This document shows, piece by piece, positions 1 through 64,000 of a DNA stretch of 64,000 bases. The DNA lies in the NCBI GenBank assembly GCA_025057015.1, contig JANWYG010000021.1, forward strand, positions 62,001 to 126,000, written 5' to 3'. The position numbers and the translations under genes are program-made. The notes below the pieces were generated by a model. That model had not been told where the DNA came from and did not search any database. It worked only from the letters and a program-made list of their open reading frames with translations. Source of the stretch: Blastocatellia bacterium. Lineage in GTDB: Bacteria; Acidobacteriota; Blastocatellia; Chloracidobacteriales; JADJPF01. How positions within the stretch are numbered: the stretch's first letter is position 1; each line of letters begins with the position of its first letter.

Positions 1-624
1 GCCCATCTCCTCTAGCCAACCAGCTACCCTGTACTTTTGCATTGACTCCTTTATGCTCGTAGACAACCCATTTATCCCTAATACAGTTGCTACGAACACT
101 ATGAACAGTATCAAAAATATCGCAAAGGCAAGCAGTATGGGACTATAGAAAGCCATCAGCACCAGCCCCACTAAAATCTGCAGTGCTGCCGCAGGCCCAT
201 CAAGCAGTAGCTTAGAAACTGATTTCTGTATGTTGACAACATCAAAAAATCTGTTAAGCAGCTCCGGCGCGTATTCGTCCTGAAGTGCTGGCTGCTTGAG
301 CCTAATAACGTGGTAGCTTACTTTGAGAGCTACACGAGCAAAAATTCGTTGCTGCATTATCTCCACAAGGTAGAACTTAAGCAGCCTGACTACGCCAACA
401 AACAACAGGCCAAAGAACACCAACAGCGTCAACACTACAAGCGGTTGCATAAAAATGCCCGCAGCTATGGTGCTTACTAGTGCCTGCGAGGCCAGTGGTA
501 TTATAAGTGCTAGCAATCCAGCAAGACCGGTATAAGATACCAAGACTAACAAGTCTTTGGCATCTTCCCGTATCATAACAGCAAGCCTTTGATAAGGTGT
601 CGGATGTTCTATACTTGCACCCAT
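1..624 (-). CDS. ABC exporter, membrane-domain N-terminal part (cut by window edge)
   Basis: The reverse-strand frame is open from an ATG at 624 to the left edge (208 codons, no stop), so the C-terminal part, where an ATP-binding domain would be expected, lies outside. An in-frame TAA lies just upstream, which fixes the start region. The translation begins MGASIEHPTPYQRLAV and has hydrophobic blocks at about residues 25-45, 53-76 and 138-180, the layout of an exporter-type ABC transmembrane domain. The stretch LLNRFFDVVNIQKS followed by a second membrane block resembles type I secretion or peptide exporters. That reading is inferred from family resemblance, because no nucleotide-binding motif is visible. 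There is no clear Shine-Dalgarno site. The gene diverges from the glycine-zipper gene at 734. Confidence 0.7.
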   Translation of the reverse strand, partial: MGASIEHPTPYQRLAVMIREDAKDLLVLVSYTGLAGLLALIIPLASQALVSTIAAGIFMQPLVVLTLLVFFGLLFVGVVRLLKFYLVEIMQQRIFARVALKVSYHVIRLKQPALQDEYAPELLNRFFDVVNIQKSVSKLLLDGPAAALQILVGLVLMAFYSPILLAFAIFLILFIVFVATVLGINGLSTSIKESMQKYRVAGWLEEMG

Positions 625-733
625 AACTTTTTAAACATACGTGTTCTGCTACAATCTCTCAAGCAACTTCGGTAGAACTGTAGCAAATCTAAGCGGTAGA
701 CAAAACCAAATTACTCCATCCTAAGGAGGCATT

Positions 734-1291
734 ATGTTATTCCTCTTACTTCTAGCCTTTCTCCTACCAGCTGGAAACAGCTATCATGTAACTTCTGGCA
801 CGGTACTGACCGCTACCCTTGAACAGACCGTGGACTCTAGGTCATCGCACGAAGGCGATCCCGTTCGTGCTCGCATAAGCGGTGGTAAGTTCGATGGCTC
901 GATGCTCGAAGGACGGGTCTCGTATGTTAAAAACTCTGGTAAGCTCAAAGGTCAGTCAGTACTAAACATCACCTTCTATAGGATCAATTTCCCAAACGGC
1001 AGATGGCAAAACATCCGCGGGGACATCTCTTTCGTCTATGGCAACAAAACTGCCAAAAACGTAGATGAAGAAGGTAGTATTAGGGGAAGTAGCCGCTCAG
1101 CATCTACCGCAAAACGCACTGGCGGCGGTGCAGCCGTAGGGGCTATCATAGGAGCTATCGCAGGTGGCGGTAAAGGTGCTGCCATAGGTGCAGGCGTAGG
1201 TGCAGCAGCAGGTGCAGGCTCAAACATAATCCGCGGCAAAGACTATATTCGACTGCCAGAAGGTACGAAAATAGAAGTTAAAATAAGATAA
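734..1291 (+). CDS. Secreted glycine-zipper envelope protein
   Basis: This 185-residue protein starts at an ATG 4 bases after AAGGAGG. The N-terminus ([16 protein letters not shown]) is a signal-like hydrophobic run without any Lys or Arg. Residues ~20-120 look like a small beta-rich domain. Residues ~131-165 are a glycine zipper ([19 protein letters not shown]), a motif known from outer-membrane and periplasmic proteins that insert into or pack against membranes. The end is charged (KIEVKIR). The stop overlaps the ATG of rdgB (TAATG), so the two are co-translated. I do not recognise a specific function; location in the envelope is inferred. Confidence 0.8.
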
Positions 1292-1854
1292 TGCGTACCC
1301 TATACTTCGTGACAGCAAACGAAAATAAAGTTAAAGAAGCACGCCAAATTCTTAAGTTACCGGTCGAACACGTACATCTTGATCTGGATGAACCGCAAAC
1401 TCTAGACCTGGAAACGATAGTTAGACAAAAAGCTATACAGGCACACCAAAAAACCGGACTTCCGGTCATAGTAGAAGATACAGCTCTCAGCTTTGTTGCC
1501 TGGAACGGTCTACCAGGAACGTTCATCAAATGGTTTCTGCAAACAGTAGGACCGGTAGGTATCCTCAAGATGCTTTCGAGCTACGAAGATAGACGTGCTA
1601 CAGCAACTACAGCCGTCGCATTCCACGATGGCAAGCAGACATTGGTCGCAACAGGGCAAACTAAAGGTCAAATAGCGCTAGCACCTTGCGGTCAACAAGG
1701 ATTTGGATGGGATGCTATCTTCATTCCAGATCAGGCAAGTACGACTTTTGCAGAAATGTCGATCGACATCAAAAACGCTTTCTCTATGCGCAGAAAGGCG
1801 CTTGAACAGCTACGTAGCTTGCTAGAATCTCACCTCTTGACATTCTCAGCTTAG
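1291..1854 (+). CDS. rdgB: XTP/dITP pyrophosphatase (RdgB/HAM1 family)
   Basis: This family hydrolyses non-canonical purine nucleoside triphosphates (XTP, dITP, ITP) to monophosphates and so keeps deaminated bases out of DNA. The 187-residue length fits. The N-terminal substrate loop TANENKVKEA, the acidic VEDTALSF segment and the GFGWDAIF motif are all present in order. The ATG overlaps the stop of the preceding glycine-zipper gene, so translation is probably coupled. The two functions have no obvious link, and co-transcription may only reflect compaction. The family call is firm; substrate range is inferred from the family. Confidence 0.9.
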   Translation: MRTLYFVTANENKVKEARQILKLPVEHVHLDLDEPQTLDLETIVRQKAIQAHQKTGLPVIVEDTALSFVAWNGLPGTFIKWFLQTVGPVGILKMLSSYEDRRATATTAVAFHDGKQTLVATGQTKGQIALAPCGQQGFGWDAIFIPDQASTTFAEMSIDIKNAFSMRRKALEQLRSLLESHLLTFSA

Positions 1855-1858
1855 ACTA

Positions 1859-1877
1859 AAGCTTTAAGAGAAAGCTT
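1859..1877 (+). terminator. Short hairpin after rdgB, terminator-like
   Basis: A perfect 7-bp inverted repeat AAGCTTT / AAAGCTT with a 5-base loop begins four bases after the rdgB stop codon. It is AT-rich and has no following T-run, so it is at most a weak or factor-assisted terminator or an mRNA 3'-end stabiliser. Confidence 0.35.
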
Positions 1878-1991
1878 CTGTACATGTCCAGCTGCTACTT
1901 TTTGTCTCGCATGCACTCCTGCGGCAAGCTATAGGTGTCGATACTTTCCTGATATTATTTGCTTGTACCATATCGGTCTTGTGGAGGATTT

Positions 1992-2450
1992 ATGAAAAGC
2001 ATTCAAGAGACTTATGCACCTAACAACACTTGCTTTGGATGTGGCCCTGCTAACACACAAGGTCTGCGATTACGGTCATTTGTACGAGACGGCAAATTCG
2101 TGGCCGATTGGACGCCGCAACCACACCATGAAGCTTTTCCCGGCGTTCTCAACGGCGGCATCATAGGCGCACTGCTCGACTGCCATTCAAACTGGGCTAC
2201 GGCATACCATCTGATGCAGCAGAAGCATCTGCCTTCGCCACCTTGCACTGTCACCGCAGAATATTCGGTTAAGCTGCTGCGGCCTACACCTAGCAACGTA
2301 GAACTACATCTTTTAGCAACCGTAGTCGAATCCGGTGAAGACAGAGCCGTAGTAGAAGCACAACTTGAAGCTGCAGGCAAGGTAACCGCTACTTGCCGAG
2401 GGATTTTTGTAGCAGTTAAACCTGGCCATCCAGCCTACCATCGCTGGTAG
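1992..2450 (+). CDS. PaaI/YbgC-type hotdog-fold thioesterase
   Basis: This 152-residue single-domain hotdog protein is likely an acyl-CoA thioesterase. The N-terminus has NNTCFGCGPANTQGLRL, a Cys-containing opening common in 4HBT-superfamily proteins of this size. The hotdog core contains FPGVLNGGIIGALLDCH, the usual helix with a GG turn and an acidic residue, followed by strands around TAEYSVKLLRPTP. An in-frame ATG at 1959 exists, but 1992 is preceded by GGAGG at good spacing and gives the normal family length, so I chose 1992. The acyl substrate cannot be told from sequence. Confidence 0.82.
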   Translation: MKSIQETYAPNNTCFGCGPANTQGLRLRSFVRDGKFVADWTPQPHHEAFPGVLNGGIIGALLDCHSNWATAYHLMQQKHLPSPPCTVTAEYSVKLLRPTPSNVELHLLATVVESGEDRAVVEAQLEAAGKVTATCRGIFVAVKPGHPAYHRW

Positions 2451-2495
2451 AATCTCTAATATTCTGCAAAGAGGACGGCTTTTCTGGACACTAGC

Positions 2496-3647
2496 CTAAC
2501 TCTTTGCTTCAGCAATTTGTAGTCCAGCCTGAAGCGAGCGCTGCGCCCGCCGCATCTGGTATTCTAAACGCTTGATCTGAACTAGATGCTTTGGGTTAAA
2601 AGCAAGCGAAGGATAGTAACAGTTGCTTTCGTGCGTACAATAGCAGCCAGCCTTTACCTTTTTGCGGCGTTCGGCCATAGCAGGCGAGTTCCAAAGTGCC
2701 TGAAAGTTCCAATCATAATCACGCAGGTTTGCTACACTCTCTAAGTTCTCGCAGCTAGAAACTGTCCCTTCGTCATAGATAACAGCTCCAGCAGTACCAG
2801 CCCAACAACGCAGCTGTGCCTTGTGCTCGATTTCTGTTCGAGCTATCAGTTCGTGCATGTATATATCTATAGCTGCCTTGAATATTCCAGCTCTTCCTGC
2901 ATAGCTATTCTTTATCACTGCCGTACGCGAATCTTCATCTATCATCTGCGCAAGCTTACGGTAACGCTCTAAGTCTATATTGAGTTCCTCAGGACGTGCC
3001 GAAGGCGGTCGAATGTAGTTGACGTTAATTTTATCGGGACGCAATTCCCGCTTTAGGAAGTCGTACCACTCAAATATCCTGTCTTGATTGCTTTTCATAA
3101 AGCACGTACAGGTCTGTATATCAAGCCGAGGAAAAGAACGTTTGAGCTGCTGCAGTTGCCGCGCAGTATCTATAGCCCTGGCCCAACTACCAGGCTTTTG
3201 CCGAATCTTGTCATGCTCAGCTTCGAGACCATCTATACCAAGAGCTACAGTGACGTTAAGTTCAGGACACTCTTTCAAAATCCGCTCGACGTCAGGCAAA
3301 ATACGCTTTTGTATCTGCCCATTCGACATCAAATAAACCGACTCTAGGCGATTATTCCGATAGAAGGCACTGACTACCTCTGGCAAATCCTTGCGAGTGA
3401 ACGGCTCACCCCCAGCTATTATCAGCACCGGGAGATTGCCACCAAGCGTCTCGCTAATTCTTACTAACTCGTGCGTCTTCATCTGAAGTGCTTTACGAGG
3501 TTTATCGTCTAGCTCCTCAGTAAAGAAACAGTGCACACAGCGCATATCGCACACTGATGTAATTAATATGTTTAGCACTACTGGCGGAAACGGCTTGCCC
3601 AAGATGGCTTGCCCATAGCGCTTCAGTAATTCCGTAGAATAATTCAT
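2496..3647 (-). CDS. Radical SAM protein with SPASM-like C-terminal cysteines
   Basis: A 383-residue radical SAM enzyme. CxxxCxxC (Cys33, Cys37, Cys40 in SVCDMRCVHC) binds the SAM-cleaving 4Fe-4S cluster, and the GGEP motif (AGGEPFTRKD) binds SAM. After the barrel, Cys residues in RCWAGTAG, SSCENL, GCYCTHESNC look like ligands for an auxiliary cluster, as in SPASM/twitch proteins that modify peptides, cofactors or small molecules. An AGAGGAG site lies three bases before the ATG. The gene follows an acyl-CoA dehydrogenase by nine bases in the same operon, which suggests a lipid or acyl substrate, but this is inference. Not recognised as a named family. Confidence 0.82.
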   Translation of the reverse strand: MNYSTELLKRYGQAILGKPFPPVVLNILITSVCDMRCVHCFFTEELDDKPRKALQMKTHELVRISETLGGNLPVLIIAGGEPFTRKDLPEVVSAFYRNNRLESVYLMSNGQIQKRILPDVERILKECPELNVTVALGIDGLEAEHDKIRQKPGSWARAIDTARQLQQLKRSFPRLDIQTCTCFMKSNQDRIFEWYDFLKRELRPDKINVNYIRPPSARPEELNIDLERYRKLAQMIDEDSRTAVIKNSYAGRAGIFKAAIDIYMHELIARTEIEHKAQLRCWAGTAGAVIYDEGTVSSCENLESVANLRDYDWNFQALWNSPAMAERRKKVKAGCYCTHESNCYYPSLAFNPKHLVQIKRLEYQMRRAQRSLQAGLQIAEAKS

Positions 3648-3656
3648 AAACTCCTC

Positions 3657-4823
3657 TCATCTCTCGCCAAGAATAATTTTGGCTATAGTCTGAAGCTGCA
3701 TATTCGACGTACCTTCGTATATTTTGCCTATCTTAGCATCTCGATAGTACTTCTCAACCGGATAGTCCTTTGTATACCCGTAACCACCGAAGATCTCTAT
3801 AGCAAGCGATGAAACCCGCTCGGCCACTTGAGAAGTAAAATACTTGGTCATAGCTGCCTCTTTGACAAATGACAAGCCAGCATCCTTGAGTCGAGCGGCG
3901 TTGTACACCATCAAACGTGCAGCTTCTATCTCTGTAGCCATCTCAGCAAGCTGAAACTGCACTGCCTGAAACTCGCAGATAGGTTTGCCAAACTGCACTC
4001 GTTGCTTCGAGTATGCCAGCGCAGCCTCATACGCTCCACGTGCTAACCCTACCATCTGCGCCCCTATACCTATCCGGCCCTCGTTGAGCGTCTCTATGGC
4101 CACTTTGTAGCCCTTGCCTTCCTCACCTAACAAGTTTTCTTTCGGTACACGGCAGTCTTCTAAGATAAGCTCACAGGTGGAAGAAGCACGTATACCGAGT
4201 TTATCCTCTTTCTTGCCTACCGTAAACCCTGGAAAGTCCTTTTCTACTATGAAAGCAGTAATACCACGATAACCGGCTGCAGGGTTGAGATTTGCAAGGA
4301 CTATAAATATACCTGCCTCACGAGCATTTGTAATCCACAGCTTGCGACCGTTAAGTACGTAGTAGTCGCCTTTGTCTTCGGCTCGCGTCGCCAAAGCGAA
4401 AGCGTCCGAACCTGAACCAGCTTCCGACAAAGCATAAGCACCTACGGTGTCTTTTGCCAGCCTAGGCAAGTACTTGCGCTTGAGCTGTTCGCTACCCCAA
4501 CGAAGTATAGCATTGTTGACAAGCGTATTCTGAACATCCACAAACACACCAACCGAAGGATCTATCCTAGAAACTTCCTCGACCGCCAGAATAGACATAA
4601 AAAAGCTACCACCTGCTCCACCGTACTCGCTAGGGATATGTATTCCCATCAGGTCCAGTTCGAAACACTCTCTACATATAGAGTCATCAAGATGTGCTTC
4701 TTCATCCATCCGCTTGACAAGCGGCTTGATGCGTGTAGCTGCAAACTGTGCTATGTTGTCACGAAATATCTTTTCATCATCGCTAAGAACAGTAAGTGGT
4801 TGGCTGTTTAATCCGCTACTCAT
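3657..4823 (-). CDS. Acyl-CoA dehydrogenase
   Basis: This FAD-dependent enzyme introduces the alpha-beta double bond into acyl-CoA. Its 388 residues match the short/medium-chain family length. It shows the FAD-binding segments YALSEAGSGSDAFAL and WITNAR, the helical C-terminal domain, and IYEGTSNMQLQ, which carries the catalytic Glu of short/medium-chain members. A TTG at 4844 would extend it by seven residues; I chose the ATG at 4823, which places SSGLNSQPL at the start and has a GAGG upstream. It is first in an operon with the radical SAM gene at 2496-3647. The electron acceptor (normally ETF) is not in this window. Confidence 0.9.
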   Translation of the reverse strand: MSSGLNSQPLTVLSDDEKIFRDNIAQFAATRIKPLVKRMDEEAHLDDSICRECFELDLMGIHIPSEYGGAGGSFFMSILAVEEVSRIDPSVGVFVDVQNTLVNNAILRWGSEQLKRKYLPRLAKDTVGAYALSEAGSGSDAFALATRAEDKGDYYVLNGRKLWITNAREAGIFIVLANLNPAAGYRGITAFIVEKDFPGFTVGKKEDKLGIRASSTCELILEDCRVPKENLLGEEGKGYKVAIETLNEGRIGIGAQMVGLARGAYEAALAYSKQRVQFGKPICEFQAVQFQLAEMATEIEAARLMVYNAARLKDAGLSFVKEAAMTKYFTSQVAERVSSLAIEIFGGYGYTKDYPVEKYYRDAKIGKIYEGTSNMQLQTIAKIILGER

Positions 4824-4994
4824 ATATAAAACCGCCTCTTCCAAAATAGTGCCGCCAAGATGATACCATAACGCGAAGCAGTATTGTTAGCTGCTTCCCT
4901 CTAGGATTAGAAAACCACAAAGATATAAAGAACAACACTTCCATTTTGCGGTGCTTTTATGTCACTATTTAACCGGTGTGCTTCGAGGTGAGAA

Positions 4995-5741
4995 GTGAAC
5001 AATATAGAAGCTCAGATCATAGAGGACATACTTACCGACGCTGACTTGTTTCTCAAGTATAAAATGTACGGTCGCGCTATCGCTGAGCTGACCCGATGGA
5101 TAGAACGCTACCCCAGTAACTTCGATTTAAGATGGAAACTTGCAGAAATCTATCTTGAACAGCGGCTACCGCAGGCTGCAGCAGAGCAGATGGTAGCTGT
5201 AGCTAATCTCTACGTAAGCAACAAGCAATTTGACCTTGCAAGAGCAGCTCTTTACAAAGTACGCGAGATCTATCCTACAGCACCACAGATAGACGTGTGG
5301 TTAAAGTCCATAGATGACTACGAGAGAAGCCTTGCCCAAACTCCGTCGTCACAAACATATTATCAAACTGAAAGTAGCACTAGTCAGCGCAAGAAATTTA
5401 TACTCGAAGGAGATCTTAGATACATTAGCTTGTTTGATATAGTCCAGACTATAGAGAAAAACGCTCTAACCTGCATCCTAAGCGTCAGCGGAGAGCAAGT
5501 AAGAAGCATCTACTTTAACAACGGAATAATCGCCGATGTTGTGTTCGACGAGCTGCGAGGCAAACAAGCTTTCAAACGCTTCGCAGAAACAACCGAAGGC
5601 AGGTTCACCATAGAGAAGTCTCCCGTCGAGTTTCAGTCAGCCATAGGAGCTACATCTAACGCGCAGCTAATACTTGAAGTCTTTGCTGATGAGGAAGAAG
5701 AACCCGTTGCAGAAAATGAACAGCTTGAATCTAGCATTTAG
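4995..5741 (+). CDS. TPR-PATAN (DUF4388) signalling protein
   Basis: A 248-residue cytosolic protein. Residues ~15-110 hold two to three TPR-like helical pairs (YGRAIAELTRWIERYPSNFD, FDLARAALYKVREIYP). A Gln/Ser/Thr-rich linker leads to a PATAN/DUF4388 domain (~132-225) with the typical FILEGDLRYISLFDIVQTIE opening and the IYFNNGIIADV strand-turn. PATAN domains are known as partners of receiver and GTPase-control proteins in polarity, motility and phototaxis, and this is one of three PATAN genes here. The start is GTG after GAGGTGAG. The C-terminus is very acidic. Partner unknown. Confidence 0.78.
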   Translation: MNNIEAQIIEDILTDADLFLKYKMYGRAIAELTRWIERYPSNFDLRWKLAEIYLEQRLPQAAAEQMVAVANLYVSNKQFDLARAALYKVREIYPTAPQIDVWLKSIDDYERSLAQTPSSQTYYQTESSTSQRKKFILEGDLRYISLFDIVQTIEKNALTCILSVSGEQVRSIYFNNGIIADVVFDELRGKQAFKRFAETTEGRFTIEKSPVEFQSAIGATSNAQLILEVFADEEEEPVAENEQLESSI

Positions 5742-5803
5742 TACTTTTCTTCTCTGCACTCTTCTCGTATGATTGCCTACTTGAACCACCTCAAGGAGAA
5801 ACT

Positions 5804-7756
5804 GTGAGATACCTAACGCCTGAACTTCTACAGCAACTAAAGCGACTATCGACATTCGATATATCTCCTGACGGCAGCAAAGTCGTATTCTCGGCAGCCG
5901 TTCCAAACGTAGAAAAAAATCTCATAGCAGAAAATTTGTACTTGTTGGATCTTGGCACAAAAAATGCGAGACAACTGACCTACAGTACCGAACACAAAAA
6001 CCTTCGTCCCAAGTGGCGGCCTGATGGTAGAGCAATAGTTTTCCTCAGTAGTCGCAGCGGTAAAGTTCAATTGTGGGAAATGCCATATGACGGTGGCGAA
6101 GCGCGGCAGTTAACAGATCTGCCAGTCGATATAGAATCCTTCCTCATGTTTGCCGACGGAAGCTTTGCTGCAGTCTGCTTAGTCGTAGCTGGCTTTCAGA
6201 CGCTCGACGAAATTAAACCCAAAGAAACAGTTCTTAAGATGCGCATCTATGACGAGCTTCCTTTCCGCAGATGGGACACCTGGGATGATGGACGATTTAA
6301 CCACATACTGCACCTATCATCCGACGGTAAGTTTCTGTCAGACCTAACGCCGGAAGCTACTAATTCGCCCGCCTGGTCTGAAAGCAGTATAGACGACTAC
6401 GCCATAGCACCCGACGGAGAAATATGCTTCACTCGCACCGTAGGTAATGAGTCGATAGATGGCATCCGAGAACTATTCATCAGAACAAACGGTAAACTGC
6501 TGCGACTCACTCATCATGAAGCTTTATGCAGCTATCCAGCATACTCACCTGACGGACGATACCTAGCCTACCTGCGAACCCTGCAGCCCCGGCTAGACGG
6601 TTGCAACACTTACCTTACCGTTTATGATAGAAATACCCGAAAGACCTACACCTTCGGTCAGCAGCTAGACCGAGCCTGTAAACATTTCGTCTGGGCTCCA
6701 GATTCTGCAAGTCTCTACTTCAGCATAGAAGATCGCACAGAGGAAGTCCTATACCGAACGACGTTAGACGGACACCTGACTCTCTTAAGCAAAACTAGTA
6801 CTATAGGGCAAATGCACATAACCCCAAACGGTCAGCAGTTACTACTGTCGCTTTCGAGTATCAATAGCCCTGCAGACTTGTTCGCAATAAGTGTTGAAAA
6901 TCCAACTAATAAAACACGTCTCACGGCACTAAATGACAAAGCATTGCAAGATGTAGTCTGGGGCGAAGTCGAGCTATTTACATATGCTGGTTGGAACGAC
7001 GAAGAAGTAGAAAGCTGGCTGATAAAACCGCCAAATTTCGATCCCACAAAGACCTACCCCCTGCTTCTCATCATACACGGCGGTCCACACAGCTGCTGGA
7101 GTAACAACTTTCATTATCGTTGGAACTTGCAAGTTTTTGCTGCCGCAGGATATATAGTCATAGCGCCGAACTTCCACGGGTCTTCAGGTTATGGACAAAA
7201 CTTCGTCGACCAACTGCGCTGCAATTGGGGAGGCTCCGCCTACGAAGACCTGATGCTTGCAGTAGATCATATCAGTAAACGGCCTTATATTGACCGCAGT
7301 AGGCTAGCAGCAGCCGGTGCCAGCTATGGTGGCTACATGGCTAATTGGATAGCAGGCCACACCGATCGCTTCCGGTGTATAGTCAGCCACGCAGGCCTTT
7401 ACAACCTCATCTCATCGGTCTATGCCTCAGACTTTGTAACAGGAGTCATGGAAGAATTAGGCGGTACTCCTTGGGAAAATATAGAAGCACTACATCACTA
7501 CTCGCCAAGCTCGTATGCACACAACTTCAAAACACCTATGCTGATCATTCACGGACAGCTAGATTACCGAGTAGACGTAAGCGACGGCTTAGCAATGTTT
7601 CAAACACTAAAGGCAAAAGGCATACCTGCACGACTAATCTACTTCCCCGACGAAAATCACTGGATCCTTAAACCACTCAACAGCATAAAGTGGTATGAGC
7701 AGGTACTAACTTTCCTAAGGGAATGGCTCAGAGAGTCTGAAGAGACGGCCGATTAG
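5804..7756 (+). CDS. S9-family peptidase (prolyl oligopeptidase-like), cytoplasmic
   Basis: A 650-residue protein with an N-terminal beta-propeller (repeated SPDGS, WRPDG, SPDGRYLAY blades, ~1-370) and a C-terminal alpha/beta-hydrolase. The catalytic triad is visible: Ser507 in GASYGGY, Asp587 in HGQLDYRV and His619 in DENHWI. There is no signal peptide, so it should act on cytosolic oligopeptides, removing acyl-amino acids or dipeptides; exact specificity cannot be read. The GTG start follows AAGGAG. The 3' end overlaps the convergent heme A synthase gene by 29 bp. A secreted relative sits at 24353-26314. Confidence 0.9.
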   Translation: MRYLTPELLQQLKRLSTFDISPDGSKVVFSAAVPNVEKNLIAENLYLLDLGTKNARQLTYSTEHKNLRPKWRPDGRAIVFLSSRSGKVQLWEMPYDGGEARQLTDLPVDIESFLMFADGSFAAVCLVVAGFQTLDEIKPKETVLKMRIYDELPFRRWDTWDDGRFNHILHLSSDGKFLSDLTPEATNSPAWSESSIDDYAIAPDGEICFTRTVGNESIDGIRELFIRTNGKLLRLTHHEALCSYPAYSPDGRYLAYLRTLQPRLDGCNTYLTVYDRNTRKTYTFGQQLDRACKHFVWAPDSASLYFSIEDRTEEVLYRTTLDGHLTLLSKTSTIGQMHITPNGQQLLLSLSSINSPADLFAISVENPTNKTRLTALNDKALQDVVWGEVELFTYAGWNDEEVESWLIKPPNFDPTKTYPLLLIIHGGPHSCWSNNFHYRWNLQVFAAAGYIVIAPNFHGSSGYGQNFVDQLRCNWGGSAYEDLMLAVDHISKRPYIDRSRLAAAGASYGGYMANWIAGHTDRFRCIVSHAGLYNLISSVYASDFVTGVMEELGGTPWENIEALHHYSPSSYAHNFKTPMLIIHGQLDYRVDVSDGLAMFQTLKAKGIPARLIYFPDENHWILKPLNSIKWYEQVLTFLREWLRESEETAD

Positions 7757-8669
7757 TCATAGCAGCTACTGATAACAGTACGTACGAAGCCCAAAGTGCG
7801 TCCGCCAAAGCTAGATGTATTAGCTGTAGCCACACCGGAGCAAGTAGAGCAACGTTTACTAGGCCCACAAATATCTGAACAAGCACAAGAAGAACCGTTA
7901 TCCATAAAAGCCACCTAAGCTCGCTACGGCGATCGTCACGCACCATACCTATAGCAAATAACGAAACACATAGCCCAGCAACCACTGCTGCTATAGGATG
8001 CCAGATGCGCAACTTAACGAACAGGTGTGAAGCGGGAGAAAAATCCTGCGCTATCCCTTCGGCAAGCGATCGTGCAGGGAAAAGCGTATCTCCAAGCGCC
8101 GTTATCGCACCACTCACTCCGACCAAAACTAACATAAGCACCCCTACGGCCGCCATAACTGCAGTTTGCAGCTTCAAAGTAACTACAGAATCGGGATAAG
8201 TAACAAACCAGGCCGTCAACGCCAACGTAGCTACTAGCAAAAAGGTATTTACTAAATGCACAGAAAGATAAGCCGCACGCATCATCGAGGTATCGTTACC
8301 GACAAGCCCTAAAAGCACCAGTCCCGCACCTATGGCGGCTTCAGCTAGGATAAAAAAGACTGACGCGAAAGCCGCTCCGCGAGCCAACCGCGTCGGAACT
8401 GAGCGGTAGACCCACCAGGCCAAACCAAATACTAGTAGAAGTGCCAGACCGCTCGTGCTTCTGTGCGTAAACTCTATCAAAGTCTGCATCTGCGGCGAGC
8501 GAGGTACCACTTCGCCATTGCAAAGTGGCCAGTGGCTGCCACAACCAGCACCAGAGCCCGTCGCTCTAACATAAGCTCCCCAGACTATAACACCAACGTT
8601 ATAGATTAAAACTAACCAGCTATACTCAACTAAATATGGCTTTCTCAGACCTATTGCCGTTGCTGACAT
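7728..8669 (-). CDS. ctaA: Heme A synthase (COX15/CtaA family)
   Basis: This integral membrane enzyme oxidises the C8 methyl of heme O to the formyl of heme A, the cofactor of aa3-type terminal oxidases. The 313-residue sequence has about eight membrane segments. The heme-ligand histidines are visible: His69 in EFTHR with the conserved Glu66, then His in SVHLVN, IWHPIAA and LIHLALAD. Cys43 and Cys50 (GCGSHWPLC) match the extracytoplasmic cysteine pair of Bacillus-type CtaA. It implies aerobic respiration. The start overlaps the preceding gene by 19 bp, and the end overlaps the convergent S9 peptidase by 29 bp. Confidence 0.92.
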   Translation of the reverse strand: MSATAIGLRKPYLVEYSWLVLIYNVGVIVWGAYVRATGSGAGCGSHWPLCNGEVVPRSPQMQTLIEFTHRSTSGLALLLVFGLAWWVYRSVPTRLARGAAFASVFFILAEAAIGAGLVLLGLVGNDTSMMRAAYLSVHLVNTFLLVATLALTAWFVTYPDSVVTLKLQTAVMAAVGVLMLVLVGVSGAITALGDTLFPARSLAEGIAQDFSPASHLFVKLRIWHPIAAVVAGLCVSLFAIGMVRDDRRSELRWLLWITVLLVLVQIFVGLVNVALLAPVWLQLIHLALADALWASYVLLSVAAMTNRPSLQTL

Positions 8670-9631
8670 CTGCCCTTTCTCCTGGTACTAGTATAATAAG
8701 TGACTACACAGACTACAAAAGCCACCACAAAAGCAGCAGCAGAGACAGCCACTGGCCGAGCCTGATAGGCCGGCGACAGTTGATCACCTAGCACCTCATA
8801 AAATCTAGCCACGTCAAGCAGATAACCGGAACTCATAAGTAGCATACTTGCTAAGCTCGGAACCAACAGTGAAAGCAATTTCTTGCGAAGAAAATGATAA
8901 ACAAGTAGCGTACCTGAAATGGCAACCACAAAAGCCGCAGCAGCAGCAACATAGCTTAACCGCAGCAAAGGAGGAATACTTCTGCGTACCGTCAACGCTA
9001 TGTTCTGTTGAGGCAGCTCGTTCCAAGCTCCTACCAGCATATCCCTGCCTCGCTCCAGAGGCAAGCTGCAGCTTCCTTCCCAACCTACCGGTAAGTAAAC
9101 ATATAGATCAAGTCCATTATAAGAGCTCCATCCGCGAGCAGGAGCAAGAACATAACCTAACTGCCAAAAAAGCGTGACAGCGTCTGTTACACTAACACTC
9201 GCCTCAGCATCGTACCTTACAAGTAACTCATGTCTGCCGGTGGGAACGGTCAAACTGAAAGTTAAACCCTCAGTTGGCAGTCGCACAGAGTAGTATAGAG
9301 GCGGGGAAACTCCTACGCCCGGCGTAGTATCTGAAGGGCGAAAATCAAGTGGTAGAGGTAGTAATCCTTTCTCCAACTTTACAACAACACCGTCGAATGT
9401 CACTACAGCGTTTTCAGCAGCTAGCCAAAACCGCCGCTCTACAGGCCCGCCACTATTTGCTAGTCTATACCTTGCCTCAATCTTTACCTTATTCGAATCG
9501 CTAGCCAACCCTCTTAAGTCTATGTTCAGAGTCTCCCGCTCTACAGCTATTTGCGTGAATTCGCCAAAAAGCTCCCCTACAGCAAAAGTAGCTTGCTGTA
9601 AAGCAAAAACAAGAATTAAAGCAAGTAACAT
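8651..9631 (-). CDS. Membrane-anchored exported protein upstream of ctaA, function unknown
   Basis: A 326-residue protein of no family I recognise. The N-terminal hydrophobic run MLLALILVFALQQATFAVG acts as a signal peptide although it lacks basic residues. Residues ~30-215 form a soluble, beta-rich extracytoplasmic domain (EARYRLANSGGPVERRFWL and other interface-protein-like strands). Three hydrophobic segments follow (~225-250, 255-275, 290-315), ending in a basic tail RRKGRCQQRQ. The stop lies 19 bp inside ctaA, so the two are translationally coupled. A role in oxidase assembly or heme handling is a guess from position only. Confidence 0.7.
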   Translation of the reverse strand: MLLALILVFALQQATFAVGELFGEFTQIAVERETLNIDLRGLASDSNKVKIEARYRLANSGGPVERRFWLAAENAVVTFDGVVVKLEKGLLPLPLDFRPSDTTPGVGVSPPLYYSVRLPTEGLTFSLTVPTGRHELLVRYDAEASVSVTDAVTLFWQLGYVLAPARGWSSYNGLDLYVYLPVGWEGSCSLPLERGRDMLVGAWNELPQQNIALTVRRSIPPLLRLSYVAAAAAFVVAISGTLLVYHFLRKKLLSLLVPSLASMLLMSSGYLLDVARFYEVLGDQLSPAYQARPVAVSAAAFVVAFVVCVVTYYTSTRRKGRCQQRQ

Positions 9632-9729
9632 AACCTACCTTGACCAAACCCTAGCCAAATCCAGCAAGGTTATCGATCCTGTTGCCGATAAAAATTATGT
9701 TAAACTAGCATGCCGAGAGGGAAACAACT

Positions 9730-12700
9730 ATGGACCAAAAACAAATAGCACACGCAATCTCCGATTTTTCCTTATTTCTCTCCGGGCAAAAAGCACCCGC
9801 ACTGGTAGCACAGTCACTTGCCACAGTAATAAACCTTGATATGTCTGAAATATGCAAGATTGTCTTCAACTGGGCATACCGCAACCCTAACCTCTCGCTG
9901 CCTGAAGCAGTACTTGCAGCCCGAAATAAGGTCTTCGATATATTCTTTTACAGAATAACTAAATTTGAAAAAATCCATAAATTCTTCCCTGAATTCGAGA
10001 AGGCACTTATAGCAAGCTGCACGTTCGAGGAAGACCGTGCCCAACTAGCCTACCTGTTTCAGACCTACCGTTGGCAGGACATCCGCCCGATAGGACACAT
10101 TCGCGACCAGCAGCAGTTTATGATGGAACTACGCAAAAGTGTCTGCGTGCAAACTGAGCAGTTTAACGAGGATATATATAAACACGCCACTTTTAACTTA
10201 TTGTCAGTAAATAAATATCAATTCGACAACGAACAGGTAGCTAGCAACGTCATAGGCTATCAAACAAAACTAAAAGCAATATTTAATGACTTCGTCGAGC
10301 TAGTAGACGACAAAAAGCTTAAGCAGGAAATCCTGCTAGCTAACGAAGCCGATCGTAACAACGTATACGAGCAAAAACAAAGGTTTAAGCCCGAAGAGTA
10401 TCTGCTACACATGACCGACATGGCTATAGCACTGTTCAACGATGATTTCCTACAGCAGGCAGCGCAGATATTTTCAGTAATTCAAGATCTAGTTCGAGAT
10501 CACAAACTCAAGCTGAAAAGCATCGCTAAATTCCAAGAAAAAGGCAACCTATTAAATCACCAAAAATTAGAAGACTATGCTAACACTCGTGTCGGTTGCT
10601 ACCTAGTAAGGCAGATAATACGGCACCTCGAGATGTTCGATCCGGGACTAATGCTGATGCAACTTCAGATAGAAGAAAGCCGTCGCGTAAGACGCTTGCT
10701 CCTAAAGGCGCTTGAATGCTATGGACAACAGATTTATGGAACGCTAGTTTCTGAACTCTCCGGCAAATACCATCAAGTGCCTTGGTACTACAACAGAAAT
10801 TTGGTTTATCTGCTAGGTCGAATCCCCTGCTCTAACGCGCAATACGCAAATCAAGTAGTAGAACTACTTGACATGCTATGGCAACCAAAAACTGAGCGAC
10901 AACTAGTCACTCAGATAATCAGTACTCTGGGTTTCATAGGCACCCCTGCTGCCTGTGACAAGCTAATAGCCCGCCTCAAAACGCTCGAACCAAAGTATGA
11001 AGACGATCCCCAAATTCAAGATTACTGTAACAAAATAGCTCAAGCACTAATAGCTACGGAACAGGAAAAGGCACTAGAAGTGGCAGTAGACTTCTGCATA
11101 AGACAAGAGATTCTTGGACAGTTCCAAGAAAAGTTCAGATGGATCTACTTGCCAGAAGGCTTCGTTCGTTCTTGTATAAACAAAATACGCAAAGAAATTC
11201 AACGCATAAAACTATCTTTTTCCCTACTCGGTGACAAACAGATAGCCCAAGAACTATTGCATGTCATCTCGCACATGCGCACGCCTGAGGTGATACAACT
11301 ATGTCAAGAGATACTGAAGACTGTATCAAAAAAGACCAAACTAGCATCCGAAGCCGAGCAGGTACTTCAAGATGTTCCACCAATGAAGCTATACAGCCCC
11401 GATCATATCTTGCAAAAGCTTGCAATCACTAGAAACGTGCCGGAAATGATCTGCCATATAGCCGAAACCGGAGCAACTGGGGAATTAACGGTTATCACCC
11501 AAAACGCAGAATGCAAAATACAGTTTCAGCGAGGTGACGCTATCTCAGCTACAGTGCCTAATTACTTTCTTGAGCGTGAGGATGCCTTCTATTGGTGCTT
11601 CATTCTGAAACCGCAAGACGTATGCGAAGCATACTTCCAGCCGAGCAATACTTATCAGACAGAGCCACAAATTTTGAAACCTATGGAGCTACTGCTCTCT
11701 GAAGCCATAGCTCAGCGAGAGACTGTACATCAAATAGCCGCAAACTACTTAGCTCCAGACTCACGCTTCAAACGCAAGTCCGTCAACCCTGTATACACTA
11801 ACTTCAGAAATACTGAAAACCCAGAGCAATACTCCCTTGTATGGCAATCACTCTCTGACACTGTCGACCTTGATACTCTTGCTCTCAGAACCAGACTACC
11901 AAAATACGAGCTTTACAAGATACTGCTTTATTTCGTTAAACGAAACATGCTGCAGATCGAGGGACAAGCAGACCTGCAAAGCCTCGTCAGCTTACAAGAA
12001 GGCTTGTCAATGACTACGCTCAACCTCAGCCGTATAGAAAAGCGCCCCGTACTGTTTAACCTCTATAAAGCTACAGCAGAAATTTGCTCCGATCTAGCAA
12101 ACAAAACACAAGACGAGGTAGTAAAGTTTGCCCTCAACGTATTGCGCAAATACCTACTTGACTACTATACCAACCGAAAAGTTTTAGCAGCTGCCGAGCT
12201 ACAAATATGCAACCAGGCTATTTCTTTACTTGCTTCCTACATCCACTTGCAAACGAGCGAAGCAAAAGATGAACTTCTGAACTTCATCAAGTTCAGCTTC
12301 GAAGAAGAGGAAGTATCGCTACGACCTGAGCCTGCCATTCCAGAATCCCAAGTCCTACCAACTAACACGGTTGAAAAACTAGAAAATATAGCCGAGCTAG
12401 ACAGCTCGTTTTTAGAAGAGGATATCGAAGGTATGTTTAGCGCACTCGACAGCGTGCTCGGCTCGGCCTTAGGCCATAGTGAAGTAGAGTCACAAGCTGG
12501 CAGCGAAGGTCAATGGTCAGGCCTTACTGAATCCGAAGAAGCGATGATCAAAGATCTTTTCGACAACATAGCGCTTGCCTATGTCAAACCCCTCAAAGAC
12601 TTTATTCGTGAACTGTATCGAAACTCTGAACAACAGCGGCCTACATCACTTGAATGGTACGAAATGATAGAACCAATCTTTACACTACTTTCAGGCGCCT

Positions 12701-13425
12701 CTGCAAGAATGGGCTACAAGAGCATAGCCGAAGAAGTCTCTAAAATGGAACAAATAGTAAAGCAACAAGTGAAACTCGCTCAAGAACAACAGCGCGACAG
12801 CTTCCTTCCCGAAGCTGCCTATCCCATAACAGAAGCTTACCAAAAACTGTGTGAGTTACAGCCAAAGACCTTCGCCCTATTGGTTTCTGAAGAAGACTTA
12901 GCAGATAGAAAAGATGCACTGATAGTTAAGTTCATACTCAAACAAGTACCGGATATGACCGATAAGCTGCTCAGCAAGATACTTTTTGCAGGACTAAACA
13001 GCTTTGACAAATTCATGCAAACCCGGCCAGACGAAATAGCAGCTCTTACAGGTACGAGCAAGGAAATAGCTAACGACATAATGGAAAAGTTCTACCATTA
13101 CCGTAAGGTATACTACAAAGACAGCCCAGATTTCTGGGAAAGCTACCTATCAATGTTTGAGCTCAATCTCAACTTGCTCAGAGAGATACAACTTGAAATC
13201 GAGCTGCTTAGTGGCAAAGTTACCAGCGATGAAGAAATTTCCAAGACTATCGAGAAACTCAATGCTGACCGTCAGCGAGCGCTATGGTCGCTCTTCATAC
13301 TGCTATGCATACGCGAGGAATATGATCTAATAGAGACAATACAACAATCAATCTTTGAAGAAAAACTGCAGCTTCTCGATCAGTACTATGCAGAGCTACT
13401 AAGCTCACAGGCTGCCGCTGCCTAA
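9730..13425 (+). CDS. Giant helical-repeat PATAN (DUF4388) scaffold with C-terminal helix-hairpin-helix
   Basis: A 1231-residue cytosolic protein with no enzyme motif I can see. Residues ~1-540 are almost all helical, with HEAT-like pieces near 350-430 (VTQIISTLGFIGTPAACDKL). About 560-660 is a PATAN/DUF4388 domain (GATGELTVITQNAECKIQFQ, then QRGDAISATV). About 700-755 is a winged-helix-like module of the kind that often follows PATAN (LDTLALRTRLPKYELYKILL). About 937-1020 is a four-helix-like segment. About 1073-1127 resembles helix-hairpin-helix DNA-binding or dimerisation motifs (FAGLNSFDKFMQTRPDEIAA). It is expressed divergently from the ctaA unit and overlaps the convergent HAD gene by 21 bp. 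Function unknown. Confidence 0.75.
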   Translation: MDQKQIAHAISDFSLFLSGQKAPALVAQSLATVINLDMSEICKIVFNWAYRNPNLSLPEAVLAARNKVFDIFFYRITKFEKIHKFFPEFEKALIASCTFEEDRAQLAYLFQTYRWQDIRPIGHIRDQQQFMMELRKSVCVQTEQFNEDIYKHATFNLLSVNKYQFDNEQVASNVIGYQTKLKAIFNDFVELVDDKKLKQEILLANEADRNNVYEQKQRFKPEEYLLHMTDMAIALFNDDFLQQAAQIFSVIQDLVRDHKLKLKSIAKFQEKGNLLNHQKLEDYANTRVGCYLVRQIIRHLEMFDPGLMLMQLQIEESRRVRRLLLKALECYGQQIYGTLVSELSGKYHQVPWYYNRNLVYLLGRIPCSNAQYANQVVELLDMLWQPKTERQLVTQIISTLGFIGTPAACDKLIARLKTLEPKYEDDPQIQDYCNKIAQALIATEQEKALEVAVDFCIRQEILGQFQEKFRWIYLPEGFVRSCINKIRKEIQRIKLSFSLLGDKQIAQELLHVISHMRTPEVIQLCQEILKTVSKKTKLASEAEQVLQDVPPMKLYSPDHILQKLAITRNVPEMICHIAETGATGELTVITQNAECKIQFQRGDAISATVPNYFLEREDAFYWCFILKPQDVCEAYFQPSNTYQTEPQILKPMELLLSEAIAQRETVHQIAANYLAPDSRFKRKSVNPVYTNFRNTENPEQYSLVWQSLSDTVDLDTLALRTRLPKYELYKILLYFVKRNMLQIEGQADLQSLVSLQEGLSMTTLNLSRIEKRPVLFNLYKATAEICSDLANKTQDEVVKFALNVLRKYLLDYYTNRKVLAAAELQICNQAISLLASYIHLQTSEAKDELLNFIKFSFEEEEVSLRPEPAIPESQVLPTNTVEKLENIAELDSSFLEEDIEGMFSALDSVLGSALGHSEVESQAGSEGQWSGLTESEEAMIKDLFDNIALAYVKPLKDFIRELYRNSEQQRPTSLEWYEMIEPIFTLLSGASARMGYKSIAEEVSKMEQIVKQQVKLAQEQQRDSFLPEAAYPITEAYQKLCELQPKTFALLVSEEDLADRKDALIVKFILKQVPDMTDKLLSKILFAGLNSFDKFMQTRPDEIAALTGTSKEIANDIMEKFYHYRKVYYKDSPDFWESYLSMFELNLNLLREIQLEIELLSGKVTSDEEISKTIEKLNADRQRALWSLFILLCIREEYDLIETIQQSIFEEKLQLLDQYYAELLSSQAAAA

Positions 13426-14265
13426 CCACCCGGGCACCTCAGCAAGTGAAGCAAGTACATCCACATCCTGCCTAGTAATCTCTAGCACCCACTGAGGCGC
13501 ATACTGTCGGCGAAGCAGCGCTATCTTTGAAGGGGCAAAGTCTGCTCCTATGCTCCTTAGATACATCGGCAACGCTAGATCCAACGAAAACACGTCACCT
13601 ATGACGGCATCGGGCCGCAGCCTTTTTAGCACTTCAAAGTAGTAAGGCCTCTGCAATGCTACCCGTGCAGAATTAAAGTTCAAATACTCTGGCAACTGCT
13701 GACACTCGCCAAGGTGAAACTTGCGTGCCCCACCAACTATTTCGACTCCAGTAAGATCTATACAAGCGTCTTCAAATAGATCAACTATGTGATCTACCTT
13801 CGAGTTAGAAACTATAGTTAACCTGTGATTAGCACTACGCAAGCGATCTATCACTTCGGCAGCTTCAGGCACCAAAAGTGTCGAAGATAGCTTACGAAAT
13901 GCAGCGCGCCCTTCTCTAAAGCACATATCCGCTAGCTTTTGAGCATCTCCAGCAACCTTACTAATAGCAGCTTTCAGAACGTCTAAATCAGGGCATTGGA
14001 TACCCGACCATATACAACTTGCCAGAGCATGATTACGCCCATACAGATCCTCGCCAGCAAATGCTGCAATACGCCCGCCAAACTCCCAGCCAAAAGCAAA
14101 CGGTTCAGCAGAAAAACGCTGCTCGATAACAGCGAAGTTTTCCTCCACTCTATCAACACTTAAACCAGAGGTATCGGCTAGTTTTTGAGCCATAAAGCGG
14201 CGTATATAGTCTGCTTCAGGTTGCGGATCCGTCCACACGCCATCAAAGTCAGATACAAGGTGCAT
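13405..14265 (-). CDS. HAD-superfamily hydrolase-like protein
   Basis: A 286-residue protein with the HAD fold. Motif I SDFDGVWTD carries the nucleophile Asp6 and acid/base Asp8. Motif II is the Ser of LTIVSNSKVDH. Motif IV looks like IGDVFSLDLA. A large helical cap is inserted between motifs I and II (~25-125). The final position of motif I is Trp-Thr-Asp, not the commonest DxDGT/V-L form, so it fits no subfamily I know. It is likely a phosphatase or phosphotransferase on a small phosphorylated metabolite. The gene ends inside the convergent PATAN scaffold gene (21-bp overlap). Confidence 0.72.
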   Translation of the reverse strand: MHLVSDFDGVWTDPQPEADYIRRFMAQKLADTSGLSVDRVEENFAVIEQRFSAEPFAFGWEFGGRIAAFAGEDLYGRNHALASCIWSGIQCPDLDVLKAAISKVAGDAQKLADMCFREGRAAFRKLSSTLLVPEAAEVIDRLRSANHRLTIVSNSKVDHIVDLFEDACIDLTGVEIVGGARKFHLGECQQLPEYLNFNSARVALQRPYYFEVLKRLRPDAVIGDVFSLDLALPMYLRSIGADFAPSKIALLRRQYAPQWVLEITRQDVDVLASLAEVPGWLGSGSL

Positions 14266-14352
14266 CTTTCCTTCCGTAACTCCTTCTTTGTCCTTCTGAA
14301 AGCTATGGTATCATAGCGCAGCTCCTAAATCAGACAATTTCGAGAAAAAGCA

Positions 14353-15666
14353 GTGTCTACAACAACTACCGCCGTAGTCCAACATAGCCGCGAGTACCGA
14401 CTAAGACGCTTCATGAACTGGTTTCCACTCGGCCTGACTTATGCGACTTTCTATATGGGAAGGTACAACTTTAACGTCGTTAAAGGCGATCTGGGAAAGA
14501 TGTTCGAACTAGATAAGGCTGAGGTAGGCATAATAGCTACGGCCGGTTTTTGGACATATGCTTTGAGCGTCATGTTCAATGGTCCTCTAGCCGACCGCTT
14601 TGGAGGTAAGCGAGCTATACTTTTCGGAGCCTTAGGAGCAGCTACAGCAAACCTCATAATGGGACTGCTGTTTCTCGGCGGCTGGAAGACAAATATCATC
14701 GTCGGTATGTCACTTCTCTACTCAGCAAACTGCTACTTCCAAAGCTTCGGGGCACTGTCAGTAGTAAAAGTTAACTCGGCTTGGTTTCACGTACGCGAGC
14801 GAGGTGTCTTTGGTGGTATCTTCGGAATCATGATTTCAAGTGGCTACCTGCTGGCAATTTCCTTCGGTGGCTACCTGCTCGGCCGCTTTCCTCAACACTG
14901 GTACATAGTCTTTTTAGCACCCGCTGTAGCCATATTAGTTATGTTTACGATCGACCTGCTGATAGTTAAAGACACGCCAAAAGACGCCGGATTTGAAAAT
15001 TTCAACACAGGAGATGCTTCTGCTGGCGATGAAACGCCCGTGGACCTATCCTATGTAGTAAACAAAATCCTCTCTAACCCGATCATCTTGACCATAGCAG
15101 CAGCAGAGTTCTGCACCGGATTTGTCCGTCAAGGGCTGCTGCTTTACTTCGTAGAGTTCCTCCACGAAGTACACAGCGCACCCCCAGGTTCACCTGCATC
15201 TGTTTGGGCAGGCTTCGGTGTTACTATAGGTGGCATCTGCGGCGGATTACTATGTGGTTACCTCTCGGATCGCGTATTTGAATCAAGACGCCCACCCGTA
15301 GCATTCATCTTCTACGTAGGCCAGATATTTAGCCTCTTAATACTAGGCTGGGTAGGTAGCCCAGTACTCGCCTCTATCATGGTAGGTATAAGCTGCATGT
15401 GGATCTTTGGAGTGCACGGAATGCTTTCCGGCACAGCCTCGGCTGACTTCGGAGGTCGTAAAGGTGCAGCTACAGCAACAGGTTTACTGGACGGCGTACA
15501 GTACATCGCAAGCGGGTTTACCGGTTTTGGTCTTGGCTACTTGCTGAAAACATACGGCTGGGGCGTATGGACTTATAGCATCATCCCATTCTCGCTCATC
15601 GGTGGTATCTTGATGCTGACAATATGGAACGCCAAACCCCAGCCTAAAAGCGTAGCTAGCCACTGA
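14353..15666 (+). CDS. MFS transporter, organophosphate:phosphate antiporter type
   Basis: A 437-residue, twelve-helix major facilitator protein. The N-terminal segment YATFYMGRYNFNVVKGDLG with conserved aromatic and Arg residues is typical of GlpT/UhpT/PgtP-type (OPA) transporters, which exchange sugar phosphates or glycerol-3-phosphate for phosphate. The loop ADRFGGKRA matches the MFS loop 2-3 motif. The GTG start lies nine bases after a weak GAG site; no better start is seen. It stands alone between two reverse-strand genes. Substrate is inferred at family level only. Confidence 0.85.
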   Translation: MSTTTTAVVQHSREYRLRRFMNWFPLGLTYATFYMGRYNFNVVKGDLGKMFELDKAEVGIIATAGFWTYALSVMFNGPLADRFGGKRAILFGALGAATANLIMGLLFLGGWKTNIIVGMSLLYSANCYFQSFGALSVVKVNSAWFHVRERGVFGGIFGIMISSGYLLAISFGGYLLGRFPQHWYIVFLAPAVAILVMFTIDLLIVKDTPKDAGFENFNTGDASAGDETPVDLSYVVNKILSNPIILTIAAAEFCTGFVRQGLLLYFVEFLHEVHSAPPGSPASVWAGFGVTIGGICGGLLCGYLSDRVFESRRPPVAFIFYVGQIFSLLILGWVGSPVLASIMVGISCMWIFGVHGMLSGTASADFGGRKGAATATGLLDGVQYIASGFTGFGLGYLLKTYGWGVWTYSIIPFSLIGGILMLTIWNAKPQPKSVASH

Positions 15667-15737
15667 AATACTTGCCAACTCTTAAAAAGTGTCTCAAAGC
15701 TTTAATAGCCCGATCATCTTGCTAGAGCGACTAATAG

Positions 15738-17108
15738 CTACGCCGTCTTTCCAGCGCGTACAGCGGCTTTGGCGGCCTCTATCGAACGGTCAAAGATCTC
15801 AAGTGCCGTGTCAACGTCATATTCGTCAACTATTAGCGGCGGCGAGAAACGAATCGTGCTTTCGCCAGCACCCTGAAGTATTAGCCCTCTGTGAAATGCC
15901 TCGACTTCTATCTGATCACGTAGCGCTACATCCGGCGTATTTGTCACCCTATCAGTGACAAACTCGATGCCTACCATAAGCCCTAGACCACGTACGTCAA
16001 AAACCACGTCAGCATGACGATCGGCTATTTGACGCAAGCCCGTAAGCAACCGCTCACCCATCCTAACGGCGTTTTCCATCACTCCGTTTTCCAGTATCTC
16101 TATAGTCTTCATCGCCGCCGCTATAGCAACAGGATTACCGCCAAAAGTAGAAGCATGCGCGCCACGATGCCACTGCATCAACTCAGCACGAGCAACAGTA
16201 GCTGAAAGTGGCAGACCGCCCCCCAACGCCTTTGCCAAACAGATTACATCCGGTACTACGCCGAAATGCTCACAGGCAAACATGCGTCCCGTGCGCCCTA
16301 CTCCAGATTGTACTTCATCGAAAATAAGCAGTATGCCGTACTTGTCACAAACCGCACGCAGCGCCTGCAAGAACTTTGCCGGCGGAACGACATAACCGCC
16401 TTCACCCTGCACCGGCTCGACTACTATTCCAGCAACCTCTTCATGCGGCACAGTAGTCTTAAACAACCGATCTTCTATTACGCTAACACACTCGACGTTA
16501 CAACTGTCCGGCTGCTTACCGTAAGCACAACGCTTGCAAGTAGCGTAAGGTATGTGAGTTACATCTACAGCCTGACGGCCAAACCCTCGACGCTGTGCAC
16601 TACGCGAGCTAGTAAGCGAAAGTGCTCCGAGCGTCCTACCATGAAAGCTATTGAAAAAGGCTATGAATTTAGGCCGACGCGTAGCATACATCGCAACCTT
16701 AAGCGCTGCTTCAAGCGCCTCAGCACCCGAATTACCAAAATGAACGCGCTTTGCAAAATCTCCAGGCGTAAGCTCACCTAGCTTTTTTGCAAGATCTGTA
16801 AGTTGCTCATAGTAGTAGTCCGTCGAAGATATATGCACAAACTCTGCAGCTTGCTTTGATATTGCTTCAACTATCTCAGGATGTGCATGCCCAGTAGCCA
16901 GCACGGCTACGCCAGCATTAAAGTCCAAAAATAGATTACCATCTACATCTTCTATTACAGGCCCATAGCCACGCTTAATAACCAACGGATAGCTTCTCGT
17001 GTAGCTTGGCGATATATAACGCTCGTCCTTTTCCAGTACACGTCTTGCATTAGGGCCAGGCAGTTCAGTCTTTATATACGGAGCTCTTACCTTAGCTATC
17101 TTGGTCAT
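15738..17108 (-). CDS. Class III PLP aminotransferase (GabT/acetylornithine type)
   Basis: A 456-residue fold-type I PLP enzyme transferring an omega-amino group to 2-oxoglutarate. The PLP-phosphate site FGNSGAEALEAALK, the aromatic FHGRTLGALS, the Asp in LIFDEVQSGVGRTG and the Schiff-base Lys in CLAKALGGGLPL are all present. A CKRCAYGKQPDSC cysteine cluster near residue 190 also occurs in archaeal and thermophile GabT-like enzymes that act on 4-aminobutyrate or ornithine-type substrates. Substrate is therefore probably an omega-amino acid, but I cannot decide which. The promoter region at 17109-17378 carries a strong hairpin. Confidence 0.87.
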   Translation of the reverse strand: MTKIAKVRAPYIKTELPGPNARRVLEKDERYISPSYTRSYPLVIKRGYGPVIEDVDGNLFLDFNAGVAVLATGHAHPEIVEAISKQAAEFVHISSTDYYYEQLTDLAKKLGELTPGDFAKRVHFGNSGAEALEAALKVAMYATRRPKFIAFFNSFHGRTLGALSLTSSRSAQRRGFGRQAVDVTHIPYATCKRCAYGKQPDSCNVECVSVIEDRLFKTTVPHEEVAGIVVEPVQGEGGYVVPPAKFLQALRAVCDKYGILLIFDEVQSGVGRTGRMFACEHFGVVPDVICLAKALGGGLPLSATVARAELMQWHRGAHASTFGGNPVAIAAAMKTIEILENGVMENAVRMGERLLTGLRQIADRHADVVFDVRGLGLMVGIEFVTDRVTNTPDVALRDQIEVEAFHRGLILQGAGESTIRFSPPLIVDEYDVDTALEIFDRSIEAAKAAVRAGKTA

Positions 17109-17378
17109 TCTTTCCTCTCATTTCTTCAGACTTTTTCTGATTAATTTTTAACCATAACAAACACAGAGATGCTAGAATTTTAGGCGCATCTCTGTAGAGA
17201 GTCTGTCTTATCTACAGACGGATCAAAAGAAAGGCAAAGACCGTATTAGTCAGCGAAAAGACCAGCCCGCAGCTTCAAAGGAAGGAGAATAGGTTGTATT
17301 AGCACGAACAACTCGGTGGCAAGCATAAGATAAAAATTATGCTACAGCAAAAGCATTTTGCCAAGCCTACAGAGCAAG
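17109..17378. other. 270-bp intergenic spacer with several inverted repeats, no gene seen
   Basis: This is the longest non-coding stretch in the window. It lies between two reverse-strand genes. It holds a strong hairpin (17162-17194), a second smaller repeat GTCTGT / ACAGAC just after it, and the weaker repeats GCATAA / TTATGC and GCAAAA / TTTTGC around 17320-17355. No tRNA-like TTCGA arm and no reading frame with a ribosome site is visible. It probably serves as the end of the 17379-20993 operon and the leader of the aminotransferase gene. Confidence 0.6.
17162..17194 (-). terminator. Strong 10-bp hairpin in aminotransferase leader
   Basis: ACAGAGATGC pairs perfectly with GCATCTCTGT across a 13-base AT-rich loop. 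Read on the reverse strand it is followed by GTTTGTTATGG, moderately T-rich but not a clean U-tract. It lies about 54 bases upstream of the aminotransferase start and about 185 bases after the end of the 17379 gene, so it may terminate that operon or act as a leader structure. Confidence 0.5.
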
Positions 17379-18482
17379 TCACAAGCTGAATATAAATAAG
17401 TTAGAAGCAACACTACCTACGCTAACCTGTACCCTGTTCGGGCCGCTCCTAAGACCAAGCGCACTACGACGCGCCTTCAAAGTTATAGAATGATTGCTTT
17501 GCCCAACAAGAAAGCGAGTTACGTCAACATCGTTTACCTTTACCGTAGCCGATGTTCCAAACCCGCTACCGTTAATTATGAGAAAAGTCTTCGAATAGGA
17601 AACATCCGTGATTACTACCGTTGGCTCTATGACTACCGTAAAGGCAGTCTGTGCGACTAGTCCTTGTGGCTCTCGTACCTGCACTACGACTTCTGATCGT
17701 CCTGTCGCCGTAATCGGCGGTGACAGTTGAATCACAGCTCGACCCGCACCAACATCGGTAAGTACTGCGTATTCAGGTGCAGCAACAAGCGAGAATCTAA
17801 GCCCGGCGTTCGTCGGATCATTCGGGTCAGAAGCTTGCAGTAACACGTTACGGATGCTACCAGCCTTAACCACTTGCTGTGGCACAACAGTAATCACAGG
17901 AGGACGGTTCGGCGGTAACACGGTCACGGCAAAATGCGCGCTGTTACTGAGGCCAAACCTATCGGTGACTACTAGCTCACACGACAGCTCCCCTACGTCA
18001 GACTCCCGAGGCGAAGCTATTATGCGACCCGCGTCAAAAGTTACAAAGCTGCCACGGCTACAACTTAAGGCAAAACGTAGATCAGCTTCAGGCTCATCTA
18101 GCTTAACTTCAACTGTAGCGGTTTTACCCGCTTCAACGACTATGTTAGGAACATATAGCAGCGGTTGAAGTCGTGCCCAAAGCACGACCTCACCAGTAGC
18201 CGTATCTAACAGTTCCAGCCGATCTGCACTTCGAGGTTCAGATTCCACATAAAAATCCAACGTACCGTCTGCGTCAGAAAGCCCTTCCGCCACAGGCTCG
18301 CTGCTCAAGTAAAGCACGTAACGGCATCGAGGTTGTAAACCCACAGCAATAACTATAAGCCTAAGACCGTGTTCATTAACTGTAATCCTTGCTGTAGCCG
18401 TTGCTTTAGACTCAACCGGTGCCGTAAGCACCAAGCGCTTCACTTCTTCAGTGAAGACCAGCATCAGCAAGAGTAGTATCAA
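17379..18482 (-). CDS. Secreted Ig-like / IPT-like repeat protein
   Basis: A 367-residue exported protein. The start is TTG after GGAGGT; the N-terminus (ILLLLMLVFT) is hydrophobic with no positive charge. The body has cadherin/Ig-like beta repeats, for example around NRPPVITVVPQQVVKAGS and in the preceding AHFAVTV strand. The last ~80 residues (VVITDVSYSKTFLIINGSG, then FGTSATVKVNDVDV) resemble an IPT/TIG domain. Such proteins are usually extracellular binding or adhesion modules. Its start codon overlaps the stop of the flippase-like gene (TTGA), making it the last gene of a three-gene operon. No ligand can be inferred. Confidence 0.75.
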   Translation of the reverse strand: MILLLLMLVFTEEVKRLVLTAPVESKATATARITVNEHGLRLIVIAVGLQPRCRYVLYLSSEPVAEGLSDADGTLDFYVESEPRSADRLELLDTATGEVVLWARLQPLLYVPNIVVEAGKTATVEVKLDEPEADLRFALSCSRGSFVTFDAGRIIASPRESDVGELSCELVVTDRFGLSNSAHFAVTVLPPNRPPVITVVPQQVVKAGSIRNVLLQASDPNDPTNAGLRFSLVAAPEYAVLTDVGAGRAVIQLSPPITATGRSEVVVQVREPQGLVAQTAFTVVIEPTVVITDVSYSKTFLIINGSGFGTSATVKVNDVDVTRFLVGQSNHSITLKARRSALGLRSGPNRVQVSVGSVASNLFIFSL

Positions 18483-19489
18483 GCTGACCTCCTATCAAGG
18501 ACAAAGCAACCCGCACCAAGTATGCCTAGCAGCAAGTTCAATCCGTACATACTCAGCGACATCGCAAGAGCCGATTCAGCCGAAATACCTACTTGTCCCA
18601 ACAAGTAGACATATGTCAGCTCTCTTGTTCCTGCTCCGTTTATAGAAAACGGGATAAGCAGCGTAGCAGAAATAATAGGTACGAAAAATAAAAGGTGCCA
18701 AGCAGAAACATTTATCGCCAAAGCCTCTGCCAGAAAGATATTCGTCAGCACAAGCAAGAGATTAAATAAAAAAGAGATCAATACAGCATTAAGCAGCGTA
18801 CCCAATTTGTAAGCTGCAAATGCCGAATAGAAATCAGTGATTAATTTTGTGACACGCCCTTTAAGCCGCTGCGGTAACATATCTAAAGTCAAGCGACCTG
18901 CACTCCAGAATACCAGCACTACTGTAATCGTAGCTAGAGCTACCATTGCACCTAACAAGACCGCTGTACTCTTTGGGACCATATAAGGCCGTAGCAGCAT
19001 CGCCACCGCACCCATTAGCAGCAGTGAATACAGCCCTGCAGCTCGGTCAACTACCACGCTGTTTGCTACCTTAGCCGAGCCTACGCCTTTTGCCGCTAAC
19101 ATATAAGCCCGCATAGCATCCCCACCAATTCCCGTAGGGATAATCTGGTTGAAAAAAAAGCCTACAAGATAGAGTCTACTTAGCTGACCAATAGTGGCTT
19201 TGATCTCAAGCCCCGCAAGTAATACTCTCCAACGCCAAGCTCTTAAGAACACCCCTAGGAAATATGCCACTGCTGCCGCTAAGAGCCACGAAAGCGAAGC
19301 TGAAGTCAGCTTAGCCATCGTCTCACCAAAACCTGCTCGGCAAAGCATCGCTGCTATCAGAGCAAAGCTCACCGTCAGTTTAAGCAGCGTATAAGCAAAA
19401 CGCCTGCTACCACCCTGTACTGCGTTCTTATCACTTGCTACTACAACGGGTTCCAACTCAAACTTCGCTTTATCTGCTATCTCTGTCAC
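18479..19489 (-). CDS. Lysylphosphatidylglycerol synthase TM-like / UPF0104 flippase-like protein
   Basis: A 336-residue inner-membrane protein with about eight to nine helices. The signature pieces LGVFLRAWRWRVLL, FFNQIIPTGIGGDAMRAYML, VDRAAGLYSLL and PFSINGAGTRELTYVYL are those of the UPF0104 / LPG-synthase transmembrane family, linked to lipid or glycolipid translocation. There is no aminoacyl-transferase domain, so it is not an MprF. It lies between a GT-C glycosyltransferase and a secreted Ig-like protein, overlapping both genes (20 bp and 4 bp), which suggests a shared surface-glycan or glycolipid job. Confidence 0.82.
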   Translation of the reverse strand: MTEIADKAKFELEPVVVASDKNAVQGGSRRFAYTLLKLTVSFALIAAMLCRAGFGETMAKLTSASLSWLLAAAVAYFLGVFLRAWRWRVLLAGLEIKATIGQLSRLYLVGFFFNQIIPTGIGGDAMRAYMLAAKGVGSAKVANSVVVDRAAGLYSLLLMGAVAMLLRPYMVPKSTAVLLGAMVALATITVVLVFWSAGRLTLDMLPQRLKGRVTKLITDFYSAFAAYKLGTLLNAVLISFLFNLLLVLTNIFLAEALAINVSAWHLLFFVPIISATLLIPFSINGAGTRELTYVYLLGQVGISAESALAMSLSMYGLNLLLGILGAGCFVLDRRSA

Positions 19490-20993
19490 TATTCTCTCCT
19501 TGGTTTCTCAGGTTCATCCCTCGCCTAACATAGACCTCGTAAGTATAAACTGAAGCCCGCACTCCGCTGTTTGTAGATCTTACCAGCACATACGGGTCAT
19601 AGTGTGATTTCAACCAGGCAAGCAGCTGATCTTTGTGCTGTACACGCTCGAGCTTGGATAGGGCGACAAACCGTGGTCTTGCAGCCTCCAACTGGCCAAT
19701 TATTTTGTCAAAACCACCTTCAAGCTTCGCAGCGTAGACATCTTTACCGCGATCGAAATATATGTATTTGCTTGCGTTTACTAACCCACCTAGCACCAAT
19801 AAATCGAGCGAGCCGTGAGCATAAACCTTATCCATTGGTGAAATTTCGTCAAATACTAAGCTATAGTCCTGCTGTTGTTCATCGAGCGTAAAAGCCGGAT
19901 TATATCCGAAAGCATCCAGAACAAAGAAAGTAACTACACCAAGTACAAGCACACAGTTTAGATAAATTGAGACAGCAGGCAGCTTGAAGCGTTCAATGCA
20001 ACTACCAAGTCTCATCGCCAGGTATGCACAATACAAAGCAATAAACGGCAGGAAAAATATAGCATCTGGCCCGGATTGCAAGTTAAAGTATGTAAATAAT
20101 CCATAGACCACAAACGCAAGCGTTGGAGCGAGTAATTTAATATCAGCTTCCTTGTTTCTCAGTTTGACTACCACATCAACTAAATGAACCAAGAAACCCA
20201 CAGGAAACATCCACCAAAATAGCCATTCGTCAGGATATGCTTTGTCAATTACTGTAGCCAATCGTGCCCAGCCAGAAGCCGCAGCAACACTGGTATTTGC
20301 AGAAATATTAAAACTAAAACACCAGTCATAGAACGCTCTAGCAGCACCTACAAAGAAAAAATAACCAACCCCAAGAAGAACACCTAGAGCAGTTCCTAAG
20401 ATTACTCGTACAAAACCACGTTTAAGAGAGTTAAGACTACAAAGACCTGCTACGCCAGCAAACAGTAGTCCAGGCTGCCAAGCCCAAAATGACAAACTAC
20501 CTACGAAACCTGCCCAAAAATATTTCTGTTTTGCGAGCAGATAGATTGACAAAAGACCAAACAACAATGCAGTTGTCTTCACCTGCGCGCCAGATGCATT
20601 CCAGATACCAAACGAGTCGTAGCTGAGCATTATGCTAGCAGCAAGCACTCCCAACAAACGACGTTGCCAATACACTTCAAACAGCAAATAGGTAAGTGCT
20701 ACGACTAGGGCAGCCTGTAAGAGGAAAGCGTACCTGATAGCAAATAAGTCACGTACGTCAAGCGGCCGCAACAACCAAATAGCAGCAGCTCCGATATATG
20801 CTCCCAACGGAGTCTTTATGTTTACGACGTCTCTGTACGGCACACTACCACGAGCGATCGACTGTGCCATGTAATCCCACATCGATAAGTCGCCGCCTAC
20901 AGGTTGTTCATGCGGCCCAAAGCGCAGATAGACAAGCAGCGCAAACACAAATACTCCCAAAACATACCACTTATTATGCTCCTTCTCTTGCAC
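19470..20993 (-). CDS. GT-C fold membrane glycosyltransferase (GT39/ArnT-like)
   Basis: A 507-residue polytopic protein with about ten to eleven membrane helices. The first periplasmic loop GGDLSMWDYMAQSIARG, followed by VNIKTPLGAY, is the acidic-residue loop of GT-C enzymes that use polyprenyl-phosphate sugars. The C-terminal ~110 residues are soluble (VYAHGSLDLLVLGGL and after). The start is a GTG preceded by GAGG at good spacing. It is first gene of the operon 17379-20993. Acceptor (lipid, protein or glycan) is unknown. Confidence 0.78.
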   Translation of the reverse strand: MQEKEHNKWYVLGVFVFALLVYLRFGPHEQPVGGDLSMWDYMAQSIARGSVPYRDVVNIKTPLGAYIGAAAIWLLRPLDVRDLFAIRYAFLLQAALVVALTYLLFEVYWQRRLLGVLAASIMLSYDSFGIWNASGAQVKTTALLFGLLSIYLLAKQKYFWAGFVGSLSFWAWQPGLLFAGVAGLCSLNSLKRGFVRVILGTALGVLLGVGYFFFVGAARAFYDWCFSFNISANTSVAAASGWARLATVIDKAYPDEWLFWWMFPVGFLVHLVDVVVKLRNKEADIKLLAPTLAFVVYGLFTYFNLQSGPDAIFFLPFIALYCAYLAMRLGSCIERFKLPAVSIYLNCVLVLGVVTFFVLDAFGYNPAFTLDEQQQDYSLVFDEISPMDKVYAHGSLDLLVLGGLVNASKYIYFDRGKDVYAAKLEGGFDKIIGQLEAARPRFVALSKLERVQHKDQLLAWLKSHYDPYVLVRSTNSGVRASVYTYEVYVRRGMNLRNQGENSDRDSR

Positions 20994-21104
20994 AAATAGC
21001 TTCCTCTAAATTCCTACAGAGACTAACACATTGCAACTTTCTTGTGCTTTCTAAATCGAGTGCTTAGCAATCATTTCTGCTCCTTATTTTATTTAATTAC
21101 TTTG

Positions 21105-21133
21105 TTGCTAGTTCAAGTATTTGCTCCTATACT
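21105..21133 (+). promoter_or_regulatory. Sigma-70-type promoter for the TPR-CHAT gene
   Basis: TTGCTA and TATACT are separated by exactly 17 bases in an AT-rich stretch. The predicted start of transcription is near 21140, about 30 bases before the ATG at 21170, with AAAGG in between. Confidence 0.6.
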
Positions 21134-21169
21134 ATACTCAACTTTACCTACTCAGTAGAAAGGTCAACC

Positions 21170-24100
21170 ATGTTACTCTTACTTGCCATATTGATACTCC
21201 AGACAGGTTTGGACAAAGATAGCGAAACAGAAAAGCTGAAAAAAGAAGCTGAACAACTAAATGAGCAGGTTATACAACTTTACAAAGCAGGAAAGTACGA
21301 TGAAGCTATCCCATTAATACAACGAGCGATAGAAATAAGAACCACAATACTAGGGCCGGAACATCCTGATACTGCCTATTCGATCAATGACCTGGCTGAA
21401 CTATATTCAGCAAAAGGTAATTATGAACAGGCTGAAAAATTACATAAACAAGCTTTGATAATTAGAGAAAAAACTTTAGGATTACATCACGAACTAACAA
21501 TTTTATCCATGATGAATCTAGCAAAATTGTTTTCAATGAAGGGTAACTATGAACAAGCAGAACAATATGCTACACAAGCTCTTAGAAATTGTGAAGAATT
21601 TTTAGAGTCAATAAAAAATAAGCCAACACATATCAAAAATATCAGGAATGTAAAAGCAACTGCTCTCAATGAGTTAGCAGTCATAAACTACCACAGAGGC
21701 TTTTACAGTAAGAGTAAGGCCGAAGCATTATTTCAATTAGCCTTTCAAACAGCCCTAGAAATCCGCCAACAACACACTCCAGCTTTATCCCATCAACCCA
21801 ACACTACACAGACTGTACGGATTGATCCTGCACAGTTAACTGCACAGTTATCTAACAACCTTATCGCGGTATGCATTGCTAGAAGTGATTATACCAAAGC
21901 TGCACTTTACGCCGCAGAAGCAGTAAAACTATACGAGCAAACTTTTGGTAAAGAGCATCCACAAACCGGCTTATTACTTAATAACGTTGCAATGATCTTC
22001 TTCAACAAAGGCGACTATTCTAAGGCCGAAGAAAACTATCTCGCTGCTCTTGAAATATATAGTAAGACTTTTGGTATGGATAATATAAACACAGCGTTAG
22101 TCACAAAAAATCTGGCCGCTTTATATATTGACAGGGGAGATTATATTAAAGCAGAAAATTTTATACAACAAACTCTGAATATATATGAAAAAACGCTAAG
22201 TAAAACACATCAAGATTACATCCTATTGCTCAATAATCTTGCCATGCTATTTCATGCTCAAAAGCAATTTGATAAGGCCAACACACTACTAAGCGAAGCC
22301 CTTCAACTATGTAGACAATCCTTAGGCTCAGAGCATCCTCTCACTGCTACTGTCTTGAACAACTTAGCATACGCCATCGTACACAAAGCAGATCCCGATA
22401 CAGCAGAGCCCTATGCTACTGAAGCTTTTGAAATACGCAAGCGCGTCTTAGGGGACAATCACTCAGAGACTGCTATAGCACTAAATACTCTAGCTGCCAT
22501 CTACTTCAAACAAGGCAAGTACAACAAAGCCGAAGATACTTTCAAAAAAGCTTTACATATCCAGGAAGAACTAGTAGAAGCTGATCACCCTCGGACTATC
22601 CGTATACTTAACAGTCTCTCTACAGTGTATAGAGCAATGGGACAACTTGATCAAGCGCTCGCGTATAAAGAGTTAGCTGATATGCATAGAGAAAATAACT
22701 TGTCAATCATATTAAAAACCGGATCAGAGAGACAAAAGTTCGAATATCTTCAACTCAGTTCAGAAGAGTTAGACCAGACCATATCACTAAATATAGTCTC
22801 ATTACCCAATGATCTAAAAGCTACGCAGCTTGCACTGACCAGCATACTTCGCAGAAAAGGGCGCGCTCTAGATGCTATGATCGATGCCTACTCAGCCATC
22901 CGAAGCCGCGGCAGCAAGCAGGATCTTGAAATACTAAACAAGCTGACTGACGCAAGAGCTAAATATGTTACGCTCACCATGAATGCACAAAACAAGCAGC
23001 AAGCGAAGGCTATGCTGCAGCAGATAGAAAGTCTAGAAGAAGAGATCAGCCGTCGCAGCATAGAAGTCAAGCTGCAAACTGCTCCCGTTACATTAACAGC
23101 AGTACAGCAAGCCATACCACAAGGTACAACGCTGATAGAATACATAGCCTATACTCAAATCGACGATAAAGCCCAGAACAGAGTCAGAAAGTACGCAGCT
23201 TATTGTCTAGACAACACTCATTCACCTAAAGTGATAGACTTAGCTGACCGTGAATTGATAGACGCAGCTGTCGAACAGTTCCGACTGGCTCTTCATGACC
23301 GCAAGAAAGATGCTCGTCCTGCTGCAAAACAACTCTACAAACTTATCTTTGCACCAGTACAAACACTTCTTGGCAAGCATAGACGACTGCTAATATCACC
23401 TGATGCCGCATTAAACCTAGTACCTTTTGAAGCATTAGTTGATGATCATAGCAAATATCTAGTACAAAGCTACGATATATCCTACCTGACTAGCGGCAGA
23501 GACCTACTGAGATTCACTAGCAGGATACAAAGCGAGAGTGCGCCCGTCATAATAGCCGACCCAGAGTTCGGTATAGGCAGTGGGCCTAGGATCGGCAGCG
23601 AAGAATTTGAGCCTCTACAACGACTTACCGGTACGGCCAAAGAAGCTGGATTTCTAACGCAGCTACTGGATACTCATAAGCTACTCAAAGGAGAAGCAGC
23701 AACAAAATGTGCCCTAGCAGAGATAAGAAGACCTTCACTGCTACATATAGCTACGCACGGATTCTTCTTGTACAAACAACAAACAGCCCAGCAATCTGGA
23801 TCCCGTCTAGCTGTTAGAAAAACCCAGGTCAAAGATCCGGTTAACGAATCAAATCCATTACTACTTTCAGGGCTTTTCCTTGCAGGAGCAAACAAGTCAT
23901 CAGATGGCGTGATGACCGCTTTAGAAATAGCAGGGCTAGACCTCTGGGGAACTGCCCTAGTAGTCTTATCTGCTTGTGATTCCGGTCTGGGAAAAATTCA
24001 AGAGGGCGAGGGAGTATATGGCCTAAGACGCGCACTAGTGTTAGCAGGTGCTCAAGCACAGATAATTAGTCTCTGGATGGTCTCCGACGAAGGTACCTCA

Positions 24101-24298
24101 GAGTTGATGAAGCTTTACTACAGAAATTTATTTGCAGGCAAGGATAAACTTTCGTCGCTACGCAAGGCGCGTTTAGCTTTGCTGCGCACAAAACGCTACA
24201 ACCACCCCTACTATTGGGCAAGCTTTATTTACTCCGGCGATATTTATTCCGGAAATTTGACAAATTTCTCCAAAGACACAATATCTTCAAGGTTCTAA
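21170..24298 (+). CDS. TPR-CHAT protein (caspase-like peptidase family)
   Basis: A 1042-residue protein. Residues ~30-520 are about ten kinesin-light-chain-type TPR repeats of ~42 residues (YDEAIPLIQRAIEIRTTIL, HPDTAYSINDLAELYSAKG and so on). A helical linker leads to a C-terminal CHAT domain (~640-1030). The expected His-Cys dyad is intact: His863 in HIATHGFF and Cys936 in LSACDSGLG. CHAT proteins are cysteine peptidases of the caspase/separase clan and serve in signalling, cell death or defence. The N-terminus MLLLLAILILQ could be an atypical signal peptide. No partner gene is adjacent, so the target is unknown. A good promoter precedes it. Confidence 0.85.
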   Translation: MLLLLAILILQTGLDKDSETEKLKKEAEQLNEQVIQLYKAGKYDEAIPLIQRAIEIRTTILGPEHPDTAYSINDLAELYSAKGNYEQAEKLHKQALIIREKTLGLHHELTILSMMNLAKLFSMKGNYEQAEQYATQALRNCEEFLESIKNKPTHIKNIRNVKATALNELAVINYHRGFYSKSKAEALFQLAFQTALEIRQQHTPALSHQPNTTQTVRIDPAQLTAQLSNNLIAVCIARSDYTKAALYAAEAVKLYEQTFGKEHPQTGLLLNNVAMIFFNKGDYSKAEENYLAALEIYSKTFGMDNINTALVTKNLAALYIDRGDYIKAENFIQQTLNIYEKTLSKTHQDYILLLNNLAMLFHAQKQFDKANTLLSEALQLCRQSLGSEHPLTATVLNNLAYAIVHKADPDTAEPYATEAFEIRKRVLGDNHSETAIALNTLAAIYFKQGKYNKAEDTFKKALHIQEELVEADHPRTIRILNSLSTVYRAMGQLDQALAYKELADMHRENNLSIILKTGSERQKFEYLQLSSEELDQTISLNIVSLPNDLKATQLALTSILRRKGRALDAMIDAYSAIRSRGSKQDLEILNKLTDARAKYVTLTMNAQNKQQAKAMLQQIESLEEEISRRSIEVKLQTAPVTLTAVQQAIPQGTTLIEYIAYTQIDDKAQNRVRKYAAYCLDNTHSPKVIDLADRELIDAAVEQFRLALHDRKKDARPAAKQLYKLIFAPVQTLLGKHRRLLISPDAALNLVPFEALVDDHSKYLVQSYDISYLTSGRDLLRFTSRIQSESAPVIIADPEFGIGSGPRIGSEEFEPLQRLTGTAKEAGFLTQLLDTHKLLKGEAATKCALAEIRRPSLLHIATHGFFLYKQQTAQQSGSRLAVRKTQVKDPVNESNPLLLSGLFLAGANKSSDGVMTALEIAGLDLWGTALVVLSACDSGLGKIQEGEGVYGLRRALVLAGAQAQIISLWMVSDEGTSELMKLYYRNLFAGKDKLSSLRKARLALLRTKRYNHPYYWASFIYSGDIYSGNLTNFSKDTISSRF

Positions 24299-24300
24299 CA

Positions 24301-24352
24301 TAGCTTATCACAGAGCATCTCCTGTGACTTGGCCCAAGTAAGCCACAAGCTA
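24301..24352. terminator. Nested inverted repeats between convergent genes
   Basis: TAGCTT (24301) pairs with AAGCTA (24347) around two inner hairpins, TCACAG/CTGTGA (24308-24327) and TGGC/GCCA, a cloverleaf-like three-way layout. It lies between the stop codons of the CHAT gene and the reverse-strand S9 peptidase. No U-tract is present on either strand, so a terminator role is tentative. Confidence 0.35.
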
Positions 24353-26314
24353 TCACCGTAGATATCTGTCGTACCACTCAAACAGCCGCTCAAAATAGTC
24401 TCTCTGATGGGAAGGTTCTACAAGTCCATGGCCTTCGCGAGGATAGATCACAAGCTGTGTAGTAACGCCCTCGAAGCGCAGTCGAGAGTAGAATTCCTGA
24501 CCCTGCGAGAGGGGTACGCGAGAATCTACTGCACCGTGTACTATGAGTACCGGAGTGCGCGCCTTAGAAGCCTGTTCTACAGGAGAGCGCTCAGCATAAA
24601 GCTTCGGATCACTGAAAATCTTATGCCCCCAATGTGATTCTGCGTTTTCGTAAGGTATGTCGGTAAGTCCCATGAAGCTGATCCAGTTAGCTATACCGGC
24701 TCCCATCATTCCTGCCTTGAAGCGGTTGGTCTGCGTCACTGCCCATGCTGTCATGTATCCTCCGTAGCTCCAGCCACCTATGCCAAGTCTATCTGGATCG
24801 GCTATGCCGCGAGCTATCAAGTAGTCTACACCGTCAAGTATATCGGTAAATTCCTTGCCACCCATATCACCTTGGTCTGCAAGATTGTATTTGACACCAC
24901 GGCCGATGCTGCCGCGGTAGTTTGGCATAAGCACTGCGTAGCCACGAGCAGACATCATTAATCCAAAGGCGCTGATACCAAAATTAAATCCCATCAAATC
25001 TGCTGCTTCTGGCCCACCATGTACATTTACTATCAACGGATAGCGCGTACCAGGCTTGTAATCTAAGGGTTTTATCAAGACTCCTTCTATCTCGAGACCG
25101 TCGCGAGCTTGCCAAGCGATACGCTCGCTTTCACCAAAAAGCCAATCAGCTACTTGAGGATTCAGATCAGTGAGCTGCGAGAATTTACCGTCAGCATAGA
25201 CCCAAACATCTGCCGGATGACGGCTATCTTCTTTAAGTACGGCTATCTTGCCGCCGCCACAGCTATGCGCAGAGCGCATCACTGCACCAGCGGAAGGCGA
25301 AACAAGCGGCGTTATGCGGCCTTCAGCATCAAGTTTCAGTAGCGAGCTGTAGACTCCCTCTATCGCCAAGCAAGCTAAATACTTTGCATCAAGCCAGGCT
25401 ATTGCTATAAACGTTCCCAGATAATCTTCCGTGAGGTTACGAGCTTGCCCTGTGGCCAAGTCTAACATCCAAACTCGTCCGGCAAACGCTTCTCTTCCAC
25501 CTCCACCCGAAGCCAGAAAAGCTATCTTGCTGCCATCAGGCGACCACCTGGCATTGTTCAACTTACCGTGAAACTCTCCCGCAGGCTTATAGAGCAACCT
25601 GCCTTCGCCGCCTTCCACTGACAGCACTTCTAATCTGGCTCTCACGTACTGCTCATCAACACGCGGTGTATCGGTGCAAACAGCTACAAAGCGCTTTGAA
25701 TCAGGCGCCCAATCGTATTCCCAGACGTTTATGTTAGTAGCAGAAACTCGATTGACCTTTCCGGTAGCTACTTCCACAGTGTAGAGCCCAGAATACTTGA
25801 AGTCACCGTCCCAGATTTCCTCATCGTCTCCAGCCTTGCGCCGGGCTTCTTGCTCCTCTGTAAGCGGATCGGTCATTAGGAAAGCTATATAACGCCCATC
25901 AGGAGACCACAAATGTGAAGAGACAGATCTTCTCATAGACGTTAGTTTACGGGCCTCGCCACCATCTATGTCGATTACGTAGATCTGATTGCCATCACCG
26001 CCTCGAGAAGACAAAAATGCTATGCTACGACTGTCAGGTGACCACCGCCCGTTTGATTCTACTACCGCACCAGCAGTAAGTCGCCGCGGTTGTCCACCTA
26101 AAGTCGAAACAAGCCATATACTCGATCGACGTGGCGATGTAGTAGACACAGGCTCCAAATAGCTAAAAACTACCCACTTCCCATCGGGTGAAATCTGAGG
26201 ATCTACAGGACGTTTTAAAGACAAAAAATCATCTATATTTACTGGGTGTTTCTCATAAGCTAACGAGCTACTTACAAGTAGCGCTGTAGCTAAACAAAGC
26301 AACATTCTCGACAT
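24353..26314 (-). CDS. Secreted S9-family peptidase (dipeptidyl/acylaminoacyl type)
   Basis: A 653-residue exported serine peptidase. I start it at the ATG at 26314, which follows AGAGGGG and gives a clean signal peptide (SRMLLCLATALLVSSSLAYE); an upstream ATG at 26359 lacks this. The beta-propeller covers ~30-370 (SPDGKWVVFSY, SPDSRSIAFLS, SPDGRYIAFLM). The hydrolase domain has Ser516 in GWSYGGY, Asp597 in HGAVDSRV and His629 in REGHGLV. It should cleave oligopeptides in the periplasm. The convergent partner is the CHAT gene; murA is divergent. Confidence 0.9.
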   Translation of the reverse strand: MSRMLLCLATALLVSSSLAYEKHPVNIDDFLSLKRPVDPQISPDGKWVVFSYLEPVSTTSPRRSSIWLVSTLGGQPRRLTAGAVVESNGRWSPDSRSIAFLSSRGGDGNQIYVIDIDGGEARKLTSMRRSVSSHLWSPDGRYIAFLMTDPLTEEQEARRKAGDDEEIWDGDFKYSGLYTVEVATGKVNRVSATNINVWEYDWAPDSKRFVAVCTDTPRVDEQYVRARLEVLSVEGGEGRLLYKPAGEFHGKLNNARWSPDGSKIAFLASGGGGREAFAGRVWMLDLATGQARNLTEDYLGTFIAIAWLDAKYLACLAIEGVYSSLLKLDAEGRITPLVSPSAGAVMRSAHSCGGGKIAVLKEDSRHPADVWVYADGKFSQLTDLNPQVADWLFGESERIAWQARDGLEIEGVLIKPLDYKPGTRYPLIVNVHGGPEAADLMGFNFGISAFGLMMSARGYAVLMPNYRGSIGRGVKYNLADQGDMGGKEFTDILDGVDYLIARGIADPDRLGIGGWSYGGYMTAWAVTQTNRFKAGMMGAGIANWISFMGLTDIPYENAESHWGHKIFSDPKLYAERSPVEQASKARTPVLIVHGAVDSRVPLSQGQEFYSRLRFEGVTTQLVIYPREGHGLVEPSHQRDYFERLFEWYDRYLR

Positions 26315-26338
26315 GATTTTCCCCTCTAGGAAATAAGC

Positions 26339-26358
26339 TGACCGACTTAAGACGGTCA
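26339..26358. promoter_or_regulatory. Operator-like palindrome between S9 peptidase and murA
   Basis: TGACCG and CGGTCA flank an 8-base spacer (ACTTAAGA) in the divergent promoter region. A further CGGTCAA copy appears about 30 bases downstream. This is the layout of a dimeric repressor site, but I recognise no regulator. Confidence 0.35.
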
Positions 26359-26455
26359 AAGTACCTTAACTAGCTTCAGCCGGTCAAGCAACATTCGTCA
26401 AGAAGGGGTGCTAAACTCGAACATTTAAAATAAAATTTCGTGCCTAAGGTGGATC

Positions 26456-27715
26456 ATGGACAAGTTTAGGATAATAGGAAGAACCCCTTTAAAGGGACAG
26501 GTACACGTAAGCGGAGCCAAAAATTCAGCCCTTCCTTGCATGGCAGCAGCACTGTTGAGCGAAGAGACGGTCATACTGCACAACCTACCCTACGTACGTG
26601 ATATCATCACCATGCGCCGTCTCCTAGAAGACATGGGTTGTATGGTACTGATGCCCGAACGCAGTACCCTAAAGATAAACGCCTCGAAAATAGCTTTCTT
26701 CGAAGCGCCATACGAGCTAGTCAAAACAATGCGTGCTTCAGTCTTAGCGCTCGGTCCGCTACTTGCTCGGTTCGGACGAGCTAGCGTCTCGCTACCTGGC
26801 GGATGTGCCATTGGCCAGCGCCCTATAGACTTACATCTTAGCGGTCTAGAAGCGCTAGGAGCAAAGATAGAACTACGTTCCGGCAACGTCGTCGCTGTAG
26901 CTGATAGACTCAAGGGTACGCGCATAATATTTGAAAAAGTCACCGTGACTGGTACAGAAAACCTAATGATGGCAGCCTCGCTAGCTGAAGGCATTACGGT
27001 ACTGGAAAACGCAGCTCGTGAGCCAGAAGTAGTCGATCTAGCTGTACTACTCAACCGAATGGGTGCAAGAATCTCCGGTGCCGGCACGTCAACCATCACC
27101 ATAGAAGGAGTAGCAAAGTTGCGCGGAGCAGAACATACTATAATTCCAGATCGGATAGAGGCCGGAACTTTTATCGCAGCAGCAGCAATCACAGGCGGAC
27201 AATTAGAGATTACTGGCTGTAACCCGGATCACCTAGGCGCAGTAATAGACAAATTCAGACAAGCCGGCTTACATATCGAGCGGATAAGCGATGTAGCTCT
27301 TCTCGTAGACGGAAACGTGAGGCTAGAAGCTGTAGACGTCGCTACCGAACCATTCCCACTGTTTCCTACAGACATGCAGGCACAGTTTATGGCAACCATG
27401 ACACAAGCTCGAGGTCGTTCAGTGATTACTGAAAATATCTTTGAGAACAGATTTATGCACGCAAGCGAGATGTGCCGCATGGGTGCATCTATTAACGTAC
27501 AAGGTAGACAAGCTGTCGTGGACGGCAACAGACGACTTACCGGAGCAAAAGTACAGGCATCTGATCTACGCGCAAGTGCTTCACTTGTCCTAGCAGCTCT
27601 GGCAGCAGATGGTGAAACGATAATCGATCGCGTCTATCATATCGACCGAGGATATGACAGAATAGAAGAAAAGTTGCGTAGCTGCGGCGCGCAAATAGAA
27701 CGCTTCAGAGAATAA
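26456..27715 (+). CDS. murA: UDP-N-acetylglucosamine 1-carboxyvinyltransferase
   Basis: MurA transfers enolpyruvate from PEP to UDP-GlcNAc, the first committed step of peptidoglycan synthesis. The 419-residue length is standard. Lys22 (GAKNSALP) and the catalytic Cys117 in GGCAIGQRP are present; Cys rather than Asp at this place predicts fosfomycin sensitivity by family rule. The PTDMQAQFMA loop and the NRFMHASEM segment are also typical. The ATG follows AAGGTGG. It is probably transcribed with the HIT gene 39 bp downstream. Confidence 0.95.
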   Translation: MDKFRIIGRTPLKGQVHVSGAKNSALPCMAAALLSEETVILHNLPYVRDIITMRRLLEDMGCMVLMPERSTLKINASKIAFFEAPYELVKTMRASVLALGPLLARFGRASVSLPGGCAIGQRPIDLHLSGLEALGAKIELRSGNVVAVADRLKGTRIIFEKVTVTGTENLMMAASLAEGITVLENAAREPEVVDLAVLLNRMGARISGAGTSTITIEGVAKLRGAEHTIIPDRIEAGTFIAAAAITGGQLEITGCNPDHLGAVIDKFRQAGLHIERISDVALLVDGNVRLEAVDVATEPFPLFPTDMQAQFMATMTQARGRSVITENIFENRFMHASEMCRMGASINVQGRQAVVDGNRRLTGAKVQASDLRASASLVLAALAADGETIIDRVYHIDRGYDRIEEKLRSCGAQIERFRE

Positions 27716-27754
27716 AAGCTTTAAATACAAAGGCAAAATGAACCGGAGGTCATA

Positions 27755-28096
27755 ATGAAGTGCATCTTTTGCAGCATCGCGGAAAAATCTATTCCGGCAA
27801 AAGTCGAGTACGAAGACACCGAAGTAGTAGCCTTCCACGACATTAATCCCCAAGCCCCGACACACATCTTAGTTATTCCGCGCAAGCACATAGCCTCGCT
27901 GAGAGATATTTCGCAAGCACACGTAGAGCTGATGGGCAAGCTTCTTAAGATCTCATCAGAACTAGCACGCAAGCTAGGCCATGAAGAACGCGGCTACAGA
28001 GTAGTAATAAACACCGGTCCGGATGCAGGGCAGAGCGTCTTCCACATACATGCCCACCTGTTAGCCGGTAGATCGCTAGGCTGGCCGCCAGGCTAG
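27755..28096 (+). CDS. HIT-family (HINT-like) nucleotide-binding protein
   Basis: A 113-residue histidine-triad protein. The motif is HIHAHLLAG near residue 98, and the N-terminal MKCIFCSIAEKSIPAK carries the Cys pair of the HINT branch, which often binds zinc. Family members hydrolyse purine nucleoside phosphoramidates such as AMP-lysine adducts. GGAGGT precedes the ATG by four bases. Placed after murA, with which it probably shares a transcript; a functional link is not evident. Confidence 0.92.
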   Translation: MKCIFCSIAEKSIPAKVEYEDTEVVAFHDINPQAPTHILVIPRKHIASLRDISQAHVELMGKLLKISSELARKLGHEERGYRVVINTGPDAGQSVFHIHAHLLAGRSLGWPPG

Positions 28097-28105
28097 CAGC
28101 ATTGA

Positions 28106-29506
28106 CTAAACCTGTAAAACTAGCTTTTGCCCAGCCGAAAGAATCCTTGTAAGCTTCTCCTCTGTTGTTGCTTCACAGTAGAGGCGTAGCTTAGGCTCTG
28201 TCCCAGATGCTCTCAGTAACAACCAGCTTCCATCAGCAAACCAAAGCTTTATTCCATCAAGTTTTTCTATGGCTACTACCTTTTCCCCAGCAAGCTCTTG
28301 CATCGTCTCAACAGTCGCTAGTAGTACTTGCATGTGTTCCAAGTTAAGATGTAGGTCGTGCCGGCGATAAAACATTCGCCCGTATCGCCGCCAGATAGTT
28401 TCCAGGTACTTCGAAACCGGGACACCAGCAACTAAGACGGCTTCAGTAAGTAACAAAGCATTAAAAATACCATCTCTTTCTGGCAAATGTCCGCAAATAC
28501 CTATGCCACCAGACTCTTCACCGCCTATGAGCACATCCTCAGCAAGCATGTATTCGGCTATATATTTGAATCCTATAGGCGTCTGGCGCACTGGTAGTCC
28601 AAAATCCGACGCTATACGGTCTATCAAAACGCTTTGTGAAAATGTTTTTACGACACTACCGCGCAAAGCTCGTTTCTCCGCTAAGTGCAAAAGCAGCATA
28701 GACATCAGTTGGTGCGAATTGACATACTTTCCTGCGTCATCAATGACTGCTACTCTATCAGCATCGCCGTCAGTAGCTACGCCAAGCAGTGCCCTAGTCC
28801 TACAGACCGTATTAGCTAGTGCAGTAAGATGTTCCTCTACAGGTTCAGGATCAACTCCACCAAAGAAAGCATCGCGCTCAGCTCTCAGCGTGATCACACG
28901 GCATCTACCGCCAGCAAGTATCTCCTCTATCCACTTATTGCCCGTCCCGTGCATAGAATCAACTATCAAAGTACACTCAGAACGCTTTATAAGCTCGATA
29001 TCTATCTGCTTGCCCAAGTGCTCCAAATAGTCCTCGGCTGGCTCGATCAATTCGACAAAACCCAAATCCAAAGCTCTGGCAAAAGGCATCGTTACAGGAC
29101 TAGTTTGAAATAGTCGAGCTTCAATCTGCGCCGTCTGGGACGTAGTAGCCGAGCCACCAAACGGCGCTTTTATCTTGAAACCGTTGTACTCAGGGGGATT
29201 ATGACTAGCAGTGATCACAACACCAGCACAAGCGCTATCACGCAGCACCCGAAATGACACCTGCGGTGTCGGTACTGCACACGTAAACAACCGAACTCGG
29301 AAACCATTAGCTGCCAATACCTCTACCGCAGTACGCGCAAACGCCTCTGAAAGAAACCTTCTATCATAGCCTACTATTACAGTTTTATCTTCAGGCTCAG
29401 AAGAATTTAGATAATCTGCCAACGCTTGAGAAACGACTCTGACATTTTCAAAAGTAAAATCATCAGCTATGCGGCCACGCCAGCCATCCGTACCAAACTT
29501 GATCAT
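28106..29506 (-). CDS. Phosphoglucomutase/phosphomannomutase family protein
   Basis: A 466-residue alpha-D-phosphohexomutase. The catalytic phospho-Ser is Ser101 in TASHNPPEYNG; the metal loop is DGDADRVAV; the sugar loop GGEESGGIG and the phosphate-binding RASGTEPKLR motif complete the four domains. It interconverts hexose 1- and 6-phosphates, supplying the sugar 1-phosphate used by the adjacent nucleotidyltransferase. The two genes overlap by 4 bp (ATGA). Whether glucose, mannose or glucosamine is preferred cannot be told. Confidence 0.9.
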   Translation of the reverse strand: MIKFGTDGWRGRIADDFTFENVRVVSQALADYLNSSEPEDKTVIVGYDRRFLSEAFARTAVEVLAANGFRVRLFTCAVPTPQVSFRVLRDSACAGVVITASHNPPEYNGFKIKAPFGGSATTSQTAQIEARLFQTSPVTMPFARALDLGFVELIEPAEDYLEHLGKQIDIELIKRSECTLIVDSMHGTGNKWIEEILAGGRCRVITLRAERDAFFGGVDPEPVEEHLTALANTVCRTRALLGVATDGDADRVAVIDDAGKYVNSHQLMSMLLLHLAEKRALRGSVVKTFSQSVLIDRIASDFGLPVRQTPIGFKYIAEYMLAEDVLIGGEESGGIGICGHLPERDGIFNALLLTEAVLVAGVPVSKYLETIWRRYGRMFYRRHDLHLNLEHMQVLLATVETMQELAGEKVVAIEKLDGIKLWFADGSWLLLRASGTEPKLRLYCEATTEEKLTRILSAGQKLVLQV

Positions 29507-30495
29507 ACTTCTCCAACAATGCTATGCTCACTTATCCTGCTTGCTCTTCCCAAAACACACCTTCGTACCCTCGATGCCTCGCCCACAACTGTTGCCGTAG
29601 CTAACACAGAGTCCTCAATGACAGCCGCGTTACCTACCTCGACGCCTTCCTGTAACACGCTGTTTTTTATAAGAGCATCTTTGCCGATTACGCAACCGCG
29701 GCCTATTACAGAATTAAGCACTTGTGCTCCTGCTTGAACAACAGCATTTTCGTCTACAAGACACCCATCTCTACTACCAAACGGAGGAACTAATCCGTTT
29801 ATTACATCAAGATTAGCTTGCAAGTATCGCCTGTTAGTACCTATATCTATCCAGTAACCATCAAATACGTATCCATAGACGGGCATACTTTCGGCCAGTA
29901 ACAGCGGAAACAGCTCGTGCTCAAACATATAATACTCTGCTTCTGGAATATACTTCAGCACGCCAGGCTCCAAGATATAAATACCCGCATTAACAGTATT
30001 ACAGGTAACTTGCTCCGGAGAAGGCTTTTCGATGAAGCGTAACACTCTGGCCTCAGCATCAGTTTCCACTAGCCCATAAGCCGAGGGGTTGTCTACCGGC
30101 ACAAGTACAAGCGTAGCAACAGCTCGATAAAGCTTATGAAATTCGACTACAGGGCTAAGATCTATATTCGTCAGAACATCGCCGTTAAAAACAATAGCAG
30201 TAGACGTAATCCTATCTTCGGCAAACTTAAAAGCACCAGCCGTACCCAAAGGCTTCTCTTCTATAGTGTATCGTATAGACAATCCGGTCCCTGCTCCATC
30301 ACCAAAGATCGTCACTATCTGCTCAGGTTTATACGAAAGGCTCAGCGTAACATCGGTTACGCCAACCTGCTTTAGTATCTCAAGCTGATACCACAAGAAC
30401 GGCCTGTTTGCTATCGGAACTATAGGCTTAGGTATATCTAAAGTCAGCGGCCGCAACCGTGTTCCCGGTCCACCTGCCAAAATGAGTGCTTGCAT
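29503..30495 (-). CDS. Sugar-1-phosphate nucleotidyltransferase with left-handed beta-helix tail
   Basis: A 330-residue NDP-sugar pyrophosphorylase. The N-terminal loop LAGGPGTRLRPLTLDIPKP binds nucleotide, VFNGDVLTNID holds the metal Asp, and EKP (FIEKPSPE) is the sugar contact. From ~245 the hexapeptide repeats of a left-handed beta-helix follow (VVQAGAQVLNSVIGRGCVIG). This is the GDP-mannose pyrophosphorylase-like branch common in bacteria and archaea. With the overlapping mutase gene it forms a two-gene route from hexose-6-phosphate to NDP-sugar for envelope glycans. Confidence 0.88.
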   Translation of the reverse strand: MQALILAGGPGTRLRPLTLDIPKPIVPIANRPFLWYQLEILKQVGVTDVTLSLSYKPEQIVTIFGDGAGTGLSIRYTIEEKPLGTAGAFKFAEDRITSTAIVFNGDVLTNIDLSPVVEFHKLYRAVATLVLVPVDNPSAYGLVETDAEARVLRFIEKPSPEQVTCNTVNAGIYILEPGVLKYIPEAEYYMFEHELFPLLLAESMPVYGYVFDGYWIDIGTNRRYLQANLDVINGLVPPFGSRDGCLVDENAVVQAGAQVLNSVIGRGCVIGKDALIKNSVLQEGVEVGNAAVIEDSVLATATVVGEASRVRRCVLGRASRISEHSIVGEV

Positions 30496-30519
30496 CCCTT
30501 ACCCTCAACAGCTTAGCGA

Positions 30520-30548
30520 TTGACCTAGCGACAGTATTTTTATATAAA
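30520..30548 (+). promoter_or_regulatory. Sigma-70-type promoter for the zinc-ribbon/PATAN gene
   Basis: TTGACC and TATAAA are separated by 17 bases, close to consensus. Transcription would begin near 30555, some 23 bases before the GTG start at 30578. No good Shine-Dalgarno site follows, so the leader is very short. Confidence 0.65.
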
Positions 30549-30577
30549 GTTAGTAGTATAATTTATAGCTAACCAGA

Positions 30578-32053
30578 GTGAAGCAAGAAACGAATACCGA
30601 CATTATTACAGTAAAAGAGTGCCCTTCATGCAATAAGAGGTACGAAGAGACACTATTGCTTTGCCCTACCGATGGCACGGCTCTTGTTACTACTACTTCC
30701 CAGCCTAGCGAAGAGATAAGCCAGTTGCTATCAAACTTAAAGAGCCAGATGCTGAAAGCAGACTTTGCTTCTTTCAACCAAACGCTCGATAAGTTAGCCG
30801 AAGCTTGCCGTCTAGCCAAAGATTACCCCTCTGCCATCCGGTGGACTGCACTTGCAGCCCTGCTGCAGAGCAAGCAAGTTCTTCCACAACTCATAGAGCT
30901 AAACATACTGGCAGGCTACAAAGATGCCGCCCTACGCCAGCTTCGGCTGCTTGCCAGATCTGGAAACACAAGCCAAATAGCGAAATACTTTAACCGCTTT
31001 ATTGCCCTGCAGGCCACAGATCCTGAATGGGTGCAGGAAATTACCTCGATTGCCAACAAACACTCAATATCGCTGTTTGAAGATATACCAGAAATTCCTC
31101 CCGAAGCACTCATACCCATAGAAGAGACTACAGATTCATCACAAGATAAGCTTACAAATATCAAAATAGCAGATGAAACAGACAAACCCGATTTCAGCAA
31201 CATCAAGGTATTGATATTAGTCGAGGACAAAAGCCTATCCGATCTACTTAAAGAACTATTCAAAGAGCTTGGTTGCGCGCTAGTCGAGCCTACTGAGACA
31301 AATCACCTTCAAGCAACCGTGATAATAGCTGATCTAGGCCATCCCAAGCTTGACAAGCTTCGTTCTCAAGCAGCTACATTCGTGCTACTAGCTTCCAAAG
31401 ACGAAGAAACTACAGTCCTCGATGCAGCCACAGTATGGTACAAGCCCTTCAAAACACAAGAACTAGTCGACAAGGCAAAGAATTTATTGCACAAGACAAA
31501 ACTTGCTTCAGAACTCAAAGGTTCATTAAACGAAGTGCCACTTGCAAAGCTACTACGCAACATATCAGCAGAAGAATTAACCGGCGAGCTACGGCTCTTT
31601 CACAAGCTCAGAGCTGGTACCATATTTTTCATCGACGGCAAAGTAGTAGATGCAGTTACAGAAGACCTTTCCGGACACCGAGCAGCTCTAAGCCTACTGA
31701 TAGCTTGTGCCGACAAAGGCCAATTTGAGTTCAGCCCACAGCGGCCGAAACGTCAAATCACAATAAACTCCTCTCTAGAATCACTGCTGAATGAAGCTGC
31801 ATCAAAAGCCGAAGAAGAAACCCGCATAATAGCCACTCTCCCACCAAAAGAAGTGTTCTTATCTGTAGCTACGGATGTCTTGCAGCAAACAAATGATCAT
31901 AGTGACGAACTAATACGTATTTCACAGCTTTTTGACGGCTCGCTCTCTCTAGGGGAGTGCTTAGAAGCCCTGCACGGAGACCTAGAAAGCATAAAGCTAG
32001 TAGCTGATCTTTACAAATCCGGAGCACTTAGGATAGTAAATTTTGGAATCTAA
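30578..32053 (+). CDS. Zinc ribbon - pseudo-receiver - PATAN (DUF4388) protein
   Basis: A 491-residue cytosolic protein. Cys15, Cys18 and Cys29 with Asp32 (CPSC ... CPTDGTALV) form the degenerate zinc ribbon often seen at the N-terminus of acidobacterial regulators. Residues ~45-155 are helical. Residues ~206-307 have the alternating strand/helix layout of a response-regulator receiver (IKVLILVEDKSLSDLLKELF; final WYKPFK as the conserved Lys region), but the place of the phospho-acceptor reads IIADLGH, so the Asp may or may not be functional. Residues ~311-390 are PATAN (GSLNEVPLAKLLRNISAEEL, FFIDGKVVDAV). The start is GTG; an in-frame TAG lies four codons upstream. Partner unknown. Confidence 0.75.
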   Translation: MKQETNTDIITVKECPSCNKRYEETLLLCPTDGTALVTTTSQPSEEISQLLSNLKSQMLKADFASFNQTLDKLAEACRLAKDYPSAIRWTALAALLQSKQVLPQLIELNILAGYKDAALRQLRLLARSGNTSQIAKYFNRFIALQATDPEWVQEITSIANKHSISLFEDIPEIPPEALIPIEETTDSSQDKLTNIKIADETDKPDFSNIKVLILVEDKSLSDLLKELFKELGCALVEPTETNHLQATVIIADLGHPKLDKLRSQAATFVLLASKDEETTVLDAATVWYKPFKTQELVDKAKNLLHKTKLASELKGSLNEVPLAKLLRNISAEELTGELRLFHKLRAGTIFFIDGKVVDAVTEDLSGHRAALSLLIACADKGQFEFSPQRPKRQITINSSLESLLNEAASKAEEETRIIATLPPKEVFLSVATDVLQQTNDHSDELIRISQLFDGSLSLGECLEALHGDLESIKLVADLYKSGALRIVNFGI

Positions 32054-32073
32054 AGGGGGGAACTATTTCTTCT

Positions 32074-32295
32074 ATGACAAGAAAGTATATCACCTGGTGT
32101 CGCGAAAAAGAGCCTAACAAGTGGATAGTTTTCTTAGCTGAGCAAGATGAAAGTGGTCAACCTCCAGAAAAGGGCATCACTCCGTCTGGCATCGAATTAG
32201 GCAGCTATGCTAGCTACGTCGAAGCGAGAAACGCCCATCCTGACGCTAAAATTACTCCCGACGCAGCAGAAGCTATAAAATACGGAAATATATAG
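32074..32295 (+). CDS. Small acidic protein of unknown function
   Basis: A 73-residue soluble protein, starting at an ATG 13 bases after a G-run. Sequence features are a WCREKEPNKWIVFLAEQ opening and a final DAKITPDAAEAIKYGNI. No cysteine pair, membrane segment or known motif is present. It follows the PATAN gene by 20 bp and is probably on the same transcript, so it could be an accessory factor. The frame uses codons like its neighbours, which supports it being real. Confidence 0.6.
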   Translation: MTRKYITWCREKEPNKWIVFLAEQDESGQPPEKGITPSGIELGSYASYVEARNAHPDAKITPDAAEAIKYGNI

Positions 32296-32465
32296 CTTTT
32301 TTGTATTTATAATTAATAACTTCAAAACGCCAACCAAAATCTACTATGCTCATCGAATAACCCTATAACGGCAGCTCGGCTATTGCTGAAGAACTACAGA
32401 ACACAACTATCGGCAAAAGAAGTCTTCAGGGTACTATCTTCATAGCTATCCTCAGAGGCACGTAG
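32296..32465. other. 170-bp spacer between convergent genes
   Basis: A T-run (CTTTTTTG) follows the stop of the 73-residue gene with no convincing stem before it. The rest is AT-rich and shows no reading frame with a ribosome site, no tRNA and no repeat. Confidence 0.5.
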
Positions 32466-32921
32466 TTACTCCAACTGTTCTGCCGTCAGTCTTAGCTCCT
32501 CTTCTGTCATCACGTTATGTAGCGGCAGATCCAGTTTGCCGTGATTTAAACTGACAGTAGCCCGATAAAAGTAATTCTTGCCCTCTTTCCAGAGCCATAT
32601 AGCATACTTTCTTTCACTATAATAAAATATTTTCTGTAAAAATTTATTCACTTTTATTCCTCTAACATAAGTAGGCTTATCGAAGCGGCTGAGAATTTCC
32701 TTTTCCGTCGTATTTCTATCAAACGACTCAAAGACTGCCCGCTCAGGCTTAGGTATATCGTCAAGCACCGCTCTTTGTCGCTTGAGCTCTTGAGTGAGCT
32801 TCTGCACTCGCTCTTGCACCTTATCAGGCACTGCGAGGCTTTGGTCACTAGAAGCAAGTTCATTAGGAGCTTCACTACAAGCAAGTAGAAGAAGCAACGA
32901 AGCAAATCTAGTCAGCTTCAT
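32466..32921 (-). CDS. Putative lipoprotein, function unknown
   Basis: A 151-residue exported protein. The start at 32921 gives a lipoprotein signal MKLTRFASLLLLLACSEA with a lipobox (LLAC) whose Cys is residue 15; an upstream ATG at 32963 would bury it. A coiled-coil-like stretch follows (VQKLTQELKRQRAVLDD), then a compact domain ESFDRNTTEKEILSRF with KPTYVRGIKV, somewhat like SmpA/BamE-style small lipoproteins in layout. That resemblance is loose. The start overlaps the glycosylasparaginase stop by 14 bp, so translation is coupled. Confidence 0.68.
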   Translation of the reverse strand: MKLTRFASLLLLLACSEAPNELASSDQSLAVPDKVQERVQKLTQELKRQRAVLDDIPKPERAVFESFDRNTTEKEILSRFDKPTYVRGIKVNKFLQKIFYYSERKYAIWLWKEGKNYFYRATVSLNHGKLDLPLHNVMTEEELRLTAEQLE

Positions 32922-33921
32922 AAAGCCAAGCCGCATTTCGCAAAACAGCAGCTTTACCATCACTTACCGCATATTTAGGACGCTCTTTGTCAGACTGCAA
33001 CCAAAGCACTGCTGAACCGTGTCTGGCGTGCTTATCGAGCGCGTAAAACTGCAAATTAAAAGTCTTTAGTCGGCTGCGATCATGGTTGTATCTAGCACTG
33101 ACTCGCTTGAGAACTTCTAGACAAGCTTCTTCGGGCATTGCTCCTCGACGCATACACTCAACTACGGCATAAGCCCCTGCTACTTTGATACATTCTTCAC
33201 CGCGACCAGTAGCACCTGCAGCACCAACGTCATTGTCCACGTATAGCCCTGCACCGATGAGCGGTGAATCTCCCACACGGCCTGCCATCTTAAAAGCCAA
33301 CCCGCTAGTACTAGTAACGCCAGAAATGCCACCCTGCAGGTCCTTTGCAAAGCAAGTAATAGTTCCTGTAGGTGGATTAGATATTATTTTCGCCACACTT
33401 ACATCTACTGTTTCTAGTTGCCTTCTCCAAGCACCTTTATCGCTTTGCAACTCTCGCCACTTGAGCCATATCTCGCGAGATTTTTTGGTCAATAGTTCCT
33501 CGCGTCTAAATCCATTGGCTAGCGCAAATTTAAGAGCCCCCTCACCTACTAGCATCAAATGACCAGTACGTTCCATTACCAAACGCGCCACTTTTGACGG
33601 ATTTTTTATGTACTTTAGCGCAGCAACAGCCCCTGCGCTTCGCGTCGGGCCATGCATGACGCTCGCGTCAAGCTCTACTTCCCCGTCTGCATTCGGTAAA
33701 CCACCGTAACCTACACTCATTTCCTCAGGGTCATCTTCTACTGCACTAACCACTGCAATGACGGCATCCAAAGCATCGTTGCCTTTCCTGAGAAGTTCTA
33801 CACCTTGCTCCATAGCACTAAGACCATTCGCGCTAGAAACAATCAAGAAGGGGGGCTGCTTAACTTCTAAGTTAGCAGTAACTGCTGCTGCAGACAATTT
33901 AAGAAAATCTCGCCTATACAT
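32908..33921 (-). CDS. Glycosylasparaginase / isoaspartyl peptidase (Ntn hydrolase), Tat-exported
   Basis: A 337-residue N-terminal-nucleophile hydrolase. It matures by cleaving itself before Thr187 (PTGTITCFAKD); the small-subunit fold SVGYGGLPNADGEVELDAS is typical of N4-(beta-N-acetylglucosaminyl)-L-asparaginase. The residues before the Thr (PTG) are closer to the plant-type asparaginase GTVG than to the usual HDTIG. The contacts GRVGDSPLIGAGLYVD and ATGRGE are present. RRDFLK at residues 3-8 starts a probable Tat signal, so the enzyme would fold before export. It sits directly after the YchF-like gene (TGAATG). Confidence 0.85.
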   Translation of the reverse strand: MYRRDFLKLSAAAVTANLEVKQPPFLIVSSANGLSAMEQGVELLRKGNDALDAVIAVVSAVEDDPEEMSVGYGGLPNADGEVELDASVMHGPTRSAGAVAALKYIKNPSKVARLVMERTGHLMLVGEGALKFALANGFRREELLTKKSREIWLKWRELQSDKGAWRRQLETVDVSVAKIISNPPTGTITCFAKDLQGGISGVTSTSGLAFKMAGRVGDSPLIGAGLYVDNDVGAAGATGRGEECIKVAGAYAVVECMRRGAMPEEACLEVLKRVSARYNHDRSRLKTFNLQFYALDKHARHGSAVLWLQSDKERPKYAVSDGKAAVLRNAAWLYEAD

Positions 33922-34962
33922 TCACACATTAAACCTAAAGTTGATTATATCCCCATCGGCTACAACGTAGTCTTTACCTTCAAGACGATACTTTCCTAGC
34001 TCTTTGCACCTTGCTTCACTACCACCACACTCGACGAAGTCTTTATATGCAATTACCTCAGCACGTATAAACCCACGCTCCATATCAGAGTGAATCTTAC
34101 CTGCAGCGCGCTGCGCCGTAGTGCCTCGACGTATAGTCCAAGCTCTGCACTCATCCTCTCCAGCCGTCAGGAAACTTATCAGATCCAGCAACTCGTATGC
34201 GGCGCGTATAAACCTATCTCGTGCTGGCTCAGTAATGCCAAGACTTCGCAGAAATTCACCTTGCTCCTCTGCAGCAAGCTCAGCCACTTCCATCTCTATC
34301 TTGCCGCACATAGCCATAAGCTTGAGTAAGTTAATGCCAGCATACTCGACAAGATTGGCCGGCAATGGATCAAGTAGGGCATTTTCAGCTACGTTGAGCA
34401 GCAACATCATAGGCTTTTCCGTAAGCAATCTAAAGCCGGATAATAGCTGCGATTCTTCGCAAGAAAGCCCTAGTTTACGTACAGGCACACCTTCATCAAG
34501 AGCTTCTTTTACGCGTTCGATCAGCTCTCTTTCTCTTGGATTCGCCTTTTCTTTTTTCATCCTGCTCAGCCGGTTTTCTATAGGTATGAGATCAGCCAGA
34601 ATCAGCTCTGACAGAAACGACTCTACCTCGGCCAGTGGCTGTGGTGGATGTTCCAACATCGGATTTTCAAAAGCCCGGACTATCTGCACAAGAGCATCAA
34701 GCTGACGCATCTCGGCTACTATCTTTGCATCTAGCCCAGACTTTTTAAACTCACCAGCAAAGTCTACAAAGGTAATCTCAGCAAATACCTTCCTGCGTGT
34801 CTTATATATCTCTGCAAGTCGGTCTACTCTAGGATCTGGTACCTTGATGATTCCTAAATTGACCTTATCCTTGAAACCACCAACACCAGCTTTTAGGCCT
34901 GTCAATGCATTGAACACAGTAGTCTTTCCGCTACCAGCAAAACCAACTATACCTACCTTCAT
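33922..34962 (-). CDS. YchF/Obg-like GTPase with altered P-loop
   Basis: A 346-residue TRAFAC-class P-loop protein. The overall layout is YchF: G domain, coiled-coil insertion (~125-175), then a C-terminal TGS domain (LISFLTAGEDECRAWTIRRG and EGKDYVVADGDIINFRFNV). The P-loop reads GFAGSGKTTVFNALTG in place of the family's GLPNVGKS, and the G4 site NVAE is the YchF variant that favours ATP. It is slightly shorter than housekeeping YchF (~363), so it may be a paralogue. It is followed without a gap by the glycosylasparaginase gene and preceded by gpmI. Confidence 0.82.
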   Translation of the reverse strand: MKVGIVGFAGSGKTTVFNALTGLKAGVGGFKDKVNLGIIKVPDPRVDRLAEIYKTRRKVFAEITFVDFAGEFKKSGLDAKIVAEMRQLDALVQIVRAFENPMLEHPPQPLAEVESFLSELILADLIPIENRLSRMKKEKANPRERELIERVKEALDEGVPVRKLGLSCEESQLLSGFRLLTEKPMMLLLNVAENALLDPLPANLVEYAGINLLKLMAMCGKIEMEVAELAAEEQGEFLRSLGITEPARDRFIRAAYELLDLISFLTAGEDECRAWTIRRGTTAQRAAGKIHSDMERGFIRAEVIAYKDFVECGGSEARCKELGKYRLEGKDYVVADGDIINFRFNV

Positions 34963-34966
34963 CAGC

Positions 34967-36520
34967 TCATATCTCCGTAGTAAGCGAGCGCAGGTCTCTT
35001 CCGGTCATCTCTGACGGAGGTTTTATACCAAGCAGTCCCAACAAGGTAGGCGCTACGTCTTCTAAAGCGCCTCCTTCACGTAAACGGCCGTAGAAGTCTG
35101 GATCGACTACTATCAAGGGTACAGGATTGTCTATTGTATGGGCTGTATACGGTTCACCTGTTTCATAGTCGATCATTTTCTCGGAATTGCCATGGTCAGC
35201 AGTAATGATAGCTTTACCACCTACTCTAAGTAAGGCCGTGATTACTCGCTCCAGACACTTATCTAGAACTTCTATAGCCTTTACCGCTGCATCCATTACT
35301 CCTGTATGTCCAACCATATCAGCGTTGGCATAGTTGATGATAAAGACTTCTGTTTCTCCTCTTTCTATCTCACGGACTATAGTATCGGTTACTTCAAAAG
35401 CACTCATCTCTGGCTTGAGATCATAAGTAGCCACTTTTGGTGAAGGTATTAAGATGCGTCGTTCGAGAGGGAACGGTTCTTCGACGCCGCCGTTAAAAAA
35501 GAAAGTTACATGCGCATATTTTTCCGTCTCAGCTATACGCAAGTTCCTCAAGCCGCGCTCAGCAAATACATCGGCCAGTATGTTCTTTATTTGCACCGGC
35601 TCGAACGCCACGGGCAAGTTAAAATCAGCATCATACTGCGTCATACATACAAAATGTATGTTTGGCTTCTGCCCGCGATCAAAGCCAGCGAAGTTTTCTT
35701 CGGTCAGAGCGCGAGTAAGCTGACGGGCACGATCGGCGCGAAAATTAAAGAAGATGACACTGTCACCATCCCGCACCGTAGCTACAGGAAATCCGTCATC
35801 ACCTAAAACAACTATCGGCTTGATAAACTCGTCGGTAACTCCTTCGGCATAAGACTCCTGCAGCGCTGCCACAGGGTCAGTAGTCTGCTTACCCTGACCG
35901 CGAACAAGCATATCATAGGCAAGCTGCGTGCGCTCCCACCGCTTGTCCCTGTCCATAGCATAGTAGCGCCCACAAACCGATGCGAGCTTCCCTACTCCAA
36001 TTTGCTTCATCTTGTCGAGCAATTGAGCAACATAACCGGCACCAGCCTCCGGCGAAGTATCACGCCCATCAGTGAAAGCATGCACATATACCCGATCCAG
36101 ACTCTTCTCTTTCGCCATACGTATCAGGGCGTACAGATGCTCCTGATGACTATGCACGCCACCATCAGACACTAGCCCGAAAAAATGCAAAGCGCCTCCG
36201 GTTTGCTGTACATGCTGCATAGCAGCACACAGTGCTGGATTTGTAAATAAATCTCCTGACTCTATAGCACAGTCGATACGCGAGATGTCCATTCTGACTA
36301 TCCGCCCGGCACCTATGTTCAGGTGTCCCACTTCACTATTACCCATCTGTCCAACAGGCAACCCTACTCGCTTGCCGTAAGGTATGACTAAAGTATGAGC
36401 GAAACGTTCCCACATGCTGTCCCAAAAGGGCTTGTGGGCAGCTAAAATGGCGTTTCCCTCGCGCCGAGTCTCGTACCCCCAGCCGTCTAGTATAATCAGC
36501 GCTACCGGAAAGGTTTTCAT
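34967..36520 (-). CDS. gpmI: 2,3-bisphosphoglycerate-independent phosphoglycerate mutase
   Basis: GpmI interconverts 3- and 2-phosphoglycerate in glycolysis/gluconeogenesis using two manganese ions. The 517-residue length is standard. Ser62 in [13 protein letters not shown] is the phosphorylated nucleophile, IILDGWG the first metal Asp, and [11 protein letters not shown] the C-terminal metal site. The ATG at 36520 is preceded by AGGCGG at five bases; the GTG six bases earlier is adjacent to the site and too close. Four bases separate the stop from the YchF-like gene. Confidence 0.95.
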
Positions 36521-36532
36521 AAACACCGCCTT

Positions 36533-39334
36533 TTATTTGACAAATACTTCATCCACCTTAGTAACTTTAATATTTCTGATGTTAAGCTTCATAGCACCTA
36601 TTATCGCATCTTCCTCCAAAAGCTCTTTCGGCTTAGGAGCTTCGTATTTCATCGTCGAAGGTTCATCCTTGAGTAGCGCTTCCTTTAGCCCCTCAGCATC
36701 CTTGGTAACCATCACTACAAAGAGATTTTTAGAAGAAAGGTGTCGGCGTATGGTGCTATTGACATCATCAAGCGTGAGCTTTTCAAGCTGCGAGCGCATA
36801 TAAGACGTGTACTCTCCTATGCCATAAAACTTGCTGTCTATGGCATAGCCTAGCTGTTGGTCCTGTGTAGCAGTCATCACGTAGACGTTCTTCATAAGGT
36901 ACTCGCGGATCTGCTCGAATTGCTCCTTTGTCAGACCGTTTTTTACGAGCTTATCAAGCTCATAGATAGCTATTCTGAGCGCCATTTGCGCGTTTATCGG
37001 GACTACAGGCCTTAGCCAAACTTCGAATATTTGCGATCTACGGGCTACGCCTGTCGGAGGAAAGAAGCTGTACATGCCGCCCGGAAAAGCTTCTATGTAG
37101 GCGTAATCGCCATAGTTCATACCTCGTATTTCGCGAATACGCTGATAGAGATGGCTGACCGACGAACGATGTTCACCGAACCAAGCCCTGGCAAGCCACA
37201 AAGCAGCAAAGTCAGGATGCGAGCGATTTACTTCTATCGGAAAACCAAAAGAAATAGCTGTTGCCAGCGAATCTTTCTCTATTATTTCAACTTCTATACC
37301 CTCTGGCATCCTACCTGTTACTCGCTCCATAGTAGAAGGCTTGCCCTCTGGCAGTCTGCCGATTGCGCGCTTGAGCTGAAGAAGAAAACTGTCTGGAAAA
37401 TTGCCCGAAGCTCCCACTATCAAGTTCGCCTTCGTATAGTGCTTGGCTATGAAATCTCGTACATCATCAAGCGTAATAGAGCGCAGGCCCTCTACTGTAC
37501 CCAAAGTAGTGTGACCATAAGGAGTGCCTCTGAAAATGTTTTCTTGCAACCGTTCCTTACCTAGCTCTTCTTCATTATTGCTTCGCAAGTCTTGCAGTAA
37601 AGAGTTAAGTTGATTTTCCTTCAAGCGCTGAAAGTCATCATTGCGAAATCCCGGGTCAGTCAGCTGTGCCAGCGCTACAGAGAGAAACTTATCCAGATTA
37701 TCAGCGTGTACGACTCCAGTAAAAGTCGTCATTTCCCTATCAACACTGACATCAAAACTTGCGGCTATTGGAAAATATACCTTGTTAATCTGGTCTATAG
37801 TCATTAGTTTGCTACCAGCACGAGCTATCATAGATGCAGACAGTGCCGCAAGCCCTTCCTTACCAACCGGATCGTGCATAGAGCCTACCTTAAAAGCAAT
37901 CTTGAAGTTTATCTGTGGCAAAGCTGAACGTTGCACTATTATGTCTATGTCAGGAACTGCAGTGAACTTTGCCTCATAGTCGGCTAGCTTTGGATTTGTT
38001 CTAAGCTTATCCGAGAGCGGCTCATGCGAAAGCGTAGTCACTACAAGCGCATTATCAGTTACATACTTTGCAATCACTTGGCGCAGATCCTGCGGTGTCA
38101 ACGAGTCATAAACTCTATAGAGATTGTTTACAGTTTCAAACGAGCGGTTGTAGCGAACATACCGTGCGAGCATCGCTGCTATAGCTTCTGTATTATCCAG
38201 TCGACGCAAGAAACTGTACCTAGCATTCGATTTGGCTTCATTTAGCAGTGCCTCATCAACTTCAGTAGCACGGGCCTTCGCCAAAGTTTCTATGATTAGG
38301 TCACGTACATAGACAGCATCGGCTGGGTCCTTTAATCGCGCAATGATTGTTGTGAGAGCCGGATCCTCGTTATCTGCTGCATACGCAGCTAGCAAGTCTA
38401 CTTTACGCTCCTGTTCAACAAGCCTTCTATATATTTCCGAAGTGGAGCCGAAGTAAATGCTCATAGCCATCTCTATTGCTGCATAGTCCTTTTCTACATC
38501 AGAAAACGCAGGGCTACGAAAAGCTACAGTGACTATTGGCAGCGTCTTCGTCGGCCAACTTACATGCTCATATATCGGAGCTTTCTGAGGCGGCTCTTGG
38601 GGTATCTGCACGCGATAAGTACCGGGCTGCCACTTAGCCCAATACTTTTCCACAAGCGCGATGACTTCGTTAGGCTCGACATCGCCTGCAACTATTATCG
38701 CTGTGTTCTCTGGCCTATACCATCGATCGAAAAACACTTTTGAATACTCGAACTGGTTTGGCATGTCTTCGATATCTTTCAGAAAACCTATCGTAGTGTG
38801 CTTGTAGGTATGTACCTGGAAAGCACTGTTTTGTTGCACTTCAAGCAGCTTCATAATAGGGTTGGCTATGCTTTTGTTGTATTCACCAAGCACAGCTCGG
38901 GCCTCAGTTTTGAAGTCTTCCTCCGAATAATCGAGGTTCATAAACCTGTCGGCTTCTATCTTCAGCATCAATTCGAGATCTTCTTTTGCAAAAGTAGTGT
39001 GATAATTTGTATAGTCATCCGTAGTATAGGCATTTTGCCTTGCACCTATCTTAGTGAGTATCTCTTGATATTTGTCAGCCGGATATTGTTTAGTTCCGCG
39101 AAACATCATGTGCTCGAAAAAATGTGCAAATCCCGATTTGCCAGGCTCTATTTCGTTTCTCGATCCAGTTTTCACTGGTATTTGCAATGAAACTATATTC
39201 GGAAAGCCCGTGGGAACGACTATTACCTTTAGTCCGTTTGGAAGTGTTTTCTCAGTAGCCTTTAGTGGCAAGATTTCTCTTTGAGCCCAAACCGTTATAG
39301 AAAGTACCATCGTCAACAAAAAAATGCTGCGCAA
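36533..39334 (-). CDS. M16-family zinc metallopeptidase, exported, two-domain
   Basis: A 933-residue pitrilysin-family peptidase. HFFEH (His71, Glu74, His75) with a downstream Glu in EARAVLGEYNKS forms the inverted zinc site. The second half repeats the M16 fold (INFKIAFKVGSMHDPVGKEG) but has no HxxEH, as is normal for the inactive partner domain. The signal peptide is RSIFLLTMVLSITVWAQ. I place the start at TTG 39334, seven bases after GGAGG; a GTG at 39340 is too close to the site and the TTG-independent extension to 39430 would bury the signal. It should degrade peptides in the periplasm. Confidence 0.88.
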   Translation of the reverse strand: MRSIFLLTMVLSITVWAQREILPLKATEKTLPNGLKVIVVPTGFPNIVSLQIPVKTGSRNEIEPGKSGFAHFFEHMMFRGTKQYPADKYQEILTKIGARQNAYTTDDYTNYHTTFAKEDLELMLKIEADRFMNLDYSEEDFKTEARAVLGEYNKSIANPIMKLLEVQQNSAFQVHTYKHTTIGFLKDIEDMPNQFEYSKVFFDRWYRPENTAIIVAGDVEPNEVIALVEKYWAKWQPGTYRVQIPQEPPQKAPIYEHVSWPTKTLPIVTVAFRSPAFSDVEKDYAAIEMAMSIYFGSTSEIYRRLVEQERKVDLLAAYAADNEDPALTTIIARLKDPADAVYVRDLIIETLAKARATEVDEALLNEAKSNARYSFLRRLDNTEAIAAMLARYVRYNRSFETVNNLYRVYDSLTPQDLRQVIAKYVTDNALVVTTLSHEPLSDKLRTNPKLADYEAKFTAVPDIDIIVQRSALPQINFKIAFKVGSMHDPVGKEGLAALSASMIARAGSKLMTIDQINKVYFPIAASFDVSVDREMTTFTGVVHADNLDKFLSVALAQLTDPGFRNDDFQRLKENQLNSLLQDLRSNNEEELGKERLQENIFRGTPYGHTTLGTVEGLRSITLDDVRDFIAKHYTKANLIVGASGNFPDSFLLQLKRAIGRLPEGKPSTMERVTGRMPEGIEVEIIEKDSLATAISFGFPIEVNRSHPDFAALWLARAWFGEHRSSVSHLYQRIREIRGMNYGDYAYIEAFPGGMYSFFPPTGVARRSQIFEVWLRPVVPINAQMALRIAIYELDKLVKNGLTKEQFEQIREYLMKNVYVMTATQDQQLGYAIDSKFYGIGEYTSYMRSQLEKLTLDDVNSTIRRHLSSKNLFVVMVTKDAEGLKEALLKDEPSTMKYEAPKPKELLEEDAIIGAMKLNIRNIKVTKVDEVFVK

Positions 39335-39435
39335 GGTCACACCTCCCCCAAAGCACCTATTGCTACTGCTAGACTTTAGCAGGAAAGTTTGAGGATATGT
39401 TATCCGCCATATAAAGTTCAATAGCCACAAGCAAG

Positions 39436-39723
39436 ATGATGCAATCAGGCTGTAAGCTGTGGTACTCTAATGCCGTGGCAAATCCAAAGCGTAGTCGTAG
39501 AACGATCCAGCAGCAGCTAGATTACGTCTGGCACTGCCTCTACTTTATAGAGGTTGAAGAAGAGCTCACCGTACAACAGATCCTCGAGTGCCTAAGCGAA
39601 GCCGAGCTTTACCTTTCTCAGCTCAAACAGCGGCGACTTACTTCAACTCAGCGTGAGCGGCTTGCACGCCTTGAACGCTGGATAAACTGCTTTGATAAAA
39701 AAGTTCTCTACGACCAATTGTGA
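39436..39723 (+). CDS. Small helical protein, function unknown
   Basis: A protein of up to 95 residues. The body is helical and Glu/Gln/Arg-rich (SRRTIQQQLDYVWHCLYFIE, then a Leu/Gln heptad-like run). The start is uncertain: ATG at 39436 or GTG at 39475 (giving an N-terminus ANPKRSRR); neither has a Shine-Dalgarno site. Its stop is followed within 12 bases by the next small gene, so the two form a pair. No homology recognised; the paired layout hints at a small complex. Confidence 0.5.
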   Translation: MMQSGCKLWYSNAVANPKRSRRTIQQQLDYVWHCLYFIEVEEELTVQQILECLSEAELYLSQLKQRRLTSTQRERLARLERWINCFDKKVLYDQL

Positions 39724-39734
39724 GGGAAAAGAAA

Positions 39735-39947
39735 ATGAAAGAGTTATTGAAACAGCTCCAAGAAGAATTCCAAAGAGACGCAGAAGCGCTTTCTACGCTT
39801 CAGGCAATATATGCCGAACGAGTACGCCAGATACGAACGAACAGATCTCTTCCCCCGGACATACAACAACGCTTCCTAGCAGAATGGGATCAGTTTTACA
39901 ACCAACGGGTAAAGGAAATCTTTACGCCTAGAGACTCACAAAGCTAG
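39735..39947 (+). CDS. Small helical coiled-coil-like protein, function unknown
   Basis: A 70-residue, highly charged, probably alpha-helical protein (MKELLKQLQEEFQRDAEAL). ATG 39735 follows GAGGG and is preferred over a GTG at 39720 that overlaps the previous stop. It is paired with the 39436 gene and is followed by a YihY-family gene. No domain recognised. Confidence 0.6.
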   Translation: MKELLKQLQEEFQRDAEALSTLQAIYAERVRQIRTNRSLPPDIQQRFLAEWDQFYNQRVKEIFTPRDSQS

Positions 39948-39995
39948 GCCTTACATCCCTCGACGCTATGCTCTGCAGCTATTATACTTGTTTAT

Positions 39996-40850
39996 GTGAC
40001 AAATGAGACACTGCAAACTATAACAGTCCGTCTGACTACAAGGGCTAAGGCAATAAGAAGCAGCGTCTTGAAATCACTGATAGAAGTAAGTAGTGTAGAA
40101 AACTACACTCATGCCTCAGCTATTGCTTTCAATGCCCTACTTTCATTTTTCCCCTTCGTGATTCTAGTACTTCTGGTGTGCCAAAAAATACTCCGCTGGC
40201 AAGACGGATACGAGATGATATTAAAACTTCTCAAGGATTACTATTTACCTACAGGAAGTGATTTCATCACTCGCAATCTACGTATAGTAGTCGCAAACAA
40301 TAAAGCGGCAGCGTTATCACTCATATCGCTTGTGTTTACAAGTGCAGGGATGTTTACTCCCATAGAACTCGCACTTAACCGCGCATGGCAAGTAGAAAAC
40401 CAACGAGCATTTTGGAAAAGTCAGCTACTTGCCATAGTCCTTGTCCTAGCTTGTGCCATAATAGTACTTGCGCCAATCTACTTGGCTGTACAAACAGAAC
40501 AGCTCTTAGTAGCTACCGTAGCAAAATGGAAGAAACTTTTTAAAATAGTCTTTACGATAGCAGTCAAAATGCTGACACTACCACCTACGATCATGATCTT
40601 TTTTCTAGTATACTATTTGCTGCCTAACAGGCGAGTTCCTCTGCTACGAGTATTATCGACAGCAGTCTTTGTCGGTATAGTCTGGGAAATACTAAAAATG
40701 GCCTTTACTAGGGCGTTGCCACTACTAGACCTTCCCAAAATATACGGCCCTTTCGCTATAAGCGTTGCTTTAGTTACTTGGGCATTTCTATCTGCAATAG
40801 TTTTGCTATTTGGAGCAATATTATCAGCTAGATGGCCAGAATCAAAATAA
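39996..40850 (+). CDS. YihY/BrkB-family inner-membrane protein
   Basis: A 284-residue protein with six predicted membrane helices. The family signature YTHASAIAFNALLSFFPFVIL, the central SAGMFTPIELALNRAW and the final AISVALVTWAFLSAIVLLFGA are present. Older annotation calls members ribonuclease BN, which is wrong for this family; the real function is unresolved, with export or permeability roles proposed. The GTG start lies about eight bases after a TATACT box, so the message may be nearly leaderless. The 3' end overlaps the TMTC-like gene by 19 bp. Confidence 0.82.
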   Translation: MTNETLQTITVRLTTRAKAIRSSVLKSLIEVSSVENYTHASAIAFNALLSFFPFVILVLLVCQKILRWQDGYEMILKLLKDYYLPTGSDFITRNLRIVVANNKAAALSLISLVFTSAGMFTPIELALNRAWQVENQRAFWKSQLLAIVLVLACAIIVLAPIYLAVQTEQLLVATVAKWKKLFKIVFTIAVKMLTLPPTIMIFFLVYYLLPNRRVPLLRVLSTAVFVGIVWEILKMAFTRALPLLDLPKIYGPFAISVALVTWAFLSAIVLLFGAILSARWPESK

Positions 40851-42841
40851 GAATGTTTAGCTTGCAGGATCAGGATAAAGACTATAGGGTATATATTTTA
40901 TTCTTTGTAGTTGCTTTTCTATGCTATGCAAATAGTCTAACAGGAGAGTTATTAAGCGACGACATTATTCTCGTTGTGCGCAATCTAAATGCGCATCATT
41001 TTTCAACACTATATAAGCTTTTTTTACAAAATAGTTTCCATACAATAGTTGATGACGGAACATACAGGCCTATCAGCAATCTAACTTTCGGTTTCAACTA
41101 CCTCATACATGGTGAGCATACCTTTGGCTACCACTTAGTCAACACGCTGCTACATGGAATAAATGCAGTACTACTCTATGAACTAACGCTACAAATAACC
41201 AAAAAACCATTCTTGGCGTTTGGATGTTCGATCATCTTTCTCGTACATCCTGTGAGGGTAGAAGCAGTATCTTTCATCTCTGCTAGACACGAGCCCTTGG
41301 CAGCACTCTTTAGCTTCCTTGCCATTAGGACCTACTACAGCCGACGCTTAGCCTTGTCAGCCCTAATGTTTGCACTTGGGCTACTTAGCAAGGAATCTGC
41401 TATAGTCCTGCCTGGAGTAATCTTATTGTTAGATGCGTACATCGATCGTAAGCCACCGTCAATTTGGCTTAAGCAGCGTCTACTACCGGTGGCAGTATAT
41501 GCCGGAGTAACTGTTGCGTATTTAGCAGTCCGATATGCTGTGCTTGGAAAGCTCACCGTACCGATAGAAAATACGGTGTTTAAGACAGCTCCTTTGATGA
41601 CTAGAGTACTCACTATGGCAGACGGCTTTCTGGAGTACTTTAGGCTACTAGTCTGGCCAGTAACGTTACGCTTCGAGTATGATTTCAGCATCATCCCTCC
41701 ACAGAACGCTCTTACACTTGCTGCGGTCACTAAGGTAGCTTTGATTATTGCTGTACTAGCTTTTGGTATAGCGATATTCAGCAGGTTAAAAACTATCTCT
41801 TTCAGCATACTCTTCTTCTTCCTTACTCTGTCTACTGTCTCGAACATACTTACTCCAACGGGTATACTCATAGCCGAGCGGGTTTTATACATACCAGCTA
41901 TAAGTTTTGGACTGATAGTTTGTTATTTTCTCGACAAGCTTTATAGCAGTAATTTGCGCAAGCTTGCTATAGTAATTCTTATAGTTATATCGGGAGCATT
42001 TGCTACAAGAACTATTTTGCGTAACCGCGATTGGCAAAGCAGAGAAGCTTACATAGCTGCTTTTGTACGTGACGTACCAAACTCACCTAAGAGTGCTTTA
42101 CTTGATGGCTATAGAAAACTAGAAAGTGGTGATATCAAAGGTGCGGAGCAAGCTTTTCTAAGAGTAATAGAACTTGAACCAACCAGTGCAGGCTCTTACG
42201 TGATATTAGGAGACTTTTATTCCAAACAGCTCAAGTTAGATCAGTCTCGTGCTCTATATGAAAAAGCACTAAGTATTGCTTCACAGGATGCTACAGCGCT
42301 ACTTGGCCTTGCTAGACTTGATATCCTAGAAGGAAACTACACAAAAGCGCTACAACTTTTGGAGAAAGTGCAAGAGAAAATACCAGACAGTGAGTTTGTA
42401 TTCTACGATGCTGCATATGCTTGCTACCAGCTAGAACAGTTAGACAAGGCAAAAGAGTACCTGCAGAAAGCTTTTGCGATTAACAAAAACCAACCGACAA
42501 TCCTGCTCCTAGCAGCAAGAGTAGCTATTAAACAAAGAGATTTTAATCTAGCAGAAACGACTTTAGCTGAGGTAAAAGCATTAGATCCAGAAAATGCTGA
42601 GTATTATATCGTGCGTGGCTTATTAGAGCTTGCTCGACAAAGATACGAAGCAGCGCTGGATGCTTTTGATCAAGCAAGGCGTGGCCAGATTAACTCAGCT
42701 GAACTTAACTATGCCACCGCCCTCGCATTCTTTTACCAAAACAAATTCACCTTAGCGCGCAAGTTCTTACAAGACACGCTTCGCTTACAACCCAATCACA
42801 GTGCTGCAGCGGAGCTACTACAAAAACTACCTAAACAGTAA
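40832..42841 (+). CDS. TMTC-like membrane glycosyltransferase with TPR tail
   Basis: A 669-residue protein. The N-terminal half (~20-390) is a polytopic GT-C-like membrane domain with the acidic DD pair in LLSDDIILVVRN, a loop TYRPISNLTFGFNYLIHG and a lumenal HPVRVEAVSFISARHE, as in the TMTC O-mannosyltransferase family. The C-terminal ~250 residues are six or so TPRs (GDIKGAEQAFLRVIELEPTS). Such proteins probably glycosylate secreted proteins using polyprenyl-phosphate mannose. ATG 40832 overlaps the YihY gene; ATG 40853 is an alternative. The tail overlaps the convergent radical SAM gene by 11 bp. Confidence 0.75.
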   Translation: MARIKIRMFSLQDQDKDYRVYILFFVVAFLCYANSLTGELLSDDIILVVRNLNAHHFSTLYKLFLQNSFHTIVDDGTYRPISNLTFGFNYLIHGEHTFGYHLVNTLLHGINAVLLYELTLQITKKPFLAFGCSIIFLVHPVRVEAVSFISARHEPLAALFSFLAIRTYYSRRLALSALMFALGLLSKESAIVLPGVILLLDAYIDRKPPSIWLKQRLLPVAVYAGVTVAYLAVRYAVLGKLTVPIENTVFKTAPLMTRVLTMADGFLEYFRLLVWPVTLRFEYDFSIIPPQNALTLAAVTKVALIIAVLAFGIAIFSRLKTISFSILFFFLTLSTVSNILTPTGILIAERVLYIPAISFGLIVCYFLDKLYSSNLRKLAIVILIVISGAFATRTILRNRDWQSREAYIAAFVRDVPNSPKSALLDGYRKLESGDIKGAEQAFLRVIELEPTSAGSYVILGDFYSKQLKLDQSRALYEKALSIASQDATALLGLARLDILEGNYTKALQLLEKVQEKIPDSEFVFYDAAYACYQLEQLDKAKEYLQKAFAINKNQPTILLLAARVAIKQRDFNLAETTLAEVKALDPENAEYYIVRGLLELARQRYEAALDAFDQARRGQINSAELNYATALAFFYQNKFTLARKFLQDTLRLQPNHSAAAELLQKLPKQ

Positions 42842-44486
42842 GCACCGGCAACTGTGGACGCAATCTGTGTTCTGGCACTTCAACTTTATCAGGCACTTTG
42901 TACTTCGGAGGTCTGTTGCTACTAAAGTCCAGATAGAGTTTCCCTCGCATCCACCGCTCTGGAAAGTGAGCTAACCTATAGAGCGGATATTTCATACCTT
43001 TTCCAAAGAGCTTTCGACCGAGCAAATAGTAATATATCGGTATACCTATGGCAAACTTCAGTTTTGTGTGTAAGTAATCGTAGTAGAAGTCCAGGTTATA
43101 CCTCCAGCAAGTGAAGAAAAATTCCCACTGAAGGTCTGTTAGTTTGACGAACTTAGCGCTTTCTTTATCTTCTAGCCTAGTATCCTCAAGCGGCACAAAC
43201 AGCGTAGGAACGACACACCATTTAGAGCCTTTCAATGCATACAGCAACTCGAGCGACTCCTTAGTATCCTCTTCAGTCTCTCCAGGCAAGCCTACTATCC
43301 AGGTACAGAAGGGAAACCAGTTGTTCTTATTCAGTATTTCCATTCCTTTCAATATAACATCTGGCCATTGCTCAGGTCTGAAAGGATAGCACTTGCCCTT
43401 CATATATTGCTTGAAGAGCCTTACAGAAGCTGTCTCAATTCCCACAAACAGATTAGCATAGCGCTTCTCTGGGTGTGTAGACTTCTTGTGCCTGTGCAGA
43501 CTTTTATTTACTGCTACCTCAGACAGCTCTTCTATCATATTAGGTTCGAGCACTACCGGGGCCATAGTCCCATGGGTCAACAGCACATGCTCGACACCTG
43601 GTACAGAGGCTACAGCCTGCAACATTCTTTTTATTGCAGGAACATTAGTCTGAAACCGCGGCCCTTGCTCATACAAAAACAGATCTTCTGTAGTCAACAG
43701 TATCGTGTCAGCTCCTTCAGCCACTTGTACTCGAGTGTTCTCTATTATGTGTTCAAGTGGCAAGGACTTACCTGCCCTAAGCGCTACAGAACAGAACTGA
43801 CAACCACGACCGCATCCGCGCGTGATCTCTACCACGCCGAACGTCGCCCGGTGCTTTATAGTAGGTATCTTACTTAGCTTGGGACTGTGACATTCGACGC
43901 GTCTAGGCAATTGCTCTCCTCTTACCGCTGCCTCGAACAACTCTACAACCACATCCTCAGCTTCCCCATCCACTATACAATCGATACCCCATGCGTCTTG
44001 TAGATTCTTCTTTTCTATCTGCCAAGACCCAGGCCCACCAACTATAATCTTAATGTGATCTTTATGCTTCTTCAGTGCAGGATGCAAAATAAGCTTCCTA
44101 AACTCGGTAGCATTTACAGGCTCGACATCCCTGCCATAAAACTGAGCGTAGACATCGGTCGCAAAAGTTATTCCTAAAGGATTATGAGCATGTATGCCCA
44201 CAACCTTAGTGTCAGGCCCTACGAACAGGTCAAGCTGCTCCGGATAACACACTGCTACATTCTCTTCGCCGAAATGATCCACCAACAGCGATTCTACTAC
44301 TCTGAGGCCGTTAGGTACATATTTGGCCTGTCCATCAGGATTAACCTCATTTTTAACTGATATATCCGAAATAAAACGAGCATATTGCGTGGGCAACGTA
44401 GCAAGAAGCATTTGCCGCCAAGTGCTCTTCATGTACTCCGAAGACTCTGAGTTGCTAGCAGCAAGTACTATGGTTCTCCCTCTCAT
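42831..44486 (-). CDS. B12-binding-type radical SAM protein, membrane-associated
   Basis: A 551-residue radical SAM enzyme. Residues ~60-190 look like a degenerate cobalamin-binding Rossmann domain (KVVGIHAHNPLGITFATDVY, IIVGGPGSWQIE), lacking the DxHxxG base-off motif. Cys225, Cys229 and Cys232 (GCGRGCQFC) ligate the 4Fe-4S cluster. The C-terminal ~90 residues hold hydrophobic, aromatic-rich segments (IPIYYYLLGRKLFGKG, with a basic PERWMRGK), which suggests contact with the membrane. The ATG follows GGGGAGG. Known class B radical SAM enzymes include hopanoid, bacteriochlorophyll and membrane-spanning-lipid enzymes; a lipid substrate is plausible but unproven. Confidence 0.8.
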   Translation of the reverse strand: MRGRTIVLAASNSESSEYMKSTWRQMLLATLPTQYARFISDISVKNEVNPDGQAKYVPNGLRVVESLLVDHFGEENVAVCYPEQLDLFVGPDTKVVGIHAHNPLGITFATDVYAQFYGRDVEPVNATEFRKLILHPALKKHKDHIKIIVGGPGSWQIEKKNLQDAWGIDCIVDGEAEDVVVELFEAAVRGEQLPRRVECHSPKLSKIPTIKHRATFGVVEITRGCGRGCQFCSVALRAGKSLPLEHIIENTRVQVAEGADTILLTTEDLFLYEQGPRFQTNVPAIKRMLQAVASVPGVEHVLLTHGTMAPVVLEPNMIEELSEVAVNKSLHRHKKSTHPEKRYANLFVGIETASVRLFKQYMKGKCYPFRPEQWPDVILKGMEILNKNNWFPFCTWIVGLPGETEEDTKESLELLYALKGSKWCVVPTLFVPLEDTRLEDKESAKFVKLTDLQWEFFFTCWRYNLDFYYDYLHTKLKFAIGIPIYYYLLGRKLFGKGMKYPLYRLAHFPERWMRGKLYLDFSSNRPPKYKVPDKVEVPEHRLRPQLPVLTV

Positions 44487-44531
44487 CTAGCCTCCCCTGA
44501 TTGACGTGAGTCTGATACTGTCAGTGTAGAC

Positions 44532-44559
44532 ATTATATTGAGCCAGCCTACACAGACAA
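44532..44559 (-). promoter_or_regulatory. Consensus-like promoter for the B12 radical SAM gene
   Basis: On the reverse strand TTGTCT and a perfect TATAAT are separated by 16 bases. Transcription would start near 44525, about 40 bases ahead of the ATG at 44486, and the leader holds GGGGAGG. Confidence 0.6.
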
Positions 44560-44569
44560 AGAAAAATGT

Positions 44570-45319
44570 TTACCACCTGCGACGGATGTAAATGCGTCCA
44601 AACTTGTCCCAGAAAATATCATATTCAGGCTCGCGGTAATCACGCTTCGCAAACAAGTACACAGTAGCCAGTCCAGCAACAAATCCTCCTATATGCGCCC
44701 ACCAAGCAACACCGCCAGTCTGCGCAGTCTCAGCTAAACTTAGCGTGCCTAACACAAACTGCTGCAAAAACCATATACCTAGAAAGATAAAAGCTGGCAC
44801 TTCTATGAATTCCAGAAAGACGAAAATTGGTATCATCACTAGCACTCTTGACCGTGGATAAAGCAGTATATAAGCTCCTAAGACACCAGCTATGGCTCCA
44901 CTAGCACCAAGGCTAGGTATACTAGATGTCGGTTCACTCAATATATGCGCTGCGCTGGCCACCAATCCACACAGTAAGTAAAACAAAACATAACGAAAGT
45001 GCCCCATCCGATCTTCCACGTTATCGCCGAATATCCATAGATAAACCATATTACCTATCAGATGTAACCATCCACCATGCAAGAACATAGAGGTAAACAG
45101 CGGTAGCCAAAGCTCTGGTTCATACAGTATCCATTCAGGGTGACCTTTCATGACCGCCCAATAGTATTTGGCCGGCACTACAGCAAAAGACCTAAAAAAC
45201 TCATCCAACCTGTCTCCTAGCGATAACTCGAAGATAAATGCAACGATGTTTATTGCTATTAAACAGACGTTGACGATGGGATAGGTACGAGACGGTATGC
45301 TGTCTTTTATAGGGATCAT
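44570..45319 (-). CDS. Rhomboid-family intramembrane serine protease
   Basis: A 249-residue polytopic protease that cleaves transmembrane substrates. Six helices are visible. The catalytic dyad is Ser140 in GASGAIAGV and His209 in WWAHIGGFVAG. The oxyanion residues His81 and Asn90 fit HGGWLHLIGN. The short N-terminus (MIPIKDSIPSRTYPIVN) is characteristic of a common bacterial subtype. It lies downstream of the cytochrome/phosphoesterase operon and upstream of the radical SAM gene, but both have their own leaders. Substrates unknown. Confidence 0.93.
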   Translation of the reverse strand: MIPIKDSIPSRTYPIVNVCLIAINIVAFIFELSLGDRLDEFFRSFAVVPAKYYWAVMKGHPEWILYEPELWLPLFTSMFLHGGWLHLIGNMVYLWIFGDNVEDRMGHFRYVLFYLLCGLVASAAHILSEPTSSIPSLGASGAIAGVLGAYILLYPRSRVLVMIPIFVFLEFIEVPAFIFLGIWFLQQFVLGTLSLAETAQTGGVAWWAHIGGFVAGLATVYLFAKRDYREPEYDIFWDKFGRIYIRRRW

Positions 45320-45464
45320 CTGCTAAGCTCTCAATAGTCTATTAGCTAAGCAGTATAACATACCGTCCGTAGTACAGTATCCTGAAGGCGTTAAGTAGTG
45401 CACGTCAGCACCTTTTCTTCCTCAAAACAAAGTAGCAAATACTCAAAAGAGCATCACTTTGAAA

Positions 45465-46151
45465 CTAATGCTTACCATACTCCATAGGTACACCTTTACG
45501 CTGTGACATAATATAAGCTTCCAGAGCACGCATCTTTGGATCGTCAGGCTCTAGCTTTTTACCACGCGAAGGATTCTCTATGCACCAGTTGATCATGTCG
45601 CGCAGCAGCGCCACACGCTGCAACTGTATCTGATATTTCGGATACGTTTCTGGATGGGTGTTTGCAGCATTCGGATGACACATAGCGCAAGAGACACCAT
45701 TGGTGCTACCTATGAGCTGATCATCGTGAAAAATCTGGTCACCATAGTCTATGAGCTTTTTAAGTTCCCGCTCCCACATCTGTATGTCGCGCTTGGTAAA
45801 CTCATAAGTCTGTTTTTCCTGCTTTACAGATTCGTCACCCGCTTTAGCCTGAGCTTTCTGCTGAGCTTTCTTCTTACCCTCTTGGTATTCCTTCGTCCAA
45901 GCTGCTGCAACAGCCGGTGGCTGCTTTGCAAGCCACTTGGCCATCAGTTCGTTAGTTACAGCTTCGGCTTCAGAGCGGCTCAATCGTTCGTTTGGTAAAC
46001 GTCCTTCAAGTTGCACGTAAGTCTCACCATCACACAGTTTTACTGTCATTACCTTGTCTTCATCCTTCACCGAAGGATGCTGCTGCGCATTAACTACATA
46101 AAAAGCAAGCAACAGCAGCAGCACCACAAGTACCTTTAACTTTTTCTCCAT
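45465..46151 (-). CDS. Periplasmic monoheme cytochrome c-type protein
   Basis: A 228-residue exported protein. The signal peptide is KKLKVLVVLLLLLAFYVVNA. A single CxxCH heme site (CAMCHPNAANTH) sits near residue 153. A Lys/Gln/Ala-rich, charged helical region precedes the heme (~85-120). I start at ATG 46151, six bases after GGAGG. It is the last of three genes running from the diheme peroxidase through a metallophosphoesterase, so it is a plausible electron donor for the peroxidase. The heme is one of three in the operon. Confidence 0.85.
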   Translation of the reverse strand: MEKKLKVLVVLLLLLAFYVVNAQQHPSVKDEDKVMTVKLCDGETYVQLEGRLPNERLSRSEAEAVTNELMAKWLAKQPPAVAAAWTKEYQEGKKKAQQKAQAKAGDESVKQEKQTYEFTKRDIQMWERELKKLIDYGDQIFHDDQLIGSTNGVSCAMCHPNAANTHPETYPKYQIQLQRVALLRDMINWCIENPSRGKKLEPDDPKMRALEAYIMSQRKGVPMEYGKH

Positions 46152-46167
46152 CCTTCGCCTCCTAAAG

Positions 46168-47298
46168 TTAGTAAGACGGCAGAGTAGTCGCTGGTGGGCG
46201 GTCCTCGGCCCCTTCACTATCAAGATAGCGAGCGCTCACTCGCATAGGATTTCTGTTCCACAGGTTGTAATGCTTGTCTACTCGTCCTGTAGCATGAACC
46301 TCTACAGTACCGTCCCCTAAACCATCAGTCTGGTTAAACGGATTTTGGCGGTTCATCTGCACGGTCAACTTCGGTAAACCCGTAGGCGCATATGGCCAAG
46401 GCCAAGCTGTAGATAACATGCCATGAAAGTGGATGTTACCTATGCGATGAGTAAGCACTTGGTGCGTATGCCCGTGTATAACTGTCACCTTCTCAAACGG
46501 TCTAAGCAGTGCCTGAACTTCCTCAGCATCTTCAGTCCAAAAGTTCCAGTTTCGATAGAGCTTATAAAGCGGTGAATGAGAAAATACAACTATAGGCGTC
46601 TTTCTATCTACCTTTTGTAGGTCTTGCTTGAGCCACTCGCGTTCTTCCTCACCTACTTCGAAAGGACTCTGACGTGCATCGTCTAAGCCAGCAACTATCC
46701 TCATTCTCTCCATAGGAGAGTACCCCTTCGCCGTCCAAAAATCCTTCTCATTTACGCTCATCAACGTGATAAAGTGCACGCCTTTGTGATCAAAAGAGTA
46801 ATAAGGCGGGCCAAAAAGTTCTCTCCATACCTCACCCATATCGAGAAACCAGTCATGCTCGCCTACCATCATCTTCACTGGAGCTTTTATCTCTTTCAGT
46901 ATCTGAGCCCCTAGCTTTAGCTCGCCTGGCTGGCCTAATTGTGCAAGATCTCCGCCGTAGAGCACGAAGTCAGGCTGCGGATCTAGAGCATTTATATCGG
47001 CTACGGCACGTTGTAGCTGCCTAACAAACCGCTCGTTAAGAGTCTTTTCATATAAATGTGAGTCAGATATGTAAGCAAAAGTAAACGGCTTTCTGTCATC
47101 ACTAGAGACAACATCCACTAGCTGAAAAGAATGTGGCGTAAAAGACTTGCTCGCAGCAAAACCAGCTGCCATAGCAGCCATCTTTAAGAACTTGCGCCGT
47201 CCCTGCCAAGTACTACCAGCCTGCATCAGCTCGCTAAACCACCGCTCGCGACTTTTCATATACTCTTGTAGTTTTTTCTCCCACTTCAAAGGTAACAT
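46168..47298 (-). CDS. Tat-exported calcineurin-like metallophosphoesterase
   Basis: A 376-residue dinuclear-metal phosphoesterase. Motifs are in order: ISDSHLY, GGDLAQLG, GEHDWF, FSHSPLYK and HGHTHQVL. A twin-arginine motif RRKFLK at residues 34-39 followed by a hydrophobic run (MAAMAAGFAAS) marks Tat export, so the fold reaches the periplasm with metals loaded. The N-region of about 33 residues is long. The substrate could be a phosphomonoester, phosphodiester or a nucleotide. It sits between two cytochrome genes with gaps of 11 and 16 bp, which is not an arrangement I recognise. Confidence 0.88.
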   Translation of the reverse strand: MLPLKWEKKLQEYMKSRERWFSELMQAGSTWQGRRKFLKMAAMAAGFAASKSFTPHSFQLVDVVSSDDRKPFTFAYISDSHLYEKTLNERFVRQLQRAVADINALDPQPDFVLYGGDLAQLGQPGELKLGAQILKEIKAPVKMMVGEHDWFLDMGEVWRELFGPPYYSFDHKGVHFITLMSVNEKDFWTAKGYSPMERMRIVAGLDDARQSPFEVGEEEREWLKQDLQKVDRKTPIVVFSHSPLYKLYRNWNFWTEDAEEVQALLRPFEKVTVIHGHTHQVLTHRIGNIHFHGMLSTAWPWPYAPTGLPKLTVQMNRQNPFNQTDGLGDGTVEVHATGRVDKHYNLWNRNPMRVSARYLDSEGAEDRPPATTLPSY

Positions 47299-47309
47299 TG
47301 CTATTCCTC

Positions 47310-48476
47310 CTACTTTGCCGGTTCTCTGGTTTGCGGTTTGAGCGAATAGAAACGCTTCTTACTTGCATCGCTCGTAAGCGTCTTCAGAAACTCCACCAGA
47401 TCGAACATTTCCTGATCGGTAAGCTTCAAAGGACGCATCCCACCATCAAGATTGGGGTTTACTTCACCACCTCGGTCATAAAACTTGATTACGTCTAACA
47501 AAGTCTTTTCAGACCCATCATGCATATAGGGCGCTGTGAGCTCTACATCGCGCAACATCGAGGTCTTGAAAGCACCTATGTCGCGCGGCTCTCCAGTTAC
47601 CAGATACCGTCCAAGCTCCGAAAAGCCAGGCGACAGCGCTAGCTCATCTTGGATACGCTGCCTATCCTTGTTTGCCGCTATAAGCTGCTGCGCTTTACGT
47701 GCAAGTTGCGAAAAATTCCTATCTTTCGCTGCTACACCGATGTTGTGAAATTTAAAGTCGCTGAAAAAGGGATTCGTAGAGTTAAACGCATGACAACTGA
47801 TACAACGCGCTTTACCGTTGAAAAGCTCCCAACCGCGCTTTGCCGACTCGGATATAGCAGAAGCATCTCCCGCAATAAAACGATCGAAAGGTGCATCACC
47901 TGATAGCTGTACGCGCTCAAACGCTGCTATGGCTTTCACAATCGTATCTATGGTTATACCTTCACTTCCGAAGACCTTCTCGAATTCGACCCGATATTCA
48001 GGTATTTCTTTGACTCGCTCAACCACTGCGTCATGGTCCTTCATGCCCATCTCTATTGGATTTATCAGCGGTAGCTTAGCCTGCTCCTCAAGCGACGGCG
48101 CCCGCCCATCCCAAAACTGAAGCTCATTAAAGACAGCATTAATGATGCTAGGTGAGTTTCGAGCACCCTTCTTTAGCTCTACTCCAACGGCAACGGCGTT
48201 TGAGTCAGCAAAACCCAAAGCCGGATCATGACACGTAGCACAGCTTACCGTACGGTCTGCTGACAACCTTTTGTCAAAGAACAACTTCTCGCCTAAAGCG
48301 ATCTTTTCCGGAGTCAAAGGATTATCGGCAGGTATGAGAGACTCCCAGAGATCCTGAGGCAAGCCTCTAGGTACTTGGAAGTTCATACTACTGGATGCCG
48401 CTCTCTGCGGAGCTACATCGACTACGAGCACAGCTGCTACCAGCAAAATAAATAGAACCTTGACAATTTTTTGCAT
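47310..48476 (-). CDS. Diheme cytochrome c peroxidase / MauG-like
   Basis: A 388-residue periplasmic diheme enzyme. Signal peptide ~1-25. Heme sites are CATCHDPALGFAD (Cys79, Cys82, His83) and CISCHAFNSTNP near residue 228. The segment LTAPYMHDGSEKTLLDVI carries the C-terminal Met/His region typical of CcpA/MauG. It reduces hydrogen peroxide with electrons from a small c-type cytochrome; MauG members instead oxidise protein or small-molecule substrates. An AGAGGAGG site precedes the ATG. First gene of the three-gene operon. Confidence 0.9.
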   Translation of the reverse strand: MQKIVKVLFILLVAAVLVVDVAPQRAASSSMNFQVPRGLPQDLWESLIPADNPLTPEKIALGEKLFFDKRLSADRTVSCATCHDPALGFADSNAVAVGVELKKGARNSPSIINAVFNELQFWDGRAPSLEEQAKLPLINPIEMGMKDHDAVVERVKEIPEYRVEFEKVFGSEGITIDTIVKAIAAFERVQLSGDAPFDRFIAGDASAISESAKRGWELFNGKARCISCHAFNSTNPFFSDFKFHNIGVAAKDRNFSQLARKAQQLIAANKDRQRIQDELALSPGFSELGRYLVTGEPRDIGAFKTSMLRDVELTAPYMHDGSEKTLLDVIKFYDRGGEVNPNLDGGMRPLKLTDQEMFDLVEFLKTLTSDASKKRFYSLKPQTREPAK

Positions 48477-48555
48477 AAACCTCCTCTCTCTTATCTGGAG
48501 TTCCTCATTGAAGAAAACAAAGTTTTCTCAAAACTATTCCAAAGAAGTTAGGCAG

Positions 48556-50619
48556 CTATCGCAAGTGACTGGCTATCATTTCGAGTAGTTTCTCAGCAGT
48601 GTAGGGCTTTAACAAAAAATCATCGCAATGCTCCAAAGTTTTCTCATTTCCTGACAGTCCACTAGTGCCTATGATCTTTAGAGCAGGATTCATCTTCTTG
48701 AGTATCTTGGCCGTAGCTTGGCCATCGAGGTTAGGCATCATCATGTCCATAAATACAAGCCTTACCTGGTCCATGTTCTTTGCATAACTAGCTATAGCCT
48801 CGGTACCATCTGACACACAAATAGTCTTGTAACCATAAGATTCCAACGTGACCTTTGTTATCTCTCTTATAGCAAGTTCGTCTTCCACGATTAGGATAAG
48901 CTCGCCATTACCTAAAGGAATGGATCTAATAGGTGCAGACTCATAAGGTTCGCCGACAAGCTCAGCAGCAGGTACGTACACCTTAAATTGCGTACCACGG
49001 CCTGCCTCGCTATACACGTCAATAAATCCACCGTGACTTTTGACTATAGCTAGAGCCGTAGACAAACCCAGGCCCGTACCCTTACCCGGCTCCTTCGTAG
49101 TGAAAAACGGCTCGAAGATCCTTCCAAGTACTTGCTGCGGTATCCCAGTACCAGAGTCAGTCACTCTGATAAGAACATACCTGCCCGGCCGTGCCTCAAG
49201 ATGCATGCGAGAATAGTTCTCATCAAGAACCACATTCTGCGCTTCTATACTTAGCATACCACCACTAACCATAGCATCCCTTGAATTAACACATAAGTTC
49301 ATCAAGACTTGATATAGCTGTGTCGGATCACCACACACTGACCAGAGTTCCTTTGGAACATCAGCCTTAACAACTATATTTTTAGGAAAAGTCTGCTGTA
49401 GTATCCTACTCACATCCTTGATCAAGTGCCGCATCTGCACAAGTATTCGTTCACCTTCAAGTCCTCGCGCAAAGGAAAGTACTTGTCGTACCATGTCGGC
49501 ACCGCGCTGAGCGCCAGCTTCTATAGCAGCCAACAGCGCAGCATATCGCTCATCAGCAGCAAGCTCGCGCTGAAGCAGCCTCACAGAGACAAGTATCGGC
49601 GTCAGAGCGTTGTTTAAGTCATGTGCTATCCCACTTGCTAGCGTACCTATGCTTTCCATTCGTTGAGCTCTAAGAAATTGCTCAGCAAGCTTCTTTTTGT
49701 CCGTTATATCCGTATTGACGAGCAACACAGATTCTGGCCGATCGGCATCATCCTTCATCAGCTTCCACCGACACTCCACGATAAGCGGCCTGCCATCACG
49801 CCGTAGTTGCCTCGCTTCAAATACACCTTCATTCTTTAGGCCAACCGAAGAAAGCCCTGGATCTGCATTAGCCACTAAATCAGCTATGTGTTTGCTTACA
49901 GCCTCTTGAGCCGTCCAGCCGTAGAGACGCTCAGCACTGCTGTTCCAATAGAGTATCTTTCCTTCAAGATCGAGTAAGATGATTGCATCTTGCGCCTTGT
50001 CGAGGAGTTCAGCTTGCTTACGCACCTTTTCGACTAACTCTTTTAACGCCGAATTAGCAGTACTCAGCTCACGAGTCCGTTCTTCAACTCGCTGCTCTAG
50101 CTCTTCGTTGAGCGCATGTAGTCGGGCATAGGCATGTTTTAGATCCTCCTCAGCCTGCTTTCTCTCTGTTACATCCCTTATTATCGCAGTAACTAGCAGC
50201 CCGTCTGGCTCAAATAACGGACTCAAGCTTATCTCCACAGGAAACTCCGAGCCACTTTTCTTGCGTCCTTTTAGCTCCAGTCCTACGCCCATCGGTCGAA
50301 CGCGAGGATTGCGTTCATACTCAGCTCGGTGTTCCTTGTGCCTGCTCCTAAGCGCCTCAGGTAGCAGTATCTCTAGCTGCTGTCCAAGAAGCTCAGCCCT
50401 CTCATAGCCAAACAGTCTTACCGTCTGTTCGTTGACAAGAACTATCCTGCCGCTGCTGTCAGAAATGACTATAGCGTCTGGTGCAGACTCTAATAGTCCG
50501 AGAAAACGCTTCTCAGCTCGCTCGTGATCTGCCTTTGCAGCAGTAAGTATTTGCACTTGTCTGTGCAGCTCCTCTACTTGTTGTTTTAGCTTTTCTAAAC
50601 TGTCTGTCTCAGAGGTCAT
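48556..50619 (-). CDS. PAS hybrid histidine kinase with C-terminal receiver
   Basis: A 687-residue cytosolic sensor kinase without membrane segments. In order: N-terminal coiled coil, PAS (~40-160, [20 protein letters not shown]), coiled coil, PAS (~205-315, [20 protein letters not shown]), HisKA with [14 protein letters not shown], HATPase ([24 protein letters not shown]) and a receiver ([12 protein letters not shown]). The H-box is of the NtrB-like class. ATG 50619 is preferred to a TTG at 50631; neither has a clear ribosome site. It is divergent from an NtrC-type regulator, its likely phosphotransfer partner. Confidence 0.88.
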
Positions 50620-50710
50620 ATCGCAATCCAATAACAGTTGATTGAAGCACCGTTGATGATAATATCTCTGCTGGAGTACTACAACAGGTAGCCGGTAAAG
50701 AGGTCAAGTT

Positions 50711-52084
50711 ATGTTTAAAGAAAAAGTCCTCGTAGTAGACGACGATGAACTAGTTAGATGGAGCGCCAGGCAAGCCCTGAAGAGCTGGGGTTATGAAGTG
50801 CACGAAGCAACCGACATTAAAACCGCACTAACTACAATCGATGCAGAACGTCCAGGTGCCGTGTTGCTAGATATACACCTACCAGATGGCTCAGGATTAG
50901 ACATACTTAGGGAAATAAGGCAGCTTTCGCCGCAAACCATAGTCATTATGATCACCGGTAATGTCCAGGTTGCAGACACACTCTCAGCTCTACGCGGCGG
51001 TGCATATGATTTCATAAGCAAGCCAATCAACTTAGATGAGCTGCAGGTTACGCTACGTAACGGTTTCGAAACAAAGAAGCTACGTCAAGAAGTCAATAAG
51101 ATAAAGACTGAAAGATCCCGGCTGTTCAGTTTTGAGCAGATAGTAGGCCATTCACCGTCGATGAAAGAGACATTGGCGCTTGCCCGCAAGGTTGCTGAAA
51201 GCGAAGCTACCTCAGTGCTACTTTTAGGCGAAAGTGGTACCGGCAAGGATCTGCTAGCTAAAGCCATACACTACGCTTCACGACGAAGTGATAGGCCTTT
51301 TGTCGCTATCAACTGTGCTACACTGCCAGCTAATTTGATCGAAAGCGAACTGTTTGGATACGAAAAAGGTGCTTTCACCGATGCCAAGTCACGCAAAGAA
51401 GGTCTGTTTGAGCAAGCTGATGGCGGCACCATTTTTTTGGACGAGATTGGCGAGATGGAACTCTCACTACAGGCTAAGCTACTGCGTGTGCTAGAAGAAA
51501 GCTCCTTTCGCAGAGTCGGCGGGCTAAAAGACATTCCCTTAGACGTAAGAGTAATAGCTGCCTCAAACAGAGATCTGCGTGTAGAAGCAGAGGCAGGTAG
51601 ATTTAGGCTAGATCTATATTACAGACTTTCAGTAATACAAATAGATATCCCCCCTCTGAGAAAACGTAGCGAAGATATATTAGGGCTCGCAGAAACTTAT
51701 ATCGCTCATTTCAACGAGAAGCTACGCCGACATATCAAAGGACTCGCTCCAGAGACAAAAGCTGTATTTTTGCGCTATAACTGGCCTGGCAACGTAAGAG
51801 AATTACGCAACTGCATAGAACGAGCTATGATACTAGAAGAAAGTGACCTGATAACTCTCAAGTATCTCCCCCGAGGAATAGCCTGCGATTTCTCCACGCT
51901 CTCAACAGAGCCAGACAAAGGATTCGTCTTGCCGCCTGGAGGCGTCAAACTCGAAGAGGTAGAGCTATCCCTCGTAAGGCAAGCCATGGAACGCAGTAAC
52001 GGCAATCAAACGCGAGCGGCAGAGTTACTAGGCATTTCACGCGACCAGTTAAGGTATCGTCTAAAAAAGATAGGCCTGGCATAG
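50711..52084 (+). CDS. NtrC-family sigma-54 response regulator with GAFTDA loop
   Basis: A 457-residue transcription activator. The receiver (1-125) has Asp54 in [10 protein letters not shown]. The AAA+ domain has Walker A GESGTGKD (~173-180), Walker [11 protein letters not shown] and the sigma-54 loop GAFTDA at 220-225, where GAFTGA is the consensus. The C-terminal Fis-type helix-turn-helix is [20 protein letters not shown]. It is divergent from the hybrid kinase and reads straight into the USP genes, so it may regulate the stress island itself. No clear sigma-54 promoter was found in the island. Confidence 0.92.
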
Positions 52085-52138
52085 TACTTGCTTTATATAC
52101 GTAGTAAACAAAAGTTTTTGGAAGTTTTTCGCAAAGAT

Positions 52139-52981
52139 ATGTTGTCCAAAGCCCAAATTCGGCAAAAAGTCGAGCGAGTACTGTGCCCAGTAGATTTGAC
52201 TGAAGACTCGGCTACCGCAGTCAGCAAGGCAGTCTCTATAGCCACTGCTTTCGGAGCAGAACTCTACGTCTGTTACTGTATAGAGCCGGACAAGGAGGCC
52301 ATCAGAGATCATGTCCGAGGGCTTCACCATATAAAGCAGCTACTAGAAAAGACAAACACTCTAGCCCCAAACTTTTATTGGGAAGGGATAATAATAGAAG
52401 GCGAGCCTGCCGAGGCAATAGTCAGAGAAGCCAGCAGACGACGAGTTGACCTGATAGTGATGCGTTCAAGGCGTCGACCTTACGCAGCAGCTATACTTGG
52501 CTCTACAGCAGAAGCTATCAGTAGAACAGCCCCCTGCCCAGTACTCATTTCACATGCAGATGAAGCAAACGAGCGATTCGTCATAAACAGCATCCTCGTA
52601 GGATATGACTTTTCAGAATATTCCGATCTAGCACTTGCTTATGCATATGTTTTAGCAAGCATAAAGACTTGCACCATATATGTATTACACGTTCTAGCAA
52701 CGCAACAAGACGAAGAAGTACCTTTCCGATACTCTCAGGTGTTAGCCAAGCTAAAATCTGCAGTTCCTCAAACCGCAGGCTTAGAACATGTCGTAGTGGC
52801 TGGCCTAGCCTACCGCGAGATACTCAACTATGCAGAAGAGAAAAAAGTCGACTTGATATGTATGGGAAGCCGAGGTGCAGGATTTGGTTTCAGAGCACTC
52901 TTTGGCTCGAACGCCGATAGAGTGCTCAGGCAAGCTCCGTGTCCTGTGCTAGTCTGTAGACCACTCAAATGGAGTATTTAG
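52139..52981 (+). CDS. Tandem-domain universal stress protein (UspA family)
   Basis: A 280-residue protein with two USP domains. The N-terminal domain (VERVLCPVDLTEDSATAV) has a degenerate ATP loop (RSRRRPYAAAILGST), whereas the C-terminal one keeps the G-x2-G-x9-G-S form (MGSRGAGFGFRALFGSNAD). I start at ATG 52139; a TTG at 52088 would add a non-conserved tail. It lies 54 bp after the NtrC-type gene. USPs aid survival under stress, some as ATP sensors. First of three USP genes. Confidence 0.87.
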   Translation: MLSKAQIRQKVERVLCPVDLTEDSATAVSKAVSIATAFGAELYVCYCIEPDKEAIRDHVRGLHHIKQLLEKTNTLAPNFYWEGIIIEGEPAEAIVREASRRRVDLIVMRSRRRPYAAAILGSTAEAISRTAPCPVLISHADEANERFVINSILVGYDFSEYSDLALAYAYVLASIKTCTIYVLHVLATQQDEEVPFRYSQVLAKLKSAVPQTAGLEHVVVAGLAYREILNYAEEKKVDLICMGSRGAGFGFRALFGSNADRVLRQAPCPVLVCRPLKWSI

Positions 52982-52993
52982 CAAGGAGAAAAA

Positions 52994-53437
52994 ATGCGCA
53001 TACTAATAGCTACAGATGGATCAAAGTACAGTGAGGCAGCTCTGGAGGCTGTTCTAAAGCGGCCTTGGCCACAAGAGTCGCTCTTTAGAGTCGTATCAGT
53101 AGCCGAAATTCCAGCATTGTCTTACGTTACCGGAGAAGAATCAGTGTTAGACTATGACTTCTCAACTTTGAAGAGCTACCATCAGAAGATCATAGATGAA
53201 GCCGTCGCTAAAATAAGAGCCGTTGGCAAACAGGTCTCTGGTATCCTCAGAGATGGGGTAGCCGCCGAGGAAATAGTGGATGAAGCTAAGCAGTGGTCAG
53301 CAGATCTCATCTTGGTAGGCACACACGGCCGACGTGGCCTCAGCAGATTTTTGCTCGGCTCTGTAGCTCAGCAAGTGGCCGCGCACGCCCATTGCTCAGT
53401 GGAAATAGTCCGAATGCAAGATAAGGAGGTATTATGA
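52994..53437 (+). CDS. Single-domain universal stress protein
   Basis: A 147-residue single USP domain with the ATP-binding loop GTHGRRGLSRFLLGSVAQQV and N-terminal MRILIATDGSKYSEAALEAV. It starts at ATG after AAGGAG, and its stop overlaps the next gene's ATG (ATGA). It forms the middle of a three-gene USP run in the stress island. Confidence 0.93.
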   Translation: MRILIATDGSKYSEAALEAVLKRPWPQESLFRVVSVAEIPALSYVTGEESVLDYDFSTLKSYHQKIIDEAVAKIRAVGKQVSGILRDGVAAEEIVDEAKQWSADLILVGTHGRRGLSRFLLGSVAQQVAAHAHCSVEIVRMQDKEVL

Positions 53438-54321
53438 AGATTCTTATCGGTTATGATGGTTCACAATATTCCGACGAGATGCTGCTTGATTTGAACCAGG
53501 CGGGTTTACCAAAAACAGCAGAAGTGAAAGTACTTTCCGTAGGTGAGCTATGGCTTGCACCACCTACCGAAGATGAAAATAGCCCTTTATTTGATCTAGA
53601 AACACCCCGCAAGCTATCCGAGCAAGCTCGCAGGAAGCTTGTCGAAATGTTCCCTAGCTGGCATATCGAGGCGGTAAGTGAAGTTGGCTCGCCCGCCGTA
53701 CAACTTCTTGGTTTTGCTGACGAATGGAAGCCAGACTTATTGGTAGTAGGTTCTCACGGCCGCTCAGCATTAGAACGGCTCTTCTTCGGCAGTGTGTCTC
53801 TGCAAGTTGTCACAGGAGCTCACTGCTCAGTACGCGTAGCGAGAAAACCAAGAAATGAACCAGGTTCACCTGTAAAGATAGTGATAGGTCTAGATGGCTC
53901 TACCGAAGCCAAAGCAGCCGTAGAAGCTGTAGCAAGTCGCTGCTGGCCGGCAAACAGCGAAGTCACGCTGGTTACCTCAATCAATCCGTATGCCATAGAT
54001 AGCACCAATACTCACTCCCAAGATACAGGTGTAAACCTAAAACTTTCTAAAACAGCCGAGTTATATGCCTATGCTCAAAGCATTCAGAACGCCGCAAGCG
54101 AGCATCTGCGGCTTGCTGGACTAACCGTCAATTCGGTAATCTCCGAGGAAAGCCCAAAGAAAAGTATCTTGCACAGTGCTGAGAAACTTGCCGCAGACGC
54201 TATCTTTGTAGGCTCACGCGGACTTGGTATGCTAAGACGACTACTACTAGGAAGTGTCTCCTCAGCAGTAGTTGCGAGAGCTCACTGCTCGGTAGAAGTG
54301 ATACGTAGGCTAACCAGTTGA
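53434..54321 (+). CDS. Tandem-domain universal stress protein
   Basis: A 295-residue protein with two USP domains, both keeping the nucleotide loop: GSHGRSALERLFFGSVSLQV and GSRGLGMLRRLLLGSVSSAV. The first domain begins KILIGYDGSQYSDEMLLDL. The start overlaps the previous stop, so the two are coupled. The gap to the Hsp70 gene is 82 bp and contains only a short palindrome GAGTT/AACTC. Confidence 0.92.
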   Translation: MKILIGYDGSQYSDEMLLDLNQAGLPKTAEVKVLSVGELWLAPPTEDENSPLFDLETPRKLSEQARRKLVEMFPSWHIEAVSEVGSPAVQLLGFADEWKPDLLVVGSHGRSALERLFFGSVSLQVVTGAHCSVRVARKPRNEPGSPVKIVIGLDGSTEAKAAVEAVASRCWPANSEVTLVTSINPYAIDSTNTHSQDTGVNLKLSKTAELYAYAQSIQNAASEHLRLAGLTVNSVISEESPKKSILHSAEKLAADAIFVGSRGLGMLRRLLLGSVSSAVVARAHCSVEVIRRLTS

Positions 54322-54403
54322 AATAGGCATAGATATTGAGTTATAAACTCGCTTATAGTATGCTCATATCTTGGCCTCGTTAAATCGTCGTATGGGGAAA
54401 GAT

Positions 54404-55963
54404 ATGGGCAGAGTTATAGGCATAGATCTAGGAACTACAAACTGCTGCATGGCAGTAATGGAAGGTGGAATAGCACAAGTTATACCTAACAAAGAAGGTA
54501 GCCGAACCACACCTTCCATAGTAGCCTTCACTGAAAAAGGGGAACGCTTGGTAGGCAACATAGCTAAGCGCCAAGCTATTACAAATACCAGCAATACAGT
54601 TTATGCAGTAAAGCGGTTGATAGGCCGCAAGTATAATTCCCCTGAAGTACAGCGCGCCATAGACTCCGTTCCATATGAAATTACCGAAGCCCCTAACGGA
54701 GACGCTCGGGTGAGAGTCATGGGGCGAGACTACTCTCCACCTGAAATCTCAGCGATAATCCTTCAAAGGCTCAAAGCAGCTGCTGAAGATTTCTTAGGCG
54801 AAGAGGTAGAAGAAGCAGTAATTACAGTACCAGCTTACTTTGACGACTTCCAACGGCAAGCTACTAAAGATGCCGGCAGGATCGCCGGGCTAAACGTGCA
54901 GCGTATCATTAACGAGCCAACGGCAGCAGCTCTGGCTTATGGACTAGGCAAGAAGGCAAACGAGCGTATAGCTGTATATGACCTTGGCGGGGGAACTTTC
55001 GACATCTCAATACTTGAAATGAATGATGGTGTCTTTGAGGTGCTTTCCACTTGTGGCGATTCTTTCCTAGGTGGAGAAGACTTCGACAACAAGATCATCG
55101 ACTGGCTTATAGAAGAATTTCGCCAAGAGACAGGCATTGACCTGCGTAATGACCGATTAGCATTACAGCGCCTCAAAGAAGCTGCCGAGCGAGCTAAATG
55201 TGACCTGTCTTTCGCCTCGGAAACCACTATCAATCTACCGTTTATTTCCGCCGATCACACAGGTCCTAAACATCTTGTTAGAGAGCTGACAAGAGAACAC
55301 TTCGAACACCTAGTCTTCGACCTAGTCGAGCGTACCGTAGACCCCTGTCAGAAGGCTCTCTGGGATGCCAGGCTTAAGGCTTCAGACATAGACAAGGTGC
55401 TGCTCGTGGGCGGCCAAACCCGCTCACCGATCGTACAACGGCGAGTCGAACAGATCTTTGGGCGCAAACCCTCCTGTGAAATAAACCCCGACGAAGTAGT
55501 AGCCATGGGAGCATCAATACAGGGTGGCGTGCTACTTGGCGAAGTCAAGGATATCGTGCTGGTGGACGTTTTGTCCCTCTCGCTAGGACTAGAAACTCAC
55601 GGCGACAAATTCGTTCGCCTTATCGAACGAAACTCCAGCATACCCATAAAAAAGACGAAGACTTTCACTACACTTGTAGATAATCAGTCTACAGTGCAAA
55701 TACACGTCTTACAGGGTGAAAGTGACCGAGCAAGCGAAAATCGCTCTCTCGGCAAGTTCGACCTGGTAGGTATCCCGCCTGCACCACGCGGAATACCGCA
55801 AATAGAAGTCTGCTTTGAAGTAAATGCCGACGGGATAGTGCATGTTTCCGCACGAGACAAGCTTACCGGTCGCGAGCAAAAAATAACGGTAACACCAAGC
55901 GGAGGTCTGTCTGAGGCAGAAATAGAGATGTATTCTATGGAAGCTAAGTCATACTATCGGTAA
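54404..55963 (+). CDS. Lidless Hsp70 (DnaK-like) chaperone
   Basis: A 519-residue Hsp70. The nucleotide-binding domain is intact ([13 protein letters not shown], the phosphate loop [13 protein letters not shown], and [12 protein letters not shown]), as is the beta substrate-binding domain (through [18 protein letters not shown]). The chain then ends: the roughly 110-120 residue helical lid is absent. The region after the stop leads to gmhA only 65 bp away and shows no continuing frame, so this is a true short form, not a frameshift I can see. ATG 54404 follows GGGGAAAG. Context with three USPs and a two-component system suggests a stress role. It is probably not the housekeeping dnaK. Confidence 0.87.
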
Positions 55964-56028
55964 ACCCTGTTACCTCAGCTTGCCGTCAAGCCTTCTACAG
56001 CATATACTCGACCGAAGGTTGAGTTCAT

Positions 56029-56610
56029 ATGATAGAAAAAATAACCGAAATAGTGCACCAAAGCCTCGATGTAAAGTGCAGATTCTTTGCCGCACATACG
56101 GCCGACGTAGGTCGTGTCGCCCGCACGATAGCCGAATCACTTAAAGCAGGCGGTCGCATCTACCTGTTTGGCAACGGTGGAAGTGCCTCAGACGCACAAC
56201 ATATAGCCGCAGAGTTTATCAATCGCTTCTCTTTTGACCATCCGCCTATCCCTGCACTTGCGCTGACTACAGATACCTCGGTACTTACTTCTATCAGCAA
56301 CGACTCTGCTTTTCTACATGTCTTCAGTAGGCAGATAGCTGCTTTCGGCCGTCGTGGTGACGTCGCTGTAGGAATTAGTACAAGTGGTAGCTCGCCAAAC
56401 GTCATAGAAGGCATCAAACAAGCTAAGCAGCTTCGCATGACTACCGTAGGATTGCTTGGCAAAGATGGTGGTCAGCTTGCCGCCCTAGTAGACCATGCCC
56501 TGATAGTGCCGAGTAATTCCACGGCGCGAGTTCAAGAAGTGCATATAATGATAGGACACATAATCTGCGAATTAGTCGAGCACGAACTCTACGGATCTAT
56601 ACAACCATGA
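56029..56610 (+). CDS. gmhA: Phosphoheptose isomerase (GmhA/DiaA family)
   Basis: A 193-residue SIS-domain protein. GmhA converts sedoheptulose 7-phosphate to D-glycero-manno-heptose 7-phosphate, first step of ADP- or GDP-heptose for LPS core or S-layer glycans. The motif GNGGSASDAQHIAAEFINRF, the SIS loop GISTSGSSPNVIEGI and the C-terminal VQEVHIMIGHIICE are characteristic. DiaA, a DnaA-binding relative, is an alternative. It overlaps a DHS-like gene by 4 bp. Confidence 0.9.
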   Translation: MIEKITEIVHQSLDVKCRFFAAHTADVGRVARTIAESLKAGGRIYLFGNGGSASDAQHIAAEFINRFSFDHPPIPALALTTDTSVLTSISNDSAFLHVFSRQIAAFGRRGDVAVGISTSGSSPNVIEGIKQAKQLRMTTVGLLGKDGGQLAALVDHALIVPSNSTARVQEVHIMIGHIICELVEHELYGSIQP

Positions 56611-57557
56611 GCAAATACGACGTGCAACCTATCGACTTTGGTGAGACTAAAACCTACCGCTTACTAGATCGACCAAGCAAGGTTACCGCAGCACAGCTAG
56701 CAAAGCCTTATGTCAAAGGAATGAACTTCGCTGCTTGGCTCGACTGCTTGCCAGACATTCTTGCAGCAAAGGATCTCAAAGCAGTAGCTAAAGCTGTTGT
56801 CGATGCTAGGCAAGCTAAGCGTGCCGTTATAGTTGGAATAGGAGGACATGTAATTAAATGCGGTACCGGGCCAATACTAATAGATCTAATTGAGCGCGAC
56901 ATCATCACAGCTGTAGCTATGAACGGATCGGCAGCTATACATGACTTTGAGCTATGCTACGCCGGGTTCACTTCTGAAGATGTAGACTACAGCATACACA
57001 GCGGAGACTTCGGCATGGCCGAAGAGACCGGACAGATGTTCAATGCCGCTGCAGCCACTGCCGCAAAAGAAAACATAGGTCTTGGCGAAGCCCTAGGCGC
57101 TCTACTACAACAACTCGATAGTACAAGACTAGATCAGTCACTACTTGCCGTCTCTTACAAACTATCCGTACCAGTAACAGTACATCTAGCAATAGGTACT
57201 GACATAGTACATATGCACAGAACGGCAAACGGTGCCGATTTAGGCAAAGCAACCCATACAGACTTCAGAATCTTTTGCTCGCTCGTCAGAGAGCTATCCG
57301 ACGGTGGAGTATACTTAAACATCGGCTCGGCTGTGCTTATGCCAGAAGTCTTCCTAAAAGCTGTAACCGTCGTCCGTAATCTCGGTTTCCCGCTAAGAAA
57401 CTTTGTTACAGTCAACCTAGACTTTATACAACACTATCGACCGATGACAAACGTAGTACGTAGACCAGTTGCCGGAGTCGGCCGAGGCTATGCTATTACA
57501 GGACACCACGAGCTACTTATACCGCTACTTGCTGCCACTATCATCGAGCTAAGTTGA
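56607..57557 (+). CDS. Deoxyhypusine-synthase-like protein, function unknown in bacteria
   Basis: A 316-residue Rossmann-type protein. The stretch GIGGHVIKCGTGPILIDLIE, followed by AVAMNGSAAIHDFEL, resembles the NAD site region of deoxyhypusine synthase, and later segments (SAVLMPEVFLKAVTVVRNLG) fit bacterial DHS-like proteins. The Lys of eIF5A modification has no known bacterial target here, and I cannot place the catalytic Lys confidently. The ATG overlaps the gmhA stop (ATGA), so it is made with GmhA. A role in heptose or sugar metabolism is inferred from position only. Confidence 0.65.
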   Translation: MSKYDVQPIDFGETKTYRLLDRPSKVTAAQLAKPYVKGMNFAAWLDCLPDILAAKDLKAVAKAVVDARQAKRAVIVGIGGHVIKCGTGPILIDLIERDIITAVAMNGSAAIHDFELCYAGFTSEDVDYSIHSGDFGMAEETGQMFNAAAATAAKENIGLGEALGALLQQLDSTRLDQSLLAVSYKLSVPVTVHLAIGTDIVHMHRTANGADLGKATHTDFRIFCSLVRELSDGGVYLNIGSAVLMPEVFLKAVTVVRNLGFPLRNFVTVNLDFIQHYRPMTNVVRRPVAGVGRGYAITGHHELLIPLLAATIIELS

Positions 57558-57651
57558 GCTCGCACAAACAGCTTGCTCTTAGTCTGCCAAAGCTACAAAA
57601 CGCCCAAGTGCCGCAACCAGCTAAGAAGCTCATCCGTAACACATCCAAAAC

Positions 57652-58137
57652 TCAGTCGCTCTTGTGACACTCCTTACAAGATTTTGGACTTTGGTCAAGA
57701 GTTTGATGACAACCTATGCAACCAACATTGCTGCCTTTGCCGTGAAAAGCTTCCTCAGCAATAATAGCTGTCAAACCCTTGAATTTCTTGGACTCGTTTG
57801 TCCCTTCGAGAGGACTAGGTCCTTCAGTATCGGTATGGCAAGCTGTACATTTCGGAACTTCTTCTTCTAGCGCTTCAGTCAACTTGCTGGAGTTAGTGTG
57901 ATGACACGTCACACAGCTTTCCTTCTCCCCACCACCACTTGCCGGCCTTGCCTTGACATGCTGATCGTGATCAAAATCAACTTTCCCATAATCACCTGCG
58001 TACGGACTATTGTGATTTTCAGGATCATCAAAAACCATTTTCCCCGGCATGGTCTGCCCTATCGTAGCAACCACTGGCAGAGCAAAAAAACCCAACACTG
58101 AAAAAATAAACAACACTTTTAGCTTCTTTATCGTCAT
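57652..58137 (-). CDS. Periplasmic tetraheme cytochrome c (class III-like)
   Basis: A 161-residue exported protein. ATG 58137 follows GGAAGG; an upstream TTG adds six residues and is not preferred. The signal is KKLKVLFIFSVLGFFALPVVA. Four CxxCH sites are visible: CVTCHH, CTACH, CIGCH and CKECH, with extra His residues (DFDHDQHVKA, AEEAFHGKG) as possible distal ligands, giving a bis-His cytochrome c3/c7-like protein. It stands alone, convergent with the DHS-like gene, and would carry electrons in the periplasm to an unknown partner. Confidence 0.87.
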   Translation of the reverse strand: MTIKKLKVLFIFSVLGFFALPVVATIGQTMPGKMVFDDPENHNSPYAGDYGKVDFDHDQHVKARPASGGGEKESCVTCHHTNSSKLTEALEEEVPKCTACHTDTEGPSPLEGTNESKKFKGLTAIIAEEAFHGKGSNVGCIGCHQTLDQSPKSCKECHKSD

Positions 58138-58300
58138 ACAGAGCCTTCCTCTCAAAGGTATTTAGGCTATGGCAAAAAGCTAGCACACGAGGAATAGCCT
58201 GTCCAGGAAATAAACTCGTTGCCTACAGCGCTATAGAAAAATCCAATTTTTGTGTAATCTGCAGATTTAAATAAACTCTACTCCTTAAGAGAGGTGGGTA

Positions 58301-61300
58301 ATGAAAGGCTATATCCTTACACTTTTACTTTGCACAATTCCCCCTACGTCCGACGATGATCTTTTTTCTGGATTAAAGCTACGCTCCCTAGGACCGGCAC
58401 TAACGTCCGGCCGTATTAGTAGCTTAGCAGTAAATCCAAAAAATAGAGCACATTACTACGTGGGAGTGGCTTCCGGTGGTGTCTGGGTTACCAAGAATGC
58501 TGGTATTACCTTCGAACCAATATTCGATAAGGAAGGCTCTTATTCGATAGGCGCTGTAGCAATAGACCCAAAAAACCCGTTCACAGTGTGGGTAGGAACT
58601 GGTGAAAACAACTCTCAACGTAGTGTCTCCTACGGCGACGGTGTGTACAAATCCACTGACGGTGGTAAAAGTTGGAAAAACGTCGGCCTAAAACGCTCTG
58701 AGCATATAGGTAGAATCGTAATCGATCCACGCAATTCACAAGTCGTCTTCGTAGCAGCTCAAGGCCCGCTCTGGGCACCAGGCGGAGATCGAGGACTTTA
58801 CAAAACCACTGACGGCGGCGACACTTGGAAGCAAGTAATTAACATTAGCGAAAACACTGGCGTCTCTGACGTAGTAATCGATCCTAAAAACCCTGATGTG
58901 ATGTACGCTAGTACCTACCAACGCCGAAGGCATGTCTGGACACTTATAAACGGCGGCCCTGAATGTGGTATCTACAAATCCACGGACGGCGGCGAAACCT
59001 GGCAGCAAATGAAAGCAGGTCTTCCAGTAGGCGAAATGGGCAGAATAGGACTTACGGTATCCCCAGCAGACACTAGAGTCGTCTACGCAATAATAGAAGC
59101 TGTAGCAGATAAAGGCGGCGTTTTTAGATCTACCGACTACGGAGCTACATGGGAAAAGCGCAACCCTTTTAATGCCACTGCAATGTACTACAGCCAGATA
59201 GTAGCCGATCCGAAGGATGTTGATAGAGTCTATATTCTGAACACCTACAATATGGTCTCCGATGACGGCGGTAAGACCGTTCGTAGGCTAGGTGAGAAAA
59301 ATAAACACGTAGATAATCACGCCTTGTGGATAGATCCAAACAATCCAGACTATTTGTTAGCAGGATGCGACGGTGGCATATACGAAAGCTATGACCGCGG
59401 CGAAAACTGGCGCTTTATGACTAACCTACCCGTGACACAGTTCTACCGCGTAGCAGTAGATAACGAGCTTCCTTTTTACAACGTCTATGGTGGAACTCAA
59501 GACAACTTCACTCTGTATGGTCCGTCTCGCACACGCACAGCTAACGGCATAACCAATTACGATTGGCGCGTCGTAGTCGGTGGAGATGGCTTTCACGTCA
59601 AAATCGATCCAGAAGATCCAGATACCGTCTACGGCGAGTATCAGTACGGTGGTCTTGTCAGGTTTAACAAAAAGACCGGCCAAAGGGTAGGTATCAAGCC
59701 CCAAGAAGGGAAGGGCGAACCACCGCTTAGGTGGAATTGGGACTCACCATTACTTATCAGCCCACACTCGCATACCAGACTTTACTTTGCCGCAAACAAG
59801 CTATTTCGCAGCGATGACCGAGGCAACAGCTGGCGAGCTATAAGTGGTGACCTAACAAGGCAACTTGACCGGGACAAGCTGCCAGTTATGGGCAAGATCT
59901 GGGGACCGGATGCTGTAGCTAAGCATGCTTCCACTTCGTTCTATGGTAACATCACAGCACTAACCGAGTCGCCTAAAAAAGAAGGGCTAATCTATGTCGG
60001 TACAGACGACGGACTGATACAGGTTACTGAAGACGGCGGCAACAACTGGCATAGGATAGATAAAGTAGGCAATGTGCCAGAAATGACTTACGTGACCTGC
60101 GTGCTAGCTTCACAACATGACGTCAATACCGTATATGCTACGTTTTCCAACCATAAAAACGGCGATTTTAAACCCTACGTCCTACGAAGTACTGACAGAG
60201 GCCGTAGCTGGAAGTCGCTGTCTTCTAACCTACCAGAAAATAGCCCCGTTTGGACTATAGCCGAAGACTACTTATCAGCCGAACTTCTCTTTCTAGGTAC
60301 TGAATACGGGCTGTACTTCAGCACAGATGGCGGTGACAAATGGATAAGGCTAAAAGGTGGGTTGCCTACTATAGCCGTGCGAGACATAGCCATTCAGAAA
60401 CGTGAAAACGACCTGGTAATAGCTACTTTCGGCCGAGGCCTATACATACTCGACGACTACTCACCCCTTAGGCTCGTCGGAAACAAAGCTCTCGAAGAAC
60501 CAGCAAAGCTCTTTCCGGTAAAAGATGCGATTATGTATGTAATTACTGAGCCTTTCGGCGAGCCTGGGAGAGGTTTCCATGGCGAGAGTTTCTTCATAGC
60601 AGAAAATCCACCCTACGGGGCCGTGTTCACATACTATCTTAAAGAAAGTTTAAAGACGCTTAAGGAAAAGCGACAAGAACGCGAGAAAGAAGCAGAAAAG
60701 AGCGGCCGAGCTATCAACTATCCGAGCCGCAGCGAGCTACGCGAAGAAGCGCTAGAGCCTTCACCGGAGATCATCTTGACTATCAGTGATTCAGATGGCC
60801 ACGTCCTACGCAGGCTAAACGGGCCGACTACAGCAGGGATTCACCGAGTAGCTTGGAATCTACGCAGCAGCGATCTGTCACCAGCAAAGCTCAAGCAAGA
60901 GCCACGAGACGAGCTTGTACCAGACCTGTCCGGAGGATTTTTAGTATTGCCCGGTACCTATAAGGTAACCCTACAACAACGTATAAACGGTGCGACCAAG
61001 CATCTAGCTGGCCCTGTAGAGTTCAAAGTAGTTACCGAAGGCAGCAACCGAATGCCAAGCGAAGACTTTGCTGAACTGTATGCTTTCCAGCAAAAACTCA
61101 GTCGACTCTACCGCGCCGTCCGAGGTGCACAAGAAGCCACCGAACAAGCTCGAGAACGCTTACGTTTCATCCAAGTAGCACTAAAGGACACCCAAGCAGA
61201 CACTTCGGCATTCGTTGATAAGGCACACGAGCTAGACAAAATCTTGCAGGCAATACAGATGAAGCTCAATGGCGACGTCGTAATGAGAGCACGACAAGAA

Positions 61301-61540
61301 AACGACGCTCCTTCCATCTATGATCGAATTATGCAGATAATCGAAGAAGAACGAATGTCTACCGCCAAGCCTACGCAGACGCACATAGAATCTTATAAGA
61401 TAGCCTCAGAAGAATTTTCCGTAGAGCTCGAAAAGCTGCGTAGCGTCATAGAAAACGAGCTAAAAGCCTTGGAACAAGCCATCGAGCGTGCCGGCGCTCC
61501 TTATACTCCAGGGCGTATCCCTGTCTGGAAGGAGGAATAA
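58301..61540 (+). CDS. Secreted BNR/Asp-box repeat protein (sortilin-like beta-propeller)
   Basis: A 1079-residue exported protein. Signal peptide ~1-17 (MKGYILTLLLCTIPPTS). At least eight Asp-box turns occur through residues ~30-720, for example STDGGKSWK, TTDGGDTWK, STDGGETWQ, STDYGATWE, SDDRGNSWR, EDGGNNWH, STDRGRSWK and STDGGDKWI, giving one or two beta-propellers of the VPS10/sialidase type. The C-terminal ~300 residues contain a coiled-coil-like helical tract and a beta domain (IILTISDSDGHVLRRLNG). No sialidase Arg triad is evident. Family members are abundant in Acidobacteriota and Bacteroidota and are often annotated as glycosyl hydrolases; true activity is unclear. ATG follows GAGAGGTGG. 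Confidence 0.82.
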   Translation: MKGYILTLLLCTIPPTSDDDLFSGLKLRSLGPALTSGRISSLAVNPKNRAHYYVGVASGGVWVTKNAGITFEPIFDKEGSYSIGAVAIDPKNPFTVWVGTGENNSQRSVSYGDGVYKSTDGGKSWKNVGLKRSEHIGRIVIDPRNSQVVFVAAQGPLWAPGGDRGLYKTTDGGDTWKQVINISENTGVSDVVIDPKNPDVMYASTYQRRRHVWTLINGGPECGIYKSTDGGETWQQMKAGLPVGEMGRIGLTVSPADTRVVYAIIEAVADKGGVFRSTDYGATWEKRNPFNATAMYYSQIVADPKDVDRVYILNTYNMVSDDGGKTVRRLGEKNKHVDNHALWIDPNNPDYLLAGCDGGIYESYDRGENWRFMTNLPVTQFYRVAVDNELPFYNVYGGTQDNFTLYGPSRTRTANGITNYDWRVVVGGDGFHVKIDPEDPDTVYGEYQYGGLVRFNKKTGQRVGIKPQEGKGEPPLRWNWDSPLLISPHSHTRLYFAANKLFRSDDRGNSWRAISGDLTRQLDRDKLPVMGKIWGPDAVAKHASTSFYGNITALTESPKKEGLIYVGTDDGLIQVTEDGGNNWHRIDKVGNVPEMTYVTCVLASQHDVNTVYATFSNHKNGDFKPYVLRSTDRGRSWKSLSSNLPENSPVWTIAEDYLSAELLFLGTEYGLYFSTDGGDKWIRLKGGLPTIAVRDIAIQKRENDLVIATFGRGLYILDDYSPLRLVGNKALEEPAKLFPVKDAIMYVITEPFGEPGRGFHGESFFIAENPPYGAVFTYYLKESLKTLKEKRQEREKEAEKSGRAINYPSRSELREEALEPSPEIILTISDSDGHVLRRLNGPTTAGIHRVAWNLRSSDLSPAKLKQEPRDELVPDLSGGFLVLPGTYKVTLQQRINGATKHLAGPVEFKVVTEGSNRMPSEDFAELYAFQQKLSRLYRAVRGAQEATEQARERLRFIQVALKDTQADTSAFVDKAHELDKILQAIQMKLNGDVVMRARQENDAPSIYDRIMQIIEEERMSTAKPTQTHIESYKIASEEFSVELEKLRSVIENELKALEQAIERAGAPYTPGRIPVWKEE

Positions 61541-61597
61541 AGCTTGAATCACAACGATGTTATTCAAGCACTGAGCTGTCTTGTGTAAGGAGAGGAT

Positions 61598-62581
61598 ATG
61601 AAACGTGTAGCGCTTGTCTTCACAGGTGGTACCATCTCTATGCAAACAGATCCGGTAGTGGGAGCCGCTATACCTGTATTGTCTGGCGAGCAGATCCTGG
61701 CTACAGTCCCGGGACTAGAAAAGCTTGCCGAGTATGAACTTGTAAACTTTGCACGCTTACCAGGTCCACACATGACGCCTGGCTTAATGCTAGAACTTGC
61801 TGAAGAACTACGACGGCTGCTCGAACGCGAAGACATCTGCGGAGCTGTAGTCACGCATGGCACGGACACTTTGGAAGAAACCGCCTATTGCCTCGACTTG
61901 CTGCTTACCAGTGAAAAGCCAGTAGCACTGGTAGGTGCTATGCGCAGCAGCTCCGAGCCAGGTTGGGACGGACCGCCAAACTTGCTTGCCGCAGTACGTA
62001 CCGTCGTCTGCGAGCAAGCTCGCGGTCTGGGCGTAGTAGTAGTGATGAATGACGAGATAAACGCCGCAAGTGAAGTAACAAAGACGCATACCGAGGCGCT
62101 TGGCACCTTCCAGAGCCCGAATTTCGGGCCGCTCGGTATAGTCGACCGCGACCGAGTACTGATACTGCGTCGACCTGCTTTTCGCGAACATATCCATACC
62201 GATACGATAGATACACATGTCGATATCATCAAAATGGCGGCAGGCGTAGACGATCGGCTTATAAATTATGCCGTAGAAAGCGGCACTCATGGCCTAGTCA
62301 TAGAAGCGCTCGGCCGTGGAAACATCCCTAGTTACGCCATTCCTGGTGTGGAAAATGCTGTACGACGCTGCATTCCAGTAGTAGTCGTCTCAAGGTGCTT
62401 ACGAGGACGTGTACTAGATACCTATGGCTATACAGGCGGTGGCCATGAACTCCGACAGATGGGAGCTATCCTAGGCGGACACTTACCCGGTCAAAAGGCC
62501 AGGATTAAGCTGATGCTGGCTCTAGGCCTTACCAAGGATATAGAGAGAATACGCGCTATCTTCGAAAAGAACTACTACTAG
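61598..62581 (+). CDS. L-asparaginase (bacterial type)
   Basis: A 327-residue asparaginase. The two conserved Thr motifs are visible: FTGGTISM (first nucleophile Thr) and VTHGTDTLEETAY. It hydrolyses L-asparagine (or glutamine) to aspartate and ammonia. There is no signal peptide, so it should be cytosolic. ATG follows AAGGAGAGG. Its stop overlaps the hpnJ stop by 4 bp on the opposite strand. A second, unrelated asparaginase-type enzyme (glycosylasparaginase) is at 32908-33921. Confidence 0.9.
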   Translation: MKRVALVFTGGTISMQTDPVVGAAIPVLSGEQILATVPGLEKLAEYELVNFARLPGPHMTPGLMLELAEELRRLLEREDICGAVVTHGTDTLEETAYCLDLLLTSEKPVALVGAMRSSSEPGWDGPPNLLAAVRTVVCEQARGLGVVVVMNDEINAASEVTKTHTEALGTFQSPNFGPLGIVDRDRVLILRRPAFREHIHTDTIDTHVDIIKMAAGVDDRLINYAVESGTHGLVIEALGRGNIPSYAIPGVENAVRRCIPVVVVSRCLRGRVLDTYGYTGGGHELRQMGAILGGHLPGQKARIKLMLALGLTKDIERIRAIFEKNYY

Positions 62582-64000
62582 ACCCCTTTGTGGGAACTAC
62601 CAAGCTGCTGCGCTTGTATCTGTTGGCGTACGTAGCCCTTACGTTTTGAGCGCAGCTGCAAAAACTGACGAGCCTCGTTGTAAAGCCTACGACGCTCTTG
62701 CCCATCAAAGATTGCTCTACTTACGATACGTGCTATTACCCGAGGTCTAAAGTAGTACTCGTCGTAGAAACGTTCGACGCTCTGCATCACTTCTGCCTTA
62801 CTCAAGCCTGGTATCCTTACCTGTGGTAACTGATGCCCCTGCTCATCGGCCATCTCATCGCTATCATCCAAAAACCCCATCTGCACCATCTGTTCATACA
62901 TCTCCGTACCTGGATAAGCATGCGCTATCGACACCTGTATAGTCTCGCAATCCAGCTCTTTGGCAAACCGGATGGTACGCTCTATGCTCTCTTTTGTCTC
63001 TCCCGGCAAGCCGATTATGAAATCGCCGTGAACAAGTATACCGAGCTTCTTACAGTTCTTCATAAAATGGCGTGCCTGCTCGGTAGTAGCTCCCTTCTTT
63101 ATGTTTTTGAGTATCTGGTCATCGCCTGACTCGAAGCCTACTATCAAGAGGCGACAACCAGCTTCTTTCATAGCCTTGAGAGTCTCATAGTCAGTGTGCA
63201 CACGCGAAGTGCATGACCAGGTAAACTTAAGCGGCTTAAGTTTCTCACATAGCTCAAGCACCCGCGACTTGCGCCAAGCAAAAGTATCGTCATCAAAGAA
63301 TATCTCTTTCAAATTAGGAAAGTATTCAAGTGCACGACGTACTTCTTCGACGACGTTATCAGCACTTCTAGTACGCCACGGATGCCCACTTATCGTCTGT
63401 GGCCAAAGACAGAAGGTACACAGCGCAGGGCAGCCACGCTCAGTATAGAAGGCTATGTACGGATGAAGCAAAAATGGAACGTTGTACTTAGTAATATCAA
63501 GATCACGTTTGTATATGTCTACGACAAAAGGCAGCTTGTCTAAGTCATGCAGCGGCTTGCGATCAGGATTGTGCACTACATGACCATCCTTTATATAGCT
63601 TACTCCGTCTATCTCAGACAGAGGACGGCCCTCTGCATACTCGGCAACGGTGTAATCGAATTCCTTACGTGCTACGAAGTCGATCGCTGCCGAAGCTCGC
63701 AGCGACTCTTCAGGTCGCACGGTCACGTGCGGACCGACAAAACAGATCTTTATATCCGGCTTAGCAGCTTTCATCATCTCAGCCAGCCGAACATCATTTT
63801 TGAAGCCCGGAGTAGAAGTAAACAGCACGACGAAATCGTAGTCTTTTGCTATTTCCACAGTCTGATTCACGCTTACGCCATGTGGCGGAGCATCAAGCAG
63901 CCGCGACTTAGGAATAAGACCAGCCGGGTAAGCTAACCATACAGGATACCAAAACGACGCGATCTCTCTCGTAGCTGGCCAGCGAGAACTAGCACCTCCA
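62578..64000 (-). CDS. hpnJ: Hopanoid-associated radical SAM protein HpnJ (cut by window edge)
   Basis: A GTG at 63870 could start a 430-residue protein, but the frame stays open to 64000 and encodes PATREIASFWYPVWLAYPAG and RLLDAPPHGVSVNQTVE, the conserved N-terminal opening of the family, so the true start is outside. The B12-like domain (VVLFTSTPGF, ICFVGPHVTV), the 4Fe-4S site ERGCPALCTFC and the downstream FIIGLPGETKESI fit HpnJ, proposed to close the cyclitol ring of bacteriohopanepolyols. It predicts a hopanoid-making cell. The end overlaps the asparaginase gene by 4 bp. Confidence 0.88.
   Translation of the reverse strand, partial: GGASSRWPATREIASFWYPVWLAYPAGLIPKSRLLDAPPHGVSVNQTVEIAKDYDFVVLFTSTPGFKNDVRLAEMMKAAKPDIKICFVGPHVTVRPEESLRASAAIDFVARKEFDYTVAEYAEGRPLSEIDGVSYIKDGHVVHNPDRKPLHDLDKLPFVVDIYKRDLDITKYNVPFLLHPYIAFYTERGCPALCTFCLWPQTISGHPWRTRSADNVVEEVRRALEYFPNLKEIFFDDDTFAWRKSRVLELCEKLKPLKFTWSCTSRVHTDYETLKAMKEAGCRLLIVGFESGDDQILKNIKKGATTEQARHFMKNCKKLGILVHGDFIIGLPGETKESIERTIRFAKELDCETIQVSIAHAYPGTEMYEQMVQMGFLDDSDEMADEQGHQLPQVRIPGLSKAEVMQSVERFYDEYYFRPRVIARIVSRAIFDGQERRRLYNEARQFLQLRSKRKGYVRQQIQAQQLGSSHKGV

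Follow-up and report, generated by a model that had tools for sequence, protein, structure and literature searches.

We propose that the large protein encoded at 9730-13425 of the window, by which we mean the whole 64,000-nucleotide stretch that was analysed, probably serves to assemble signalling complexes and not to bind DNA; on our best reading, it would link signalling inputs to cytoskeletal or pilus-type assembly. The folds from which it is built are known. The protein family, its clade-restricted architecture and the portable module that forms its tail are new, and the available portions of the literature on the PATAN domain (DUF4388) contain no description of the family. This work defines an undescribed protein family, together with a portable pseudo-HPt/helix-hairpin-helix (HhH) module, in a poorly studied phylum. 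The gene and its parts, all on the plus strand, are the following.

9730-13425 (+): scaffold gene, 1231 residues, from an ATG start to a stop codon at 13423-13425, with full-length relatives.
9730-10065 (+): N-terminal helical domain, residues 1-112, also carried by PATAN-DnaJ proteins and by HEAT proteins that the same genomes encode, and modelled by AlphaFold2.
10105-10389 (+): connecting helices, residues 126-220, modelled by AlphaFold2, partly at low confidence.
10390-11370 (+): HEAT/ARM-like alpha-solenoid, residues 221-547, from AlphaFold2 and Foldseek.
11413-11745 (+): PATAN (DUF4388) core, residues 562-672, from profile comparison and AlphaFold2.
11821-11961 (+): winged-helix-like fold, residues 698-744, from the structural model only.
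11992-12300 (+): helical domain, residues 755-857, from AlphaFold2, with no match found.
12310-12519 (+): acidic, low-confidence linker, residues 861-930, from AlphaFold2 and a charge count.
12529-12858 (+): four-helix bundle, residues 934-1043, likely HPt-like and without a phospho-histidine, from profiles and AlphaFold2.
12889-13113 (+): RadA/NusA-type HhH with a degenerate hairpin, residues 1054-1128, from profiles, AlphaFold2 and Foldseek.
13132-13422 (+): long C-terminal helices of the portable module, residues 1135-1231, from AlphaFold2.

An earlier note on this DNA had put forward a single 1231-residue reading frame, and this holds: 1231 codons run open from the ATG, and relatives align over the entire length. 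Whole-genome searches gave full-length relatives that are 33-52% identical; some relatives are interrupted by contig ends. The family is present in 13 of the 14 genomes of the order, the Chloracidobacterium-like Blastocatellia. Outside the order, two copies were found in one genome from another family of the class, and any part of the protein occurs in only 15 of the 162 genomes of the class; a scan of GTDB contigs gave one partial relative. The scaffold family is almost confined to a single order of the Acidobacteriota. Within that order, genome G009 has paralogues of the tail only, and because the scaffold gene is absent there, it must be dispensable in that organism.

No neighbour of the focal gene is conserved across families, and hence the gene's own context names no partner. 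In the sister family a solute-binding protein or a mannosyltransferase adjoins the gene, an arrangement whose conservation is limited to closely related genera, for which reason the neighbourhood was set aside as a functional clue. Promoter-like sites were also discarded, being no commoner than chance in a promoter/terminator scan. As to the surrounding window, positions 8651-9631 encode a 326-residue protein without a family match, in a gene that overlaps a CtaA/COX15 cytochrome oxidase assembly gene and is divergent from the scaffold gene; a convergent gene for a HAD-like protein (13405-14265) shares 21 bases with the scaffold gene at the latter's 3' end; and a TPR-CHAT protein of 1042 residues is encoded at 21170-24298.

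Searched singly, the sequence matches no model of Pfam or NCBIfam above that model's cut-off, and a PDB search returns nothing over cut-off. The Pfam scores for DUF4388/PATAN (16.1 against 25 bits), HHH_5 (15.9 against 27 bits) and HEAT_2 (15.3 against 27.7 bits) all lie below the curated thresholds, and matches to alcohol dehydrogenase and FAM167 were dismissed as chance by their appearance. No catalytic family is found in the protein with either Pfam or NCBIfam, and the whole chain is acidic (pI 5.2, net charge -35). AlphaFold2 was run on residues 1-560 with an 18-sequence alignment and on residues 541-1231 with 29 sequences (pLDDT 79). The models contain both an HhH and a PATAN core, the two elements on whose presence in a structural prediction the earlier note had staked its reading.

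Residues 1-560 are predicted to form an all-alpha solenoid of stacked helix pairs (pLDDT 85). Its Foldseek matches comprise engineered repeat proteins, importins, beta-catenin and condensin HEAT chains, at TM-scores of about 0.2-0.35, which supports the HEAT/ARM class of fold and no particular family; HEAT_2 reaches at most 17 bits, under its cut-off. The HEAT-like repeats claimed earlier are borne out in this N-terminal half. The first 112 residues, a shared domain that the note did not mention, end PATAN-DnaJ proteins and begin HEAT-like proteins. Among 58 relatives, this domain is seen in just those 15 genomes that carry some part of the scaffold protein, and a PATAN-J protein of the window's own genome (L034) carries a copy.

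The PATAN domain was likewise recognised correctly. Compared with 13 PATAN domains of the same genome, residues 570-663 give an hhalign probability of 92.8% (E 4e-7, 87 columns), and AlphaFold2 places a helix and a four-stranded core at 570-637, with the strands at 584-637, although on their own the DUF4388 scores of 16.1-16.8 bits stay under the 25-bit gathering cut-off. No Response_reg match is present in the focal chain at E 0.1. The genome has 27 PATAN matches in 3.3 Mb, and the window itself encodes two further PATAN proteins, at 4995-5741 and 30578-32053, one of them with TPR repeats.

The weakest of the named elements is the putative winged helix. Here the earlier claim stands in so far as a suitable fold, of three helices and a strand, is predicted at residues 698-744 by the model alone, with one Foldseek match, to the winged helix of RPC39 (probability 0.99 but E 1.3); on the side of sequence, a profile of the segment has no match and finds nothing in the PDB. 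The element is acidic (pI 5.1). As a candidate for the usual companion of PATAN, it was compared with the post-PATAN segments of PATAN-J proteins and of the type-2 partner proteins described below, and no significant similarity emerged. The acidic linker at 861-930 had been absent from the note, as had the four-helix bundle that follows it.

That bundle, at residues 934-1043, is likely, if not proven, to have an HPt-like fold, to judge from profile comparisons. The pooled module profile matches the P1 (HPt) domain of CheA at E 9.5e-5 and the profile of the paralogues does so at 1.4e-3; a profile of the focal branch only gives no CheA match. Against 23 HPt domains of relatives, hhalign gives 82% (P 1e-5), as compared with P 0.2-0.65 for six control helical segments. 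None of the 29 members matches Pfam Hpt, and in all 29 the column equivalent to the phospho-histidine lacks a histidine, being occupied by T, S, N, A, I and others. Should the bundle be an HPt fold, the missing phospho-histidine bars it from the usual kind of phosphate transfer.

The tail as a whole (residues 934-1231: bundle, HhH and long helices) recurs in separate proteins, a portability that the note did not report, and in a tree the focal branch forms one clade (100/100), separate from the proteins that we call type 1 and type 2. In type 1, a module protein with a proline-rich linker is followed by a pentapeptide-repeat protein and then a bactofilin, a three-gene order kept in five genera (the window's own genome, at L068:9082-12214 on contig C8, and four other genera); in G446, from a further family, pentapeptide and bactofilin genes adjoin a module match. 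The type-1 bactofilin is the only bactofilin match in the own genome, and a full-text literature search returned no paper with both 'bactofilin' and 'pentapeptide repeat'. In type 2, the module protein is followed by a REC-domain protein, the two genes overlapping by 4 bases in two Chloracidobacterium-like genomes; this partner is longer at its start in two larger genomes, in one of which it has a weak PATAN-profile match. Type 3 consists of the first half of the module, in a gene flanked by those for an aldehyde dehydrogenase and an ACT protein, next to which lies a BMC shell gene, an arrangement seen in the own genome and one relative; in the own genome (L125:6946-10871, contig C23) the BMC shell, aldehyde dehydrogenase, type-3 and ACT genes stand in a row. 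Elsewhere on that locus, the genes at L125:42-6796 resemble, by eye, a type I-E CRISPR effector set. In one genus of the same family, a 1685-residue protein (L066:7975-13032) has a Ser/Thr kinase, with HRDLKPEN and DFG motifs, fused in front of a full-length scaffold paralogue, and an M50 peptidase/HlyD-like membrane protein (L127:1071-4145) has the initial portion of the HPt-like bundle at its start.

The HhH is the best conserved region of the family, which fits a conserved protein interface. AlphaFold2 places it at 1054-1123. A profile of the focal family by itself matches RadA at E 0.0055 and NusA at E 0.041, and with the paralogues pooled in, the RadA match has E 1.3e-7; Foldseek aligns it with RadA at 2.1 A over 53 columns with a probability of 1.00. 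Each of the 29 members gives a weak HHH_5 match at an E value of no more than 5, the best being 4.1e-9 and that of the window protein 0.011, which is below the curated cut-off, and the module profile recovers NusA-like genes in other Acidobacteriota, one of which (L135) was judged by eye. An HhH had been claimed, and one of RadA/NusA type by sequence and fold is what we find. The make-up of the whole protein had further been taken to suggest a hub between signalling and DNA or the chromosome, and one may picture such a tether, in which the winged helix and HhH touch DNA while PATAN and the HEAT repeats bind signalling proteins. In its favour, most type-2 paralogues keep a GVG or VG hairpin and a basic HhH (pI 9-10). 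In the focal branch, however, PDMTD, SDVTD, PEINE, PECDE or PEVDA stands at the hairpin in place of the GVG of several paralogues. This loss of the GhG hairpin, seen in all focal members displayed, speaks against contact with the backbone. The focal HhH has a net charge of only 0 to +2 and the C-terminal 293 residues one of -14, and the winged helix and the whole chain are acidic; counted from the sequence, charge gives no sign of the basic surface that the note had named as support for DNA contact. On this point charge does not decide by itself, because the HhH of RadA is likewise acidic by this measure. As judged from these sequence features, direct DNA contact by the focal protein is disfavoured, and we regard a chromosome tether as quite improbable. 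Of the proposed hub between signalling and DNA, the link to signalling finds support in the kinase gene fusion and the neighbours of the paralogues, and the link to DNA is not supported. Within a single gene family that can be traced, the HhH-type domain looks to have changed its use, from contact with nucleic acid to contact with protein.

It is possible, if rather doubtful, that the protein regulates type IV pili or polarity, its PATAN domain binding the pilus motor ATPase and the remainder positioning it so as to steer surface motility. Published work describes PATAN as acting on the pilus motor (PMC10519157; PMC7690835) and, in Synechocystis regulators, as contacting PilB (PMC10519157), and the own genome has 12 T2SSE-family ATPase matches above cut-off beside its 27 PATAN matches. 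Yet the focal PATAN lacks the REC partner of the Synechocystis regulators, the genes next to the focal gene and the conserved neighbours of its orthologues include none recognised as a pilus gene, and PATAN is so numerous in this genome that most copies must serve other roles. The N-terminal domain suggests a co-chaperone adapter, in which this domain docks and the scaffold passes HEAT-bound clients to a J-protein and DnaK: the same domain ends PATAN-J proteins that have the HPD motif, in the own genome as well, and PATAN too is common to the scaffold and the J-proteins. A common domain need not imply a common complex, however, and the neighbours of the J-protein genes (adenylosuccinate lyase, M16 peptidase, a glycosylase and a metallo-beta-lactamase fold) indicate no common pathway; we consider this explanation far-fetched.

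We incline, if only slightly, to a cytoplasmic, non-enzymatic scaffold in which the tail is the assembly part and PATAN and the solenoid hold signalling partners. The unnamed, non-enzymatic hub of the earlier note agrees with the lack of a catalytic family, the long solenoid, the PATAN domain and the kinase-fused paralogue. In such a scaffold the solenoid and PATAN would bind client or signalling proteins, and the C-terminal module would serve as an assembly or address part, anchoring each carrier protein in a larger cytoplasmic structure. The HPt-like bundle may serve, with no phosphotransfer involved, as the docking site for a partner, for instance a receiver domain, and the degenerate HhH would contact protein and not DNA. 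By analogy with PATAN regulators of the pilus motor and with bactofilin adapters, the output would likely be the spatial organisation of a signalling complex. Every binding partner of the scaffold is one that we infer, and the association with bactofilin and microcompartment genes belongs to the module paralogues, not to the focal protein. A bolder extension, which we think unlikely, would make the tail an addressing module, distributed over several acidobacterial branches, by which a kinase, PATAN/HEAT hubs, receiver partners, companions of bactofilin and of microcompartments, and an M50 peptidase are connected to organising structures of the cytoplasm; in such a clade-specific network for spatial signalling, the focal protein would be the largest hub. 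With the scaffold hypothesis, a path leading from signalling proteins to bactofilin, microcompartment or pilus structures can be put to the test.

We would place the scaffold among several known systems, each of which it resembles in part. Like the cyanobacterial regulators PatA, PixE and PixG, it has a PATAN core and probably acts through protein-protein contacts in signalling, but it has no REC domain, and its PATAN sits inside a scaffold of 1231 residues that also has HEAT-like repeats and ends in an HhH tail. Its four-helix bundle resembles the HPt domain of CheA in sequence profile near the active helix, and likely in fold, whereas the phospho-histidine is replaced in all 29 members. Its HhH has the same small fold as those at the N-terminus of RadA/Rad51 and the C-terminus of NusA (HHH_5), agreeing to about 2 A over about 50 residues, but in the focal branch lacks the GhG hairpin and has no attached ATPase or KH domains. 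A long alpha-solenoid is likewise common to HEAT/ARM scaffolds, although that of the focal protein shows neither global superposition nor membership in a sequence family. Finally, PadC of Myxococcus is described as an adapter between bactofilin and ParA (PMC5703909). Although the focal protein has no detected ParB-like domain and its gene does not lie beside a bactofilin gene, the two share a non-enzymatic adapter logic, and a paralogue of the tail module is itself encoded next to a bactofilin.

Follow-up and report, generated by a model that had tools for sequence, protein, structure and literature searches.

A previously uncharacterised class B-type radical SAM family of Acidobacteriota as a tentative candidate for the tailoring of membrane lipids

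Does the radical SAM gene in a stretch of 64,000 nucleotides from a Blastocatellia bacterium (the window) serve membrane-lipid synthesis, and if so, is it the gene whose product joins lipid tails? Branched tetraether lipids are used as proxies for past temperature and pH, and their makers and the enzymes involved are known only in part (PMC13274423, PMC10087280). The initial annotation suggested that the gene encodes a possible lipid cross-linker. Our analyses led us to separate two questions that this annotation had joined, namely which gene couples the tails and what role the window protein has. The window gene probably does not encode the tail-joining enzyme, for which a separate Tes homologue is here the better candidate. 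Instead, we tentatively propose, as a possibility rather than a probability, that the product is a class B-type radical SAM enzyme that is placed at the membrane surface by its C-terminal tail and tailors the alkyl chains of ether or membrane-spanning lipids.

The open reading frame was confirmed, with an ATG start, on the minus strand (Table 1); the initial annotation had given no strand. The plus strand across the same interval contains 9 stops. Homologues are retained at 54-76% identity in independent genomes (protein comparison), which excludes a chance open reading frame. The gene is flanked by genes for a rhomboid and a TPR protein and does not lie in a lipid cluster. Neither tRNAs nor Rfam families were found in the window, and promoter- and terminator-like sites occurred at chance level only. 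Conservation was assessed in 68 aligned sequences; for this alignment (A2), 67 of 80 loci were taken in and 13 fragments, near-duplicates or broken loci were dropped, the 80 being the relatives listed out of 186. The CxxxCxxC motif noted in the initial annotation is present as CGRGCQFC, with its cysteines invariant in all 68 sequences. Likewise invariant are H101, N102, P103 and G105 of the HNPLG motif, in which L104 is kept in at least 90% of the sequences, and G150, G151, G153, W155 and Q156 of GGPGSWQ, which takes the place of the GGPH common in class B proteins. Apart from the three cluster cysteines only C80 is invariant, which indicates that an auxiliary cluster of the methylthiotransferase type is lacking.

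Table 1. Positions in the window of the gene and of the features of its product
Feature	Position	Strand	Basis
Whole gene, class B-type radical SAM protein, Acidobacteriota family clade 1a, 551 aa	42831-44486	-	Open reading frame, homologues
N-terminal Rossmann-type domain, about residues 1-205	43872-44486	-	Secondary structure of the model (the boundary is a reading); sub-threshold B12-binding match, residues 125-183
HNPLG, residues 101-105, following a strand of the Rossmann domain	44172-44186	-	Alignment of 68, model
GGPGSWQ, residues 150-156	44019-44039	-	Alignment of 68
CGRGCQFC, residues 225-232, radical SAM [4Fe-4S] motif (CxxxCxxC)	43791-43814	-	Pfam, alignment of 68
Radical SAM barrel, about residues 213-440	43167-43850	-	Pfam, model
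C-terminal tail, residues 441-551, helical, basic, aromatic-rich, without a transmembrane helix	42834-43166	-	Model, alignment, hydropathy

Domain profiles assigned the protein to the radical SAM superfamily (Pfam PF04055, 50.4 bits at a cut-off of 29.5), and the match to the B12-binding domain (PF02310) reached 19.6 bits, under the cut-off of 32.1. The "degenerate cobalamin-like domain" of the initial annotation is therefore a fair description, and because PF02310 stays below its cut-off we use the label class B-type rather than cobalamin-dependent. One cobalamin riboswitch was found in the same genome. Among NCBIfam profiles, 22 families matched the window protein at E <= 1 and none of them above its cut-off; judged by sequence, this is a previously uncharacterised class B-type radical SAM family. 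The best match, seen in 68 of 68 family members, was TIGR04013 (B12_SAM_MJ_1487), a hypothetical equivalog that is itself without an assigned function (77 bits for the window protein versus a cut-off of 251). Scores were likewise below the cut-offs for MiaB/RimO (TIGR00089; 68.5 bits versus 251, best stretch residues 138-331), the glutamine methylase MgmA (TIGR04014; 37.8 versus 360), the ladderane-linked family TIGR04072 (26 versus 360) and HpnR (TIGR04367; 19.7 versus 650). HpnJ (cut-off 577.6) and Tes (NF045702) were absent from the 22 families.

The AlphaFold model of the window protein (pLDDT 88.9) had its best PDB match in MgmA (9ccb; Foldseek E 1.8e-15; VIA Z 23.1 over 359 residues at 3.8 A). 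MgmA and other class B structures matched the model over residues 5-503, with the Rossmann domain preceding the barrel, so that the predicted fold supports the B12-type radical SAM architecture proposed in the initial annotation. The class B-type enzymes TsrM, OxsB, CysS, TokK and AprD4 gave Z values of 13.5 to 18.0, and the methylthiotransferases, at 18.3 to 19.3, came nearly to the level of MgmA. In the methylthiotransferases MiaB and RimO, three N-terminal cysteines bind a second cluster, whereas the N-terminal domain of the window family has C80 as its one invariant cysteine. A Pfam scan of the window protein gave no N-terminal methylthiotransferase or TRAM match, and on profile scores together with the N-terminal cysteines we reject a methylthiotransferase. 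Tes was not among the best 50 matches listed per fold comparison, although it may still share the fold.

The C-terminus had been described as hydrophobic and basic. Its basic character was confirmed, with a net charge of +5 for residues 451-520 of the window protein and a median tail charge of +7 (range 4 to 9) across the 68 sequences. It is aromatic rather than hydrophobic overall: F, W and Y make up 28.6% of residues 451-520, and across the 68 sequences aromatic residues account for about 26% of the tail versus 8% of the remaining protein. No transmembrane segment was found in the tail (best 19-residue Kyte-Doolittle window in the 68 sequences: median 1.12, maximum 1.51). By comparison, aromatic residues make up 4-11% of the ends of five further radical SAM proteins encoded in the same genome. 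A basic aromatic tail of this kind may contact the membrane and would thereby place the enzyme at its surface.

For the substrate we turned to the surroundings of the orthologues. In genome G016 the orthologue follows downstream of a Tes homologue at a distance of about 190 bp, in the order AMP-ligase/ACP/acyltransferase, radical SAM, Tes homologue, orthologue, HAD/fatty-acyl reductase and a second reductase-like gene (the ligase and the first reductase are backed by Pfam). At locus L074 it stands within a run of lipid genes, all on the same strand, that encode two NAD_binding_4 proteins, two AMP-ligases, an enoyl-CoA hydratase and an acyltransferase, and at L052 and L053 reductases are found at most 10 kb away. 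Ether-lipid neighbours thus occur in 4 of the 34 clade-1a loci examined, against an expected 0.25 to 0.49 if 2 to 4 such genes are assumed per genome. These loci are the window, G016, G032 and 31 of the 34 from the 80 relatives listed of 186, 3 fragments having been dropped. When 98 of the 162 neighbours at clade-1a loci were scanned against Pfam, no lipid theme emerged, with NAD_binding_4 present in 2 of them and AMP-binding in 1, and over the 80 loci (of 80 relatives listed of 186) recurrent blocks of conserved neighbours belonged mostly to clade 1b. A second B12-type radical SAM gene is among the recurrent neighbours at 7 loci.

These observations have to be weighed against the appreciable chance, though we stop short of calling it probable, that the enzyme acts on a non-lipid substrate, be it a protein side chain as with MgmA, an RNA or a small molecule, and that the cluster links are incidental. 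The nearest folds are those of a protein methylase and of RNA/protein methylthiotransferases, and the gene is isolated in the window, as it is in most relatives. Moreover, within the class of the window genome the family does not correlate with the ether-lipid reductase, which is present in 22 of 29 family-positive versus 22 of 25 family-negative genomes. Against a non-lipid substrate speak the recurrence of ether-lipid genes beside orthologues, the family-wide basic aromatic tail, which the five other radical SAM proteins do not match in aromatic content, and co-occurrence outside this class. There the reductase is found in 7 of 11 family-positive versus 20 of 330 family-negative genomes (Fisher test, 2e-6), and the corresponding counts for tes are 9 of 11 versus 136 of 330 (0.009); this signal comes mostly from clade 2 (about 40% identical) and not from clade 1a. 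The membrane-lipid substrate of the initial annotation is therefore favoured only by gene context and by co-occurrence outside the class, and disfavoured by the pattern inside it.

The same lipid-gene context would suit an enzyme that introduces rings or cross-bridges into membrane-spanning lipids, like the archaeal GrsA/B or the bridge-forming Gms. Solibacter usitatus makes lipids with cyclopentane rings, and Grs homologues have been ascribed to it (PMC10087280). No match to a lipid-ring family was seen among the NCBIfam profiles, and we regard this reading as unlikely.

Distribution bears most directly on tail-to-tail coupling in iso-diabolic acid formation by an enzyme orthologous or analogous to Mss. 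The radical SAM type, the lipid-cluster links and the acidobacterial host would fit, and the archaeal radical SAM enzyme Tes performs this step (PMC8941075). However, the same genome encodes a separate Tes homologue (L038; NF045702, 324.7 bits, itself below the cut-off of 450) that gave no meaningful pairwise alignment with the window protein, and in G016 the orthologue adjoins the Tes homologue rather than replacing it. The family has so far been found almost exclusively in Acidobacteriota, and among 395 genomes of this phylum it is present in 40, versus 198 with a Tes homologue; a tes match is missing from 3 of the 40 (G032, G162 and G274). In the family of G418, 50 of 237 genomes carry the window family. 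One set of 50 family-positive genomes excluded fragments in G001 and G040 and weak-only matches. Iso-diabolic acid is abundant in subdivision 1, and in the presumed subdivision-1 family 1 of the 49 tes-bearing genomes also has the window family. All 7 presumed Chloracidobacterium genomes have tes and none of the 7 has the window family, although Chloracidobacterium is a producer of iso-diabolic acid (PMC12816986). On distribution and on the separate Tes homologue we reject coupling as the first choice; the "lipid cross-linker" is not supported, and we consider this function very improbable for the window gene. DUF4080, possibly linked to Mss, had no match in any control genome and was thus uninformative.

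Modification of hopanoids or other polycyclic lipids, as by HpnR and HpnJ, is similarly remote: hpnJ lies about 18 kb away in the same window, but on profile scores we reject a hopanoid methylase, the genome's own HpnJ aligns only marginally with the window protein, and none of the genome's set of hopanoid radical SAM genes was recognised beside relatives.

In the lipid-tailoring reading that we prefer, the enzyme would act on ether-linked or membrane-spanning lipids at their long alkyl chains, and the most likely chemistry would be radical methylation at an unactivated chain carbon, the 5'-deoxyadenosyl radical taking a hydrogen and methylcobalamin supplying the methyl group. The separate Tes homologue would join the tails, and an ElbD-type enzyme would make the ether bonds; the genome indeed encodes an ElbD-like ether-lipid protein of 1457 aa. 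A patchy family that sometimes lies in ether-lipid clusters, and once beside a Tes homologue, is a concrete candidate for such tailoring. Additional methylation at C5 or C6 is reported from some acidobacterial strains only (PMC13274423), and no gene for it is named in the open-access literature searched, including the passages of PMC13274423 consulted. It is a doubtful but specific possibility that the family, clades 1a and 1b above all, includes the acidobacterial enzyme that adds this methyl group to the chains of iso-diabolic acid or brGDGTs. If so, the modification underlying the brGDGT temperature proxy would gain its enzyme.

Among known systems, Mss of Thermotoga maritima is a bacterial membrane-spanning lipid synthase with a proposed role in iso-diabolic acid formation, and proteins have been assigned to it when they share more than 30% identity with characterised Mss at E <= 1e-30 (PMC13274423). 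Tes (PDB 7tol) is a radical SAM enzyme of membrane-spanning lipids; the window family differs in that it has no other invariant cysteines that could bind auxiliary clusters. MgmA, the cobalamin-dependent glutamine C-methylase of methyl-coenzyme M reductase, is a methanogen enzyme with a protein substrate, and its Rossmann domain holds bound cobalamin (PMC11796369), which the corresponding domain of the window protein may bind as well. The two proteins have the CxxxCxxC motif, the Rossmann domain and the radical SAM barrel in common, a likeness of fold only, and the window protein is longer and carries the basic aromatic tail. With HpnR, HpnJ and the ladderane-linked TIGR04072 it shares the class B architecture of lipid-linked enzymes.

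The CxxxCxxC motif claimed in the initial annotation of the window gene is present in its product as CGRGCQFC (residues 225-232), together with a Radical_SAM Pfam match above the cut-off (50.4 against 29.5 bits). The "degenerate cobalamin-like domain" was recovered as a similarity to the B12-binding Pfam family, yet with a score below the cut-off (19.6 against 32.1 bits). The best of 22 NCBIfam matches was TIGR04013, with 77 bits where the cut-off is 251. All 68 members of our alignment, which comprised the window protein and 67 of the 80 best relatives' loci, matched both TIGR04013 and TIGR00089, and the only cysteines that never vary among them are C80 and the three in the [4Fe-4S] cluster motif. 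The Rossmann-domain motifs HNPLG and GGPGSWQ are conserved in the aligned sequences.

The gene occurs once in its own genome (3.33 Mb). Matches at E <= 0.001 were found in 44 of 58 relatives, although a number of these were weak and fell on other radical SAM proteins; the full-length homologues were either 54-76% or ~40% identical to the window protein. A scan of GTDB contigs yielded 186 relatives; we retained the 80 best, and the record titles of these were acidobacterial save one. The exception is an Arcobacter-titled record (L069, DYJN01000063.1), whose clade-1a gene clusters with Bryobacteraceae and whose assembly is probably mislabelled or chimeric. A tree of 82 sequences resolved clades 1a (30 rows, including the window gene; SH-aLRT support 98), 1b (24 rows; 100) and 2 (28 rows; 97). 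Some genomes combine a clade-2 gene with a 1a or 1b gene, and no genome with both 1a and 1b was seen among the matches listed, which would fit the same job for these two clades. At seven clade-1b loci (L075, L076, L078, L084, L086, L087 and L095) the homologue is adjoined by another B12-binding radical SAM gene (~514 aa) in divergent orientation; this gene matched PF02310 with 58.2 bits in L078 and reached no NCBIfam cut-off.

Of the proposed hydrophobic, basic C-terminus, the basic character held, the tail being aromatic rather than hydrophobic overall. Over the 68 sequences, the net charge of residues 451-520 ranges from 4 to 9, with a median of +7, and ~26% of these residues are aromatic, compared with 8% elsewhere in the protein; five further radical SAM proteins encoded by this genome have 4-11% at their ends. 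No transmembrane segment is indicated in these tails because the best 19-residue hydrophobicity window had a median of only 1.12 and a maximum of 1.51. This composition would be compatible with contact at the membrane surface, short of proof.

That the window protein is the lipid cross-linker, as had been proposed, is unlikely, and the coupling enzyme is to be sought elsewhere. Among the 17 Radical_SAM places of its own genome is a separate tetraether synthase (Tes) homologue (L038, 679 aa), which resembles the solved Tes structure 7tol (E 1.2e-62) and scores 324.7 bits with the Tes model NF045702, below its cut-off of 450. Tes homologues occur in 54 of the 58 relatives and in 198 of 395 Acidobacteriota genomes, whereas the window family occurs in 40 of the 395. 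In a genus presumed to be Chloracidobacterium, which produces iso-diabolic acid (PMC12816986), all seven genomes have tes and none has the window family. Likewise, of 49 tes-bearing genomes in a family presumed to be subdivision 1, one has the window family; iso-diabolic acid makes up 20-40% of the fatty acids in subdivision 1 and 3 cultures (PMC13274423). In the excerpted sources, bacterial Tes homologues as makers of these lipids are a hypothesis (PMC8941075, PMC11868695). The small radical SAM gene preceding tes in the own genome is also paired with tes in the relative G016; none of its listed NCBIfam matches reached the cut-off, and it may act in the same pathway.

Coordinates and order of genes in the window and at selected loci
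Feature	Position	Strand	Remarks
Third radical SAM gene of the window (L045), 383 aa	about 3144-3566	minus	no NCBIfam cut-off reached among the matches listed
Window radical SAM gene	42831-44486	minus	ORF, ATG start, 551 aa
MauG-type di-haem cytochrome c peroxidase, metallophosphoesterase and SoxA/TsdA-type cytochrome genes	45465-48476	minus	upstream of the rhomboid gene
hpnJ, hopanoid biosynthesis radical SAM gene	62578-63999	minus	runs off the window; TIGR03471 779.9 bits, cut-off 577.6
Small radical SAM gene directly before the Tes homologue, own genome (loci L039, L038, L148)	G000:C7:116485-119544
G016 (L136), 5' part: AMP-ligase/ACP/acyltransferase, L039-like radical SAM gene, one small ORF, Tes homologue		same strand
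G016 (L136), orthologue of the window gene, 76% identical		same strand	~190 bp past the Tes homologue
G016 (L136), 3' part: one unrelated ORF, gap, HAD/fatty-acyl reductase, second reductase-like gene		same strand
Tes homologue, then HAD/fatty-acyl reductase gene, in a genome without the window family	G078:C119:66994-71547	same strand	~0.4 kb apart

A rhomboid gene lies 83 bp upstream of the window gene on the same strand, and an opposite-strand TPR gene overlaps its end by 11 bp; hpnH of this genome is on another contig (L043). No common lipid theme emerged among the clade-1a neighbours (98 of 162 scanned). Lipid genes do lie at individual loci: besides G016, where the reductase has NAD_binding_4 and Sterile domains, the orthologue at L074 lies within a same-strand group of two NAD_binding_4 proteins, a pair of AMP-ligases, one enoyl-CoA hydratase and one acyltransferase, and reductases lie within 10 kb at L052 and L053. 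G134 has a Tes homologue 4.2 kb away from its clade-2 gene, the two being separated by genes on the opposite strand that look nadA/nadC-like, and a reductase at ~10 kb from the clade-2 gene. A different contig of the own genome encodes a protein of 1457 aa that combines NAD_binding_4, Sterile, AMP-binding, ACP and acyltransferase domains, which we take to be the domain set of ElbD. The latter is an ether-lipid enzyme (PMC11868695). In G032 the window-family gene (74%) is present, and both tes and reductase were unmatched at the thresholds used. The pair in G078 is an independent tes-reductase association.

Reductase neighbours were found at 4 of 34 clade-1a loci versus 0.25 or 0.49 expected, assuming 2 or 4 copies per genome (P 1e-4 to 2e-3), these loci being related and hence not independent. 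Tes lay within 5 kb at 2 loci versus ~0.1 expected (P 0.005). The reductase query matched in 71 of 395 genomes. Outside the class, reductase occurred in 7/11 family-positive versus 20/330 family-negative genomes (Fisher P 2e-6) and tes in 9/11 versus 136/330 (P 0.009), in tests that ignore phylogeny and with most positive genomes carrying clade 2; within the class, family and reductase did not correlate (22/29 versus 22/25). As a single reading, tailoring of ether or membrane-spanning lipids suits the window protein best, without being probable. Methylation would be the favoured chemistry on the lipid chains, because of the predicted fold and because extra C5 or C6 methyl groups are restricted to some acidobacterial strains (PMC13274423, as excerpted).

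The AlphaFold model built from the 68-sequence alignment (mean pLDDT 88.9, pTM 0.88) had MgmA (9ccb) as its best PDB match (Foldseek E 1.8e-15; VIA Z 23.1 over 359 residues, 3.8 A), followed by RimO and MiaB (Z 18.3 to 19.3) and then by AprD4, OxsB, CysS, TsrM and TokK. The B12-type radical SAM architecture proposed initially is thereby upheld, cobalamin binding itself being predicted. In the excerpted text of PMC11796369, the cobalamin of MgmA is tucked inside the Rossmann domain with no lower ligand, and the missing His-type motif of the window protein is therefore compatible with cobalamin. We assign the window protein to a so far uncharacterised class B-type radical SAM family. The ladderane-linked, HpnR, MgmA and MiaB/RimO NCBIfam models all scored below TIGR04013 and missed their cut-offs; although the window protein thus falls outside the families of MgmA and of RimO and MiaB by this measure, its fold is like theirs.
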